Assembly (NCBI GenBank): GCA_027484085.1
Contig: JAIXQF010000001.1
Span: 68,742-132,741, forward strand
Origin: Actinomycetales bacterium
GTDB taxonomy: Bacteria > Actinomycetota > Actinomycetes > S36-B12 > UBA5976
DNA length: 64,000 nt
Reading direction: 5' to 3'
The stretch's first letter is position 1. Every line of letters starts with the position of its first letter. Both the position numbers and the translations under genes were made by a program. The notes below the pieces were generated by a model. That model was not told the origin of the DNA. It saw nothing but the letters and a program-made list of their open reading frames with translations, and made no database searches. Shown here piece by piece: positions 1-64,000 of the stretch.

Positions 1-145
1 CATCTCCACCATGATGTAGGTGGATTAACACATGTTCGGATAATGGAGCCATTTCATCAATGGTTGCTGCCGCAAAAGCAACTTGCTTAACTTCTTCAGT
101 TTGACTTTCGGATAGCCGAGTTAATGCCGAGACTTCAAATGTCAT
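1..145 (-). CDS. Probable mycothiol synthase MshD / GNAT N-terminus (partial, runs off window)
   Basis: Minus-strand frame starting ATG at 145 reads MTFEVSALTRLSESQTEEVKQVAFAATIDEMAPLSEHVLIHLHHGGD; position next to GlnR matches actinobacterial mshD synteny. Confidence 0.5.
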   Translation of the reverse strand, partial: MTFEVSALTRLSESQTEEVKQVAFAAATIDEMAPLSEHVLIHLHHGGD

Positions 146-148
146 GGA

Positions 149-850
149 TCAGACAAGAACTTCGCTGGTCTCGTTTACCGGAGAAGTTACATATCGGTAG
201 CCAACGTTTCGAACGGTACCAATTAGATTTTCATTTTCTGGACCAAGTTTTGCTCGCAGACGTCTAACGTGAACGTCAACTGTGCGAGTGCCACCAAAAT
301 AGTCGTATCCCCAGACTTCCCGAAGCAGTTGATCACGAGAAAAAACTCGGCCTGGGTGTTGAGCTAAGAACTTAAGCAATTCGAATTCTTTAAAAGTTAG
401 ATCAAGGGTGCGACCACGAAGCTTTGCGGAATAAGTCGATTCATCGATTGAAAGCTCTCCGGCTTTGATTTCACTTGAAGTTTCGAAAATGTTGGTCGCT
501 TCGGCTTTTGTAGTCGCGAGTCGAATCCGGACTTCAATTTCCGCAGGGCTGGCATCAACCAATAGCACGTCAGTCAAACCCCACTCGCGTGTTACTGCAG
601 CCAAACCACCCTCAGTTGTAATCAGAATTACCGGCGATGTATTCCCTGTAGTTTCCAATAGGCGACACAAGCTTCGAACCGCAGGTAAATCAGTACGACC
701 ATCGATCAGGATGACGTCGACTTCAGGGGCGGCAATTAAGGCAGTTGGTTCGGGCGACATGACCTTGATGTGGTGACTTAATAGTTCAAGGCCAGGCAAA
801 ACAGCACTAGATGGAGTGAGCGCACGGGTGAGCAATAGGACCTGGGCCAT
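149..850 (-). CDS. glnR: GlnR-like orphan OmpR-family response regulator
   Basis: N-terminus [41 protein letters not shown] and winged-helix C-terminus ([53 protein letters not shown]). Confidence 0.85.
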
Positions 851-934
851 GTTCTCACCTGCTTAATTAGTTGCGTTCTCTAAGTCTAGGGCAGAACTAA
901 TAGGGGTCGAATTGGCTTTATTTACTGAATAAAT

Positions 935-1366
935 CTAGTTACTGACTAATTCAGCAACCGCAGAAACCAGTTCTGGCTTTTTAGGAACACCGGTAGCACG
1001 GAAATGCACAGTTCCTTCTTTATCAATGATCAAAGTGGTTGGCGTTCGGGTTATTCCATAAGTCTTTACCAAGTCCATGTGCTCAACAACATCAAGCTCA
1101 ATGTGGCAAATTGCCGGAAAGCTGTTGGTTACTTCTTCAAGGACTTTGTTAGTCACGCGGCAAGGCTGGCAGAATTCAGATGAAAACTGCAGAAATGTCA
1201 CTTGTGGTGGGTGATCATGGTCTAAGTGGAGGTGTTCGGTTAACCCCTGTAGCGGGGGAACAATTTCTTCCCGGAGTTTGCCATCGCTGAGTTTTCGATA
1301 AATCCCAAAGGCAACTGAGAGCACGAGTGCGGCGAGCAGTACGTAGCCACCACTCGACATGCGCAC
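935..1366 (-). CDS. Thioredoxin-family protein with N-terminal membrane anchor (ThiX-like)
   Basis: Thioredoxin motif FCQPCR plus GITRTPTTLIIDKEG; N-terminal TM; next to glnR and sulfurtransferase operon. Confidence 0.8.
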   Translation of the reverse strand: MRMSSGGYVLLAALVLSVAFGIYRKLSDGKLREEIVPPLQGLTEHLHLDHDHPPQVTFLQFSSEFCQPCRVTNKVLEEVTNSFPAICHIELDVVEHMDLVKTYGITRTPTTLIIDKEGTVHFRATGVPKKPELVSAVAELVSN

Positions 1367-1520
1367 TCCTTATTAATAGGTATGGATCACTAATCACCAA
1401 TTAGTAGTAACGAACCTAGGCGAAACCTCAGTTTTCGCCAACTCCAATCCTTACTGCGAGACTTTTGCAATAACCAGTAGCGAGCCTGCGATTGCCTTGA
1501 ACCTGGCCTATGGTTGGGGC

Positions 1521-1601
1521 ATGTCGAGAACCACAGTGTTGATAAAGCGCCGAGTCGTTGACTATGGCCGCCTTGGTTCTTCGATGTGTATGTGCTCTTG
1601 A
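1521..1601 (+). CDS. Putative Cys-containing leader peptide (26 aa) MSRTTVLIKRRVVDYGRLGSSMCMCS
   Basis: Not in ORF track; read directly. Matches the actinobacterial leader-peptide pattern (L-x-K-R-R-x-V-D-x-x-R-x-x-S..C); two Cys codons next to the stop; TATGGT -10-like hexamer 7 nt upstream of the ATG suggests leaderless start. Confidence 0.6.
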   Translation: MSRTTVLIKRRVVDYGRLGSSMCMCS

Positions 1602-1604
1602 TTT

Positions 1605-1626
1605 TGCAGTCCTGATGCTGGCTGCA
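1605..1626 (+). promoter_or_regulatory. Hairpin immediately downstream of leader peptide; candidate attenuation element
   Basis: TGCAGTC...GGCTGCA, 7-bp stem with one G-T pair, starting 4 nt after the leader stop codon. Confidence 0.35.
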
Positions 1627-1669
1627 CTCAACGTAAGCCAACTTAAATCGGACCTGAAAAGGAAATTCA

Positions 1670-2095
1670 ATGAGCAAGCAAATTGACCCACGTGGCCCAC
1701 GTTTTGGAGCCGCAATAACAACAGTGGTTCTAGCAAGCATTCTGCTAACAATTCCCTCAAACATTGCCGTCGCGCTACTGGTGATTCAAACATCCGTTTT
1801 TGCACTTGGCGCATTCGTTGGTTTACACGCGCAGCCGTACGGAATTTTGTATCGCAAACTGGTTGCACCAAAGCTCGAAAAGCCGTTAGTGCTTGAAGCG
1901 GTTGAGCCGCCACAGTTTGCTCAATTAGTTGGATTCCTATTTGCAGTTGTTGGCCTTGTGGCCCTGGTTTCAGGCGCTCACTTAGTGGCAACTATTGCAG
2001 TTGGTTTTGCATTAGGTGCCGCATTTCTAAATGCCGCATTTAACTTTTGCCTGGGCTGCGAAATGTATTTGATCGGCAAAAGAATTTTTTCATAA
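1670..2095 (+). CDS. DUF4395 family membrane protein
   Basis: KQIDPRGPRFGAAIT start, multiple TM, C-terminal NFCLGCEMY; typical neighbour of thioredoxin and sulfurtransferase. Confidence 0.8.
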   Translation: MSKQIDPRGPRFGAAITTVVLASILLTIPSNIAVALLVIQTSVFALGAFVGLHAQPYGILYRKLVAPKLEKPLVLEAVEPPQFAQLVGFLFAVVGLVALVSGAHLVATIAVGFALGAAFLNAAFNFCLGCEMYLIGKRIFS

Positions 2096-2125
2096 CAAAT
2101 CTTAAGAACAAACAAGGAGAAGTAA

Positions 2126-2971
2126 ATGAGTAACCAAGCGCTAGTAGATGCCGAATGGGCATTAGCCCATTTAGATGATGCCAAAGTAGTTTTCATTGAA
2201 GTTGATGAAGACACCGAAGCGTATGCCGGCAACCACATCCGTAATGCAATTGCACTGAACTGGAAGACCGATCTTCAGGATCCAATTCGTCGCGACTTTG
2301 TTAACAAGCAACAGTTTGAAGCTCTTCTAAGCGCCAAGGGTGTTTCTAATGATGACACCGTTGTGCTTTACGGCGGAAACAACAACTGGTTCGCTGCCTA
2401 CGCATTCTGGTACTTCAAGCTTTATGGCCATGGCGATGTTCGCTTGCTAGATGGTGGCCGCAAGAAGTGGGAACTAGATGGTCGCGAGTTAGTTAGCGAA
2501 GTTCCAAGTCGCGCTGCAACAACGTATGTTGCAAAAGATCAGGATCGTTCAATTCGCGCTTTCCGTGAAGATGTACTTAAGGCGATCGGAACTCAGAATC
2601 TTGTCGATGTTCGCAGTCCGGATGAGTACGCAGGTCGTTTACTTGCGCCAGCTCACTTACCGCAAGAAGCTGCACGCATCGGTGGACACATTCCAACGGC
2701 TGCAAACATTCCATGGAGTAAGGCTGCCAACGAAGATGGTTCCTTCAAGTCCATCGATGAACTGAAGGCCCTTTATGAAGGTGCTGGTGTTGATCTAAAC
2801 AAGGACACCATCGCTTACTGCCGAATTGGCGAACGTTCCGCCCACTCATGGTTTGTATTGCACGAGTTGCTAGGCGTGAAGAACGTAAGCAACTACGACG
2901 GTTCATGGACTGAGTACGGCTCACTTGTTGGTGTTCCGGTAGCTGTTGGCGACGAACCGGGTGACGCATGA
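2126..2971 (+). CDS. Thiosulfate sulfurtransferase, two rhodanese domains (CysA2/SseA-like)
   Basis: Active-site loop CRIGERS; rhodanese motifs DVRSPDEYAG, GHIPTAANIPW. Confidence 0.9.
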   Translation: MSNQALVDAEWALAHLDDAKVVFIEVDEDTEAYAGNHIRNAIALNWKTDLQDPIRRDFVNKQQFEALLSAKGVSNDDTVVLYGGNNNWFAAYAFWYFKLYGHGDVRLLDGGRKKWELDGRELVSEVPSRAATTYVAKDQDRSIRAFREDVLKAIGTQNLVDVRSPDEYAGRLLAPAHLPQEAARIGGHIPTAANIPWSKAANEDGSFKSIDELKALYEGAGVDLNKDTIAYCRIGERSAHSWFVLHELLGVKNVSNYDGSWTEYGSLVGVPVAVGDEPGDA

Positions 2972-3273
2972 GCGGTTGCGGCGCAGTAGTCGGTGGCGTC
3001 TCGTTAGACAACATCGACATATCAACACAGGCAGTCATCCAGGGTGTAATCACGTACGGAGATGTTCCAGCCAGTGTTGGTTATGCCCGCTTACTGGATC
3101 GAAACGATGAATTCGTTGCTGAGGTTCCGATCTCAAAACAAGGCGAGTTTCGTTTCTTTACGGTTTCAGGCGATTGGACCATAGTTGCCCTGATTCCAGG
3201 GTCCAATAGTCGAACTCAGGTAACGGCTGAGCTTGGAAAAGTTCTAGACGTAGACATCGTTATACCTAAATAA
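2968..3273 (+). CDS. DUF1416 family protein (SseC-like)
   Basis: MSGCGAVVGG start, overlaps sulfurtransferase stop (ATGA); known synteny. Confidence 0.85.
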   Translation: MSGCGAVVGGVSLDNIDISTQAVIQGVITYGDVPASVGYARLLDRNDEFVAEVPISKQGEFRFFTVSGDWTIVALIPGSNSRTQVTAELGKVLDVDIVIPK

Positions 3274-3285
3274 ATTAATACCTAA

Positions 3286-3317
3286 AAAGGCTGGTTTTCT
3301 TCGGAAAGCCAGCCTTT
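3286..3317 (+). terminator. Rho-independent-like terminator, UUCG tetraloop (copy 1)
   Basis: AAAGGCTGGTTTTCTTCGGAAAGCCAGCCTTT, 14-bp stem with one G-T pair, TTCG loop. Confidence 0.85.
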
Positions 3318-3426
3318 ATTGGTTCTGCGGACAGGCTCGCTAAGGTTTTTTGCGCTACGAGGCATGGCCATGTTGTCTGATTTGCCCTGTTTCTGGCATA
3401 GTTAAAGCAGAAGTTGTCCGTCCCCA

Positions 3427-5085
3427 ATGAATCCTTACAGAAAGCTCTTTTTCATGCCTGCAAAAAAATTACGAAAAATTTCGATTGCTGCGATTTTTGC
3501 ACTTGTTGCCACACTTTTCCAAGGTGCCTCGCTGAGCCCAGCTTCTGCCGCACCGGTTTATAGCGGCAGCGTTAGTGTGACACGCGCTTACGACTCCGAT
3601 ACCAACAGCATTCAGGCTTATTCAGGGGAACGCCTTTACGTGAATTTTCGGTATGACGTAAATGTGACCTCTGTTGAATCGGGAGATGAACTTACTTTCG
3701 ACGATCTCGAGAATGAAATAACAGGTCTTTCAGCACAATGGAACATCAATAACAACTACATGAACCGAGTTACCGCACTTACATACACTGTTCCAGATCC
3801 CAAGCCAACTTCAATCGAATTGACTGTGTCTAAGACCTTGACCCCCTCGGCTAATGGACCAATTAAATTTGATCCAGTTGTAACAACTGACGGTGCTACC
3901 TTGACGGCAAATAGCACATATACAAGTGCCAGCTTGAACACATCGATAACATCTGCCGGATATACGGCAAAAGACGGAGACCAGTACCTCTATTACTATG
4001 GCAGCGTTTGCGTTGATATGGCACAGGTAGCTGCCGACGACGAATTAGTGCTGTCAACAACAATCACGGGATCACCTACTACGACCTCAAATACGACGTC
4101 TTGGTATGGTCCCAACGGAATGTCAATAAATGCCATTTCGCCTCAGACTGATCTCGAAAGAACGGTACCGTCTCCAGAACCTACACAAATTTCCGCGTCA
4201 TTTAACAGAGGATTCTCGGGTCTAACCTCAGGCTTTAAATACACTTTTTCTGCCGAAATTGAGAGTGAAGGCACCTCGGTGGGCATAACTTGCCCGTTAC
4301 TTCCTGGCCCAACACCTGGTTTATTTCCAGTGGGTGGCGCTTCAGTTACTGGAACTTTCTCAGTCGGTTCCAAGATTACGGTCACTCCAAACAAGTGGTC
4401 TCTTACAAATGGTGGTGCAGTAGTTGCCGCAGCAACTACCGAATACGACTGGTATCTCTGCACTACTCCGCTAACAGCCGCAACGACTGACTTTACGCAA
4501 ATCGAATGTTTCCAAGATCAGCCTGAACAAGTCTTAGCTAGTGGAACCTCAATCGGTTACACAGATGGCCCAAATCAGGGATTTACCGGAGCGTCATTGA
4601 CTATAACTCAGGGTCTTTTAACATCAATGACTGGAAAATACTTGATGGTAATCGTGAATGGGGCATCTGGCTCTGGCATGTCCCTCAAGCGCGGAGATTT
4701 GTTCATGAAAACCTGTGGACCTATCGCTTCGGGCTCAACCTGTTCATCGACCTATGGAACCCCTGTAGCACCAGCCAAGAAGACCCCGAAGGCTGCGACT
4801 GTTGCGACAAAGGTGAAAGTCGGAAAGACATTCACAATTTCGCTTCATTCATCTAAGGGAACAGCATCAAAGGGCGCGAACTCCGATGGTCTTGCTGCGG
4901 TAGTTTCGGTTGCTTCAGCTTCCAAGGCGTTCTGCTCAGTGACCAAGATCGTAAAGAGTAAGAAGATCACTGGTTACACAGTCAAGGGTCTTAAGGCTGG
5001 CAAGTGTTCAGTTGTCGTTGCCATCTCAGGTAGCTCAACTTTCAATGCCTCATCTAAGACAACCGTTGTGACGGTTTCCAAGTAG
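3427..5085 (+). CDS. Secreted/cell-surface protein with signal peptide and Lys-rich C-terminal Ig-like region
   Basis: N-terminal basic-hydrophobic-ASA signal (LFQGASLSPASAAP); Ser/Thr-rich; C-terminal AAVVSVASASKAFCSVTKIV..KAGKCSVVVAISG. Alternative start ATG at 3454. Confidence 0.7.
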   Translation: MNPYRKLFFMPAKKLRKISIAAIFALVATLFQGASLSPASAAPVYSGSVSVTRAYDSDTNSIQAYSGERLYVNFRYDVNVTSVESGDELTFDDLENEITGLSAQWNINNNYMNRVTALTYTVPDPKPTSIELTVSKTLTPSANGPIKFDPVVTTDGATLTANSTYTSASLNTSITSAGYTAKDGDQYLYYYGSVCVDMAQVAADDELVLSTTITGSPTTTSNTTSWYGPNGMSINAISPQTDLERTVPSPEPTQISASFNRGFSGLTSGFKYTFSAEIESEGTSVGITCPLLPGPTPGLFPVGGASVTGTFSVGSKITVTPNKWSLTNGGAVVAAATTEYDWYLCTTPLTAATTDFTQIECFQDQPEQVLASGTSIGYTDGPNQGFTGASLTITQGLLTSMTGKYLMVIVNGASGSGMSLKRGDLFMKTCGPIASGSTCSSTYGTPVAPAKKTPKAATVATKVKVGKTFTISLHSSKGTASKGANSDGLAAVVSVASASKAFCSVTKIVKSKKITGYTVKGLKAGKCSVVVAISGSSTFNASSKTTVVTVSK

Positions 5086-5106
5086 TACTGGCAAAACCAA
5101 ATAACC

Positions 5107-5138
5107 AAAGGCTGGTTTTCTTCGGAAAGCCAGCCTTT
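5107..5138 (+). terminator. Rho-independent-like terminator, identical 32-nt copy 2
   Basis: Identical AAAGGCTGGTTTTCTTCGGAAAGCCAGCCTTT; stem extends by CC/GG to 5105-5140. Confidence 0.85.
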
Positions 5139-5150
5139 GGTTTGTATGAA

Positions 5151-5582
5151 TCACTTTCCTTCAGGAACTAAATTCAAGTAATCCACCTTGATACATCTGT
5201 CCATGACAACTTTCATTCCGGCGTCAGAGGCAAGTTTTGCGACATCATCGTTCTCGATACCAAGTTGCATCCACCAAGTTTTCCCAGCTGAGGAATCTGC
5301 GATAGCCGGGAATTCAGATTCAAATACAGCCGGCATATCTTCAGCTTTACGAAATACGTCGATGATGTCCGGGACAATCGGCAAGTCCGCCAGCGACTTA
5401 TAAACCGGTTGACCCAAAATCTCTTGAGTGACCGTTGGATTGATTAAGTAGACGTCGAAGTGAGTCTGCTCGATCAAGTAGGCGGCAACTTGATGGCTCG
5501 CTCGCTCTGGATTGCTAGAGACCCCGATAACAGCCACCGAAGCCGCTGATTCCAAAATTGATTTAATGTCGGCGTTATTCAC
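5151..5582 (-). CDS. CoA-binding domain protein (YccU-like)
   Basis: VAVIGVSSNPERASHQVAAYL..VYLINPTVTQEILGQPVYKSLADLP. Confidence 0.85.
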   Translation of the reverse strand: MNNADIKSILESAASVAVIGVSSNPERASHQVAAYLIEQTHFDVYLINPTVTQEILGQPVYKSLADLPIVPDIIDVFRKAEDMPAVFESEFPAIADSSAGKTWWMQLGIENDDVAKLASDAGMKVVMDRCIKVDYLNLVPEGK

Positions 5583-5644
5583 AACGTGATTGTCCTTCGG
5601 CTTGGCTACTTACTTGAGAATACTTGGCGGATACACTTAAGCAC

Positions 5645-5746
5645 ATGGCCGAGACGTTTTACACCGGATTGCTAGTCGTATGCTCCCTAGCGATTACTGG
5701 CTATGCATCGTGGATGGTCTACAAACTTTATAAGGGACAATCATGA
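5645..5746 (+). CDS. 33-aa single-TM small protein MAETFYTGLLVVCSLAITGYASWMVYKLYKGQS
   Basis: Not in ORF track; stop overlaps the nitrobindin start (ATGA at 5743); hydrophobic segment with basic tail. Confidence 0.6.
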   Translation: MAETFYTGLLVVCSLAITGYASWMVYKLYKGQS

Positions 5747-6267
5747 GCACTAAATTGCATCCAGATTTGGCACCGTTGTCCTGGCTAGTAGGGACGTGGG
5801 TAGGCGTTGGAGTTGTTGGTTACCCAAGTATGGAATCTGACATTCAGGTGGGTCAAGAGCTGAGCATTCACTCAGATGGTCGACCATTTCTTATTCACTG
5901 GTCTCGCACTTGGGAACTTGATGACCAAGGCGAACGGGTTCGTCCATTGGCAATTGAAAGCGGATTTTGGCGACCACGTCCTGATAACGAAGTCGAGTTA
6001 TTGCTTGCGCATCCAACTGGATTCTTGGAATCTTGGTTTGGCAAAGTAACTATTACCGGGCTTGAAAATGCCCAGATCACTGGCGCTCGCGTTGAACTGA
6101 AAACTGACGCCATTTTGCGCACTGCATCAGCCAAGCAAGTCGATTCTGGTGAACGAATTTACGGATTAGTCGACGGCAACATCGGTTGGGTTTATGACAT
6201 GGCGGCCGAAGGGCACACCATGAAGTCACACGCTTCATTCCATCTCACAAAGGCAGTAGCACCATGA
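5743..6267 (+). CDS. Nitrobindin-like heme-binding beta-barrel (FABP family)
   Basis: GTWVGVGVVGYP matches the GxWxGxG nitrobindin signature. Confidence 0.85.
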   Translation: MSTKLHPDLAPLSWLVGTWVGVGVVGYPSMESDIQVGQELSIHSDGRPFLIHWSRTWELDDQGERVRPLAIESGFWRPRPDNEVELLLAHPTGFLESWFGKVTITGLENAQITGARVELKTDAILRTASAKQVDSGERIYGLVDGNIGWVYDMAAEGHTMKSHASFHLTKAVAP

Positions 6268-6692
6268 GCAATGAATGGGATGACGTACTTCGCGATCAGG
6301 GTTACCGAATCACACCCCAGCGCCAATTAGTGCTGGAAGCGGTGAATACTTTGGGCCATGCCACTCCGGAAGAGTTATTGACTGAAGTTCAAAAGACTGC
6401 AGCTGCGGTCAACTTATCAACGATTTACCGAACCCTTGAAGTGCTTGAGCAAGTTGGATTGGTTACGCACGCCCACATTGGGCACGGTGCTCCGACGTAT
6501 CACTCAGTTGATAATGATGCCCACATCCACTTAGTTTGCGATACCTGTCAGGGTGTGCAATCTATTCCGGCTGATGCGGCTGAGTTATTCGTTCAAATGC
6601 TTCGCGAAAAAGTGGGCTTCGAGACCGACGTGGCACACGTCTCTGTTCATGGTCAGTGCGCAACCTGCATGGATCGCCAAAAACTTCTTTAG
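6264..6692 (+). CDS. Fur-family transcriptional regulator
   Basis: GYRITPQRQLVLEAV, NLSTIYRTLEVLEQVGLV, HIHLVCDTCQGVQ, paired CxxC. Confidence 0.9.
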   Translation: MSNEWDDVLRDQGYRITPQRQLVLEAVNTLGHATPEELLTEVQKTAAAVNLSTIYRTLEVLEQVGLVTHAHIGHGAPTYHSVDNDAHIHLVCDTCQGVQSIPADAAELFVQMLREKVGFETDVAHVSVHGQCATCMDRQKLL

Positions 6693-6755
6693 TTCTCAGG
6701 AACATCAGGAATATCCAAGGCTGCCGCCTAAGCAAAGGTATCCAGTTCCAACTAC

Positions 6756-7751
6756 TTGCGAGAGAATGTTGTTATGACCGCAATCCCGCACATGGATGAC
6801 ACCAGCATTGATGCTGCTGTGCCATGGCATTACGGTGAACCGTTTAAGGAACAGCGTGAGCTGGTAGCCGGGCGAGGTCGAGTTGACCTTTCGCATCGTG
6901 GGGTAGTCACAGTTACTGGGCCAGATCGAAAATCTTGGTTGCATTCCATCACAACACAGGATTTTGAGTCGCCAGTTGCCCACTTAACGTCATTGATTTT
7001 GTCTCCGCATGGACACATCGAACACGATATTCACGTCGCTAATCACAATGAAACAATGTGGATCAGTTGTGAGCCAGGAACTGTAAATGACTTGATTCAG
7101 TATTTAGAATCGATGAAATTCATGCTTCGGGTTGAAGTAACAAACGTTTCAGATCAGATTGCAGTTGTTGGCGCCCCAGGCTGGATCGAATCAGATTTGT
7201 ATCCGGTTTGGCACTCCTCTGAAGCATTTGTAAATGATTCACAAGTTAGCGATAAGTACGTTGTAACTCGACCAGCTGATTGGAAAGTTAGTGAACTTTT
7301 CGTGCCCCGCGAAGACCTTGACCAGGTTCTGAGTGAAGACACACAAGTTGGAACCTGGGCTTGGGAAGCGCATCGGATTCGTGCAGGTGTGCCTCGATTA
7401 AATTTTGAAACGGATCACAAAACGATTCCGCACGAAATTGGTTTGATCGGTTCCTCAGTTCATTTGAACAAAGGTTGCTATCGCGGACAAGAAACTGTGG
7501 CTCGGGTTTACAACCTAGGAAAACCACCTCGTCGCATAGTCCAACTCGAACTTGATGGCTCAACTAATGAGTTACCTGTAATTGGGGATGCTGTTCTTTG
7601 GGACGGTAAAGAAGTTGGTCGAGTAACGTCCGTGACGCAAGATTACGAAAGCGGACCACTGGCTCTTGCTGTTATCAAGCGCTCAGTTCCAACCGATGTG
7701 GTTCTAACTGCCGGAACTGTCGCAGCTAGCCAAACTGTAATTGTGGAATAA
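6756..7751 (+). CDS. ygfZ: Folate-binding protein YgfZ / GcvT-like Fe-S assembly factor
   Basis: Signature KGCYRGQETVAR; GcvT-like fold residues. Start may be 6777 (MTAIPH). Confidence 0.85.
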   Translation: MRENVVMTAIPHMDDTSIDAAVPWHYGEPFKEQRELVAGRGRVDLSHRGVVTVTGPDRKSWLHSITTQDFESPVAHLTSLILSPHGHIEHDIHVANHNETMWISCEPGTVNDLIQYLESMKFMLRVEVTNVSDQIAVVGAPGWIESDLYPVWHSSEAFVNDSQVSDKYVVTRPADWKVSELFVPREDLDQVLSEDTQVGTWAWEAHRIRAGVPRLNFETDHKTIPHEIGLIGSSVHLNKGCYRGQETVARVYNLGKPPRRIVQLELDGSTNELPVIGDAVLWDGKEVGRVTSVTQDYESGPLALAVIKRSVPTDVVLTAGTVAASQTVIVE

Positions 7752-8222
7752 CTAAACTTCCAACGTCACAGTCATCGGCCCATCACAAACTGCGCTGATT
7801 CGCATGTCTGCGCCAAACTTTCCTGTTTCCACCCGTGCGCCAAGATCGCGTAAGGCCTGAACTACATTTTCAACGAGCGGTTCAGCTTGTGGTCCGCGCG
7901 CAGCCTGTTGCCAAGTAGGACGTCGACCATTTGAAGTATCAGCAAACAATGTGAATTGGCTGATTGCCAGAATTGGTAATTCGGCATCTGCAGCCGCTAC
8001 TTCCACCGATTCAGAGTTCACAGTTTTTCCAGCCGCCTTCAAGGCAGCAGACTCAAAGATTCGCAATTTCCAAATCTTGTCGGCTAGGACAGCACATTTA
8101 CTCTCATCATCGTCAACGCTTACCCCGATCAAGACCAAAAGACCAGGGCCTTCGAAAGCACCGATAGTTTCACCGGCCACCACAACACTGGCGCCATCTA
8201 CTCGTTGTACAACTGCACGCAT
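7752..8222 (-). CDS. dtd: D-aminoacyl-tRNA deacylase
   Basis: MRAVVQRVDGASVVV; SQFTLFADTSNGRRP; start moved inward from ORF start 8258. Confidence 0.9.
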   Translation of the reverse strand: MRAVVQRVDGASVVVAGETIGAFEGPGLLVLIGVSVDDDESKCAVLADKIWKLRIFESAALKAAGKTVNSESVEVAAADAELPILAISQFTLFADTSNGRRPTWQQAARGPQAEPLVENVVQALRDLGARVETGKFGADMRISAVCDGPMTVTLEV

Positions 8223-8261
8223 AAATACATTCTGCCTTGCCTTGGATGCTGTCCGCATTAG

Positions 8262-9245
8262 GTGTTCACCAATCGATCGTGGAACTATAGGAGGGTGTCA
8301 GTTCCAGTTGCCCACGTTGTGCGAAGCGGCGTAGTTGAAGGTACGCACTTCGGTAGTGCGGTAGTTGTTGATGCCCAAGGCAAAGTTGAGTGGTCAATTG
8401 GTGATGTCTCTAGCGCGATGTTTCCGCGCTCATCAAATAAATTGATGCAGAGTCTGGCCATGGTGCGAAGTGGCTTGCCACTTAAAGACGAATTGCTCGC
8501 ACTTTCTAGCGCTTCACATAGCGGCGAAGATTTCCACTTAGCAGGCGTCCAAGACATTTTGAATGCAGCAAACCTTGATATCTCAGCTTTGCAATGCCCA
8601 GCCGATTGGCCGCTTGATGAAGTCGAGCGAGACACTCTGCTCGCAGCTGGTCTTGGCAAAAGTTCAATTTATATGAACTGCAGTGGCAAGCATTCGGCAA
8701 TGTTATTTACCTGCGTTTTGAATGGCTGGGATACTGACAGCTACCTTGAGACTTCTCACCCGTTACAGGTGGCATGCCAACAAGCCATCGAAGATGTGAC
8801 TGGCGAAAAAGTCGAACACATTGGCGTTGATGGTTGTGGCGCACCACTGATGTCGACTTCACTAACAGGTTTGGCACGAGCTTTTTCAAAGTTTGCAGGC
8901 CCTACTGCAGATGCAGAACAAAAGAAGATTGCTGATGCGATTCGAGCAAATCCACAATATCTTGGTGGCACCAGACGTGATGTGACAAAACTTATGCAAG
9001 GCGTTCCTGGCTTACTTGCTAAAGATGGCGCTGAGGCTGTCTATGGAATTGGGCTTGGTGACGGGCGAGCGCTCGCTCTGAAAATCGAAGATGGCGCCGA
9101 CCGAGCAAGAATTGTTGTCGCGATGTCTATCCTGCAAAATGTTTTGGGCGTCGTTTCGCAAGAAGTGGAACGTCAGCTGGACAGCCAAGAGTTATTGGGT
9201 GGCGGCTTACAGGTTGGAAAAGTCGTCCCGGCATTTTCGATCTAG
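8262..9245 (+). CDS. Asparaginase (bacterial L-asparaginase II family)
   Basis: VVRSGVVEGTHFGSAVVVD; MNCSGKHSAML; GVDGCGAP. Start codon uncertain. Confidence 0.85.
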   Translation: MFTNRSWNYRRVSVPVAHVVRSGVVEGTHFGSAVVVDAQGKVEWSIGDVSSAMFPRSSNKLMQSLAMVRSGLPLKDELLALSSASHSGEDFHLAGVQDILNAANLDISALQCPADWPLDEVERDTLLAAGLGKSSIYMNCSGKHSAMLFTCVLNGWDTDSYLETSHPLQVACQQAIEDVTGEKVEHIGVDGCGAPLMSTSLTGLARAFSKFAGPTADAEQKKIADAIRANPQYLGGTRRDVTKLMQGVPGLLAKDGAEAVYGIGLGDGRALALKIEDGADRARIVVAMSILQNVLGVVSQEVERQLDSQELLGGGLQVGKVVPAFSI

Positions 9246-9318
9246 GGTTCAAGTAAAAACCGCCTGAAACTTTCGAAAATAGAATTTCTCTGCGATCGCT
9301 TGCTCGCGCCTACTGCCT

Positions 9319-10008
9319 TTGAGGCCATTTGCTGATTACTTTAAATGGGTGAGTGGTGTTGTACGTCCAGTTGGACCTGAAGAACCAATGGTCTATTGGC
9401 GACGTCGACTAGTCATCGGCCTGGCTACCATTGTGACTTTGATCGTGCTGATTAACAGTTTCACTGGTGGTGACGATCCGGTACCTACCGCAGCGTCAGC
9501 CTCACCAAGCGCAACAGATTTAGTTACTTCACCAGAACCGACAGCATCACCAAGTGCTGTTGATTCAGCAACTCCAGATACTACCCAGCCAACCGAGCAA
9601 CCTTCGACCCCAGCCGTTGCCGACGGTGAATGTTCTGACACTGATACTTCGCTGAGGGTCACTATTGACCGTGGCACAACTGCAGTTGGCGAAGGTGTCC
9701 ACATAAGCATGATCCTTAAAAACATTTCCACCACAACTTGCAAGCGTGACGTCGGAAGCGGCGCGAATGAAGTCACGGTAACTTCTGGCCCTGCTTTGAT
9801 CTGGTCCACGGATCACTGCAATCCAAGTACCGACAAAGACTTAGTTGAATTGGCTCCTGGCCAAGAATGGAAAGTCAAAGTTGTTTGGATTGGCAAGCTG
9901 ACTGGTGAGGGCTGCAAGGTCAAAGACTTTGCGGAACCAGGTGCGTATTGGGTTAACGGTAGAAATGCCAGCCTAAAGAGCGATGGCGTTAGGTTCGTTG
10001 TTGAGTAA
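9319..10008 (+). CDS. Membrane-anchored extracellular protein with Ser/Thr/Pro linker, unknown function
   Basis: TM RLVIGLATIVTLIVLINSF then SPSATDLVTSPEPTASPSA linker, C-terminal beta-rich domain; TTG start uncertain. Confidence 0.6.
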   Translation: MRPFADYFKWVSGVVRPVGPEEPMVYWRRRLVIGLATIVTLIVLINSFTGGDDPVPTAASASPSATDLVTSPEPTASPSAVDSATPDTTQPTEQPSTPAVADGECSDTDTSLRVTIDRGTTAVGEGVHISMILKNISTTTCKRDVGSGANEVTVTSGPALIWSTDHCNPSTDKDLVELAPGQEWKVKVVWIGKLTGEGCKVKDFAEPGAYWVNGRNASLKSDGVRFVVE

Positions 10009-10023
10009 GAGTTCCTTGCGTTA

Positions 10024-11115
10024 CTAAACGTAACGTTCTAGCAAGCTAGCTTCGGCTACTCGCGACAGATTCTCACGAATGGCTCGCGCTCTTGTCTCAC
10101 CAACACCTTCAACGTCTCGAAGTTCATCCGCTGAGGCAGATAGTAAGTTTTGCAAGCTACCGAAATGCTGAATTAGGTTTTCAAAGATTTGCTCTGGAAG
10201 CCTTGGAACTTTTGCCAGCAAACGGAATCCTCGTGGATGAATCACATTGTCTAGGGATTCAGTGTCGCTTGGAAGTCCAATTACCTCAGCAATGTTTGAA
10301 ACATCTAGCAATGAAGTTGCATCCAGTTCGGCAATGCCGGTCAGAATCCCTTCGGCCTTATTGGCTTTCCGTCCACCTGATGGCATGTAATCCCGAATAA
10401 TGAATCCAAGATCAGCAGCGGTACCAGACACCAGTTCTTCAAGCTGCAAAGACAGCAATCGACCATCAGTACCAAGTTCAACTACATATGCCGAAATTTC
10501 ATTTGAGATTCGTCGAACCATTTCATGGCGTTGAACGACCGTGGCAACGTCTCGAGTCGTTACTAGGTCCTCAATCTCCATAGTTGAAAGAGAACCTGCA
10601 ACTTCATCCAATCTGGCTCGGTATCTTTCCAATGTAGCCAAAGCTTGATTTGCCTTGGAAAGAATTGTTGCTGAATCTTCGAGGACATAGCGCACACCAT
10701 CTAGGTAGAGCGCGATGATACGCATAGATTTACTAACGCTCAGGACTGGCAGATTTGACTGTCGGGAAACGCGATCAGCAGTGCGATGCCTTGTGCCTTG
10801 TTCGTTCGTTGGAATCGATGGGTCCGGTAACAATTGGACTGCAGCTGAAACAATCTTCGTGGCGTCGCGATCACAAATTACAGCCCCGTCCATTTTTGCT
10901 AATTCGCGCAAACGCGTGGCAGTGAAATCAATATCGATATCGAACCCACCGCTGCTGATTGCATTAATTGTTTTGTCTTGGCCTAAGACAATTAACGCAC
11001 CGGTGTTGCCTCGCAAGATTCGCTCTAGGCCGTCGCGCAATTCGGTACCAGGGGCAACTTGTGCCAAAACAGATCTCAATAATTCAGCTGAGTTCACTTG
11101 CTCTTTGGATGCCAC
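10024..11115 (-). CDS. disA: DNA integrity scanning diadenylate cyclase DisA
   Basis: DAC motifs MDGAVICD (DGA) and GTRHRTADR (RHR); C-terminal HhH VEGVGETRARAIRE. Confidence 0.95.
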   Translation of the reverse strand: MASKEQVNSAELLRSVLAQVAPGTELRDGLERILRGNTGALIVLGQDKTINAISSGGFDIDIDFTATRLRELAKMDGAVICDRDATKIVSAAVQLLPDPSIPTNEQGTRHRTADRVSRQSNLPVLSVSKSMRIIALYLDGVRYVLEDSATILSKANQALATLERYRARLDEVAGSLSTMEIEDLVTTRDVATVVQRHEMVRRISNEISAYVVELGTDGRLLSLQLEELVSGTAADLGFIIRDYMPSGGRKANKAEGILTGIAELDATSLLDVSNIAEVIGLPSDTESLDNVIHPRGFRLLAKVPRLPEQIFENLIQHFGSLQNLLSASADELRDVEGVGETRARAIRENLSRVAEASLLERYV

Positions 11116-11189
11116 GAAATTTCTTTCTCACTGGAGTTGAGTTGATTCTACGGCTGATGACAACCATTTTGTAACATCCGTCGAGGAGT

Positions 11190-12563
11190 TTAGATTGCCT
11201 TTACCGCATCTGTCAGCGACCCGACCTCGATGAGTCGAAGTCCCTTAACTCCAGACGGTAGGCGAGTGCCCTTTGGCACCAGCGCCGTCTTGAAACCGAT
11301 TCGGGCGGCTTCACTTAACCTCTGGTTCATTCCAGGAACTGGTCGAACGTCACCGCTAAGAGCCACTTCTCCGATTGCAACTAAGTCAATAGGAAGTGCC
11401 GCATCTCTGGCTGCCGAAGTAATTGCCAAGCACATGGCTAAATCCGCACCAGGGTCAGAAATCTTGGCACCAGCAACCGTGGCTAGGTATACATCTTTAT
11501 CCCATAACTTCAATCGAGCTGCCCGTTCCGTGACTGCGATCAGCATGGCCGCTCGAGCATTGTCAAAGCCGGTGGTTCGGCGCATTGGGTTGTTGCCTGG
11601 ACTCGTTGTGGTCAGTGCTTGAACCTCAACCAACAATGCCCGCCGACCTTCGAGCGTGATTGCTATGCAGGTACCGGGAATTGCTTGATCGCGCTGGGAT
11701 CGAAACAGCGTGCTGGGATCGGTTACCTGGCGCAATCCATCATCAGCTTGTTCAAAACAGGCAACCTCATCAGCTGGCCCGTATCGATTTTTGTTCGCTC
11801 GAAGCAATCGCAATGGAGTGCCTCGGTCGCCTTCAAAGGTAAGCACGGTGTCGACTAAGTGCTCAAGTGATCGCGGACCGGCAACTGAGTTATCTCTAGT
11901 TGATTGCCCAATAAGTAACAACGGCATCCGACGACCTTTGGCGGCTCGGGTTAAAACTTGTGTGACTTCGTGTACCTGAGCCACACCACCAGCTCTGCCG
12001 TCTAATTCGGCAGAAGCAATGGTTTGCACGCTGTCGACAATTAACAAGTCTGGATCAACGTCTTCAACGTGACCGAGCAACACCGCTAAATCAGTTTCGT
12101 CAGCTACTAGCAAGGTGTCTGCGTTAACTCCGATGCGTCTGGCGCGAATACCAATTTGTTCGGCTGACTCTTCTCCGGAAATGTATAAAACTTTGCGTGG
12201 CTTGCCAGATGCGCGAGCAAACTTGTCTGCCGCCTCGAGAAGTAAAGTTGATTTTCCAACTCCTGGTTCGCCAGCCAGTAAGACACATTGGCCAGCAACT
12301 AGACCGCCACCAAGCACTCGGTCGAACTCTTCGATTCCAGTCGAGGTGCGTTCAACTTCTCCGAGCGGGATATCTTTGACAGCTCTGGCAGGCTTGCCAG
12401 GGGCAACACCAGTAGTTGAAGTTCGCAGTCCAGCTCCACTAGCTGCAACAGAGGATTCAGTTACAGAACTCCAGGCTTGGCATTCTGGGCAACGCCCAAC
12501 CCACTTGTGACCAGTCCAGCCACACTCGGTGCACTTGTAAGTTGCGCGAACTGCTTTTGCCAT
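11190..12563 (-). CDS. radA: DNA repair protein RadA
   Basis: CTECGWTGHKWVGRCPECQAW zinc finger; Walker A GEPGVGKSTLL; KNRYG motif. Confidence 0.95.
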   Translation of the reverse strand: MAKAVRATYKCTECGWTGHKWVGRCPECQAWSSVTESSVAASGAGLRTSTTGVAPGKPARAVKDIPLGEVERTSTGIEEFDRVLGGGLVAGQCVLLAGEPGVGKSTLLLEAADKFARASGKPRKVLYISGEESAEQIGIRARRIGVNADTLLVADETDLAVLLGHVEDVDPDLLIVDSVQTIASAELDGRAGGVAQVHEVTQVLTRAAKGRRMPLLLIGQSTRDNSVAGPRSLEHLVDTVLTFEGDRGTPLRLLRANKNRYGPADEVACFEQADDGLRQVTDPSTLFRSQRDQAIPGTCIAITLEGRRALLVEVQALTTTSPGNNPMRRTTGFDNARAAMLIAVTERAARLKLWDKDVYLATVAGAKISDPGADLAMCLAITSAARDAALPIDLVAIGEVALSGDVRPVPGMNQRLSEAARIGFKTALVPKGTRLPSGVKGLRLIEVGSLTDAVKAI

Positions 12564-12643
12564 GACCTTAGGTTACGCGCTGACACCGACACGTGTGGCT
12601 CGTGGAGTGGCTAGGAAGAAAAGCCGGGGCTGTGAATAAATTC

Positions 12644-13426
12644 TTAGGAGTTTGGCGTTGCAGGATGGATGGCAAGGTACTTGATGGCGCGAGTGTTATC
12701 TGAAGCTCTTGCAGCTGCAATCATTTCTTCACGCGCCTGGCAATGGTCTGCCAGAATCTTGTAAGCCTTCTTGCCCATCAAAGCAGTCAGTTCTGGTTCG
12801 TAGGACTGGTAAACCGCGCGAGCACCAACGTGAGCTTCGGTAGCTGTCGTACAGTACCAATCTAGATCTTCGCCGCCAGGGCCCCAGCCGCGTCGGTTGT
12901 ACTCTTCGATACCGATCACAATGATGTCGACGTCATCCGGACGCTTAACTTCTTCAAAAGTTCGACGAATCGGAAGTTCCCAGCAAACCTGCGGCTTGGT
13001 GACCAGCGGATTTACCCCAAGTTGGCCAGCGAGGATGTGTAGCGAACAGCCATCGCCACCTTCAAATCCGTTGCGGTTGTGGAAAATGCAAGCACCGTTG
13101 TAAGCACGGGTTTTCTTGGCACCATCATCGTCTTTCTCGAACATGCCATTCTTGTGGCCCTCTTTGTGGTTCTGCCAAATTTCTGGAGTCAGCATCGCTG
13201 CATACTTTTTGGTGTTCTTTAAATCTTCTTTGTCTGCAATGTGTGCGCCAAGATTGCAGCAACCTACGTCTGGATTCTCTTTGTCGATTCCTTTACAGCC
13301 GTTACCCCAAATGCAGGTCCAGCGACTAGTTAGCCAAGTCAGATCGCAACGGTACAAATTAGTGTCGTCTTCGGGATCAACGAACTCGACCCAAGCGCGA
13401 GGGAAATCTTGATTCTTTTCAACCAC
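12644..13426 (-). CDS. Cys-rich conserved protein, DUF3109/YkgJ-like (putative metal or Fe-S binding)
   Basis: Spaced Cys: RCDLTWLTSRWTCIWGNGCKG, GCCNLGAHI, GACIFHN, GDGCSLH, KPQVCWELPI. Confidence 0.5.
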   Translation of the reverse strand: MVEKNQDFPRAWVEFVDPEDDTNLYRCDLTWLTSRWTCIWGNGCKGIDKENPDVGCCNLGAHIADKEDLKNTKKYAAMLTPEIWQNHKEGHKNGMFEKDDDGAKKTRAYNGACIFHNRNGFEGGDGCSLHILAGQLGVNPLVTKPQVCWELPIRRTFEEVKRPDDVDIIVIGIEEYNRRGWGPGGEDLDWYCTTATEAHVGARAVYQSYEPELTALMGKKAYKILADHCQAREEMIAAARASDNTRAIKYLAIHPATPNS

Positions 13427-13494
13427 GAATAAATCTTATTGGGCTTGGGAGTGCTGGCGCGCACTGCACCTAGCCCACTAGTAATCTTTTTGCT

Positions 13495-14430
13495 ATGCGA
13501 ATGGGAGTTTTGGACGTAGGTTCAAACACCGTTCACCTCTTGATAGTTGATGCTCACGCAGGTGCTGCACCGATTCCTGCGATGTCTCAGAAATATGAAC
13601 TTCGTCTAGCCGAGCAATTAAAGGATGATGGCGACTTAAAGAAGTCATCCATAAAATCTCTGATTGAAGTATTGAATGAGTGCAACAAATTCATCGTCGA
13701 TCATGATTGTGATGAGTTGTTAGCCTTTGCTACTTCGGCATTGAGAGAGTCAAAAAATTCTGAAGCGATTCTCGAGCAGATAAAGAATGAAACCGGAATC
13801 GACCTTCAAGTATTAGATGGCGAGCATGAAGCCATCCTTACGTTCCTAGCCGTTCGCCGATGGTTCGGCTGGTCTTCTGGTCGACTATTAGTAGCGGATA
13901 TCGGAGGCGGTTCATTAGAAGTCGCGATTGGACCTGACGAGTATCCAGAACTTGCCACATCTACTCCTCTAGGAGCTGGACGCTTAACCCGCGAATTCTT
14001 TACATCTGAAATTCCGAGCGCAAACGAAATCAAACAATTGCGAAACTATGTAAAGAAAACTTTGGAAACAGATTTCTCAGGTTTGCTAAAAAGTGAATTC
14101 GATCACGCAGTGGGTACGAGTAAGACTTTCAGGCAGCTTGCCCGTATCGGTGGTGCTGCACCAGCCAGTGAAGGTCAACGCGTTCAAAGAGAACTCAAAT
14201 TCTCTTCAGTATCAAATTGGGTGCCCAAGATTGCGCAGATGAACTATGCACAACGGGCTCAGTTACCAGGTGTTTCCGCAGGTCGAGCCGAACAGTTGCT
14301 AGCCGGTGCCATCGTCGCTCAAGAGACCATGGAGTTTTTGAAGTTAGATACTTTAGAAATCTGCCCGTGGGCACTCCGAGAAGGAATTATCCTGCGCCGC
14401 TTGGACTGGTTTGCCGACGATGCCGAGTAG
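13495..14430 (+). CDS. Exopolyphosphatase / pppGpp phosphohydrolase (Ppx/GppA)
   Basis: VLDVGSNTVHLLIVD; ATSALRES; ADIGGGSLEVAIG. Confidence 0.9.
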   Translation: MRMGVLDVGSNTVHLLIVDAHAGAAPIPAMSQKYELRLAEQLKDDGDLKKSSIKSLIEVLNECNKFIVDHDCDELLAFATSALRESKNSEAILEQIKNETGIDLQVLDGEHEAILTFLAVRRWFGWSSGRLLVADIGGGSLEVAIGPDEYPELATSTPLGAGRLTREFFTSEIPSANEIKQLRNYVKKTLETDFSGLLKSEFDHAVGTSKTFRQLARIGGAAPASEGQRVQRELKFSSVSNWVPKIAQMNYAQRAQLPGVSAGRAEQLLAGAIVAQETMEFLKLDTLEICPWALREGIILRRLDWFADDAE

Positions 14431-14492
14431 CCCCTATACCCCGTAAAGTTGGGGCTAGATCCTGCGTCAGGATCATTAAAGGTGGGAGAGAC

Positions 14493-15422
14493 ATGCTTCG
14501 CGAATTACTAGTTGCCGCTTCACGTAGTGAGAAGTTAGAACATCTAGTTTCGACTTCGCCATTAAGCCGCGGGGTTGTAAACCGATTTGTTGCCGGAACT
14601 ACAACTGCTGATGTGGTTTCTACAGTTCAGAACCTTCATGATCTTGGACTCCTAGCAACTGTGGATCGCCTTGGTGAAGACACTTTGGATCGTGCTGCCG
14701 CAGACGCAACCGTAGCTGACTACAAGGATGTTCTCCGCGCACTTTCTGCCGCGGGACTATCGGATAGCGCAGAAGTTTCTGTGAAGTTATCCGCGGTCGG
14801 CCAGGCGCTTGGCGATAGTGGCGAGAGTATCGCACTAGAAAATGCGCTAGAAATTTGTTCAATTGCAAAACAAGTTGGAACAACGGTTACTTTCGATATG
14901 GAAGACCACACCACAATTGATTCAACATTGCGCATCCTGTCCCAGGTTAGAAAAGAGTTCCCAACTACTGGTGGCGTACTGCAAGCTCAATTGCATCGCA
15001 CCGAAGACGATGTTGCTGCGCACTCCTATAACGATTCTCGGATCCGACTTTGCAAAGGCGCTTATGCAGAGGCAGCGGATGTTGCATTTGTGGATCGCGG
15101 CGAAATTGATAAAGCCTACGTGCGCAGTATGCGGACCTTGATCGAGTCAGACGCGTACCCAATGTTGGCAACTCATGATCCTCGCCTGATTCAGATTGCT
15201 CAGGCGCTTGCACTTCAAACCGGCCGAGCCAAAGACACGTTCGAATTCCAAATGCTTTTGGGCGTGCGACCTGAAGAACAAATTCGACTGGCTGAACTCG
15301 GCCACAAGGTACGCGTATATGTTCCTTACGGCGACCAGTGGTACCCATACTTGATGCGCCGCATGGCGGAAAAGCCAAGTAACTTGGCACTTTTCATGCG
15401 CTCCTTAGTTTCGAAAAGTTAG
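14493..15422 (+). CDS. Proline dehydrogenase
   Basis: ProDH fold: SVKLSAVGQALG, DMEDHTTIDSTL, RLCKGAYAE, ATHDPRLI, YGDQWYPYLMRR; start revised from 14217 to MLRELL. Confidence 0.9.
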   Translation: MLRELLVAASRSEKLEHLVSTSPLSRGVVNRFVAGTTTADVVSTVQNLHDLGLLATVDRLGEDTLDRAAADATVADYKDVLRALSAAGLSDSAEVSVKLSAVGQALGDSGESIALENALEICSIAKQVGTTVTFDMEDHTTIDSTLRILSQVRKEFPTTGGVLQAQLHRTEDDVAAHSYNDSRIRLCKGAYAEAADVAFVDRGEIDKAYVRSMRTLIESDAYPMLATHDPRLIQIAQALALQTGRAKDTFEFQMLLGVRPEEQIRLAELGHKVRVYVPYGDQWYPYLMRRMAEKPSNLALFMRSLVSKS

Positions 15423-15431
15423 GACTGCAAC

Positions 15432-16229
15432 ATGACTACCGCCATTATCGGGGCTGGCGTTATGGGCGAGACCCTATTAGCCGGTCTATTGCGAGCTGGA
15501 GTTTCTAAATCAGATCTTTTGATTGCAGATCGTCGAATTGAAAGATCAGCCGAAGTTACCCAAGCACATGGTGTTGCAAATGGCACCAACCAGGAAGTGT
15601 CGGCAAAAGCCGAAACTGTGGTCCTAGTTGTTAAGCCGCAAGACATGGCAATTGTTCTTGGAGAAATCAAGGATTCAATTAAGCCAGGCACTCTTGTGGT
15701 CTCACTTGCAGCTGGTATCACGACTAGCTTCATGGAAGATATACTGCCAGCACAAACTCCTGTGATTCGAGTAATGCCAAATACGCCAGCGTTGGTAGAT
15801 CAGGGCATGGCTGCAATTAGTTCGGGCTCTAACAGCACAGAAGAGCACTTGTTAACGGTTGAGAAGTTACTTCGCAGCGTTGGTCAAGTAGTCAGGGTTC
15901 CGGAGAAATACCAGGACGCCGTCACTGCGATTTCTGGCTCCGGACCGGCTTACATTTTTTACGTTGTTGAAGCAATGATCGAAGGCGGCGTGATGCTTGG
16001 TTTGCCTCGTGATGTGGCAAATGAGCTTGTGATGCAAACGGTTTATGGCGCCGCCACAATGCTTCGCGAAACCAAAGAACACCCGACAGTCTTGCGGGAG
16101 CAAGTAACCTCGCCGGGTGGTACGACTGTTGCAGCGTTGAGGCAGTTTGATGACTTCAAAGTTCGCGCAGCATTCCTAAGTGCGATGGAAGCGGCTCGAG
16201 ACCGTTCCAAAGAACTGGGTATGCAATAA
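15432..16229 (+). CDS. proC: Pyrroline-5-carboxylate reductase
   Basis: IIGAGVMGETLLAGLL; VIRVMPNTPALVDQGM; SGSGPAYIFY; VTSPGGTT. Confidence 0.95.
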   Translation: MTTAIIGAGVMGETLLAGLLRAGVSKSDLLIADRRIERSAEVTQAHGVANGTNQEVSAKAETVVLVVKPQDMAIVLGEIKDSIKPGTLVVSLAAGITTSFMEDILPAQTPVIRVMPNTPALVDQGMAAISSGSNSTEEHLLTVEKLLRSVGQVVRVPEKYQDAVTAISGSGPAYIFYVVEAMIEGGVMLGLPRDVANELVMQTVYGAATMLRETKEHPTVLREQVTSPGGTTVAALRQFDDFKVRAAFLSAMEAARDRSKELGMQ

Positions 16230-16244
16230 CCAGTTCTTTGGAAC
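16204..16244 (+). repeat. 15-bp perfect inverted repeat spanning the proC stop codon
   Basis: GTTCCAAAGAACTGG - 11 nt - CCAGTTCTTTGGAAC; no T-tract. Confidence 0.85.
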
Positions 16245-16452
16245 AAGTAAAAACAGCTCGAAATTATGTTTGCTCTGCAAACAAATAGAACCATGCCAAC
16301 AATAAATTACACGCGTGTAATTTGAGTTACTTTCTGAATCGACTTTCACTTGAGTCCCATTCGCCACTAATGTAAGCATCTACAAATGAGTGTGATGTTC
16401 AGCCCGGAGGGGAAGCCGGTGCTAGGCCCACACAGAATGGTTTTGGTGTTTT

Positions 16453-16659
16453 ATGGCTGCATCTAACGAGCGCCCTCTTGGAGAAGTTCGCTTCTTAACA
16501 GTTGCTGAAGTTGCAACAGCAATGCGGGTATCAAAAATGACTGTGTATCGCTTGGTTCACAATGGCGAACTACCAGCTGTTCAAGTTGGTCGCTCATTTC
16601 GAATTCCAGAACAAGCAGTACATACCTACTTACAAGAATCGTTTGTCGAAGCAGGTTAA
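16453..16659 (+). CDS. Excisionase-family helix-turn-helix DNA-binding protein (Rv0500A-like)
   Basis: FLTVAEVATAMRVSKMTVYRLVHNGELPAVQVGRSFRIPE; between proC and bS22 as in other actinobacteria. Confidence 0.9.
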   Translation: MAASNERPLGEVRFLTVAEVATAMRVSKMTVYRLVHNGELPAVQVGRSFRIPEQAVHTYLQESFVEAG

Positions 16660-16752
16660 TCTCTTTGGGATTTAGAGAAATCTAGTCCTAAGTTAAGTTC
16701 GTTAAAGCACGCACGTAGACTCAGTTAAACAACATAAGAAAAGGTGGTCCAA

Positions 16753-16854
16753 ATGGGCTCGGTGATCAAGAAGCGCCGCAAGCGCATGGCCAAGAAGAAG
16801 CATCGCAAAATGCTAAAGAAGACGCGTTCACAGCGTCGTAACAAGGGTAAGTAA
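16753..16854 (+). CDS. Small ribosomal protein bS22 / AURKAIP1-COX24 domain protein (33 aa)
   Basis: Read directly, not in ORF track: MGSVIKKRRKRMAKKKHRKMLKKTRSQRRNKGK; upstream AAGGTGG. Confidence 0.9.
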   Translation: MGSVIKKRRKRMAKKKHRKMLKKTRSQRRNKGK

Positions 16855-16866
16855 ACCCAAAAAACT

Positions 16867-17709
16867 TCAGGCGCGGGAGCGCCGGGTGGCAGCAATTGCT
16901 ATCCCGGCACCCGCGCTTACTAATGCAATCGCAGTTGCGCCCGCAGGTATGCCATAGCGCTTAACTAATCTTTGTCTGCGGAAATCATGTACCGGCCAAC
17001 CATTTTCGATGGCGTGATTTCGCAATGTCGAATCCGGATTAACGGCTGTTGGATTTCCAACGCTGTTCAATAGCGGGATGTCATTACTGGAATCTGAGTA
17101 AGCAAAACTGTGGGTTAAATCCAAACCATGTTCAATAGCTAACTTTTCAACTGCGATCGATTTTTGCTCACCATGCATCGGTGGATTTTTTAGTCGCCCG
17201 GTGTAGACACCGTTTTCAACTTCACTTACAGTCGCAATCGCGCCACTCAATCCGAGTCTCGTTGCAATGATGTTTGCCAATTCAATTGGCGCGGCCGAAA
17301 CTAACCAAACTTGATGACCGGCAGCGCGATGCGTGTGTGCCAATTGCACAGTTCCTGGCCAAACTTTGTCGGCCATGATTTCGTCATAAATTTCTTCGGA
17401 TAGCCCGATTACTTCTTCGGTAGTTCTGCCAGTCACAAATGAAAGGGCATCTTCCGTGATGCGAGCCATGTCGGCAAGATTCTCAGATCCAATAGTCAGA
17501 AACTTGCCTTGGGCAATTGCAAAGTTTGCCAAGTCTGTTGCGCTTAAAATTTTTCGGGCAAACAACCCTTTAGCTAAATGGAAGATGCTAGCCCCGCGCA
17601 TGATCGTGTTGTCGATGTCGAAGAAGGCACCAATTTTGTGGGGCTCAGGAATGTTCGTGTCGATAGGCATGGCAGAGTTCATAGGAATCTTTGATGAACT
17701 TATGCCCAT
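16867..17709 (-). CDS. HAD-IB family phosphatase (SerB-like)
   Basis: AFFDIDNTIMRGAS; VSAAP; AYSDSSNDIPLL; start revised to MGISSSK because the longer ORF overlaps the divergent gene. Confidence 0.85.
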   Translation of the reverse strand: MGISSSKIPMNSAMPIDTNIPEPHKIGAFFDIDNTIMRGASIFHLAKGLFARKILSATDLANFAIAQGKFLTIGSENLADMARITEDALSFVTGRTTEEVIGLSEEIYDEIMADKVWPGTVQLAHTHRAAGHQVWLVSAAPIELANIIATRLGLSGAIATVSEVENGVYTGRLKNPPMHGEQKSIAVEKLAIEHGLDLTHSFAYSDSSNDIPLLNSVGNPTAVNPDSTLRNHAIENGWPVHDFRRQRLVKRYGIPAGATAIALVSAGAGIAIAATRRSRA

Positions 17710-17770
17710 GTTTACAGGGTACTGGGAATGCAATGTGTCACACTGATTACATACCGATGGGAGCAATAAA

Positions 17771-18010
17771 GTGGATCCGCGTGTTGTACTCATTGGTAAA
17801 TCAGGCTGTCATTTATGCGATAACGCCAGGTTAATAATCGCCAAAGTGTGTGATGAACTTGGCGAAACTTGGGGTGAACTTTCAATTCTGGATGACCCGC
17901 AATTAGCTGACCAGTATTTTGAATCAATCCCGGTCGTAATGATTGACGGAAAAATTCATGACAAATGGCGAGTAGATGAAGCGCGTTTTCGCTCCGCATT
18001 AATGAAATAA
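17771..18010 (+). CDS. Glutaredoxin-like protein
   Basis: VVLIGKSGCHLCDNARLII..ESIPVVMIDGKIHDKWRVDEARF; GTG start. Confidence 0.8.
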   Translation: MDPRVVLIGKSGCHLCDNARLIIAKVCDELGETWGELSILDDPQLADQYFESIPVVMIDGKIHDKWRVDEARFRSALMK

Positions 18011-18162
18011 ATCGAGCAGTTTTTGCTCGTGCGTCAAGTCACACCAGTCACGTTCGTAACATCAAAAATCCTTGTTTTCCCTAGCACGAATTAGGGTGCC
18101 TGCGCCAATTTTGCACAGAGCGAAAAGGCGCATAACCTGATCGCCATACGGTCACAAAAAGG

Positions 18163-18876
18163 ATGGTTTTCATGCCGCTGTCGCAAGCGCCTGATGGGCA
18201 CGTAAGTGCTCGTGGTGTTATTCCTGACGCGACCGTCAGCCGTCTTCCGATGTATCACCGCAGCCTGCTCTCGTTAACTGCACGCGGAGTTATTCTGGTC
18301 TCGTCCGAAGAGTTGGCCGAGGCCAGCGGTGTGTCTAGCGCAAAACTTCGCAAAGATTTATCTTTCCTTGGTTCCTATGGAACTCGTGGCGTTGGTTACG
18401 ACGTTGAGTTCTTGCTTTACCAAATTGCACGTGCTCTCGGACTTACACAGGTCTGGCCAGTTGTGATTGTTGGAATCGGAAACCTTGGCAATGCCCTAGC
18501 TGGTTATCCAGGCTTTGCATCTCGTGGCTTTTCCGTAGTGGGCTTATTCGACACCGACCCAAAGCGCGTTGGGGAAACCGTAACCGTGGCAGGCAAAGAG
18601 ATTGTTGTATCTGACATTTCAAAATTGCCTCAGGTTGTTTTAAGCAGTGGGGCATCAATCGGAGTGATTGCAACTCCTGAAGCTGCTGCTCAAGATGTTT
18701 GCGATCTTATGGTTCGTAATGGCATCACAAGTGTTTTGAACTTTGCACCGGTACTAATCGAAGTACCTGAAGGTGTTGACGTGCGTCGCGTAGATCTTGC
18801 GACCGAACTACAGATTCTTGCATTCCACGAACAACGCAAATCTCAAAGTGCGTTGACTCAAGCGAATGCAGGATAA
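18163..18876 (+). CDS. rex: Redox-sensing transcriptional repressor Rex
   Basis: RLPMYHRSLLSL; SSAKLRKDLSFLGSYGTRGVGYDVEFL; VVIVGIGNLGNALAGY. Confidence 0.95.
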   Translation: MVFMPLSQAPDGHVSARGVIPDATVSRLPMYHRSLLSLTARGVILVSSEELAEASGVSSAKLRKDLSFLGSYGTRGVGYDVEFLLYQIARALGLTQVWPVVIVGIGNLGNALAGYPGFASRGFSVVGLFDTDPKRVGETVTVAGKEIVVSDISKLPQVVLSSGASIGVIATPEAAAQDVCDLMVRNGITSVLNFAPVLIEVPEGVDVRRVDLATELQILAFHEQRKSQSALTQANAG

Positions 18877-18923
18877 AAATGACTTCCCAAAGCAGCAAGT
18901 ACACAAACAAGGTAGGTGTGTAA

Positions 18924-20510
18924 ATGGCTAGCTCGCAGGTATCTGCCGCAGTCGGAGTGTCTTTTGTGGTTGCCGGACCCGGTGACCCAGATCTATTAAC
19001 TGTTCGCGCACATCGGTTGCTTAAGGCAGCTGACGTCGTAGTTGTCGATGAAGAAATTACTCGCCTTGCCGAGATCGTTTCATCGGGACAAGTACTTGTT
19101 GCCGTGGATAACGCTGGCGCCCCACTTTCGTTGGCGGCTCGGACCAAAGTTTTAGTCGACGCTCGTAAAGAAGGACTACAAGTAGTTCGACTTCTCTCGG
19201 GTGACCCAGTGCTTGACGGTCGACTAGCTATGGAAACCGCTTCGATTGCCAAGGCTGGACACGCCTTTGAAGTTGCTGCTGGCGTTTCTCCGCTAACGGC
19301 TGTCGCTGCGCATGTTGGTGTCTCACTAACCGGTGGTCGAACTCGCGAAGTTCGTATCATCGATGCGGACTCACCAATTGTTGACTGGTCTGCTCACATT
19401 GATCCGCTTGTGACTCTGGTAGTTCACAACGCAGCTGATCGCGTAACTGAAGTTTCTAAAGCACTTATCAAGGCTGGCCGTGATGGTTCAACTCCAGTAG
19501 CAATCGTTCGTGATGGTGCAACAGTTGAACAGCGTTCATTGCACTCAACACTTGAGGCTCTGCCAAATGCAATCAAACTTGCAAAGCAAAGCGGTGCTGG
19601 AATTGTCATCATTGGCGAAACCGTTGGCGATCGCACTGCTTGGTTTGAAAACCGTCCGCTACATGGCTGGCGAGTTCTTGTACCTCGTACAAAAGATTCA
19701 GCCGAAGATCTTCGCGAGCGAATGATTTCGTTTGGCGCAGTTCCTTTTGAAGTTCCAACTATGTCTGTTGAACCACCGCGCACACCACAACAAATGGAAC
19801 GCGCAATTCATGGACTTGTATCCGGTCGTTACGAGTGGGTTGTTTTCACAAGCCTTAACGCAGTCCGTGCAATTCGCGAACGTTTCGAAGAGTGTGGTTT
19901 GGATGCCCGATCATTGTCAGGAATTAGAATTGCTGCAATCGGCGAAGACACCGTAAACGCTTTGATTGCGATGGGTGTACGTCCAGACCTAGTTCCGGAA
20001 GAAGAACAAACAACTGCCAGCTTGCTCGAAGAGTGGCCAGAGTTTGATTCCATTAACGATCCAATCAATCGCATTTTCTTGCCACGCGCTGACATTGCAA
20101 CTGACACCTTGGTGGCTGGACTTACTGCACTGGGCTGGGAAGTCGAAGACGTTACTGCGTTCCGCACAGTTCGCGCGGCACCTCCCGCCGTCGAAACCCG
20201 CGAAGCAATCAAGAGTGGTGGATTCGATGCCGTAATTTTCACTTCAAGTAGCACGGTTCGTAACTTGGTTGGAATCGCTGGTAAACCGCACCCAACCACG
20301 ATCATTGCTTGCATCGGTCCAGCAACTGCTAAGACCGCTCAGGAACATGGTCTACGAGTTGATGTACTTCCAGAAGAAGCCACGATTACTGCTTTGGCAA
20401 ATGCGTTAGCAGTTCATGGTGGAGCACTTCGGGATGAAGCAGAAACTTCCGGCTCTGTAGGTTGGCGTCCATCTCGGAAGCGCTCGGCTGCACGACGCCG
20501 CGCAACGTGA
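18924..20510 (+). CDS. hemD: Fused uroporphyrinogen-III C-methyltransferase-like / uroporphyrinogen-III synthase
   Basis: VVAGPGDPDLLTVRAHRLL N-domain; HemD C-domain WVVFTSLNAVRAIRE..DAVIFTSSSTVRNLVG. Confidence 0.85.
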   Translation: MASSQVSAAVGVSFVVAGPGDPDLLTVRAHRLLKAADVVVVDEEITRLAEIVSSGQVLVAVDNAGAPLSLAARTKVLVDARKEGLQVVRLLSGDPVLDGRLAMETASIAKAGHAFEVAAGVSPLTAVAAHVGVSLTGGRTREVRIIDADSPIVDWSAHIDPLVTLVVHNAADRVTEVSKALIKAGRDGSTPVAIVRDGATVEQRSLHSTLEALPNAIKLAKQSGAGIVIIGETVGDRTAWFENRPLHGWRVLVPRTKDSAEDLRERMISFGAVPFEVPTMSVEPPRTPQQMERAIHGLVSGRYEWVVFTSLNAVRAIRERFEECGLDARSLSGIRIAAIGEDTVNALIAMGVRPDLVPEEEQTTASLLEEWPEFDSINDPINRIFLPRADIATDTLVAGLTALGWEVEDVTAFRTVRAAPPAVETREAIKSGGFDAVIFTSSSTVRNLVGIAGKPHPTTIIACIGPATAKTAQEHGLRVDVLPEEATITALANALAVHGGALRDEAETSGSVGWRPSRKRSAARRRAT

Positions 20511-20523
20511 TCTGATTAGTAGT

Positions 20524-21159
20524 ATGCGAACAACGGTTCACTTACTGCGTCACGGTGAAGTACATAACCCGGACAAGCTTCTTTACGGACGCCTGCCTGG
20601 ATATCGACTTTCCGAACTTGGTCATGAAATGGCGCAACGCGCAGCGCAGGCCCTGTCTTCACGAGATGTAACCGCTGTCATTGCTTCTCCATTGGAGCGC
20701 GCGCAACAAACAGCTGCTCCGATTGCAGGTGTGCTGGGCTTAACAATTGGCACCGATGAAAATCTGATTGAAGCTGACAACGTATTTGAAGGTCAGCGGG
20801 TTTCGGTTGGCGATGGTGTGCTGCGTCAACCTAGCGCTTGGCGCCATCTCTACAATCCGTTTAAGCCATCGTGGGGCGAGCCTTATGCAGTGATCGCGGC
20901 TCGAATGCGTCAAGCGGTTGCAGATGCCAGAGATTCTGCGCGAGGTCATGAAGCAGTGCTGGTTAGCCACCAACTTCCAATTTGGATTAGCCGGCTTGAC
21001 TTTGAAGGCAAGCGCTTTCCGCACGATCCGCGCAAACGTCAATGCAGTTTGGCATCGCTGACATCTTTAACGTTTGACGATGAGACATTGGTTGCGGTGC
21101 TGTATACCGAGCCCAGTGCCGATCTCTTGGGGAAAGCGAGCAAGGTCGCAGGTGCGTAA
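20524..21159 (+). CDS. Histidine phosphatase (phosphoglycerate mutase) family protein
   Basis: VHLLRHGEVHNPDKLLYGRLPG; ASPLERAQQTA; VSHQLPIW. Confidence 0.9.
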   Translation: MRTTVHLLRHGEVHNPDKLLYGRLPGYRLSELGHEMAQRAAQALSSRDVTAVIASPLERAQQTAAPIAGVLGLTIGTDENLIEADNVFEGQRVSVGDGVLRQPSAWRHLYNPFKPSWGEPYAVIAARMRQAVADARDSARGHEAVLVSHQLPIWISRLDFEGKRFPHDPRKRQCSLASLTSLTFDDETLVAVLYTEPSADLLGKASKVAGA

Positions 21160-21721
21160 AGTTACAACTCTGTTTTTTGTTGGCGCACTTGTTGCGCTAC
21201 TAACAGGATGTAGCGCTAGCTCCACTGGTAACACTTCTGACACTGGGTACATTTCAGGTGACGGAAGTACAGTCCTCTTATCTCCCGAAGAGCGTGGCGA
21301 AGCGATTTCGCTTGCCGGGGAAACTCTTGAAGGAACACAACTCGACATTGCGAGCTGGCAAGGAAAACTTGTTGTCGTAAATCTTTGGGCTTCTTGGTGT
21401 GGTCCTTGCCGATCCGAAGCCGTTGACTTAGAGAATTCGTATTTGCAATTCAAAGATCAAGGTGTTGAGTTCCTTGGCCTAAACACTCGGGATGGCTTGG
21501 CTGCAGCCAAGGCATTTAATGATCGGTTTAACACCTCGTACCCATCAATTCGCGACAAAGACGGACAGCTAACTTTAGTTTTTGGAAATCTAGGTCCCGC
21601 TGCAACTCCATCAACAATCATTTTGGATTCCAAAGGCAGAGTTGCTGCGCGCATTCTTGGACCAACAACAGAGTCCGAACTTAGAGTCGTGCTGACTGCA
21701 GTATTAGAGAGCGAAAGTTAA
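21152..21721 (+). CDS. TlpA/ResA-like lipoprotein thiol-disulfide oxidoreductase
   Basis: Lipobox LLTGC; WASWCGPCRSE; GTG start overlapping the previous gene. Confidence 0.9.
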   Translation: MRKVTTLFFVGALVALLTGCSASSTGNTSDTGYISGDGSTVLLSPEERGEAISLAGETLEGTQLDIASWQGKLVVVNLWASWCGPCRSEAVDLENSYLQFKDQGVEFLGLNTRDGLAAAKAFNDRFNTSYPSIRDKDGQLTLVFGNLGPAATPSTIILDSKGRVAARILGPTTESELRVVLTAVLESES

Positions 21722-22482
21722 TGCGGTCGCTTGAGATTGTTCAAACCATCACATCTGGCTCGCTGTTGCTAGCGATTCCACTTGCCTTCGCTGCAGGATT
21801 AGTTTCGTTTCTCTCACCTTGCGTGCTTCCGTTGGTCCCTGGGTATTTGTCTTACATCACAGGAGTTGCGGGAGCTAGGGCTACGGCACAGCGCACTTCA
21901 GCATCTCGATCCCGCGCAGTTTGGGGATCCCTTGTTTTTGTTACCGGATTCTCAGTTGTCTTCATTTCTTATGGCGCATTGTTTGGTGGCATTGGTCAAC
22001 TTCTGTTGGAGTACCAGCGAACCATTCAGATGTTCATGGGCGTCATTGTGGTAATCCTTGGGCTTGGTTTCTTGGGAGCAATCCCAGCAATTCAGCGTGA
22101 CATCCGCATCCATCGGGTACCAACTGGAACCTTGTTTGGCGCATTTTTATTGGGCGCACTATTTGCAATCGGTTGGACGCCTTGTATTGGCCCAACCCTT
22201 GCCGCAGTTCAAGGTATGGCGCTGACTGAAGCAAGTGCAGTTCGTGGTGCAATTTTGAGCGCAGCATATTGCCTAGGACTAGGTCTGCCATTTGTTTTTC
22301 TAGCGTTCTTCTTCGAACGCAGTATTCGAACAGTCAAGGTTTTGCGAAAGTACTCGCGCCAGATTATGTATTTCGGTGGTGCGATGCTTATTGTGATCGG
22401 GTTACTACTTGTAACTGGCTATTGGAATGACATCACTATTGGGTTGCGGGTTTGGGCGACCAATTGGGGAGTTCCGATCTAA
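21721..22482 (+). CDS. ccdA: Cytochrome c biogenesis protein CcdA
   Basis: FLSPCVLPLVPGYLSYITGV; GWTPCIGPTLAAV. Confidence 0.95.
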   Translation: MRSLEIVQTITSGSLLLAIPLAFAAGLVSFLSPCVLPLVPGYLSYITGVAGARATAQRTSASRSRAVWGSLVFVTGFSVVFISYGALFGGIGQLLLEYQRTIQMFMGVIVVILGLGFLGAIPAIQRDIRIHRVPTGTLFGAFLLGALFAIGWTPCIGPTLAAVQGMALTEASAVRGAILSAAYCLGLGLPFVFLAFFFERSIRTVKVLRKYSRQIMYFGGAMLIVIGLLLVTGYWNDITIGLRVWATNWGVPI

Positions 22483-22505
22483 TGAAAAGTAAAGGTGAAT
22501 AAGTA

Positions 22506-23990
22506 ATGGCAACGATGCGTTGGTTGTGGCGGCAACTAACTAGCATGCGCGTTGCACTGATACTTCTTTTCTTGCTCGCCTTAGCAAGTATTCCTGGTTC
22601 GATATTCCCGCAACGAGGTACATCTCCGCTGCGAGTAAATGAATTCCTCAAGGACAATCCAACATTGGGGCCAATTCTGGATCGCCTGTACATGTTTGAT
22701 GTATTTGCATCTCCGTGGTTTGCATCGATTTACCTTTTGCTTTTTATTTCGCTTACTGGATGTGTACTGCCGCGTGCGATCGAGCACTACCGTGAGCTCC
22801 GCAGTCAACCGCCAGCTGCACCGAAAAACCTCAGTCGTCTTCCGGTTCACTTGGAATGGCACAGTTCCGCAAAAGTTTCAGAAGTTATTTCAGAAACTGC
22901 CACTGCCTGGAAGAAGCGCGGCTGGCGAGTTCGACAAGGTGATGATTGGCTTTCAGCTGAAAAAGGGTACGCCCGTGAAACTGGAAATCTGCTCTTTCAT
23001 CTTTCGCTATTAGTTTTACTGTTAGCCGTCGGTTACGGTGGGGCAGTTGGTTATCGTGGCACCGTTATTGTTCGCGAAGACTCAGGTTTCGCAAACAATG
23101 TCACGCAATACGACACCTTCGCGCCAGGACGAGTTTTCGGTGCCGATCAATTGCCACCTTTCGCGTTTGAGCTCAAAGAATTTGAAGCCACATTTCAACG
23201 TGGTGGACAACAAAATGGAGCACCGAGAGCATTTCGAGCTGAGCTCATGGTTAAAGATGAGCCATCCGCTGAACCACGCGCCGTGACCGTTGAAGTTAAT
23301 CACCCGCTTCGCACTTCTGGCATAACGGTGTACTTAGTTGGTCACGGTTTTGCGCCAGAATTCACTGTTAGAGATGCAACAGGCAAAGTTGTTTGGCAAG
23401 ACGCATCGGTATTTTTGCCGCAAGATACCGCCTTCACTTCAAGTGGTGTAGTCAAAGTCCCAGACACCGTTCCGCAGTTAGGTCTCCAAGGCTTTTTCCT
23501 TCCAACTGTTTCGGAAGATTTTTCAAATGGCCCTGTTTCTAAATTTCCAGCCGCAGATAATCCCGAGGTTTACTTGAGTGCTTGGCAAGGTGATTTAGGT
23601 CTCGATTCTGGAATGCCGCAAAGTGTGTACCGTCTTGATACTGCGAACATGAAGCGGATCGGGATTGAAGAACTTGCACCGGGCGAAGTGTGGAACTTGC
23701 CGAATTCAGGTGGAACAGTTGAATTTACTGGCTACCGCCAGTGGGCATCTTTCGTAATTACAAAAGATCCTGGCAAAGGTTGGGCACTTGGTGCAGCAAT
23801 TGCATCCATCATCGGATTGTCACTATCGCTCTTGATCCCACGTCGTCGCGCTTGGTTGCGAGTGACGTCCTCAGAAGATCAAGGTAATCTGATCGAGGTT
23901 GCTGGATTGTCAAAAACTGAAGCTCCAGGTTTGGCAGATGAAGTTTTGCAGCTATCGAAATTAGTTCGTGCTCCGGAGGATAAGCAATGA
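22506..23990 (+). CDS. resB: Cytochrome c biogenesis protein ResB/Ccs1
   Basis: MRVALILLFLLALASIPGSIFPQR; NLLFHLSLLVLLLAVGYGGAVGYRGTVIVRE. Confidence 0.95.
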   Translation: MATMRWLWRQLTSMRVALILLFLLALASIPGSIFPQRGTSPLRVNEFLKDNPTLGPILDRLYMFDVFASPWFASIYLLLFISLTGCVLPRAIEHYRELRSQPPAAPKNLSRLPVHLEWHSSAKVSEVISETATAWKKRGWRVRQGDDWLSAEKGYARETGNLLFHLSLLVLLLAVGYGGAVGYRGTVIVREDSGFANNVTQYDTFAPGRVFGADQLPPFAFELKEFEATFQRGGQQNGAPRAFRAELMVKDEPSAEPRAVTVEVNHPLRTSGITVYLVGHGFAPEFTVRDATGKVVWQDASVFLPQDTAFTSSGVVKVPDTVPQLGLQGFFLPTVSEDFSNGPVSKFPAADNPEVYLSAWQGDLGLDSGMPQSVYRLDTANMKRIGIEELAPGEVWNLPNSGGTVEFTGYRQWASFVITKDPGKGWALGAAIASIIGLSLSLLIPRRRAWLRVTSSEDQGNLIEVAGLSKTEAPGLADEVLQLSKLVRAPEDKQ

Positions 23991-24991
23991 CGGTTAACGA
24001 AACATTGGCGCAAGCAAGTAACGCCATGGTTTACGGTTCCATGACTGCTTTCACTGGAGCAATGGTGGCATTTAGCATTTCGCTTGCAAAGGGTCGCAAA
24101 CTCGAATCTATCGAAGACGCGGCGCAACGAACTAGCACTTCACATCAAGTTCGCATGGGATCAACTGCAACCTTAGATAAGCCTGCGGTTTCTACTGCAC
24201 TCACCGATGGTGAGGATCTTGGCGAGGGACGTCGTGCTGGAAATATTGGCATGTCATTAACCTGGCTAGGAACATTGCTACTGGGCGCAGCTCTTCTGTT
24301 TCGTGGGCTTTCGGTAAGCAGGCCACCAATTGGAAACATGTATGAGTTCTCGCTTGCTGCAGGTTTTGCAGTCTCGCTCACATACTGTTTGTTATCGATT
24401 TCACGCGACCTACGCTGGTTAGGTTTGTTTATTACGGTCCCAGTTTTACTTGACTTGGGACTTGCTCTAACTGTCCTTTACACAGACAGCGCGCAACTTG
24501 TTCCAGCTTTGAATTCCTACTGGTTAGCAATTCACGTCTCGGCCGCGATTGTTTCGTTTGGAGCATTCACTGTTGGTGCTGCACTCTCGGCTCTTTACCT
24601 AGTGGCACAAGTTGCGGAAGATCGCGCTGCTGATGGCAAGGAACCAGGACGCAGTGCGGCAATCGCGCAACGTATTCCTTCCGCAGACCGACTTGATTTA
24701 ATGTCCTATCGAATTCATGCGTTCATGTTTCCAATCTGGACTTTTGCGGTTATCGCAGGAGCGATCTGGGCGGAAGCGGCTTGGGGTCGGTACTGGGGCT
24801 GGGATCCAAAGGAGACCTGGGCCTTCATTACTTGGGTGGTTTACGCGGCATATTTACACGCCAGAGCAACTGCAGGTTGGCGCGGAAAGAAAGCGGCTTA
24901 CGTTGCCATAGGTGGTTATGCAACCATTTTGTTCAACTACTTCATTGTGAACATTTTTGTGCAAGGCCTGCATTCATATTCAGGCCTGTAA
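23987..24991 (+). CDS. ccsB: Cytochrome c biogenesis protein CcsA/CcsB
   Basis: WGRYWGWDPKETWAFITWVVYAAYLHAR; overlaps resB stop. Confidence 0.95.
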   Translation: MTVNETLAQASNAMVYGSMTAFTGAMVAFSISLAKGRKLESIEDAAQRTSTSHQVRMGSTATLDKPAVSTALTDGEDLGEGRRAGNIGMSLTWLGTLLLGAALLFRGLSVSRPPIGNMYEFSLAAGFAVSLTYCLLSISRDLRWLGLFITVPVLLDLGLALTVLYTDSAQLVPALNSYWLAIHVSAAIVSFGAFTVGAALSALYLVAQVAEDRAADGKEPGRSAAIAQRIPSADRLDLMSYRIHAFMFPIWTFAVIAGAIWAEAAWGRYWGWDPKETWAFITWVVYAAYLHARATAGWRGKKAAYVAIGGYATILFNYFIVNIFVQGLHSYSGL

Positions 24992-24998
24992 GAACGCG

Positions 24999-25256
24999 CT
25001 ATCGCTTCGGCGATAAATCCCGCAAGAAACTTGGATCATCATCTGGCGCAAAAACATCGTCATCGCCACGACCCCAGCCACGACCATTTGTGCGGCCAAA
25101 TAGCAGCCATAGCACTGGACCAACGACGGGGAAGAAAAGAATGATCGCTACCCAGACAAATTTTGGAAGCGCTTTCGGATTTTGAGTTTGTAGACAATCA
25201 ACCAGGGCATAAACCGAAAGGCCTATGACTAAAACCGTTAATACGAAGCGAGGCAT
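24999..25256 (-). CDS. PLDc_N domain membrane protein
   Basis: FVLTVLVIGLSVYALVDCLQ..FVWVAIILFFPVVGPVLWLLFGR; start revised to MPRFVL. Confidence 0.75.
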   Translation of the reverse strand: MPRFVLTVLVIGLSVYALVDCLQTQNPKALPKFVWVAIILFFPVVGPVLWLLFGRTNGRGWGRGDDDVFAPDDDPSFLRDLSPKR

Positions 25257-25310
25257 AGTTAGATCGTAAGTCAGAATTCGCAACTTTGCGAACAGACGTA
25301 AACTAATGAG

Positions 25311-25556
25311 GTGAACCCATTCATTACTTACACGCTGGCCAGACTCGGACTTCTTGCGATCACATTAGGTATTGGTTACCTATTTGGCCTGCGTGGCCCA
25401 TTACTGATAATCCTGGGTTTTCTTGGTTCAGGAATTTTGTCTTTGGTGATGTTAAACAATCAGAGATCCCAATTGGGCGGACGCATTTCAGGTTACTTTG
25501 CCAAGATCAACGAAAAGCTTGATGCGAATACTCGCAAGGAAGATTTAGACGATTAG
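25311..25556 (+). CDS. DUF4229 family membrane protein
   Basis: TYTLARLGLLAITLGIGYLFGLRG..GRISGYFAKINEKLDA; GTG start; usual position near menA and ccs genes. Confidence 0.7.
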   Translation: MNPFITYTLARLGLLAITLGIGYLFGLRGPLLIILGFLGSGILSLVMLNNQRSQLGGRISGYFAKINEKLDANTRKEDLDD

Positions 25557-25558
25557 CT

Positions 25559-26452
25559 TTACATTCCGTTTGGTGACAACCAGATAGCGACGGAAAGCAT
25601 TCCTGAAAATAGTAAAAGCATCCGAGCAGTATCAGCTAGCACAGGTATCAAAGCCGGACCAGTAACTCCGCTGCGCATTGCTTGCAACGGGCGTCGCGCA
25701 CTCAAGATTGCAAACAATCCAATGAATGCACTCTCTGGACCGGTTTCGGAAAAGTTCATAGCCAGTGGCATAAAGAATCCAACCAAAATGCAAGCGCGAT
25801 AAAGTTCTCGAGTTTTTGCATCGCCTAGGCGAACTGCCAAGGTTCGTTTACCTGAAAGTGCATCTGTTGGAATGTCTCTTAAGTTGTTTGCAACCAAAAT
25901 CGCAGTTGAAAGCGCACCGCAGGCAACACCTCCGAGTAACGACAGCAAGGTAATTCGACCCGTTTGGCTTGCGCTGGTGCCGGCAACGGCAACTAGTCCA
26001 AAGAATACGAATACAAACGCTTCACCGTAACCTGCATACCCATATGGTTTAGATCCACCGGTATAAAACCAAGCCGCCGCAATCGCTGAAAGTCCAATGG
26101 GAATCAGTAACCAAAACTGGCTTAGCAAGACCATTCCAAGTCCAGCTAGGGCGCTAACTCCAAACGCAATGAAGGCTGCCCGTCGTACTTCATCAGGAGT
26201 AGCTAACTTTTGGCCAACCAGACGAACCGGGCCGACTCGATTTTCATCGGTTCCGCGAATGCCATCGCTGTAGTCATTCGCGTAGTTGACTCCGACTTGA
26301 AGTGCCAGACTCACGACCAGAGCGAGTAACGCTATAACTGGTCGAAAAGATCCTTCAAACTCGGCAATTGCAGTTCCAACCAAAACTGGCGCCACTGCAG
26401 CAGGCAGCGTTTTAGGTCGGGTACCTGCAATCCATTCGTCACGAGTGGCCAT
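25559..26452 (-). CDS. menA: 1,4-dihydroxy-2-naphthoate polyprenyltransferase
   Basis: WIAGTRPKTLPAAVAPVLVGTA; NYANDYSDGIRGTDENRVGPVRLV; NNLRDIPTD. Confidence 0.95.
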   Translation of the reverse strand: MATRDEWIAGTRPKTLPAAVAPVLVGTAIAEFEGSFRPVIALLALVVSLALQVGVNYANDYSDGIRGTDENRVGPVRLVGQKLATPDEVRRAAFIAFGVSALAGLGMVLLSQFWLLIPIGLSAIAAAWFYTGGSKPYGYAGYGEAFVFVFFGLVAVAGTSASQTGRITLLSLLGGVACGALSTAILVANNLRDIPTDALSGKRTLAVRLGDAKTRELYRACILVGFFMPLAMNFSETGPESAFIGLFAILSARRPLQAMRSGVTGPALIPVLADTARMLLLFSGMLSVAIWLSPNGM

Positions 26453-26460
26453 GAAGTTCC

Positions 26461-27762
26461 TTAATGATTTGTTCCTGGATGCGGAAATAGTTTTTGCGTA
26501 GTTTCGTTGGCAGCTTGCATACGCAAACTTATCCGATCGATTTTTCCAGAATCGAGCATGGGTAGCGAAGTAACAAACTGTACGGTTCGGGGAACTGCAG
26601 CTCTTCCAATTTGTTCCCGAATAGTTGATTGAATTTCGGAAACTAAATTCGAAGTATCAGACATGTGGTTTCTAGTTACTACATATGCAATTGGAATCGA
26701 GCCCCAGAGTTCGTCTTGTAAATCAATGACAGCAACATCCTCTATCGCAGGATGATGTCGAATCAAAGACTCAACTGCGCTAAGCGCAACATTTACGCCA
26801 CCGACGGTCACCACGTCATCTAACCGACCCAAGATATGTAGGAGTCCACTTGAATCTAGTTTTCCGACATCATGCGTTTGGACTTGGCCAGAAATAAAAC
26901 TAACTCCATCCAAATCTGGTCGTAACCGATATCCGCTTGCAGTTACTGTGCCAGAAATTGTCACGCGGCCAGGTTCAATGTCATCTTTCGTTCCCACAGA
27001 AATACTCACACCATCTAGGGGGCGTCCATCAAATACACAGCCGCCACAGGTTTCTGTCATGCCATAGGACACCGAGACTTTGATTCCCAGTTCCCGCATT
27101 CTGTTGAGCATGGGTTGAGGAGTGGCAGCTGCACCACTTAGCACCAGGTCGTATGACTGCAGCGCTTCAATTCCGACACTTCCAGATTCGAGTAGACGAG
27201 CAATTTGAGTTGGCACTAAGGAAACCATTAAGGCACGACCATCGCCATCACTTTGCCGCACTGCGCGCATGGTGGTTGCTGCAAAAGCTGCGGCTTCAAA
27301 AGTTCTAGCGCCACCAACACTTGGATCAATTTCGAATGGACTGTTGTGATACCAAGACCTAACCAGCACCATGATTCCGGCAATCCGATGAGCCGGCATC
27401 GATACCACCCAGCGATTGTTTGTACCAAACCGATTTCCAAAAGCGGTCGCAGATGCTAAGAGTGCTTGCTGACTGAGTAGCACACCCTTTGGCGATCCGG
27501 TTGACCCTGAAGTTGCACTGACAATTGCGATGTCATTGGATTCAAGTGGAAAGTTTGGATCCTCTGGTCGCAGTGCCTCCAAGGTTTGCCGCACAATAAA
27601 TTCTGGCGATTCTGCCATTGGGGCAATCGCAGGGCCACTGCCATCCAATGCTGGCCCAATTACTGAAGCCAATTTCAGGACGCCGCCCATGCCAGGGGGA
27701 ACCGTCACCGCTTTTAGTACCCGCGGATTCTGGCTTTTTCTGGATGTGTGGGATTGCGTCAT
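26461..27762 (-). CDS. menE: o-succinylbenzoate-CoA ligase (AMP-binding)
   Basis: SGSTGSPKGVLLS; SYGMTETCGG; C-terminal LPMLDSGKIDR. Confidence 0.9.
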   Translation of the reverse strand: MTQSHTSRKSQNPRVLKAVTVPPGMGGVLKLASVIGPALDGSGPAIAPMAESPEFIVRQTLEALRPEDPNFPLESNDIAIVSATSGSTGSPKGVLLSQQALLASATAFGNRFGTNNRWVVSMPAHRIAGIMVLVRSWYHNSPFEIDPSVGGARTFEAAAFAATTMRAVRQSDGDGRALMVSLVPTQIARLLESGSVGIEALQSYDLVLSGAAATPQPMLNRMRELGIKVSVSYGMTETCGGCVFDGRPLDGVSISVGTKDDIEPGRVTISGTVTASGYRLRPDLDGVSFISGQVQTHDVGKLDSSGLLHILGRLDDVVTVGGVNVALSAVESLIRHHPAIEDVAVIDLQDELWGSIPIAYVVTRNHMSDTSNLVSEIQSTIREQIGRAAVPRTVQFVTSLPMLDSGKIDRISLRMQAANETTQKLFPHPGTNH

Positions 27763-27815
27763 CGAGACTAGCCTAGAGCGAAGAACTATTCCTCAAGAAT
27801 TTCCTAAGGTTTGCT

Positions 27816-28748
27816 ATGGATACCCGAACTAAGTACGTACTCCCACCAGTGGTTGCAGATGACAGTCCTGCCAAAACCGACCCAAGTTACTCATCGATCA
27901 CCACTGCCTGCGAATGGGTGCGAACGGGTGATTACACAGACATTATTTTGGAGCGCTCAACTGGCGAAGATTCTGGCATTGCCAAAATCACAATTAATCG
28001 TCCAGAAAAGCGAAATGCGTTTCGACCACAGACTGTTCAAGAGTTAATCCACGCCTTTGATGTGGTTCGTGACGATCCAAGTGTTGGTGTTGTAATTCTG
28101 ACCGGTCAAGGAGACTGGGCGTTTTGCAGTGGCGGCGATCAGATGATTCGTGGGGATGATGGATACATCGGTGACGATGCAGTTGCGCAGGCTGGTGTCG
28201 GTCGACTAAACGTTTTAGATTTACAAATTGCAATTCGGAGAATTCCAAAACCTGTGGTCGCCATGATTGCTGGCTATTCAATTGGTGGCGGACATGTGTT
28301 GCACGTAGTCTGCGATCTTTCGATTGCAGCCGACAACGCCCGCTTCGGACAGACTGGTCCAATCGTTGGCTCATTCGATGGCGGATACGGTTCAGGATTA
28401 CTCGCTCGTCACATTGGTCAAAAACGAGCTCGCGAGATTTGGTTCCTATGTCGTCAATACGGTGCCGAACAGGCCTATGACTGGGGCTTAGTGAATTCCG
28501 TTGTTCCAATTCAGGATTTAGAAATTGAAACAGTGCAATGGTGTCGTGAGATGCTGCGCCTATCTCCGCTTTCGCTACGAATGCTTAAAGCAAGTCACAA
28601 CGCAGCGGACGACGGCTTAGCTGGAATCCAGCAGCTTGCAGGTGACGCGACACTTCTCTTCTATATGAGTGAAGAAGCACAAGAAGGTCGCAACGCTTAC
28701 AAAGAAAAGCGACGACCTGATTTCACGCAGTTTCCAAAACGTCCATAG
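27816..28748 (+). CDS. menB: 1,4-dihydroxy-2-naphthoyl-CoA synthase
   Basis: Crotonase fold: [51 protein letters not shown]-terminus. Confidence 0.95.
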
Positions 28749-28766
28749 CTTTTCGAAACGTTAGTT

Positions 28767-29816
28767 ATGTCTATTGCTGAGATTGCGGAACAGTCAGTTC
28801 CATTTGCGTTAAATCTAAATGCAAAGTTTCGCAATACTGTGGTTCGAACCGGAGTCTTGATTAGCGGCTCTTCAGGCTGGGGAGAATTTGCGCCGTTTCC
28901 TGAATATAACGATGACGTTTGTTCTAGGTGGCTAGCAGGTGCACTCGAAGCAGCATTTGGAGTATTTCCGGCGAAGTTGCGAAACTCCGTACCGGTTAAC
29001 TCGATTATTCCAATACTGAGTGTTGAGCAAACTATTTTGTCGGTTGAAACTGCAATCAAAGAATATGGGATGACAACATTCAAGATAAAAGTTGCTGACC
29101 ACCAGGAGTCCTTACCAAATGATTTGGAACGTGTGCAGGCAGTCCGAGCGACTTTAGATCGCAGCGGTATCGATGGAAAAATTCGAATTGATGCTAACGG
29201 AAGATGGACAGCTGTCCAGGCAATTGCTGCAATTCAGGCACTCGATCATGCTGCTGGTGGGCTGGATTATGTGGAACAACCTTGTGTGACGATTTCAGAA
29301 TTGAGTGAGTTAAAGAGCGCAATGCAAAACTGGGAACAACCAGTAAAGATTGCCGTTGACGAGTCACTTCGGATGACCGATTCAGTCGACTTGGCAGCAA
29401 TTAGATCTGTGGCCGACATTGTTGTAGTGAAGGCGATTCCATTAGGTGGGGTCCAGCGAGCACTCGATCTGGTTGCTGAGCTTGGGTTACCTGCAGTTGT
29501 TAGTGGATCGCTAGATTCATCAGTTGGCTTATCCAGCGGAATTGCATTGGCGTCGAGCATTCCGCAGCTATATGGGGCTTGCGGAATAGGTACTGGCACG
29601 TTGTTTGCTCAGGATCTAGTTACCCCAACAACTTTGCCAACAAATGGAGAGTTGCCGGTTCGCCGAGCGACCCCAGATGCACACCTGCTCGCTTCCGCAG
29701 CTGCAAATGTCGACGTGAGCGATCGACTTTGGTGGCAACAGCGCATTGTGCGAGCATGGCAGAGCGGTGCCAAAGATTTGGTGAGTCCGGCCGTGCGAGA
29801 GGTAGTAGAACAATGA
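28767..29816 (+). CDS. menC: o-succinylbenzoate synthase
   Basis: Enolase superfamily: FKIKVAD, RIDANGRWT, DYVEQPC, VDESLR, VVKAIPLGG. Confidence 0.9.
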   Translation: MSIAEIAEQSVPFALNLNAKFRNTVVRTGVLISGSSGWGEFAPFPEYNDDVCSRWLAGALEAAFGVFPAKLRNSVPVNSIIPILSVEQTILSVETAIKEYGMTTFKIKVADHQESLPNDLERVQAVRATLDRSGIDGKIRIDANGRWTAVQAIAAIQALDHAAGGLDYVEQPCVTISELSELKSAMQNWEQPVKIAVDESLRMTDSVDLAAIRSVADIVVVKAIPLGGVQRALDLVAELGLPAVVSGSLDSSVGLSSGIALASSIPQLYGACGIGTGTLFAQDLVTPTTLPTNGELPVRRATPDAHLLASAAANVDVSDRLWWQQRIVRAWQSGAKDLVSPAVREVVEQ

Positions 29817-31450
29817 CAACAAATGCAACGGCACTTGCCCGAGCAATTGTGCAGTGCTGCCTTGACGCAGGTGTCGAAAATGTTGTGATCGCACCAGGTT
29901 CGCGGAATGCACCGCTTTCTTGGGCATTCGCTCAAGCTGAAAAAGCTGGTTTAGTTAAAGTCCAAGTTCGGATAGATGAACGTGATGCTGGATTTCTCGC
30001 TTTAGGCATTGCGAAGGCAACGGCAAAACCTGTTCCTGTTGTTGTAACCTCAGGGTCTGCTGTCGCTAACTTGATGCCGGCAGTTGTCGAAGCTTTCCAT
30101 AGCGCCGTCCCCGTAATTGTTTTGAGTGCTGATCGTCCGGCATCTGCCAGAGGAAAAAGTTCACCCCAAACCATAAATCAATTCGGAATGTTTGGAACTT
30201 TTGTTAAGACGCAACTCGACGCTACCTCTGATTTTGTTAATGGCCAGGAGATTTGCGATGCGGTTTTCTCGTCCGTCCATGGTCGCCCAGGTCCAGTGCA
30301 ATTAAATGTTCAATTTGAACTACCGCTGATGCCTGATGTTGCCGATCTAACTTGGCAACCATCGGCACCGCGGTTGAAGGCGATTCCAGGTACCGAATGT
30401 TCTCAACAAACCATCGAAGTTCCGGCTCGAGGAGCTTTTGTAATTGGTGACAATGCAGATCCGGAAGCCGTTGCAGAAATCAATCAAGTTTCACTAGCAA
30501 TTGGCTGGCCAATACTTTGGGAGCCAACAGCAAACGCACATATGTTTGAGAATTCGATTTCTCATGGTGTCGTTTTACTCCAGGCTGATGTCGCACCAAA
30601 AGTTGATGCGGTTGTAACGCTTGGAACAGTAGGTCTGTCACGTGCAGTATTGAGTTTGCTCAAGAGTGCCCCAGTTCATTTTGCAATTCATAGTGCCAGC
30701 GCGGGAACGGATTTACCCGATCCAGTTTCTAGTGCAAAAGAAATTTTTGAATGTGTACCAATGATGAAAGCTGTCATCGATGCAGACTGGTTAAGTCAGT
30801 GGAAAGCCTTGGATTACAAAGCATCAGCCGTGATCACGAACGCGTTAGCCCAAGACACACTTACTGGGCCAAGCGCCGCAAAACTAGTTTGGGACCAGGC
30901 GGGTGAAGGCGATCAACTATTTGTTGCTGCTTCTTGGCCGGTTCGCCACCTCGAGGCATATGCGGCAAACCGCGATGGCTTACGCGTCTTTGGAAACCGT
31001 GGCGCAAATGGAATAGATGGATTGATTTCAACAGCAATTGGTATTGGCCTGGGCACAAATAAAAGAACTGTCCTGCTCATGGGAGACATTGCATTCCTGC
31101 ACGATCTTGGTGGTTTGAATTTTGGGGAAGGACAAACTCAGCCAAACCTAACGGTCGTAGTTCTCGATAACAATGGCAGTGGAATCTTTAGCCAACTTGA
31201 ACAAGGTGCCGATGAATACCAAGAGCATTACGAGAAAGTTTTTGGCACTCCGCACGGCAAAGACCTTTGGGTAATTGCAGAATCATTAGGTATTCCAGCC
31301 AAGCAGGTAACTACAAAATCCGAGTTGAAATTTGCACTGGATAGTTTTGAAAAGATGCCCGGGATCAAAGTCGTAGTTTGCCTGACAGGTAGCCGCCGGG
31401 ACGAGAATGATTTGATTAAGCAAATTGTCTCTAATGTGCAAAACAGTTAA
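29813..31450 (+). CDS. menD: 2-succinyl-5-enolpyruvyl-6-hydroxy-3-cyclohexene-1-carboxylate synthase
   Basis: ENVVIAPGSRNAPLSWAF; RIDERDAGFLALG; GDIAFLHDLGGL; start revised to ATG overlapping the menC stop. Confidence 0.95.
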   Translation: MTTNATALARAIVQCCLDAGVENVVIAPGSRNAPLSWAFAQAEKAGLVKVQVRIDERDAGFLALGIAKATAKPVPVVVTSGSAVANLMPAVVEAFHSAVPVIVLSADRPASARGKSSPQTINQFGMFGTFVKTQLDATSDFVNGQEICDAVFSSVHGRPGPVQLNVQFELPLMPDVADLTWQPSAPRLKAIPGTECSQQTIEVPARGAFVIGDNADPEAVAEINQVSLAIGWPILWEPTANAHMFENSISHGVVLLQADVAPKVDAVVTLGTVGLSRAVLSLLKSAPVHFAIHSASAGTDLPDPVSSAKEIFECVPMMKAVIDADWLSQWKALDYKASAVITNALAQDTLTGPSAAKLVWDQAGEGDQLFVAASWPVRHLEAYAANRDGLRVFGNRGANGIDGLISTAIGIGLGTNKRTVLLMGDIAFLHDLGGLNFGEGQTQPNLTVVVLDNNGSGIFSQLEQGADEYQEHYEKVFGTPHGKDLWVIAESLGIPAKQVTTKSELKFALDSFEKMPGIKVVVCLTGSRRDENDLIKQIVSNVQNS

Positions 31451-31459
31451 GGATCTAAC

Positions 31460-32587
31460 ATGCGGGCTCGTGATTTAGGAATCAAATTCGAAGGAAAACC
31501 TGGCGCGCTAAATTCCATCACCGATGTTCCCGGGCTTGAAGTTGGAATGGTCACCTTGATTTCAGGTGATGGGGAATTGATTGCCGATTCAGGTCCCGTT
31601 CGAACTGGTGTTACCGCAATCCTCCCGGTTGGAAAAGAAAACACTCAGAATGCGATTCCAGCGGGAATCTATTCTTTAAATGGCAATGGCGAAATGACAG
31701 GTTCGCACTGGATTAATGAAACCGGTGGCCTTTCCGGTCCAATCATGATTACCAATACTCATGCCGTTGGAACTGTTCATCGTGGCGTGATCGAATGGGT
31801 AAAGCAAAATTTCCCCGAGGCAGCAATGGAGTGGTTACTTCCTGTTGTAGCTGAAACCTGGGATGGCTACTTAAACGACATCAATGGTCCGCATGTTACG
31901 ACAGAGCATGCGGTGTCTGCTATTGATTCGGCATCAAGTGGTTTGGTAGATGAAGGCTCGCATGGTGGCGGTACCGGAATGAATTGTTACGGATTCAAAG
32001 GTGGCAACGGCACATCCTCAAGGACGGTTAACTTCGGTGGCAAAGAATATGTAGTTGGTGTTTTCGTGCAAGCCAACTTTGGAGATCGACGAGAGCTACG
32101 AATTCAAGGTATTGACATGTCGGATTTGGATGTTCCAAATCCAATGGATGAAACAAGCTGGCTGGAAAAAGATAAAGTACGTGCAGTACCTGGGGGAGCA
32201 GGTTCAGTAATTGTTGTGATTGCGACCAATGCACCGCTGCTTCCAGATCAGTGCCGAGCCTTAGCTCGCCGAGTACCTCTCGGATTAGCCAGAACAGGTA
32301 CAGCCGGTGGACATTTCAGCGGAGACATTTTCTTAGCAGTTTCAACTGCACAACCTGGTGAGCTATCGAGTGGATTCCCGGTACAAAGCCGAAATGAAGC
32401 CGGATTGAAGTCCCTTGAGTTCGTGCCTTGGAACTATTTAGACGCCTTCTTTACCGCCGTAGTCCAAGGTGTCGAAGAGTCCGTTTTGAATGCATTGGTT
32501 AACAACGCCACGATGGTGGGTCGAGATGGAAACACTTCCTACGCACTGCCTCACGATCAAGTTAAATCCCGTATTTCGCAGCCGTAA
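31460..32587 (+). CDS. P1 family peptidase (DmpA/BapA-like)
   Basis: ITDVPGLEVGMVTL; HGGGTGMNCYGFKGGNGTSSR. Confidence 0.9.
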   Translation: MRARDLGIKFEGKPGALNSITDVPGLEVGMVTLISGDGELIADSGPVRTGVTAILPVGKENTQNAIPAGIYSLNGNGEMTGSHWINETGGLSGPIMITNTHAVGTVHRGVIEWVKQNFPEAAMEWLLPVVAETWDGYLNDINGPHVTTEHAVSAIDSASSGLVDEGSHGGGTGMNCYGFKGGNGTSSRTVNFGGKEYVVGVFVQANFGDRRELRIQGIDMSDLDVPNPMDETSWLEKDKVRAVPGGAGSVIVVIATNAPLLPDQCRALARRVPLGLARTGTAGGHFSGDIFLAVSTAQPGELSSGFPVQSRNEAGLKSLEFVPWNYLDAFFTAVVQGVEESVLNALVNNATMVGRDGNTSYALPHDQVKSRISQP

Positions 32588-32642
32588 TCGCTGAATAGTC
32601 AGCCAATACAAGTACGGTTAATGCAACAAGGGAGAGAATCAG

Positions 32643-33500
32643 ATGGCCGAAAAATCAATGCGAGTTGATGTTGAACAACCTGCAAAAGCAAATCTCCCAA
32701 AACGTGTTTCCTATTCGCAGATGTCGCTTTACCAACAGTGTGGATTGAAGTATTTCTTTTCATACATTGATGGCTGGCGCGAGCCACCAACTTCCGCACT
32801 CGCAGGTGGCTCGATCACTCATGAAGTAATTGAGCACCTTTATCGATTGGCACCTGAAGATCGCACATTGGACGCGGCAATGGAACTACTTCGAGAGCAT
32901 GGCCCGCGAATGCTTAAGTCTGCCGAGTACCAGCCATTCGAATCTGACAACAAAATGAAACATAGCGTTAAAGAAGCAATTGAAAATTTGTTTAAAGTTG
33001 AAAATCCACCTGAAGTCGTTGTGCAACCAGAACATCTTGAAATGGAACTAAGTGTCGAGATTAATGGCGTTAACTTCTTTGGAAAGGTCGACCGATTTAC
33101 CGTTGATGGTGTAACTCGAGTTACTGATTACAAAACTGGTAAAAGTCCAGGAAAGTTTGTCGACGATAAGTTAGCGCAACCATATCTATATGCGTTGGGA
33201 TTCAAAACCCAACATGACATAGATGTAGATGAAGTAGAACTGATTTTCCTTAACGCCGAAGAAGTAGTGAGAAGGCCGGCAGATACCGGGCTTGTTATTT
33301 CTCAAGGTGAGAAACTTGCGCAGATGCGCGCGGGTAGCGAATACGATGTGCAAAATTCATCATGGGAGGCCAGAGTTTCACGCCTTTGCGATTACTGCGC
33401 CTTTGAACGAGTTTGCCCCGCTCGACGACCAGATGCACCAGTGCCTGGCTCATCGGAATGCGATACCAAGTTAAGTGACGCAGGACTCTTACATAAGTAG
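32643..33500 (+). CDS. RecB-like PD-(D/E)XK nuclease
   Basis: SYSQMSLYQQCGLKYFFSYID; GKVDRFTVDGVTRVTDYKTGKSPG; C-terminal CDYCAFERVCPAR (Fe-S type Cys). Confidence 0.9.
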   Translation: MAEKSMRVDVEQPAKANLPKRVSYSQMSLYQQCGLKYFFSYIDGWREPPTSALAGGSITHEVIEHLYRLAPEDRTLDAAMELLREHGPRMLKSAEYQPFESDNKMKHSVKEAIENLFKVENPPEVVVQPEHLEMELSVEINGVNFFGKVDRFTVDGVTRVTDYKTGKSPGKFVDDKLAQPYLYALGFKTQHDIDVDEVELIFLNAEEVVRRPADTGLVISQGEKLAQMRAGSEYDVQNSSWEARVSRLCDYCAFERVCPARRPDAPVPGSSECDTKLSDAGLLHK

Positions 33501-33546
33501 TCGACTGGCTGAATTGATTTACAGCTTGCGGTTCTAGACTTACCTC

Positions 33547-33963
33547 ATGCGCAATTCCAGATATCGTTACTCCCGTCTAGTTATGATCATCGGATCAATC
33601 GTGTTTGCGATTAGTGCCGGCGTATTGCTTATTGACCCTTCAGCTTTCGTATCCTTCATTGGCTTAACTTCTAACGAATCAGCTATTTGGTCATTTAGAT
33701 TGACCGGTGTTGTTCTTGTTGCGCTATCGACTCACATGGCGACAACGTCACGACATGCAGCTGATCCTGCGTTCCGACGCGCAGCATTACTTATGGTTTT
33801 AGTTTCAATTGGTTTAGCAGTGCTTACTTACCTGGCACCTGGTACGTCGACTACGGGGCGCTGGATTTTTGTCGGAATAGGTGCTGGCTTTGCAGCCTTG
33901 TATTTGATCACCCTTCCGATTAAGTCCATCGGTTACCAGGAAGAGCACACAAACAGCGCATGA
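33547..33963 (+). CDS. Hypothetical membrane protein (about 4 TM)
   Basis: Hydrophobic segments; stop overlaps the P450 start. Confidence 0.65.
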   Translation: MRNSRYRYSRLVMIIGSIVFAISAGVLLIDPSAFVSFIGLTSNESAIWSFRLTGVVLVALSTHMATTSRHAADPAFRRAALLMVLVSIGLAVLTYLAPGTSTTGRWIFVGIGAGFAALYLITLPIKSIGYQEEHTNSA

Positions 33964-35162
33964 GTCTTGGTGATGTTTTAGATACTCGGGATCCGGCAAC
34001 GGTTGCCAATCCATACGACATTTATCGACAACTTCGCGCCAGTAGAGATTTGGTATGGAGCGATCGACTAGGTCTCTGGCTAGCTCCAACACACGAAACT
34101 GCAAACGCAACCTTAAGAAACAAAAGTTTAGGTCGGCTCTACACGCCGCAAGAGCCATTTGACGAATGGGAAATCTTTAATTGGTTACATTCTGATTCAA
34201 TTTTGGATAGCGAACCACCTAAGCACACCAGACTTCGATCTTTGGTTCAAAAGGCCTTCACGCCTGGCAGAATCGCCGCCTTAGAACCAAACATTCAGGA
34301 TATTTGTAACCAACTATTAGATGCCGCTGACGAAAAAATCTCTAGTTCTGGAAGTTTCGACATCTTGGCGGATTATGCCGAGCCATTGCCAGTCCTAGTT
34401 ATTGCAGACCTCTTGGGTGTGCCTAGGGACATGGCAAATGACTTGCGCCGTTGGTCACAAGACATCGTGAAGATGTATGAGTACGGACGTTCTCGTGAGC
34501 AAGAGCTAGCGGCCCAAAAAGCCGGTTTTGAATTTAGCTCGTACATTTCTGATCTAGCTGCAAAACGAAAAGTTGACCCACAGTCAGATTTGATCACCGC
34601 CCTAGTTGAAGTTGAAGAACAAGGTGAAAAACTCAATGAGCACGAGTTAATCGCCATGTGCGTACTTCTACTTAATGCTGGGCATGAGGCATCGGTTAAT
34701 GGTTTTGGAAATGGCATGGTTGCGATGTTTCGCCGTCAGGAACAACTTGAATTAATGAAGAGTGCTCCAAGAGAACTCACCGAAACGGCCGTCGAAGAAA
34801 TGATGCGATTTGATTCGCCACTTCATATGTTTGAGCGAACTGCAACTAGCGAAACAGTGGTTGGTGAAACTACAGTTCTTCCTGGCCAAAAGGTTGTTGC
34901 CATGCTTGGTTCTGCAAATCGTGACGAAGAGGTATTCGAAAACACCGACACCTTCGACCTAACTAGAAAACATAATCCACACATTGCATTTGGAGCAGGC
35001 ATTCATTTCTGTATTGGTGCACCACTTGCACGACTAGAGATGCAAAACTCGCTTCCGATGCTGTTTGAGCGATTTCCGAATCTTCAGCTCGCGGGTACAC
35101 CAATTCAGCGTCCAACATTTGTATTGCGAGGCTGGGAAACCATCCCTGCCAATAACAGCTAG
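33960..35162 (+). CDS. Cytochrome P450
   Basis: Heme loop AFGAGIHFCIGAPLARLE; LLNAGHEASVNG I-helix; EMMRFDSPLHMFERTA. Confidence 0.95.
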   Translation: MSLGDVLDTRDPATVANPYDIYRQLRASRDLVWSDRLGLWLAPTHETANATLRNKSLGRLYTPQEPFDEWEIFNWLHSDSILDSEPPKHTRLRSLVQKAFTPGRIAALEPNIQDICNQLLDAADEKISSSGSFDILADYAEPLPVLVIADLLGVPRDMANDLRRWSQDIVKMYEYGRSREQELAAQKAGFEFSSYISDLAAKRKVDPQSDLITALVEVEEQGEKLNEHELIAMCVLLLNAGHEASVNGFGNGMVAMFRRQEQLELMKSAPRELTETAVEEMMRFDSPLHMFERTATSETVVGETTVLPGQKVVAMLGSANRDEEVFENTDTFDLTRKHNPHIAFGAGIHFCIGAPLARLEMQNSLPMLFERFPNLQLAGTPIQRPTFVLRGWETIPANNS

Positions 35163-36425
35163 TTATTCCAGCGCGGATTTCATTGCAGCAAACTTGGCCT
35201 GGGACTCGGCAACTTCAGATTCACCGGTTGAACCTGCGACAATGCCACAGCCAGCAAACAATCGCAAGGTTTTGCGGTCCTCGGATTCAATCAGGGCACA
35301 ACGAAGAGCAATTCCAAATTCACCATCACCATTTGCTGCCAACCAACCGACCGGTGCGGAGTAGCGACCTCGATCCATGCCTTCGAGTTCCCGAATCAAA
35401 TGTGAAGCGCGCTCCGTTGGAGTTCCACATACAGCGGCTGTTGGATGTAAAGATGCAGCAAGAGCAAGTGCGGGTGCTGCGTCAACAAGTTCACCCGTTA
35501 CGTCGGTTGCTAAGTGTTGAACATTAGCCAAGCGCAATACAAATGGGCGATCAGGCACATTTAAATCTGTGCAATGTGAAGCAAGTGCAGCCGCAACCGA
35601 TTCAACAGCGTAAACGTGTTCTTCTTGATCTTTGTCAGAGTCGAGTAACTCGGCAGCAAGCTGACCATCTCGATCTGTGTCACGACTGCGACGCATCGTG
35701 CCGGCAAGTACCCGACTTGTAACGTGTTCGCCATCGCGACGAATCAAAAGTTCTGGAGTCGCACCCACAAGTCCGTCGACACAAAACGTCCAACATTCTG
35801 GAAACGATTCATTTAGTCGGGTTAACAGCGCACCAACATGTACTGGCTGGTCAAGCTGCGCCACAATGTCGCGCGCCAAAACAACTTTGTCTAATTCACC
35901 AGCATTGATTCTGGTGACCGCGTTGTCGACAGCAGACTGCCATTCTGAAATTGGTCGAGATCCAGGCAGCCAGGTGACGTTGTTTAAACCTTGAGGAACT
36001 ATTCGAGGATGTGTTACTTCACTTTTTACTTTGGCAACATCAGAATCGGAGATCGCAACATTACTGGTAATCGTTAACCTAGTTCCAGATTCGTTCCGAA
36101 TGATTGCAACTTCTGGAATAACCAGAACGGAAAGCCCTGGATCTTTATCGAATGCAAATGACGCAAATGCAACTGGCTCATCTCCATTGGAAATTGAGCA
36201 CTGTTGGGTCCACCAGCGTTGCGCGCGACTAAAGCGCTCCGGGCCATTGAATGAACTTCTAGCAACTTCGCCCCAGCCGACAATACCCGTCTGGTCAGTT
36301 GGCATTCCTTTTACCCAAGCCAAGCCACCATCAGCAGGTAAGAGTGAAAGCAAATTTGGGATGTCAGGTAATTCAACGGTTCGTACGAACAAGTTGGTCT
36401 CTTGATCCACGGCGAATAATGTCAT
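35163..36425 (-). CDS. menF: Isochorismate synthase
   Basis: Chorismate-binding: KVVLARD, ATPELLIRRDGEHVTSRVLAGTMRR, HPTAAVCGTPTERA, GRYSAPVGW. Confidence 0.9.
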   Translation of the reverse strand: MTLFAVDQETNLFVRTVELPDIPNLLSLLPADGGLAWVKGMPTDQTGIVGWGEVARSSFNGPERFSRAQRWWTQQCSISNGDEPVAFASFAFDKDPGLSVLVIPEVAIIRNESGTRLTITSNVAISDSDVAKVKSEVTHPRIVPQGLNNVTWLPGSRPISEWQSAVDNAVTRINAGELDKVVLARDIVAQLDQPVHVGALLTRLNESFPECWTFCVDGLVGATPELLIRRDGEHVTSRVLAGTMRRSRDTDRDGQLAAELLDSDKDQEEHVYAVESVAAALASHCTDLNVPDRPFVLRLANVQHLATDVTGELVDAAPALALAASLHPTAAVCGTPTERASHLIRELEGMDRGRYSAPVGWLAANGDGEFGIALRCALIESEDRKTLRLFAGCGIVAGSTGESEVAESQAKFAAMKSALE

Positions 36426-36546
36426 AACCCATTAAGCCTACGATGACTTTCGAATATAGGCATTTGCGTATTGATGCCAGAGAATTCCTGCTCGGCTGAA
36501 TAAGTCATGGAAATGCGGTGCACTTAAAAGATGGCAGACTAGAAGC

Positions 36547-37236
36547 ATGTCTCGCGCCAACCTAAACAAAGAGCCTCATGAAGTAGCTGCCATGTTTGAT
36601 GCAGTTGCCAAGAAGTATGACATTACAAATGATGTGCTTAGCCTGGGCCAAACTCGAAGCTGGCGAAAAGCGGTTGTCTCCGCAGTAGCCCCAACAGCTG
36701 GTGAAGAAATCCTCGATTTAGCAGCTGGCACAGGTACCAGCACGCAGCCGTTTTATGAAGCCGGGGCAAATCCCATCGCATGTGATTTCAGCGTTGGAAT
36801 GCTCGAAGTTGGGCGCAAGCAATACCCGCATTTAACTTTTGTTCAGGGCGATGCCATGAATTTGCCATTTGCGGATGAAACTTTTGACGCTGTGACAATT
36901 TCATTCGGACTCCGAAATGTTCAAGATCCGAAGAAAGCTTTGGCTGAAATGTTCAGAGTTGCAAAGCCAGGGGCTCGGTTAGTCGTTTGTGAATTTAGTC
37001 ATCCAACTTGGTCACCTTTCCGAAAGGTGTACCTGGAGTACTTAATGAAGGCACTTCCAGCAGTTGCAAACAAGATGTCCAGTAATCCAGAGGCGTATGT
37101 TTATTTGGCAGATTCAATTCGTGCGTGGCCAAATCAAGCGGAATTGAGTGAAATCATCTTGGCTTCAGGTTGGAAAACTTGCGAATATCGCGATTTAAGC
37201 GGGGGCATAGTTGCCCTGCATAGGGCAACTAAATAG
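36547..37236 (+). CDS. menG: Demethylmenaquinone methyltransferase
   Basis: UbiE family: [45 protein letters not shown]. Confidence 0.95.
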
Positions 37237-37325
37237 GAGACGTGCCCTGCATAGGGCAACTAAATAGGACACGTGCCCTGCATAGGGCAACTAAATAGGA
37301 AACGTGCCCTGCATAGGGCAACTAA
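37213..37325 (+). repeat. 31-bp tandem repeat, about 3.6 copies, each with a GCCCTgcatAGGGC hairpin; copy 1 is the menG 3' end
   Basis: gccctgcatagggcaactaaatagga[g/c/a]acgt repeated at 37213, 37244, 37275 and partial at 37306. Confidence 0.95.
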
Positions 37326-37378
37326 CTAACCACCCAAAAGTGACCTGCTCGACTAAAGCAAATAAACTAAAGGCGCAT

Positions 37379-37396
37379 TAGTGAATTTTTTCACAA
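37379..37396 (+). promoter_or_regulatory. Rex operator-like site upstream of the nuo operon
   Basis: TAGTGAATTTTTTCACAA vs consensus TTGTGAANNNNTTCACAA, one mismatch; rex is in the same window. Confidence 0.65.
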
Positions 37397-37470
37397 ACGC
37401 ACAAACCTTGATTTTTTAAGGGGCTTTTCGCCTCTAGGATTGATCCGAGCAATCGAAAGGTGGCCTAACC

Positions 37471-37839
37471 GTGGGACAGGGAAACGTATACCTACCCATT
37501 TTCTTCTTAGGTCTCTTGGCATTTGGTTTTGCAGTTTTCTCAGTAGCAGCTGCTTCATTCACAGGACCAAAAAGATACAACCGCGCCAAAGTAGACGCCT
37601 ATGAATGTGGAATTCAGCCAGCCCAAGCGCAACTTGGTGGTGGTCGGTTCCCAGTTAAGTACTACATCACCGCGATGCTCTTCATTATTTTTGATATTGA
37701 AATCGTGTTTCTATACCCATGGGCAGTTTCGTTTGATGCCCTTGGACTATTTGGCTTAATTGAAATGATCATTTTCATCCTCACAGTTCTAGTTGCGTAT
37801 GCCTTCGTCTGGCGTCGCGGTGGACTTGAGTGGGATTAA
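37471..37839 (+). CDS. nuoA: NADH-quinone oxidoreductase subunit A
   Basis: [36 protein letters not shown]. Confidence 0.95.
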
Positions 37840-37855
37840 GAAGTTAGAGGACAAA

Positions 37856-38410
37856 ATGGGATTAGAAGAGAAACTGCCAAGTGGTGTTCTACTAACCACG
37901 GTCGAAGGTTTGGCAGGGTATGCCCGTAAGAACTCACTTTGGCCAGCAACATTCGGACTTGCCTGCTGCGCAATCGAGATGATGGCATCAGGTGCAGGTC
38001 GTTATGACTTAGCTCGTTTTGGTATGGAAGTTTTCCGCGCCTCACCTCGACAAGCTGACCTAATGATCGTTGCTGGTCGCGTTAGCCAAAAAATGGCTCC
38101 AGTACTTCGTCAGATTTACGATCAAATGCCAGAACCAAAGTGGGTTCTAGCTATGGGTGCCTGTGCATCTTCTGGCGGCATGTTCAACAACTATGCAATC
38201 GTGCAAGGTGTTGACCACGTTGTTCCAGTCGACATCTACTTGCCAGGTTGCCCACCACGACCAGAAATGCTGATCGATGCATTACTAAAGCTTCACGAAC
38301 AAATTGGCGACACCAAGCTAGGCGTAAACCGTAAACGCGAAGTTATTGAACTTGAAAAAGAAGCATTACTAGCAACTCCAGTTACGGCACAACGAGGTTT
38401 GTTGCGATGA
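37856..38410 (+). CDS. nuoB: NADH-quinone oxidoreductase subunit B
   Basis: [31 protein letters not shown]; start revised to MGLEEKL. Confidence 0.95.
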
Positions 38411-39102
38411 GTAATGAAGTAGTCCACAACGGACAACCGCTACTTGAAGTTACAAGTGCTAGCCAAGGTATGTTTGGCGCGAATGGTTCTGGCGACACAT
38501 CAGGTTTTGGTGGCTTAGCCACGGTAGTACCGGTTCCAGCACCATCCGAACGCCCATTTGGAAGCTACTTTGATGAACTTGCAGATGAATTGGCTGCTGC
38601 ATTGCCAGACTTCAAATCATCTTGGGATCAGGCAATTGAAAAAGTCGTGGTCGATCGTGGTGAATTAACTTTGCATGTGCGACCAAGTGAATTAGTTGCG
38701 TTGGCTACCGCTCTGCGTGATGAACCAGGTTTACGTTTTGAACTTTGCCTCGGTGTCAGCGGCGTACATTACCCAGAACATAAAGATCGGGAATTGCACG
38801 CGGTTTACCATTTCCGTTCCTTGACTCATAACCGTCGAATCAGACTTGAAGTTTCAGTGCCTGATTCAAATCGACACATTCCGTCAATCATGTCGGTTTA
38901 TCCAACCAACGACTGGCATGAGCGCGAGGCTTATGACTTCTTTGGAATCATCTTTGATGGCCATCCGCATTTAATTCGCATCATGATGCCGGATGATTGG
39001 CAAGGCCATCCGCAGCGCAAGGACTATCCACTTGGTGGTGTTCCCGTTGAATACAAGGGAGCAACAATTCCACCTCCTGATACCCGGAGGTCATACAGCT
39101 AA
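38407..39102 (+). CDS. nuoC: NADH-quinone oxidoreductase subunit C
   Basis: [43 protein letters not shown]. Confidence 0.95.
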
Positions 39103-40421
39103 TGTCCGATACTTACTCACCGACTTACGAAACAACAGAAGGTCGTGTCCACACCGTAATGGGCCAAGACTGGGATTCAGTCTTAGGTGCCGCCGAAGGC
39201 CAGTCCGAACGAGTTGTTGTAAACATGGGTCCACAGCATCCATCTACACACGGCGTATTGCGTTTGATTTTGGAACTCGAAGGCGAATCTGTAACCGAAG
39301 CGCGCTGTGGAATTGGTTACTTGCACACCGGTATCGAAAAGAATCTTGAGTACCGCACTTGGACTCAGGGCGTAACTTTTGTTACTCGCATGGATTACCT
39401 TTCACCATTTTTCAATGAGGCTGCTTACTGCTTAGGCGTTGAAAAACTTCTAGGCATTACCGATCAAATTCCAGAGCGCGCCCAGATCATTCGAGTAATG
39501 ATGATGGAACTCAATCGTGTTTCTTCGCACTTGGTTGCACTCGCAACTGGCGGCATGGAACTTGGTGCACTCACCGCGATGATTTTTGGATTCCGTGAGC
39601 GTGAATCTGTCCTTGACTTATTCGAATTAGTCACTGGTCTACGCATGAATAGCGCTTACATTCGACCTGGTGGTGTGGCGCAAGACTTGCCAGCAGGCGC
39701 CGAGAAGCAAATTCGCGACACGATCATGGCACTGCCTCGCCGCATGAAAGACACTGCGGACATGTTGGTTGATAACTCAATTTGGCTTGCCAGAACTCAA
39801 GGGATTGGAAAGTTAGATCTTGCAGGCTGCATGGCGCTTGGAGTTACCGGTCCGGTACTACGCGCAACAGGCTTGCCAGAAGATCTTCGCAAGACTGCGC
39901 CATACAGCGGTTACGAGAATTACGAATTCGATGTAATGACCCAGACCACTTCCGATGCTTACGGTCGCTTCTTGATTCGTTTGACCGAAATGGAACAGTC
40001 ACTAAACATCGTTGAGCAATGTCTAGATCGTTTACAGCCAGGTGCAGTAATGGTTGAGGACAAAAAGATTGCTTGGCCAGCCCAACTTTCTATCGGTTCT
40101 GATGGTCAAGGAAACTCACTCGACCACATTCGTCACATCATGGGCGAATCAATGGAAGCTTTGATCCATCACTTCAAACTTGTCACTGAAGGTTTCCAAG
40201 TTCCGGCCGGTCAGGTCTATAGCGCAGTCGAGTCACCACGTGGTGAGCTTGGTGTTCATATAGTTTCTGACGGTGGAACTCGTCCTTACCGAGTTCATTA
40301 CCGGGATCCATCGTTTACAAATCTTCAAGCGGTTGCTGCAATGTGTGAAGGTGGACAGATTGCAGATGTAATTGCAGCAGTTGCCTCGATTGATCCAGTA
40401 ATGGGAGGCGTTGATCGCTAA
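39102..40421 (+). CDS. nuoD: NADH-quinone oxidoreductase subunit D
   Basis: [42 protein letters not shown]. Confidence 0.95.
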
Positions 40422-41068
40422 TGTCACTTTCTGAATCAACCCGCATCCAAGCCCGCGAAATTATTTCGCGTTACCCACAGGCAAGATCAGCACTGCTTCC
40501 GATGTTGCACCTCGTGCAGTCTGAAGAAGGTTACGTAAGTGCTGATGGCATTGCGCTATGTGCCGAGGAACTTTCATTGACAACTGCCGAAGTTGCAGCT
40601 GTCGCAACTTTTTACACCATGTATCACCGCAAGCCAGCTGGCGAATATCACGTTGGAGTTTGCATTAACCCTGGTTGTGGAATTCTCGGTGGCGATGCAA
40701 TTTGGGAAAAACTAAGTTCCCGACTTGGTATTGGTCACGATGAAGTTACTCCGGATGGAAAAATCTCACTGGAACGCATCGAATGCCAGGCCGCTTGCAC
40801 GCACGCGCCTGTCATGACAGCTAACTGGGAGTTCTTGGACAACATGACCCCAGAGTCCGCCATCGACGTGGTTGAAAAACTTGCTGCTGGACGCGAGGTA
40901 TTGAGTACCCGTGGACCAAGAATTCGTACTTTCAAGGAAAACGAATTAACACTTGCCGGCTTCGACGACGGCTTAGTTGATGAAGGCGTTCAAGCAGATG
41001 AGCAAATGTTGGCTGGATTAAATCGCGCCAAAGAACTTGGCCAGAGTGCCCCAGGAGTAAAGAAATGA
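40421..41068 (+). CDS. nuoE: NADH-quinone oxidoreductase subunit E
   Basis: VATFYTMYHRKPAGEYHVGVCINPGC; ECQAACTHAPV. Confidence 0.95.
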   Translation: MSLSESTRIQAREIISRYPQARSALLPMLHLVQSEEGYVSADGIALCAEELSLTTAEVAAVATFYTMYHRKPAGEYHVGVCINPGCGILGGDAIWEKLSSRLGIGHDEVTPDGKISLERIECQAACTHAPVMTANWEFLDNMTPESAIDVVEKLAAGREVLSTRGPRIRTFKENELTLAGFDDGLVDEGVQADEQMLAGLNRAKELGQSAPGVKK

Positions 41069-42366
41069 CATTAACTCCAGTATTAAGCGCACATTGGGAT
41101 GAGGTTGACTCGTACAAAATTGGCGGTTACATGCGCCATGGTGGATACACCGCATTCAAGAAAGCTTTTGCAACTGGTCCGGATGAAATCATTTCTTTGG
41201 TTAAGGATTCCGGGTTACGTGGACGTGGTGGCGCGGGTTTCCCAACCGGACTCAAGTGGAGTTTCGTTCCGCAAGGAGACGGTAAACCTCACTACCTAGT
41301 AATCAACGCTGATGAATCTGAACCAGGCGCTTGCAAAGATATTCCATTAATGATGGCGAACCCACATTCGTTGATTGAAGGAATCATCATCGCGGCTTAC
41401 GCAATGCGCGCAAACCACGCTTTCATTTATTTGCGTGGTGAAGTTCCGCACGTCTTCCGCCGCGTTAATAATGCAATTCGCGAAGCCTACGCAGCGGGTT
41501 ACCTAGGCAAGAACATCATGGGGTCTGGCTTTGATCTAGAAGTTGTTCTTCATGCTGGTGCTGGTGCTTACATTTGCGGTGAAGAAACTGCGCTTCTTGA
41601 TTCGCTTGAAGGTCGTCGCGGTCAGCCACGACTAAAGCCACCATTCCCAGCTGTTGCTGGACTTTATGCTTCGCCATCATGTGTAAACAACGTTGAGACT
41701 ATTGCAAACATTCCTTACATTGTTAACAACGGTGTTGACTGGTTTAAGTCGTTTGGAACTGAAAAGTCCCCAGGCTTTAAATTGTTTGCTGTTTCTGGAC
41801 ATGTAAACCGTCCAGGAATTTATGAAACCCCACTTGGAATCACAATGCGTGAGCTTCTTGAGCACGCTGGGGGAGTTCGTAACGGGCACAAGGTTAAGTT
41901 CTGGCTACCAGGTGGATCTTCAGTTCCAATGTTGACTCCAGACTTGCTGGATACTCCACTAACTTATGAAGACATTGCTGCTGCTGGATCCATGCTTGGA
42001 ACTGGCACACCAATGATTTTCGATGAAACAACTTCAGTTGTTCGTGCCGTCACTGGTTGGTTAGCTTTCTACAAGCACGAATCATGTGGCAAGTGCACCC
42101 CATGTCGGGAAGGCACTTGGTGGCTAAGTGATGTCCTGCATCGCTTCGAAGATGGTCATGGCACCGAGGCAGATCTGGACAAGTTAATTGACATCTGTTC
42201 TCAAATTGCAGGTCGCTCCTTCTGTGCATTAGGTGATGCAGCAGCAACTCCATTCCCGGCCGCACTGAAGTACTTCCGCGACGAATTTGTTCAGGCAACA
42301 AATACGCCAGCAAATGAAAGTTTCGATCCAGTGGCAGCCACTGTATTCGCAGGAGCAACTCGATGA
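41065..42366 (+). CDS. nuoF: NADH-quinone oxidoreductase subunit F
   Basis: GLRGRGGAGFPTGLKWSF; GAYICGEETALLDSLEG; ESCGKCTPCREGT. Confidence 0.95.
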   Translation: MTLTPVLSAHWDEVDSYKIGGYMRHGGYTAFKKAFATGPDEIISLVKDSGLRGRGGAGFPTGLKWSFVPQGDGKPHYLVINADESEPGACKDIPLMMANPHSLIEGIIIAAYAMRANHAFIYLRGEVPHVFRRVNNAIREAYAAGYLGKNIMGSGFDLEVVLHAGAGAYICGEETALLDSLEGRRGQPRLKPPFPAVAGLYASPSCVNNVETIANIPYIVNNGVDWFKSFGTEKSPGFKLFAVSGHVNRPGIYETPLGITMRELLEHAGGVRNGHKVKFWLPGGSSVPMLTPDLLDTPLTYEDIAAAGSMLGTGTPMIFDETTSVVRAVTGWLAFYKHESCGKCTPCREGTWWLSDVLHRFEDGHGTEADLDKLIDICSQIAGRSFCALGDAAATPFPAALKYFRDEFVQATNTPANESFDPVAATVFAGATR

Positions 42367-44579
42367 CTGTAACTACTCAAACCGTTACCGTCACAGTTGA
42401 TGGCGTAGTCGTCGACGTTCCCGCTGGAACCTTAATCATTCGAGTTGCCGAGATGCTTGGCACTGCAATCCCACGTTTCTGTGATCACCCACTTTTGGAT
42501 CCAGTGGCTGCTTGCCGCATGTGCCTTGTTGAAATTGAGGGACAAGGTAAGCCACAACCATCTTGTGCAGTAACCGTTGCTGACGGAATGGTTATCAAAA
42601 CCCAACACACCAGTGAGATGGCAGAAAAAGCTCAAGCCGGTGTTATGGAGTTCTTGCTGATCAACCATCCACTTGACTGCCCGATTTGCGACAAGGGTGG
42701 CGAATGCCCATTGCAAAATCAGGCAATGACTAACGGCCAAAGCGAAACTCGATTCGAAGGCACCAAGCGCACTTTTCCAAAACCAATCAACGTAAGTGCC
42801 CAGGTATTGCTTGACCGCGAGCGCTGCGTGTCTTGTGCTCGCTGCACCCGCTTCGCAGATCAAATTGCTGGCGATCCATTTATTGAACTCCTTGAGCGCG
42901 GTGCCAAACAACAAGTGGGCACCTCAGAAGATCAGCCGTTTGATTCGTATTTCTCGGGCAACACAATCCAGATCTGTCCGGTTGGTGCATTAACCAGCGC
43001 CAAGTACCGATTCCGTTCCCGTCCGTTTGATCTGATCAGCACTCCAACAGCTTGCGAACATTGCGCAAGTGGTTGTGCACTTCGCACAGACGTTCGCCGC
43101 AGCACTGTAATGCGTCGCTTGGCTTGGGACGCACCAGAGGTTAACGAAGAATGGAATTGCGATAAAGGTCGATTTGCTTTCCCTTACACGAACGAAGGTC
43201 GCTTAACTCATCCATTAGTTCGTGATGAATCAGGCAACTTAGTTCCTGCATCGTGGCCAGAAGCCTTGCGCGTAGCTGCTGCTGGTTTGGGACAAACTGG
43301 AAGTGCGACTGCAGTACTAAGTGGTGGGCGAGTAACTGTTGAAGATGCCGCCGCCTACGCTTCGTTTGCTCGAGATGTAATCGGAACTAGCGATGTCGAC
43401 TTCCGCTCTCGCGCAGTCAGCAACGAAGAAACCGCATTCCTTGCAAACCACATTGCAAATAAGCCACTTGACGTTACTTATGGCGACCTAGAAGCAGCCA
43501 AGAGCGTCCTTTTGGTTTCGTTTGAACCAGAAGACGAATCCCCAATTGTTTTCTTGCGCCTTCGCAAAGCAGCACTAAATGGCACAACAAAGGTCTTTTC
43601 AGTTGCACCATATACAAGTGCTGGCCTTGCCAAAATGAAGGGCACTTTATTAGTTGCAGGTCCACGCGAAGAAGTATCGGTTATTGAAGGTGCCGCAGCT
43701 CATCTTTCAAGTGACAGCGTCGTACTTGTTGGTGAACGCGCCGCTCAAACTCCAGGTGCTTTAACAGCGGTCGCTCAACTTGTTGCAAAGACCGGCGCAA
43801 AGTTGGCTTGGATACCAAGACGCGCTGGCGATCGTGGCGCCTTAGATGCCGGATTGCTTCCAATTGGAGGTCGTAACACTTCCGAGATTGTTGCAGCTAC
43901 CGGATCTGCAGTTAAGGGATTAGTTATCGGTGGCGTTTCACCTGAAGATATTGACGGCGACTTGATCTCAGCAATTGAAAAAGCACAGTTCGTAGTTTCG
44001 CTTGAGACTCGACACACTGAAATCACGGCTGAAGCAGATGTAGTTTTACCAGTTGCCGTTGTTACTGAAAAATCAGGAACGTTCCGCAACTGGGAAGGTC
44101 GCGATCGTAGCTTCGCCGCGGTCATTCCAACTGCAGGTGCGTTAAGTGATGCAGATGTTTTGGGTGAGCTAGCTCGCGAACTTGGAAAATCTATTTCAGT
44201 TTCAGATTTTTGGGCTACTGCAAATAAGCCTGCACTTAAGGCAGATCCGGAATCTGTTGAATCGGTAGGTAGTGGTCAAGCCGTGCTTTCAACTTGGCGA
44301 CACCTACTTGATAAGGGTTCTTTGCAAAGTGGCGAACCGTATTTGGCCGCAACTGCCCGAGTTGCCGTTATTCGCGTTAGCCCAGCGACAGCCCAACAAC
44401 TTAACTTGGTTGACGGTGCAACCGCGACGGTAAGTTGCTGCGGCAATAGCGCTAACGCACCTTTGATTGTCACAGCCGGGATGGCCGATGGCGTTGTCTG
44501 GTTACCAGCCAATAGCGAAGGAAGTTCTTTGAATTTACCTAGTGGTTGCGTTGTTGATGTTTCGCAGGGAGATGACTAA
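42363..44579 (+). CDS. nuoG: NADH-quinone oxidoreductase subunit G
   Basis: N-terminal 2Fe-2[37 protein letters not shown]. Confidence 0.95.
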
Positions 44580-45922
44580 TGATTCACGCTCAAGCACAAG
44601 GTGACTTAGACATCTTCGGCAACGATCCAGCAGCAGTTATTGCCGTCAAGGTTCTTGGCATTTTCGTAATCATGGTTCTCATGACGCTGCTTACAATTTG
44701 GGCAGAACGTCGCGTTGTTGGACGCATGCAAATGCGTATCGGCCCGAACCGCGTCGGACCATTTGGTTTACTTCAATCTTTAATGGACGGAATCAAGTTG
44801 GCCCTCAAGGAAGAAATCATTCCAAAAGGCGCTCACTTGGCGGTGTACATCATTGCACCAGTTATTGCCGCAACAACAGCATTCTTAACTTTTGCGGTAA
44901 TTCCATTAGGGCCTCAGGTATCAATTTTTGGAACCGTAACGCCGCTTCAATTAACGGATTTCCCGGTCTCAGTTCTTTACATACTTGCAATTGCCTCCGT
45001 TGGAATTTACGGAATCGTTCTAGCTGGCTGGTCCTCTGGTTCGATCTATCCGCTACTTGGTGGACTTCGCTCATCAGCACAAATGATCAGCTACGAAATC
45101 GCAATGGGACTTTCCTTTGTGGCAGTGTTCCTTTACGCCGAATCAATGTCGACTTCGCAGATTGTCGCAGCACAAGAGCCAATGTGGTACATCGTGCTCT
45201 TGCTACCTTCATTCATCATTTACACAACAGCGATGGTCGGCGAAACTAACCGCGCACCATTTGATTTACCTGAAGCTGAAGGCGAACTAGTAGGTGGCTT
45301 CCACACCGAGTATTCGTCCTTGAAGTTCGCACTGTTCTTCCTAGCTGAGTATGTAAACATGGTCACTGTTTCAGCACTGGCGACAACACTGTTCCTCGGC
45401 GGCTGGCGCGCACCTTGGCCGATCTCGCTTTGGGATCAAGCCAATGTCGGTTGGTGGCCAATGCTTTGGTTCTTTGGCAAGGTATTCGCCTTCATATTTG
45501 TATTCATCTGGCTCCGCGGCACACTTCCACGCTTGCGTTACGACCAATTCATGAAGTTTGGCTGGAAAGTTTTGATTCCAGTTTCAATCGCCTGGATTTT
45601 GATCGTGGCAGTTGCTCGCTACCTACGCAGTAGCGGTGGCCTAGAAGCGCGCAATTTATTGTTTGCCGCCAGCGCAGTACTTGTCGTAGTGGTTTTGATT
45701 TCCTACGCCCTAGATTTGCGTCGTAAGAAGTCCGACGAAATTGAAGAGCAGCGAATCGCATTAGAGGCCGAGAAAGAATTCGACCCATTTGCAGGCGGCT
45801 TCCCAGTCCCACCAATGCCAGGTCAGGTTGCTCAGCAATCGCGACGCGTTAAGACAACAATCTCAAGTGGTGTCAGTGCACCGCTGACCGCATCGGAAAC
45901 TACGGAGGGCACCAATGTCTAA
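44579..45922 (+). CDS. nuoH: NADH-quinone oxidoreductase subunit H
   Basis: [52 protein letters not shown]. Confidence 0.95.
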
Positions 45923-46466
45923 AGTTCCACAAGTTATCCGTGGCTTCGGTGTCACTTTCTTGTCAATGTTCAAGAAGGTAACCACAGAGCAGTATCCAGA
46001 AGAGCGCGATAAGTATCCACCAAAGCCTCGCTTCCACGGTCGCCATCAGTTAAACCGTCACCCAGATGGTTTAGAAAAGTGCATTGGCTGTGAATTGTGT
46101 GCTTGGGCTTGTCCGGCAGATGCAATTTATGTTGAAGGTGCTGACAACACTGAAGAAGAGCGATTCTCTCCAGGTGAGCGTTACGGCCGTACTTATCAAA
46201 TCAACTACTTACGTTGCATTCTCTGTGGATTATGCATCGAGGCTTGTCCAACTCGGGCATTAACGATGACTAATGAATATGAATTAGCAGACAATAGTCG
46301 CGAAAAGTTAATCTTCACCAAAGAAGACTTACTTGCGCCGTTGCTAGCCGGAATGGAACTTCCACCGCACGACATGGCCGCAGGTACAACTGCGATTGAT
46401 TACTACGAAGGCAAGGTAGGCAGTAGCCCAACTCCAAGTGTCATCAAAGTAGGTGACGATAAGTGA
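45915..46466 (+). CDS. nuoI: NADH-quinone oxidoreductase subunit I
   Basis: [16 protein letters not shown] and [16 protein letters not shown]. Confidence 0.95.
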
Positions 46467-47191
46467 ACGGTGAGAGCGTAGTTTTTTGGGTCTCGGGTGC
46501 GTTCGCCGTTGCTGGAGCACTCGGCATGGTGGTTTCTAAGAAGGCTGTTCACAGCGCACTTTGGGTAGCCTTCGCAATGATTAATATCGCAGTACTTTAC
46601 TTCGCACTTGAAGCACCATTTCTTGGCACAACTCAGATTGTTGTTTATACCGGCGCAGTAATGATGCTCTTCCTTTTCGTGCTCATGATTGTCGGCGTAG
46701 ATTCCTCTGATTCGTTATTGGAAACCATCAAGGGCCAGAGACTTCTAGCCAGTCTCTTCGCATTAACTTTTGGTGGCGTGATCGTGGCCTCGATTTCAAG
46801 CACACTGGCCTCACCATCGTCAGGTTTAGCTTTTGCAAACGCTGGTTATGGCGGACACATGCAAGGAATCGCGAACTTAGTTTTCGGTACTTATCTATTT
46901 GCATTTGAAGTCCTGTCAGCTTTGCTGATTACAGCCGCGTTAGGTGCTATGGTCTTGGCTCACAACGAGCGATGGACGCCGCGAAAGACTCAGGATCAAA
47001 TGCAGCGAGAGCGCACACTCAGCAATCACGTGACTCCGCTGCCGGCGCCAGGTGTACTTGCCAGAAACAACTCCGTTGATACCCCAGCATTACTGCCAGA
47101 CGGCACAACATCTATTGAGTCACTTCCGAACGCCTTCCGAGGCGAAGGTCAAGTTTCCAAGGCTAATTCAATCGAGGAGGCAGGCAAGTGA
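46463..47191 (+). CDS. nuoJ: NADH-quinone oxidoreductase subunit J
   Basis: Complex I J-type TM protein; [16 protein letters not shown]. Confidence 0.95.
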
Positions 47192-47487
47192 ATCCAAATA
47201 ATTACTTAATTCTGGCTGCCATTCTTTTCACGATTGGTGTTTATGGCGTACTAGTTCGCAGGAATGCAATCATCGTTTTCATGAGTGTTGAATTAATGCT
47301 CAATGCTGCGAACCTTGCATTTGTCGCTGCAGCTCGAAACACCGGAACCCTTGATGGTCTGGTGGTTGCATTCTTCGTAATGGTGGTTGCCGCAGCTGAA
47401 GTAGTTGTTGGACTTGCAATTATCGTCACAATTTTCCGAACTCGTCGATCAGCCTCGATCGATGAAGCAAGTCTGATGAAGTACTAA
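47188..47487 (+). CDS. nuoK: NADH-quinone oxidoreductase subunit K
   Basis: [34 protein letters not shown]. Confidence 0.95.
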
Positions 47488-47498
47488 AGGAATAGAAC

Positions 47499-49358
47499 AT
47501 GATTGCCGCTCTTATTGGTTTGCCACTGCTTGGCGCCACAGTGCTCTTGCTCGGGGGCCGTCGCACCAATGCCTGGGGACATTTCCTAGCCGTTGCAATG
47601 TCCGCAGCTTCATTCATACTTGGCGCATCTCTGTTCATTCAGATGGCAGGAAAATCTGAAGAAGAGCGTGAAATTGGTCAGCACTTGTTTGACTGGATTT
47701 CAGTAGGAGCGTTCCAAGTTCCCTTTGGCCTACACCTAGACCAGTTGTCTATTGTTTTCGTGCTGTTGATCACTGGCGTGGGAACCTTGATTCATATTTA
47801 CTCAATCGGCTACATGGAACATGACCCAAATCGTCGCCGTTTCTTTGCATATTTGAATTTGTTCGTCGCTGCGATGTTGCTTTTGGTGCTTGCAGATAAC
47901 TACTTCCTGCTTTACGTCGGCTGGGAAGGCGTAGGTCTAGCTTCGTATCTCTTGATTAGTTTTTACCAACAAAAACCAAGCGCAGCTACAGCTGGAAAGA
48001 AAGCATTTGTCGTTAACCGCGTTGGTGACGTCGGACTTTCGCTTGCAATCATGTTGATGTTTGTAACTTTCGGCACAGTTACTTTCGAAGGTGTTAATGC
48101 TGCGGCTGAATCTGGCTCATCTTCGACTATCACTTGGATCGGCCTTGCACTTCTGTTGGCTGCCTGTGGAAAGAGCGCGCAATTCCCTTTGCAGTCCTGG
48201 TTACTTGATGCGATGGAAGGTCCGACTCCAGTTTCGGCATTGATCCACGCTGCGACCATGGTTACCGCAGGTGTCTACTTAATTGTTAGAGCTCATGCCA
48301 TCTTTGATCTTTCCGAAACTGCCAGAACTGCAGTTGTTGTGGTTGGTGCAATCACATTGCTCCTCGGAGCTTTTATTGGAACTGCAAAAGACGACATCAA
48401 GAAGGGTCTGGCCGGTTCGACAATGAGCCAAATTGGCTACATGGTTCTGGCGGCCGGTCTTGGACCTGTTGGATATGTTTTTGCAATCTTCCATCTACTT
48501 ACACACGGTATGTTCAAGGCCGGACTATTCCTTGGCGCCGGCTCTGTCATGCATGGCATGCATGATGACGTGAACATGCGTCACTATGGTGCGCTGCGAA
48601 CCATGATGAAGGTTACTTACGCGACGTTTGGACTTGGCTTCCTGGCAATCATCGGGGTGCCGCCATTTGCTGGCTTCTGGTCCAAGGACGAAATCATCTA
48701 TGTAGCTTTCAGTCAAAGCATGATCATCGGTCTTGCAACTTTAGTTGGCGCCGGTGTTACTGCGTTCTACATGACTCGAATGATGGCAATGACATTCTTT
48801 GGAGAAGCCCGCTGGGAAGATGACGTTCATCCACATGAATCACCTGCCGTAATGACCATCCCAATGATTGTTCTGGCTGTGGGCTCGGTCCTCGGAGGCA
48901 TGGCGATGTTGTTTGTTGCTGACATTGAACATTGGCTGGAACCCGTAACCGGGTTTGCAAAACCTGAGCATTCTGTTTCACACAACGTTTTGATCCCTGT
49001 CACATTGGCAGTCGTCCTAGGTGGTGCATTATTTGCCTGGTCTCGATACGGACGCCGCCCAGTGCCAGTTGAAGCGCCAGCAAATGTCAGCTTCTTAACT
49101 AAAGCGGCTCGTGCTGATGCATATGGTGACGCGCTAAACGAAGCAGTTCTGATGCGCCCAGGTCAGTATCTAACTCGATCATTGACTTGGTTTGATTCAA
49201 AGGCAATCGATGGACTGGTCAGTGGCTCGGCAGCTGCAATTGGTGGGCTTTCTGCACGTGCTCGTCGACTTCAAAATGGCTTTGTCCGTTCCTACGCATT
49301 AACGATGCTATGTGGCGCAGTTTTGATTGCCCTCGTACTTCTATTAGTGAGGCTTTAA
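47499..49358 (+). CDS. nuoL: NADH-quinone oxidoreductase subunit L
   Basis: [43 protein letters not shown]. Confidence 0.95.
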
Positions 49359-49360
49359 TC

Positions 49361-50887
49361 ATGTTGCTTACGATGCTAATGCTGATTCCATTGATTGGAT
49401 CAATTGCTGTCTTCTTGCTACCTCCTGCAAAGGATTTACTTGCAAAGCAGATTGCGCTGGGATTTTCCCTGGCAACTTTAGTTGGCTCGGTACTGATGGT
49501 GCTTGGTCTGGATAATTCAGCTGGAGGACTTCAGCACACTGAGTCATATGACTGGATTCCGGCATTTGGAATTTCTTGGACTTTGGGTGTGAATGGAATT
49601 TCTGCCTCACTCATTGTGATGGCAGCAATTTTGGTTCCAGTAGTAATTGTTGCTGGCTGGTGGGATGCCGAGAATTCTGGGCGAGGAAATGTAAAGGGAT
49701 TCTTTTCGTTAATCCTTGTGTTAGAAGTTTTCGTCATAGGTGTATTTTCTGCCAATGACTTATTCCTGTTCTACATTTTCTTTGAAGCCATGCTATTTCC
49801 GATTTACTTCTTAATTGGAAAGTTTGGCGGCCCACAACGTGCCTATGCAGCGATGAAGTTCTTGTTGTACTCACTTGTTGGTGGTCTGTTCATGCTGGCC
49901 TCTTTGATTGGCCTCTACGTGGTATCTGCACGAGAGCTTGGTCAGGGAACTTTTGATTTTGAAACCTTAACGACTTTAAACATGGATTCAGCAACACAGA
50001 AGATGCTTTTCCTAGGCTTCTTCTTTGCATTTGCCGTTAAGGCACCAATGGTTCCATTCCACACTTGGTTACCGGATGCCACTGCAGAAGCAACACCAGG
50101 AACTTCAACCTTGCTAGTTGGTGTACTCGACAAAGTTGGAACCTTCGGAATGCTTCATTTCTTGCTACCAATTTTCCCTGAGGCAAGTAAGTTTTATGCG
50201 CCGGCAATTATTGTGCTCGCAGTGATAAGTATTTTCTATGGTGCCTTGCTAGCAATCGGACAGACAGACGTGATGCGCTTAATCGCCTTTACGTCAATTT
50301 CACACTTTGGATTCATAGTGCTTGGAATCTTTGTGATGACTTCACAAGGTCTCTCAGGTTCATCGTTCTATATGGTCAACCACGGATTCTCCACTGGAGC
50401 TTTGTTCTTGGTAATGGGCTACCTAGTATCTCGTCGCGGATCAAAGCGAATTGCCGATTTCGGTGGCGTTCAAAAAGTTGCCCCAATCCTTACTGGAGTC
50501 GTTTTGATCTCTGGCCTTTCTGGACTAGCCCTTCCGGGAATGTCGAGCTTTATTTCAGAATTCTTAGTTTTGGCGGGAACCTATGCAGTTAACCCAACTG
50601 CTGCGATCATCGCCACTTTCGGAATTGTGCTTGCCGCGGTCTATATCCTTTGGCTCTACCAAAGAATGATGACGGGTGTTCCAAGTAAAGAAGTTGAAGA
50701 AACGGTTTCCGAGATTTCTCGACGTGAGTTAGTTGCGATTGCGCCGATCCTGGCAATCATCATCGCGTTAGGTTTTGTGCCGCAAGTTGCACTCAACGTA
50801 ATTAATCCGGCGGTTGAGCAAGTCCAGACATATGTCGGGGTAACCGATCCAGAAGCTGCAGTTGGAATTGAAGGGAGTGGCTCATGA
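49361..50887 (+). CDS. nuoM: NADH-quinone oxidoreductase subunit M
   Basis: LFYIFFEAMLFPIYFLIGKFGG; FHTWLPDATAEATPGTSTLLVGVLDKVG; start revised to MLLTML. Confidence 0.95.
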   Translation: MLLTMLMLIPLIGSIAVFLLPPAKDLLAKQIALGFSLATLVGSVLMVLGLDNSAGGLQHTESYDWIPAFGISWTLGVNGISASLIVMAAILVPVVIVAGWWDAENSGRGNVKGFFSLILVLEVFVIGVFSANDLFLFYIFFEAMLFPIYFLIGKFGGPQRAYAAMKFLLYSLVGGLFMLASLIGLYVVSARELGQGTFDFETLTTLNMDSATQKMLFLGFFFAFAVKAPMVPFHTWLPDATAEATPGTSTLLVGVLDKVGTFGMLHFLLPIFPEASKFYAPAIIVLAVISIFYGALLAIGQTDVMRLIAFTSISHFGFIVLGIFVMTSQGLSGSSFYMVNHGFSTGALFLVMGYLVSRRGSKRIADFGGVQKVAPILTGVVLISGLSGLALPGMSSFISEFLVLAGTYAVNPTAAIIATFGIVLAAVYILWLYQRMMTGVPSKEVEETVSEISRRELVAIAPILAIIIALGFVPQVALNVINPAVEQVQTYVGVTDPEAAVGIEGSGS

Positions 50888-52452
50888 AAGTTTCTATTGA
50901 GTATCAAGCTTTAGCTCCAATCATCATTTTGTTGGCATCTGGTGTGCTTTCAGTTTTGGTGGAGGCGTTTATCCCACGCACGTTCCGCCGCCCAATTCAA
51001 CTTGCGCTGGTATTAGCCAGCATCGTTTTAGCCTTCGCTTACGTCGTTATAAATGCTTCGGCACTAGTTATTGCAGATCCCGCATCAAGCGGCGGCCAAA
51101 TCAAGGGCTTACGTGAACTAGCTGCAAGTGGTGCTGTGGCCATCGATGGTCCAGGCATGGTTGTCCAAGGAATTATTCTCTTGGTTTCGTTTGTGGCAGC
51201 GCTGCTTCTTGCTGAAAACAGCATTGATCCACAAGGCGATGCTTTTGCGTCACGCTCATCGACACTTCCTGGAAGTGAAGATGAACGGCAATTCACCGCT
51301 CAGGGCTGGCTGCAAACTGAAATATGGCCGCTATTCCTTTTTTGTGTAGGTGGCTTACTGCTATTCCCAGTTTCAAATGATTTCCTAACTATGTTCGTAG
51401 CGCTTGAAGTTTTCTCGCTACCTCTTTACTTAATTGCAAGCATGGCTCGCCGCCGCCGTCTCTTGAGTCAGGAAGCGGCACTTAAGTACTTCATTCTTGG
51501 TGCATTCTCGAGCGCATTCTTCCTATTTGGTTCAGCACTCATTTATGCTGCGACATCGTCAGTAAGTTTCAGTTCGGTTGCAGTTGCAATGGAAAATTCA
51601 TCTCAAGACGGCTTAATCATTCCGGGAATTGGAATGATTGCGGTGGGCTTGCTTTTCAAGGTTGGAGCCGTTCCATTCCACCAATGGGTACCGGATGTTT
51701 ACCAAGGTTCGCCGACTCCATTAACAGCGTTTATGAGCGCCGCAACTAAGGTTGCAGCTTTTGGCGCGCTACTGCGCGTTTTCTACGTAGCCTTTGGAGG
51801 AATGCGTTGGGATTGGCGCCCAGTCATGTGGGTTATCGCGATCCTTTCGATGGTTATAGGTTCACTCCTTGCAGTAACTCAAACTGACATAAAGCGAATG
51901 TTGGCATTTTCGTCAGTTGCGCACACCGGTTTTATTCTGCTGGGAGTAATTTCTACCAGCGCTGCAGGTCTTTCTAGCACGCTGTTCTACTTACTTGCGT
52001 ATGCCTTCACTTCCGTTGGCGTTTTTGCAATTGTCGGCCTAGTCCGCGATGCATCTGGTGAAGCAACACATTTGTCACAATGGGCAGGACTTGGAAAGAA
52101 GTCTCCTTGGATGGCAAGCATATTTGGACTATTCCTTTTGGCATTAGCTGGAATTCCTCTGACAAGTGGATTCACTGGAAAGTTTGCTGTTTTCACAGCA
52201 GCGGTTGATGGTGGTGCAACTCCGCTCGTAATTGTTGCAGTTGTGGCCAGTGCCGTGGCCGCTTTCTTCTATGCCAGAGTTATCGTCTTGATGTTCTTTA
52301 CAGAACCTCCAGCCGATGGTCCAAGTGTTGTAGTCCCAAGCGCCTTCACAACGGTTGCGATCGGAATTTGTGCAGCATTCACCGTGCTACTGGGAATTGT
52401 GCCACAACCTGTACTTGATTTGGTTATTAATGCGGGATTGTTCCTACGTTAA
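50884..52452 (+). CDS. nuoN: NADH-quinone oxidoreductase subunit N
   Basis: FHQWVPDVYQGSPTPLTAFMSAATKVAAFGAL. Confidence 0.95.
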   Translation: MKVSIEYQALAPIIILLASGVLSVLVEAFIPRTFRRPIQLALVLASIVLAFAYVVINASALVIADPASSGGQIKGLRELAASGAVAIDGPGMVVQGIILLVSFVAALLLAENSIDPQGDAFASRSSTLPGSEDERQFTAQGWLQTEIWPLFLFCVGGLLLFPVSNDFLTMFVALEVFSLPLYLIASMARRRRLLSQEAALKYFILGAFSSAFFLFGSALIYAATSSVSFSSVAVAMENSSQDGLIIPGIGMIAVGLLFKVGAVPFHQWVPDVYQGSPTPLTAFMSAATKVAAFGALLRVFYVAFGGMRWDWRPVMWVIAILSMVIGSLLAVTQTDIKRMLAFSSVAHTGFILLGVISTSAAGLSSTLFYLLAYAFTSVGVFAIVGLVRDASGEATHLSQWAGLGKKSPWMASIFGLFLLALAGIPLTSGFTGKFAVFTAAVDGGATPLVIVAVVASAVAAFFYARVIVLMFFTEPPADGPSVVVPSAFTTVAIGICAAFTVLLGIVPQPVLDLVINAGLFLR

Positions 52453-52495
52453 ATCTCAAGTCGCGACTTTGCCTGCAAAATGCAAAGATTAAGTC

Positions 52496-53473
52496 GTGAG
52501 CGTTTTATTTCCAGAAGAGTTAGCAGCACTCGAAGACGAGATGTTTGCTGGCCTAGCGGCGATTGAAGATCGTCTTCGCGAGGAAATCCGAAGCGATTAC
52601 GAACTTGCAGATATCACCGCACGACATTTAGTTGAAGCTGGAGGCAAGAGGTTTCGCCCGCTACTAGTTCTTTTAGCTTCACACTTTGGTGACCCAAAGT
52701 CTGAAGGTGTAGTGCCTTCAGCCGTCGTAGTTGAACTCACACATTTAGCCACTTTGTATCATGACGACGTAATGGACGAAGCCGAAGTTCGCCGCGGGGC
52801 CCAGTCCGCAAACAGTCGCTGGGGAAACACCGTTGCAATTCTTAGTGGTGATTTCTTATTCGCACGTTCTTCAAAGTTGCTTGCAGATTTGGGTCCAGAA
52901 GCAGTGCGAGTTCAAGCTGAAACTTTTGAGCGTCTTGTTATCGGTCAACTTCGCGAAAGCGTTGGTCCGCAAGGTGACGAGGACCCGATTGTTCATCATC
53001 TTGAAGTGTTAGCAGACAAAACCGGATCGCTAATTGCTGCAGCTGGTCGATATGGCGCAATGATGAGCGGCGTCTCACCTGAGTTAACGGATCGAATTGC
53101 TGACTTTGGTGAAAGCATTGGAATTGCTTTCCAGTTAAGTGATGATTTGCTGGATATCGAGTCTGAGGTTTCCGGCAAGACTCCAGGCACAGATCTGCGC
53201 GAAGGCATCCGAACTTTGCCCGTCCTATTTGCGCTAGCTGACCCAGGTACACCGCCCCGCTTACGTGAACTCTTGAGTCGTGCAATCCCTGACGATGCGG
53301 AACATGCCGAAGCGCTAGCCGCATTGCGAGTTCATCCAGCAATGGACCAAGCGCGCGAAGTTCTAGAGCAGTGGGCAGATAGAGCTCGCGAGCGACTAGT
53401 AGCCTTGCCAGATTGCGATGCTAAGACGGCTATGGCAACTCTTGTTGACAGCGTTGCTTACCGAACTGTGTAG
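52496..53473 (+). CDS. Polyprenyl diphosphate synthase
   Basis: GGKRFRPLL; LATLYHDDVMDEAEVRRG; FQLSDDLLDIE. Confidence 0.95.
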   Translation: MSVLFPEELAALEDEMFAGLAAIEDRLREEIRSDYELADITARHLVEAGGKRFRPLLVLLASHFGDPKSEGVVPSAVVVELTHLATLYHDDVMDEAEVRRGAQSANSRWGNTVAILSGDFLFARSSKLLADLGPEAVRVQAETFERLVIGQLRESVGPQGDEDPIVHHLEVLADKTGSLIAAAGRYGAMMSGVSPELTDRIADFGESIGIAFQLSDDLLDIESEVSGKTPGTDLREGIRTLPVLFALADPGTPPRLRELLSRAIPDDAEHAEALAALRVHPAMDQAREVLEQWADRARERLVALPDCDAKTAMATLVDSVAYRTV

Positions 53474-53521
53474 TCACCCCAAGTTAAATCTCAAATCAAC
53501 ATGCAATAGTTTTAAGGCATT

Positions 53522-54454
53522 ATGAGTTCTGTCGTGGGTAAAGAAAAGCGATCAGAACATTCCATTGGTCTGATTAACGGATTTGTTGCCTATGTAATTT
53601 GGGGCGCAGTAATTCTTTACTGGCCTTACCTTGCTCCAGCGAAACCACTTGAAATTCTGGCTCATCGAATTCTTTGGAGCTTGTTGTTTGTTGCAATAAT
53701 TCTGATTTATCAGAAGCGAATCACTTCACTTCGCGTGGTTTTGCAAAATGCCAGACAAATGAAATTGCTGGCGGTCGCCTCAGTTTTGATAGGTGTCAAC
53801 TGGGGTTTGTTTATCTGGGCCAGCATGAATGGGCACGTTTTAGATTCATCGCTCGGTTATTACATAACACCGCTTTTCAATGTTGCACTGGGTGTGTTCT
53901 TCTTCAAAGAAAAGTTACGCACTATGCAATGGATAGCAATTGGGATTGCTGCATTCGCAGTAATGTTCATAACAATTGCAATGGGAGTTCTCCCGTGGGT
54001 TGCCCTTTCCCTTTCAACGAGCTTCACAATGTACGGATACGTTAAAAAGCTGGCTAACGTTCAGGCCCTTGAAAGCCTGATGATTGAAACGCTAATTCTC
54101 ACCCCAGTAGCAATTGGGTATTTGATTTGGCTGCAATTCAATGGCGGAAATACCTTCTTTGCGTACGGCCTTGACCATACGCTTTGGATGGCAAGTGCTG
54201 GAATCTTCACAGCCGTTCCGCTCTTGGCATTTGGAGTAGCCATAACGCGATTGCCATTCACCACTCTTGGCATGTTGCAGTACATCGGTCCGACAATTCA
54301 GTTCATCGTCGGAGTATGGATGACCCAAGAAGAAATGCCTCAGGTTAGATTCATAGGTTTTGTTATTACTTGGGTAGCGCTTGTAATTTTGACCGCAGAC
54401 GCCCTTCGCAATCGGCGAAATGTCAGTCAGTCTTTAGTGCCAGATCCTGACTAG
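53522..54454 (+). CDS. rarD: EamA-family transporter RarD-like
   Basis: GFVAYVIWGAVILYWPYL..PLEILAHRILWSLLF; QYIGPTIQFIVGV. Confidence 0.85.
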   Translation: MSSVVGKEKRSEHSIGLINGFVAYVIWGAVILYWPYLAPAKPLEILAHRILWSLLFVAIILIYQKRITSLRVVLQNARQMKLLAVASVLIGVNWGLFIWASMNGHVLDSSLGYYITPLFNVALGVFFFKEKLRTMQWIAIGIAAFAVMFITIAMGVLPWVALSLSTSFTMYGYVKKLANVQALESLMIETLILTPVAIGYLIWLQFNGGNTFFAYGLDHTLWMASAGIFTAVPLLAFGVAITRLPFTTLGMLQYIGPTIQFIVGVWMTQEEMPQVRFIGFVITWVALVILTADALRNRRNVSQSLVPDPD

Positions 54455-54463
54455 AGTCATACT

Positions 54464-54844
54464 GTGAGTGTTTCCGTATTGCAGGCAGGCCTTGCTTGTT
54501 GTGGCGTTGAATCAAGTTCCGTTGATTTAGTTTCAAATGCTTGGAATCAAACTGAATCGGCATCAAAATTGGCAGTGGCACAGCACATATTGGTGATTGC
54601 TGGAACGGTTACGCACGCGCTAGCACCAACGGTTAAGTCCGCTTATGACGCCTTGCAGGAACCTAAAGTGGTGGTTGCATTTGGTGCATGTGCGATTTCA
54701 GGCGGACCTTATTGGGATTCTTACTCAGTGATTTCAGGCGCGCATAATGTGGTCCCGATAGACATTCAAGTTCCTGGTTGCCCACCTGGCCCAGAAGAGT
54801 TATCTGCTGCTTTAATGCAAGCTGTTGAGTTGGCAGCGAAATGA
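54464..54844 (+). CDS. NuoB-like / hydrogenase small-subunit-like protein (orphan)
   Basis: GLACCGV, FGACAISGGPY, VPGCPPGPEEL: four NuoB cluster Cys retained; GTG start. Confidence 0.85.
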   Translation: MSVSVLQAGLACCGVESSSVDLVSNAWNQTESASKLAVAQHILVIAGTVTHALAPTVKSAYDALQEPKVVVAFGACAISGGPYWDSYSVISGAHNVVPIDIQVPGCPPGPEELSAALMQAVELAAK

Positions 54845-55290
54845 CATCAATTAAATCCGTAGATAAATCCGATTGGATGAACAAGGCTTCTGAGATGAAG
54901 CAACTTGGTTTTGTTCGTTGTGAGTGGTTGACCGCAACACACAATGGGGGAGATTCGTTCGAGATTTCTCTAATGGTTTCGCGTGAAGACCTGACAGAGA
55001 GCTTGATCCTAACTTCTGAAATTGCGGGAAGCATTGATTCTCTCGTAACTGTTTATCCAAACGCAGATTTCCATGAACGAGAAGTAAGCCAAATGTTTGG
55101 TGTTGAATTCATCGGTAATGAAAATGCTGCTCCTGCTTTCAATATTGAGTTATCAGGATTTCCGCTTCGGCGTGATTTCGCGCTAGCTACCCGCGCAGAC
55201 ACATCTTGGCCGGGTGCAGTTGAACCAGATGAAACTGCCAAGCGCCGACCATCGCTGCCACCAGGAGTGCTACCGGAGTGGAATTCATGA
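54841..55290 (+). CDS. NuoC-like protein (orphan)
   Basis: [33 protein letters not shown]; overlaps the previous stop (ATGA). Confidence 0.85.
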
Positions 55291-55682
55291 ACCATTCAAC
55301 AATTGCGTTACACCCTTCATCCTGCACATCATGCATGCTTTGCGTTAGAGAGTGCCCTGATTGGTGCATAACGGTTGCGGCACATTCCGAACCAGATCCA
55401 GATGCTCCGGCTTACAGCAACTCACGTAGACAAGCCACCAAGAATGTCTTGGATCAATTCACGATCGATTTTGGTCAATGTATGTGGTGTGGCATCTGCA
55501 TCGATGTTTGTCCATTTGATGCCCTGTTCTGGTCAGACTCACCGATGCCCGCCGGTCAAGGCAGAGGCGAACTTATTTATGGAATTGAAGCTCTTGCTGC
55601 TTCGCTTCCGAGTGCGCGTCGAAGCGATGGCTCACCGGCGCCACAGATTGATGAGCCACCAAGCGGCAGAAGAAAGAAATGA
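55278..55682 (+). CDS. NuoI-like 2x[4Fe-4S] ferredoxin (orphan)
   Basis: [12 protein letters not shown] and [18 protein letters not shown]; overlaps NuoC-like gene by 13 nt. Confidence 0.85.
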
Positions 55683-56174
55683 TTAACGGTAGTTCGTGTA
55701 CTGAACAGCGAAATCTAAATCAGATTCACTAAGTAGTTGCTGAACTGCCTGTAAATCGTCGCGACTCTTACCTGTTACGCGAAGTTCTTCACCTTGCACT
55801 TGGGTCTTGACGTTCTTTGGACCCTCATCACGAATAATTTTGCCGATTTTCTTAGCCTGCTCTTGACTGATGCCAGCCTTGAATTCTCCATTTATCTTGT
55901 AATCCTTGCCAGAAACTCGTGGATCTCCAGCATTGAAGGACTTCAGACTTACACCACGCTTAACCAGTTTTTCGCGGAATACTTCTAGTGCTGCTTTAGC
56001 CCGGTCTTCCGTGCTAGAAGTGATCTCGACGCCGAGTTCACCCTTCCACTCAATGGAAGTTTCAGTTCCTTTGAAGTCAAAGCGGGTGGCAAGTTCTTTT
56101 GCAGCTTGGCCTAGGGCGTTGTCCGCTTCCTGACGATCTACTTTGCTCACAATATCCATACTGGAATCAGCCAT
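55683..56174 (-). CDS. YajQ family nucleotide-binding protein
   Basis: [72 protein letters not shown]. Confidence 0.95.
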
Positions 56175-56280
56175 TTGTTACCTCACTCAAAACTGAATTT
56201 TCACCCCCACCCTACTTTGAGGGACTAACTAGGCTTTCAGCGAGGGCGCACAATCGCCTTAAGAAACTTCGAAAAAACCC

Positions 56281-56309
56281 TTGACTGTAGGAGAGGGATA
56301 AATTACTGT
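56281..56309 (+). promoter_or_regulatory. Sigma70-like promoter of the SDR-GntR-FMO-SDR operon
   Basis: TTGACT - 17 nt - TACTGT. Confidence 0.55.
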
Positions 56310-56312
56310 TTC

Positions 56313-56333
56313 AATTGTAGATTGTTGACAATT
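56313..56333 (+). promoter_or_regulatory. Inverted repeat, candidate GntR operator
   Basis: AATTGT - 9 nt - ACAATT at the predicted TSS, 14 nt before the GTG start at 56347. Confidence 0.45.
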
Positions 56334-56346
56334 TTAGGAGAAAGCC

Positions 56347-57048
56347 GTGAACACTGCAGTTATTACTGGAACTGGAAGTGGAATGGGTCGAGCCACTGCC
56401 GAGTTATACCTTGATCGGGGCTGGAATGTTGTAGCCGTTGATATATCGGAAAACCCTGGTCTGCAATCTGAAAAACTTCATTGGGTTACCGCCGATGTGC
56501 GAAACCGAGACTCACTAGAGGCAGCATTGGCTCCTGCCATCACTGCAGCTGGCGGTCAAATAGATGCGGTAGCAAACATTGCCGGCGTTTTCCCACCCAC
56601 GACGCTAGAGACCTTTACCGAAGCAGACTTTAGATTCATTTTTGATGTAAATGTTTTGGGCGTATTAAATGTCACTGCAGCCTGCGTTCCGTACATGAAG
56701 GCTGGATCTGCAGTAGTTAACTTTGCTTCGGTGGATGGGTTTACCGTCTCACGCGGTCAACTTCTCTATGGGGCTTCAAAGTCAGCAGTAATTATGATTA
56801 CAAAATCTCTTGCCTTAGAACTGGCTCATAAAGGAATACGAGTTAATGGAATAGCACCAGGATGGGTGGCCACACCAGGAAATGCAGCAACCGGCCGAAT
56901 GGAAGAAGCAGCAAAGTCGATTCCAATTGGACGCGTTGCCCAACCTTCTGAAATTGCTGAGTGGGTATGGCTGCTTTCAGATTCAACAAAAGCTGGCTTT
57001 GTCGATGGCGAAACTATTGTTATTTCTGGTGCGGACGTAATGCGATGA
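56347..57048 (+). CDS. SDR family oxidoreductase
   Basis: TGTGSGMGRATAELYL; NIAGVFPP; YGASKSAV; GTG start. Confidence 0.9.
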   Translation: MNTAVITGTGSGMGRATAELYLDRGWNVVAVDISENPGLQSEKLHWVTADVRNRDSLEAALAPAITAAGGQIDAVANIAGVFPPTTLETFTEADFRFIFDVNVLGVLNVTAACVPYMKAGSAVVNFASVDGFTVSRGQLLYGASKSAVIMITKSLALELAHKGIRVNGIAPGWVATPGNAATGRMEEAAKSIPIGRVAQPSEIAEWVWLLSDSTKAGFVDGETIVISGADVMR

Positions 57049-57776
57049 CGTTTCAAGCGATTGATAGCCAAAGCACCGCTGAAAATCTCGCGGATCAGAT
57101 TAGAGATGCGATTCTTGTCGGAAAACTTCATCCAGGTGATCGATTAATCGAGTTAGAACTTTCGAAATCATTTAACACTTCTCGTGGCCCAATTCGTGAA
57201 GCAATTCGAATTTTGGCAACTGAAGGGTTGGTGGAACATCGCAAGAATCGTGGTGCCATTGTGTCAGCTCCAAGTTTTGACGATGTACTTGAGGTTTACG
57301 CAATGCGAATGGCGCTGGGTGCGATTGCAGTCTCGCATGCCGCACAATTAAGTTCTAAACATGAACCGGATTTGCACCCGTTATTAGAAAAACTTGAGAC
57401 GATCCAAAATTTTTGTGTAGGCACACCAAACCAAATGATTCCCCACGATTTGGAATTCCAATCGATGCTGATAGCGCTTGGAGAGCTACCTAGAATCAAG
57501 GAAATTTTTGATCACACCGCTGTTGACATTGGAGTTTTCGTGCGATTCTTGGGAATTAAGTACGACGATTCAGATCACATTTCGCTAGTTAAGCGACACA
57601 AAGATTTGCTGGCAGCAATCTCAGATAGTAACTCGGATCTAGCAGTCGAAATCTGGAATCGCCATATTCAAATTTCTGTTCGTGAATTTATGAAACCCTT
57701 TAGCGATCTTGAGATTAAGAAACTTTTTGAGAGGCCTTTGTTGAAAAACCTATTTGAAATGGAGATTGTGCAATGA
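57045..57776 (+). CDS. GntR-family (FCD/FadR-type) transcriptional regulator
   Basis: IRDAILVGKLHPGDRLIELELSKSFNTSRGPIREAIRILATEGLVEHRKNRGAIV; start revised to MTFQAI overlapping the SDR stop. Confidence 0.9.
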   Translation: MTFQAIDSQSTAENLADQIRDAILVGKLHPGDRLIELELSKSFNTSRGPIREAIRILATEGLVEHRKNRGAIVSAPSFDDVLEVYAMRMALGAIAVSHAAQLSSKHEPDLHPLLEKLETIQNFCVGTPNQMIPHDLEFQSMLIALGELPRIKEIFDHTAVDIGVFVRFLGIKYDDSDHISLVKRHKDLLAAISDSNSDLAVEIWNRHIQISVREFMKPFSDLEIKKLFERPLLKNLFEMEIVQ

Positions 57777-59059
57777 CTAAGTACTGTGTAATTGGGGCCG
57801 GCCCAGCTGGCTTAGCGTCCATGAAAACTTTGGTTGATGCTGGCCTAGATTTTGATTGCTTTGAGCGCACGCATGCTGTGGGCGGTCACTGGAATACCGA
57901 CTATGAAGCCTTGCACTTGATTACTTCAAGCAAAGTTACGGGTTACGACGGACACCCTATGCCAGAGGATTGGCCAATCTTTCCAAGTCGCAAATTGATG
58001 TTGAAGTATTTTGAAGACTTCGCAGCAGAGTTTGATTTAAAGAAGTATGTAACTTTTGGAGTATCTGTTGACAAAGTTGAACCGGTAGCGACTGACGGTC
58101 CGACTGGTTCTGCAGGTTGGAATGTAACCACCAGTGATGGAAGTACAAATTTCTATGACGGTGTATTTGTAGCCAACGGACACCTTTGGGACGAAAAGCG
58201 TCCAGAATTTCCAGGCGAATTCACTGGCAAGACAATTCACTCCGGAAGTTACACAAACACAAAAGACATTGATGGCACCCGAGTTCTTGTGATTGGCTCT
58301 GGAAACTCTGGGTGTGATCTTGCCGTGGATGCAGCGCAAAATCATTTTGAAACCGACATAGTCATTCGCCGCGGACATTTCTTCCAGCCGAAAACTTTCT
58401 TTGGAGTTCCTAGAGCTGAACTTGGTTGGATGCAGGAGTTCACATTCGAAGAGCAAGATTTGATTGCCCGACTGATGATTCGATTGTCTGTTGGCACGCA
58501 TGAGAATTACCCAGGCATGCCTGCACCGGATCATAGAACCCTAGCTGATGGCCCGCCGGTGGTAAATCAGTTACTTCTGTACTGGATTCATCATGGTCGA
58601 ATTGCCGTTAAGCCAGGCATTGAAAGATTTGATGGAAAGACCGTTCATTTCAGTGATGGCACAGCCAAGGAATACGACACGATTTTGTACGCAACCGGAT
58701 TCCACGCCTCGTTACCGTTTTTGTCTGAGGAGTACTTAGAAAGGCAGGATGGCGTTCCGTTAAGAGTTGGAGCTGCAATCGTTCCAATTGGCCTTGAAAA
58801 GCTGTATCTGATTGGCATGATTGGCGCGCGCGGACCACAACCGCCGATCTACTTGATTCAAGCGAAGATTGCATTGGAAATGGTTCGGTTGCACGAACAA
58901 GCGGGCGGATTCCGCGCAATCGCTGGACCACTCGAAAAACTTCAAGAGAAAGAATGGCGCATTGATATTTTGCGACCAATTTGGCTAGACCAGGTTGAGC
59001 ATACAAAAACTGCGCTTAGCATCATGAACGAGGTTCAACCCGAAACGGTCTCATCGTGA
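57773..59059 (+). CDS. Flavin-containing monooxygenase (class B)
   Basis: GAGPAGLAS; GSGNSGCDLA; fingerprint FTGKTIHSGSY (FxGxxxHxxxY). Confidence 0.85.
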   Translation: MTKYCVIGAGPAGLASMKTLVDAGLDFDCFERTHAVGGHWNTDYEALHLITSSKVTGYDGHPMPEDWPIFPSRKLMLKYFEDFAAEFDLKKYVTFGVSVDKVEPVATDGPTGSAGWNVTTSDGSTNFYDGVFVANGHLWDEKRPEFPGEFTGKTIHSGSYTNTKDIDGTRVLVIGSGNSGCDLAVDAAQNHFETDIVIRRGHFFQPKTFFGVPRAELGWMQEFTFEEQDLIARLMIRLSVGTHENYPGMPAPDHRTLADGPPVVNQLLLYWIHHGRIAVKPGIERFDGKTVHFSDGTAKEYDTILYATGFHASLPFLSEEYLERQDGVPLRVGAAIVPIGLEKLYLIGMIGARGPQPPIYLIQAKIALEMVRLHEQAGGFRAIAGPLEKLQEKEWRIDILRPIWLDQVEHTKTALSIMNEVQPETVSS

Positions 59060-59841
59060 GCAACTGGCTGGGACTATCGAATCGAACTGCTGTAGTAACC
59101 GGCGCAGGTGGTGGAATTGGAAAAGCCATCGCGCACGAGTTGTCGGCAAATGGTGTTCACTGCAATGTCTTGGATCGCGATAGTGATCTTGTAGATGCGA
59201 CCGTGTCTGAGATTTTTGAAAGCGGCGGTAATGCCACAGGTTACGTTTGCGATGTGACCGATGAAGCTGGAATAACGAAAGTTGCAGCATCAATTTCAAG
59301 TTGCGACGTTTTGGTCAATGCAGCGGGACTGGTTCGACCAGGTGCACTAGCGGACTTAACGACTGGTGAATGGAATGATCTTCTTAAGGTCAATCTGACG
59401 GGCTACTTCATCATGGCTCGAGAATTCACACCACACTTAATCTCTTCAGGCCATGGAGCTATGGTTCACATTGCCTCGATTTCTAGTACTAACCCGCAAG
59501 GATCAAGTGGTGCTTACAGCGTTAGCAAAGCGGGCGTGGTGATCATGTCAAAGCAACTAGCTTATGAACTTGGACCAAAAGGTGTTCGCAGCAATTCAGT
59601 AAGCCCAGGTCTAGTTCGCACTCCAATGACCGAGGCCTATTACCAAGTTGGAGACGTGGCACAACGTCGAGACGCTGCCGTTCCGGTTGGGCGCGTGGCT
59701 AGGCCAATTGACATCGCAGACATTGTGACCTTTTTAGCAAGCGATCGAGCCCGCTACATTACCGGCGCTGACATAGTTGCAGACGGTGGATTTAGCCAGA
59801 CTTTAATGAGCACGGTGCCACGACCAGGATTTGGGGACTAG
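59056..59841 (+). CDS. SDR family oxidoreductase
   Basis: TGAGGGIGKAIAHEL; NAAGLVRPG; YSVSKAG; GADIVADGGFSQ; GTG start. Confidence 0.9.
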   Translation: MSNWLGLSNRTAVVTGAGGGIGKAIAHELSANGVHCNVLDRDSDLVDATVSEIFESGGNATGYVCDVTDEAGITKVAASISSCDVLVNAAGLVRPGALADLTTGEWNDLLKVNLTGYFIMAREFTPHLISSGHGAMVHIASISSTNPQGSSGAYSVSKAGVVIMSKQLAYELGPKGVRSNSVSPGLVRTPMTEAYYQVGDVAQRRDAAVPVGRVARPIDIADIVTFLASDRARYITGADIVADGGFSQTLMSTVPRPGFGD

Positions 59842-59876
59842 TCTTATCGCGTAACTACTCGTGAATCGAGACAAGT

Positions 59877-61100
59877 GTGTCTAAGCCCAAAGTTGTAATT
59901 CTTGGTGCCGGATTCGGTGGGCTAACTGCAGCACGTGCGTTATACAAAGATGCTGAAGTTGTTTTGATTGACCGACACAACTTTCAAACATTTCTGCCAT
60001 TGCTATATCAGGTTTCGACAGCGGGACTTGCAGCTGATCACGTTGCTTACCCAATTCGTGGCGCATTGCGCAAAACAAATGTTCAGTTTCGAATGGGAAC
60101 TCCAGAAAAACTTAACGCAGCTGTAAGTGAGCTGACATTAAATGATGGGCACGTAATAAAGTATGACCATCTTGTAATTGCTATGGGCTCAACAACTGCC
60201 GACTTTGGTATTGCTGGAGTTAAGGAAAATGCACTGGGCATGAAGACCGTTGGGGAGGCCTTAACAATCCGTTCAGAAGTCATGCGCTCCTACGAAGAAA
60301 TGTGCCGACAGGGAAACCAAGACAAACTTGATATTGCAATCGTTGGCGGTGGTCCCACAGGCGTTGAAATGGCTGGAGCATTTGCTGAACTAGTTCGAGG
60401 ACCACTTCGTTCAGATTACGCGGATGCAGCAAATCGGGTTCGAGTTTCAATCATTGAAGCCGGACCCAGATTGGTGCCATCGTTTTCCGAGTCGCTTTCA
60501 GATAAAACTCAAAAAGATCTTGAGAAGCTGGGCGTAAAGGTTCTTACCAACACTTCTGTTAAAGAAGTATTGCCCGACTCAATTCAAACGCTTGATGGAA
60601 CTGTGATTCCAGCCAACACTACGGTTTGGGCTGCTGGGGTAAAGGGTGTTCCAGCAATGGAGCAGTTACATTTACCAATCACTCGAGGTCGAATCGATGT
60701 TGAAAGTACACTTCAAGTCACCGGCTATGAAAACGTCTGGGCCATTGGCGACATCGCAGGCGCGGTGGGAGAGAACGGAATCCCACTTCCAATGGTTGCA
60801 CCGGTTGCAATGCAGCAAGGTAGATTCCTGGCAAAGCAGATTCAGTCATTGGCAAAGTCAGAATCACTTAAGAACTTTAAGTACAAAGACAAAGGTTCAA
60901 TGGCAACGATCGGACGCCATAAAGCAATTGTTGAAGTTAAAGGTATTCGAATTTCTGGACCAATTGCTTGGCTAGCGTGGCTCTGGCTTCACTTGTTCTA
61001 CATACTTGGTGGCCGAAACAAGATAGGCACTATGGCTGACTGGACCTGGAACTACTTGACCTTTGATCGTGGAAATCGACACATTATGGACTCGTTTTAA
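59877..61100 (+). CDS. Type II NADH dehydrogenase (NDH-2)
   Basis: VVILGAGFGGLTAARAL; LPLLYQVSTAGL; IVGGGPTGVEMAGAFAEL; VWAIGDIA; C-terminal membrane segment. Confidence 0.9.
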   Translation: MSKPKVVILGAGFGGLTAARALYKDAEVVLIDRHNFQTFLPLLYQVSTAGLAADHVAYPIRGALRKTNVQFRMGTPEKLNAAVSELTLNDGHVIKYDHLVIAMGSTTADFGIAGVKENALGMKTVGEALTIRSEVMRSYEEMCRQGNQDKLDIAIVGGGPTGVEMAGAFAELVRGPLRSDYADAANRVRVSIIEAGPRLVPSFSESLSDKTQKDLEKLGVKVLTNTSVKEVLPDSIQTLDGTVIPANTTVWAAGVKGVPAMEQLHLPITRGRIDVESTLQVTGYENVWAIGDIAGAVGENGIPLPMVAPVAMQQGRFLAKQIQSLAKSESLKNFKYKDKGSMATIGRHKAIVEVKGIRISGPIAWLAWLWLHLFYILGGRNKIGTMADWTWNYLTFDRGNRHIMDSF

Positions 61101-61168
61101 GCATTTGCCGATTGGCATTTATGCCCTTTTGCTCGCTATCCTTACTAAGTTGCCTTCGGGCGACAAAT

Positions 61169-61252
61169 GGCAGATTGCCCGAGCGGCCAATGGGAGCGGA
61201 CTGTAAATCCGTCGCGAAAGCTACAGTGGTTCGAACCCACTATCTGCCACCA
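61169..61252 (+). tRNA. tRNA-Tyr (GTA), CCA encoded
   Basis: GGCAGAT/ATCTGCC acceptor, anticodon GTA at 61203-61205, long variable arm, GGTTCGAACCC T-loop. Confidence 0.95.
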
Positions 61253-61290
61253 GAAAGCGCTGGATCCGACGGGATCTGGCGCTTTCTTTG
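61253..61290 (+). terminator. Terminator after tRNA-Tyr
   Basis: GAAAGCGC-tGGATCC...GGGATC-tgGCGCTTTC followed by TTTG; convergent with the M20 gene. Confidence 0.75.
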
Positions 61291-61299
61291 TTTATTGTT

Positions 61300-62532
61300 C
61301 TATTTCGAATCAAATTCCAGAACAGTTTCAACCAAAACTTGGGCACCATCCGCAGCCCATTCTTGGGTGATTGCCTCGTTTTCAGCGTGACTAATTCCTT
61401 TGTCGCATGGAATGAAAATCATTGTGGTTGGCATTACTGATGAAAGCTGGCAGGCATCATGTCCCGCGCCAGAAATCATCCGCTTGGAGGCCTTACCACA
61501 AGCCAAAGCCGCTTGCTCAACTACTTCGATTAGTTCCGGAGTGAAGTCGATAGTTGCAGAATCGAGTTCTTGTTTGCTGACAACTTCAACTCCGCACTTA
61601 TCAGCTGTTTCTTTCAAGGCCTGATTCAGCGAAGCCGTCATGATGTCAAGGACAGCAACTTCTGGATTGCGGAACTCAACCATTAACTCCACATGACCTG
61701 GAATCACATTTGGAGAGTTTGGTGTGACAACCAGATGTCCGACAGTTGCCCGACCCGTGAGAGGTTGATCCAATCCAATCTGCTGCACTGACTTAATCAA
61801 ATGAGACGCGGCAACTAAAGCGTCGCGACGGGTCTCCATCGGATAAGTACCGGTGTGACCTGCTTGACCAGTAATTCCAATCCGGAACCAGCGCATCCCT
61901 TGAACTAGCGTGACGACGCCAATCTGTAAGTTTTCATCTTGCAGAATTGGACCTTGTTCAATATGAATTTCGAAGTAAGCCTTGTGCTCGACGGGGGAAA
62001 TTTCGTCCGTTCCGGCGTAACCGATTTCGGACAGCGAGTCACCTAGTTCAATTCCATCAACATCTTTTCGTGCCAGTAACTCATCAGCTGTAAATTTTCC
62101 AGCGAAGTAAGCAGCACCCATCATGGCTGGAGCAAAGCGTGCGCCTTCCTCATTCGTCCAAACAGCAACTTCGATTGCATGTTTTGTTTCCGTCTTGGAT
62201 TCCTTGAGCACCCGCAGTAATTCCAAACCAGCCATTACTCCGTATATTCCGTCGTACTTTCCACCAAGGGGCTGAGAATCTAAATGTGATCCAATCAAAA
62301 TCGCTTTTGCATTTGCATCGGTCCCAGCGGTACGCATGAATGTATTGCCAAGTGCATCCACGCGAATAGTGCAACCAAGATCACGTGCGGCTGCGACTAC
62401 ATAGTCTCGAGCTAGTCCATCTTCTTTAGATGCGGCTAAGCGATGTAAGCCGCCTGCAGGTGTAGCACCAAACACCGAAATCTCTTCAAGTGATTTCCAA
62501 AGTCGAGCAGAATTGATTTGAGGAGTTGTCAT
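61300..62532 (-). CDS. M20-type Zn-dependent hydantoinase/N-carbamoyl-amino-acid amidohydrolase
   Basis: IGSHLDSQPLGGKYDGIYGVMAGLELL; WTNEEGARFAPAMMGA; FEIHIEQGPIL; GAGHDACQLS. Confidence 0.9.
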   Translation of the reverse strand: MTTPQINSARLWKSLEEISVFGATPAGGLHRLAASKEDGLARDYVVAAARDLGCTIRVDALGNTFMRTAGTDANAKAILIGSHLDSQPLGGKYDGIYGVMAGLELLRVLKESKTETKHAIEVAVWTNEEGARFAPAMMGAAYFAGKFTADELLARKDVDGIELGDSLSEIGYAGTDEISPVEHKAYFEIHIEQGPILQDENLQIGVVTLVQGMRWFRIGITGQAGHTGTYPMETRRDALVAASHLIKSVQQIGLDQPLTGRATVGHLVVTPNSPNVIPGHVELMVEFRNPEVAVLDIMTASLNQALKETADKCGVEVVSKQELDSATIDFTPELIEVVEQAALACGKASKRMISGAGHDACQLSSVMPTTMIFIPCDKGISHAENEAITQEWAADGAQVLVETVLEFDSK

Positions 62533-63044
62533 GCCTGAGCTTTACGAACGTAATGGAAATCGCAATGTGAATCGCCACCCATGATGGTTTTAGTTCTGGT
62601 GATTTCAATTGTTGGGTCGTAACCAACTATGAATTCAAAATCACGAGTACATGAAAGTAGATTGCCAATTTCAGCCAATCCCATTTCCTTATACATCTCG
62701 GCATAAGCACAGCGCTTAACTTCGTAGGTGTATACCTCTTCAGATTCTTCGATGACATCTGTTACTAAGGCGTCATCTTTCTTCCATAGGTCCTGAATCG
62801 CGATGAAGGTTAGAAGATTTGCGCCGTTAGGTTCATTGGCAGCAAATCGGGCGCCTGCTTTGTGCGCATCTTCGGTGATTGCCTCCCGAATGATTTCAGA
62901 AGCCCGCTCCTGACCCAATTCCCGCTTCATGATTTGGTAAATCGGGGAGATGATATTGGCTTCAATCCGGCGGCGCTGCAAAATGCCCAGCTGATCATCC
63001 TGGTCTTGGACCGATACGCTCAAATTTTCCTGGGATGAAGCCAT
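62529..63044 (-). CDS. L-2-amino-thiazoline-4-carboxylic acid hydrolase family protein
   Basis: RRRIEANIISPIYQIMKRELG; CAYAEMYKEMGLAEIGNLLSCTRDFEF; C-terminal GGDSHCDFHY; 4-nt overlap with the M20 gene. Confidence 0.7.
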   Translation of the reverse strand: MASSQENLSVSVQDQDDQLGILQRRRIEANIISPIYQIMKRELGQERASEIIREAITEDAHKAGARFAANEPNGANLLTFIAIQDLWKKDDALVTDVIEESEEVYTYEVKRCAYAEMYKEMGLAEIGNLLSCTRDFEFIVGYDPTIEITRTKTIMGGDSHCDFHYVRKAQA

Positions 63045-63232
63045 TTGATTCTCCTGATTTTTCGAAGGTTTTATTAATCGTAGTATTCATGCGGAAAATA
63101 GCGGTGCCAAGATTTTGCAGGTACCGGCCCCTGGACTGCCACCACAGATGCATTTTGACTCAATTTCCCTGTAACGGCAGGTATTCGATACGCTAACGGG
63201 GCGCATAAATGCGTAGCTTGAAGAAAAGACTG

Positions 63233-63304
63233 GCCCCCTTGGCACAGTGGTAGCGCACTTCCTTGGTAAGGAAGAGGTCGTCAGTTCGATTCTGACAGGG
63301 GGCT
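63233..63304 (+). tRNA. tRNA-Thr (GGT)
   Basis: GCCCCCT/AGGGGGC acceptor, anticodon loop TTGGTAA, T-arm GTTCGATTC. Confidence 0.95.
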
Positions 63305-63330
63305 CGAAGACCGTGCTTGCACGGTTTTAA

Positions 63331-63404
63331 GCCGGGGTAGCTCAGCTTGGTAGAGCAAGCGGCTCATAATCGCTGTGTCGCCGGTTCAAGTCCGGCCCTC
63401 GGTA
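63331..63404 (+). tRNA. tRNA-Met (CAT)
   Basis: Anticodon loop CTCATAA, T-arm GCCGG-TTCAAGT-CCGGC, acceptor GCCGGGG/CCTCGGT. Confidence 0.9.
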
Positions 63405-63418
63405 CGTAAAGGCAAGAC

Positions 63419-63441
63419 CAGTTACACACCATGTGTGACTG
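63419..63441 (+). promoter_or_regulatory. Bulged hairpin in the rpmG leader, flanked by 13-nt direct repeats
   Basis: CAGT(ta)CACAC-cat-GTGTG-ACTG; AAAGGCAAGACCA at 63408-63420 and 63450-63462. Confidence 0.5.
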
Positions 63442-63461
63442 CTCAAACGAAAGGCAAGACC

Positions 63462-63626
63462 ATGGCACGTAACGACGTTCGTCCAAAGATCACTTTGGCA
63501 TGCGAAGACTGCAAAGACCGTAACTACATCTCACGCAAGAATCGTCGTAACGATCCTGACCGCCTTGAGATCAAGAAGCATTGCCCAAAGTGCAACAAGC
63601 ACACCCTTCACAAGGAAACTCGTTAA
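63462..63626 (+). CDS. rpmG: 50S ribosomal protein L33 (bL33, Cys4 form)
   Basis: [54 protein letters not shown]; start revised from 63375. Confidence 0.95.
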
Positions 63627-63661
63627 TTAGTTAACGTTTGTTAATTGTTTAGGGGAATCCC

Positions 63662-64000
63662 ATGGGAATGAACCACGACATGATCGGTCATGTCTATCCA
63701 CCTTCAAAGCCTTACTTGGTTACTTCGGAAAATATATCCGCATTTGTAAAAGCCTTGGGTGATTCAAATCCTGCATATGCAGATGGCACTGTTGCGCCCC
63801 CAACATTCCCAATTGTTGTAACCATGAACGCTATGGATGCCGCATTCCATGACCCAGCACTACAGCTTGATTACTCACGCTTAGTGCATAGTGATCAAAA
63901 GTTTGAATACCTTCGCCCAATTCGGGTTGGCGATGAACTCACTGTCAGTGCTTCGGTTGAAGAAATCAAGCCTTTAGGTACGAACGAAATTGCGACCTTT
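63662..64000 (+). CDS. MaoC-like N-terminal dehydratase / HadA-type (partial)
   Basis: MGMNHDMIGHVYPPSKPYLVTSENISAFVKALGDSNPAYADGTVAPPTFPIVVTM..LRPIRVGDELTVSASVEEI; open at the window end; position after rpmG matches actinobacterial hadA synteny. Confidence 0.8.
   Translation, partial: MGMNHDMIGHVYPPSKPYLVTSENISAFVKALGDSNPAYADGTVAPPTFPIVVTMNAMDAAFHDPALQLDYSRLVHSDQKFEYLRPIRVGDELTVSASVEEIKPLGTNEIATF

Follow-up and report, generated by a model that had tools for sequence, protein, structure and literature searches.

In the classical trpL and leuL attenuators, a short ORF ahead of the pathway operon carries the regulatory codons towards its end. In mycobacteria, a Cys-rich upstream ORF (uORF) preceding cysA2/Msmeg_5788 has been reported together with its occupancy in ribosome profiling, and the same study proposes that it directs attenuation by cysteine (PLoS Genet 2015, PMC4633059). 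According to citations in two later papers, small ORFs of this kind have been shown by experiment to attenuate translation in response to cysteine in M. smegmatis (PMC13236596, PMC9031893).

The leader studied here, found in a stretch of 64,000 nucleotides of an actinobacterial genome (the window), is a new, divergent example of this already described type of probable cysteine switch. Rereading of the sequence located the ORF, its TATGGT box, both Cys codons and the hairpin past the stop codon at the positions given by the initial annotation. The features of the leader and the operon that it precedes are as follows.

1509-1514, + strand: TATGGT, a -10-like TANNNT box, 6-nt spacer to ATG 1521
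1521-1601, + strand: leader peptide ORF MSRTTVLIKRRVVDYGRLGSSMCMCS, 26 codons, ATG 1521, TGA 1599-1601, by direct sequence reading
1521-1587, + strand: predicted leader-internal hairpin, AUGUCGAGAACCA (1521-1533) with GGUUCUUCGAUGU (about 1574-1587), p 0.01 versus shuffles
1587-1589, + strand: UGU, conserved Cys codon and probable sensor, 14 codons past the K of KRR
1593-1595, + strand: UGC, second Cys codon, variable among relatives
1593-1605, + strand: leader-end strand (second Cys codon, Ser, stop, UUUU), predicted duplex partner of the DUF4395 start region
1605-1626, + strand: hairpin TGCAGTC (1605-1611)/GGCTGCA (1620-1626), 7 pairs including one G-U, 8-nt loop
1659-1663, + strand: AAGGA, Shine-Dalgarno-like site of DUF4395, by sequence reading
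1663-1676, + strand: partner strand AAAUUCAAUGAGCA, including the DUF4395 start codon, by duplex prediction
1670-2095, + strand: DUF4395 protein (PF14340, E 1.1e-38), first gene of the operon
2126-2971, + strand: rhodanese-type sulfurtransferase (CysA2-like), by profile matches
2968-3273, + strand: DUF1416 protein (PF07210, SseC-like), 4-base overlap with the preceding sulfurtransferase gene
3286-3317, + strand: terminator-like stem-loop 3' of the operon, 14 pairs

The spacing of the box predicts that transcription starts at or next to ATG 1521, i.e., that the transcript is leaderless; in a promoter scan, no complete sigma-70 consensus turned up at the TATGGT box. The divergent neighbours of the leader and operon encode a GlnR-type regulator (PF21695; 149-850, - strand) and a thioredoxin-like protein whose N-terminus is hydrophobic (935-1366, - strand), and downstream of the operon lies the gene of a large, secreted-looking protein (3427-5085).

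The best NCBIfam match of the leader is the Ms5788A Cys-rich leader, NF042933 (17.3 bits, E 0.0028). Since this score falls below the curated cut-off of 45 bits, we file the leader as a divergent counterpart of NF042933 and not as a member by the rule of the model. Bridging leaders score 25.8 bits (a near relative of the window), 46.5 bits (Streptomyces) and 61.1 bits (Micromonospora), and these graded scores place the window leader at the divergent end of one series. Like Ms5788A/NF042933 and the mycobacterial cysA2/Msmeg_5788 uORF, the window leader is followed by an operon of the DUF4395-sulfurtransferase-DUF1416 type, a site that its relatives share, and it has the KRRxVD block and C-terminal Cys codons, with intermediates linking it to the members of NF042933; the spacing of its box fits a leaderless start like theirs. 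It differs from Ms5788A in having Gly in place of the inner Cys (position 8 from the K of KRR), and two separated Cys codons instead of a Cys run. The xRRxVDxxR...C plan is also that of NF042934 (cis_reg_atten, "putative leader peptide") and NF042936 (Ms4527A leader), which match paralogous leaders of Streptomyces that precede other genes; neither profile matched the window peptide in the NCBIfam search, and no Rfam family scored above chance. As in trpL and leuL, the Cys codons lie near the end of the ORF and the operon follows downstream, but no terminator separates the window leader from the operon, its start is predicted to be leaderless, and control is predicted to act on translation initiation of the next gene. 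A further NF042933 match in the same genome (L123:1500-1560, ITKRRAVDLASVA, KRRAVDL-like) was judged to be due to chance, because it runs opposite a transketolase frame, lacks Cys in its terminal part and has no equivalent in 22 genus relatives.

Conservation of the leader was assessed in 110 loci, retrieved by means of the downstream sulfurtransferase from 60 relatives and a public genome collection. An in-frame [KR][KR]RxxD...C leader with a short tail precedes the operon in 102 of them, and a TANNNT box is located 6-8 nt 5' of the start in all but one of these leaders (101/102; start codon ATG in 84 and GTG in 17). Of the other loci, L002, L009 and L013 begin inside or after DUF4395, so that the leader is cut off; L091 carries an SRR variant, and in L016, from another genus of the same family, the operon is present and a recognisable leader was not found. 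The frame, the motif and the -10 box recur from the genus of the window out to Streptomyces and Micromonospora. Among 14 near relatives (17 aligned codons), the differences at codon positions 1, 2 and 3 number 170, 147 and 654, respectively, and 539 codon differences are synonymous versus 237 non-synonymous, although 74% of the possible single changes would be non-synonymous. Because divergence is mainly synonymous and at third positions, we infer that the ORF encodes a translated peptide under selection. The initial annotation had made its idea depend on conservation of the frame; with the frame kept across relatives, the idea survives. Conservation of the leader is beyond chance, and the element is old within the class.

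We consider it likely that the leader is a leaderless, translated peptide through which the DUF4395-sulfurtransferase-DUF1416 operon is adjusted to the supply of cysteine, by translational attenuation. The transcript would begin at or beside ATG 1521, and ribosomes would load on its 5' AUG and read the short ORF. With ample Cys-tRNA, the ribosome would complete the leader and depart, allowing 1593-1605 to pair with 1663-1676 and thereby hiding the DUF4395 start codon. With Cys-tRNA in short supply, it is predicted to pause at UGU 1587-1589 or UGC 1593-1595. The footprint of a ribosome extends about 12-13 nt past the start of its A-site codon and would, from the Cys codons, cover the leader-end strand; with this strand masked, the DUF4395 start codon would be exposed and the sulfur genes translated. 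The sequence provides for this scheme a conserved, translated-type ORF, a Cys fixed in position and codon, the geometry of the -10 box, the predicted pairing and a stretch up to the operon without an intrinsic terminator; where transcription starts, that ribosomes stall and in which direction expression responds are inferred. The earlier proposal that Cys availability tunes the operon through ribosome stalling gains support from the conserved frame, motif, box and position, from the best match being Ms5788A, from the mycobacterial counterpart, for which PMC4633059 proposes attenuation by cysteine, and from the translational attenuation cited for M. smegmatis. If correct, a small-genome actinobacterial lineage would join those in which a cysteine-responsive leader controls the sulfurtransferase operon.

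The Cys codons follow a rule of their own. Numbering from the K of KRR as 1, Cys15 lies 14 codons on; the search did not ask for it. Of the 93 distinct leaders, 91 have this Cys, 7 leaders having a single Cys only, and its codon is TGT in 110 of the 111 leaders with a Cys there, against a local background of 27% TGT. The inner Cys8, in turn, is encoded by TGC in 85 of 91 leaders. A class-wide pattern survey, tallied on a subset of distinct sequences that are related to one another, gave TGT at Cys15 in 52/52 leaders outside family f82 and TGC at Cys8 in 42/43; in family f82 this subset had 14 TGT and 6 TGC at Cys15. Given this relatedness, a p-value on such counts is not to be taken at face value. 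Two readings can be given: either UGU is read more slowly and is, therefore, the sensor, or a constraint on the RNA acts on UGU. The leader-internal hairpin, which reaches p<=0.05 in 34/92 loci, would pair the UGU in many clades; it was rejected as the sole cause of the constraint, because most Micromonosporaceae loci lack it beyond shuffles and nevertheless use TGT. That UGU hardly varies in leaders with UGC for the inner Cys suggests that a single codon does the sensing. The UGU rule is the newest part of our findings; the passages of literature consulted do not mention that UGU stays nearly constant at one set distance from KRRxVD, and it may have been reported before.

A refinement compatible with translational attenuation is that the KRRxVDxxR block, lying in the exit tunnel, makes the arrest at UGU specific, so that the leader would work as an arrest peptide responsive to Cys-tRNA instead of as a mere run of hungry codons. 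The distance from the KRR block to the UGU may resemble the spacing in the TnaC arrest peptide. Across the 93 distinct leaders, R2, R3 and D6 do not change, although the codons for them do; this invariance is partly a product of the search, which demanded [KR][KR]R..D. The constancy of Cys15 and the single-Cys leaders fit the refinement as well, and the Streptomyces paralogous leaders, located before other genes, keep both the block and the UGU spacing. On the other hand, the block could be conserved for RNA folding or for initiation of the leader. We regard as tentative, and on balance rather unlikely, both this refinement and its wider form, in which the actinobacterial Cys leaders constitute one superfamily of nascent-chain-assisted sensors with a fixed [KR][KR]RxVDxxRxxxxx-UGU geometry, UGU sensing and a basic block that makes the pause specific.

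For translational attenuation by pairing at the DUF4395 start, the folding predictions are as follows. The duplex between 1593-1605 and 1663-1676 has an energy of -13.4 kcal/mol versus a shuffled mean of -7.1, and none of 200 dinucleotide shuffles was as good. The leader-end pairing is also significant, with different sequences, in L008, L014 and L017, and borderline in L010; taken alone, it is significant in only 4 of the 16 genus loci, and in the set from other clades as a whole the leader-end duplex is no better than shuffles (-10.45 vs. -10.39). As a control, the 5' part of the leader was paired with the start region, which gave no significant case. In relatives outside the genus, where the Shine-Dalgarno site pairs with the leader, it does so mostly with codons 17-19. 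An ungapped search for anti-Shine-Dalgarno stretches found 12 of 56 loci with one in the expected zone; 200 shuffles averaged 5.9 such loci and reached 12 at most, so that the result is no more than suggestive. The average cost of opening the start region is 7.1 kcal/mol when the leader is whole, and 3.9 and 2.7 when a ribosome sits on the first and second Cys position, respectively; on their own these costs are weak support, because removing 5' sequence trivially lowers pairing. The fold of the whole 170-nt leader is no better than shuffles (z -1.06). Given that the pairing is significant in few loci and that the overall fold is ordinary, the translational model is likely, not proven. Sequestering of the Shine-Dalgarno site by the stretch past the stop codon alone, with a hairpin just past the stop, fits L003-L007 only, and not the window.

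The TGCAGTC/GGCTGCA hairpin, to which the initial annotation had drawn attention, is present as described, starts at the fourth base past the stop codon and occurs in close relatives. It probably does not do the work itself: the RNA element with better support is the duplex between 1593-1605 and 1663-1676, and in several relatives a different pairing beats the hairpin. The hairpin is probably a competing (anti-sequestering) fold, or incidental. It has no U tract, and a terminator scan found no terminator-like stem followed by a T run between the leader and DUF4395 (1601-1670). Both observations argue against transcriptional attenuation, in which a ribosome held at the Cys codons, or one that finishes the leader, would govern Rho-dependent or other termination before the operon; PMC13236596 also describes the mycobacterial cases as translational attenuation. 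Premature termination linked to uORFs and to Rho has been described in M. tuberculosis, and the 68-nt gap between the leader and DUF4395 could hold a Rho entry site, but we consider transcriptional attenuation improbable here. That the peptide is a small functional protein acting in trans, as purifying selection on it would allow, is hardly credible, because its position before the same operon is kept, its N-terminal part and tail drift, and UGU is constrained beyond the amino acid, which a trans-acting peptide would not need.

Leaders of the same plan were also observed before other genes. In Streptomyces (L180, L182, L183, L184 and L185), paralogous leaders such as LTRRRHVDLARVSSASC, each of which has TGT as the putative sensor codon, precede flavin-reductase-like, monooxygenase-like or acyl-CoA-dehydrogenase-like genes, as named from their translations; a codon-pattern search for such Streptomyces paralogues used too loose a pattern and returned mostly chance matches. 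In family f82 (L167:8147; L168, - strand, 8124; L170:7682), a leader of like plan, KRRVIDYCRITSTSC followed by a stop, stands before the gene of a rhodanese that seems to carry a signal peptide, after which comes another membrane-protein-like frame. The leaders of L167 and L170 have a seeming Shine-Dalgarno-like site and may, hence, be leadered.
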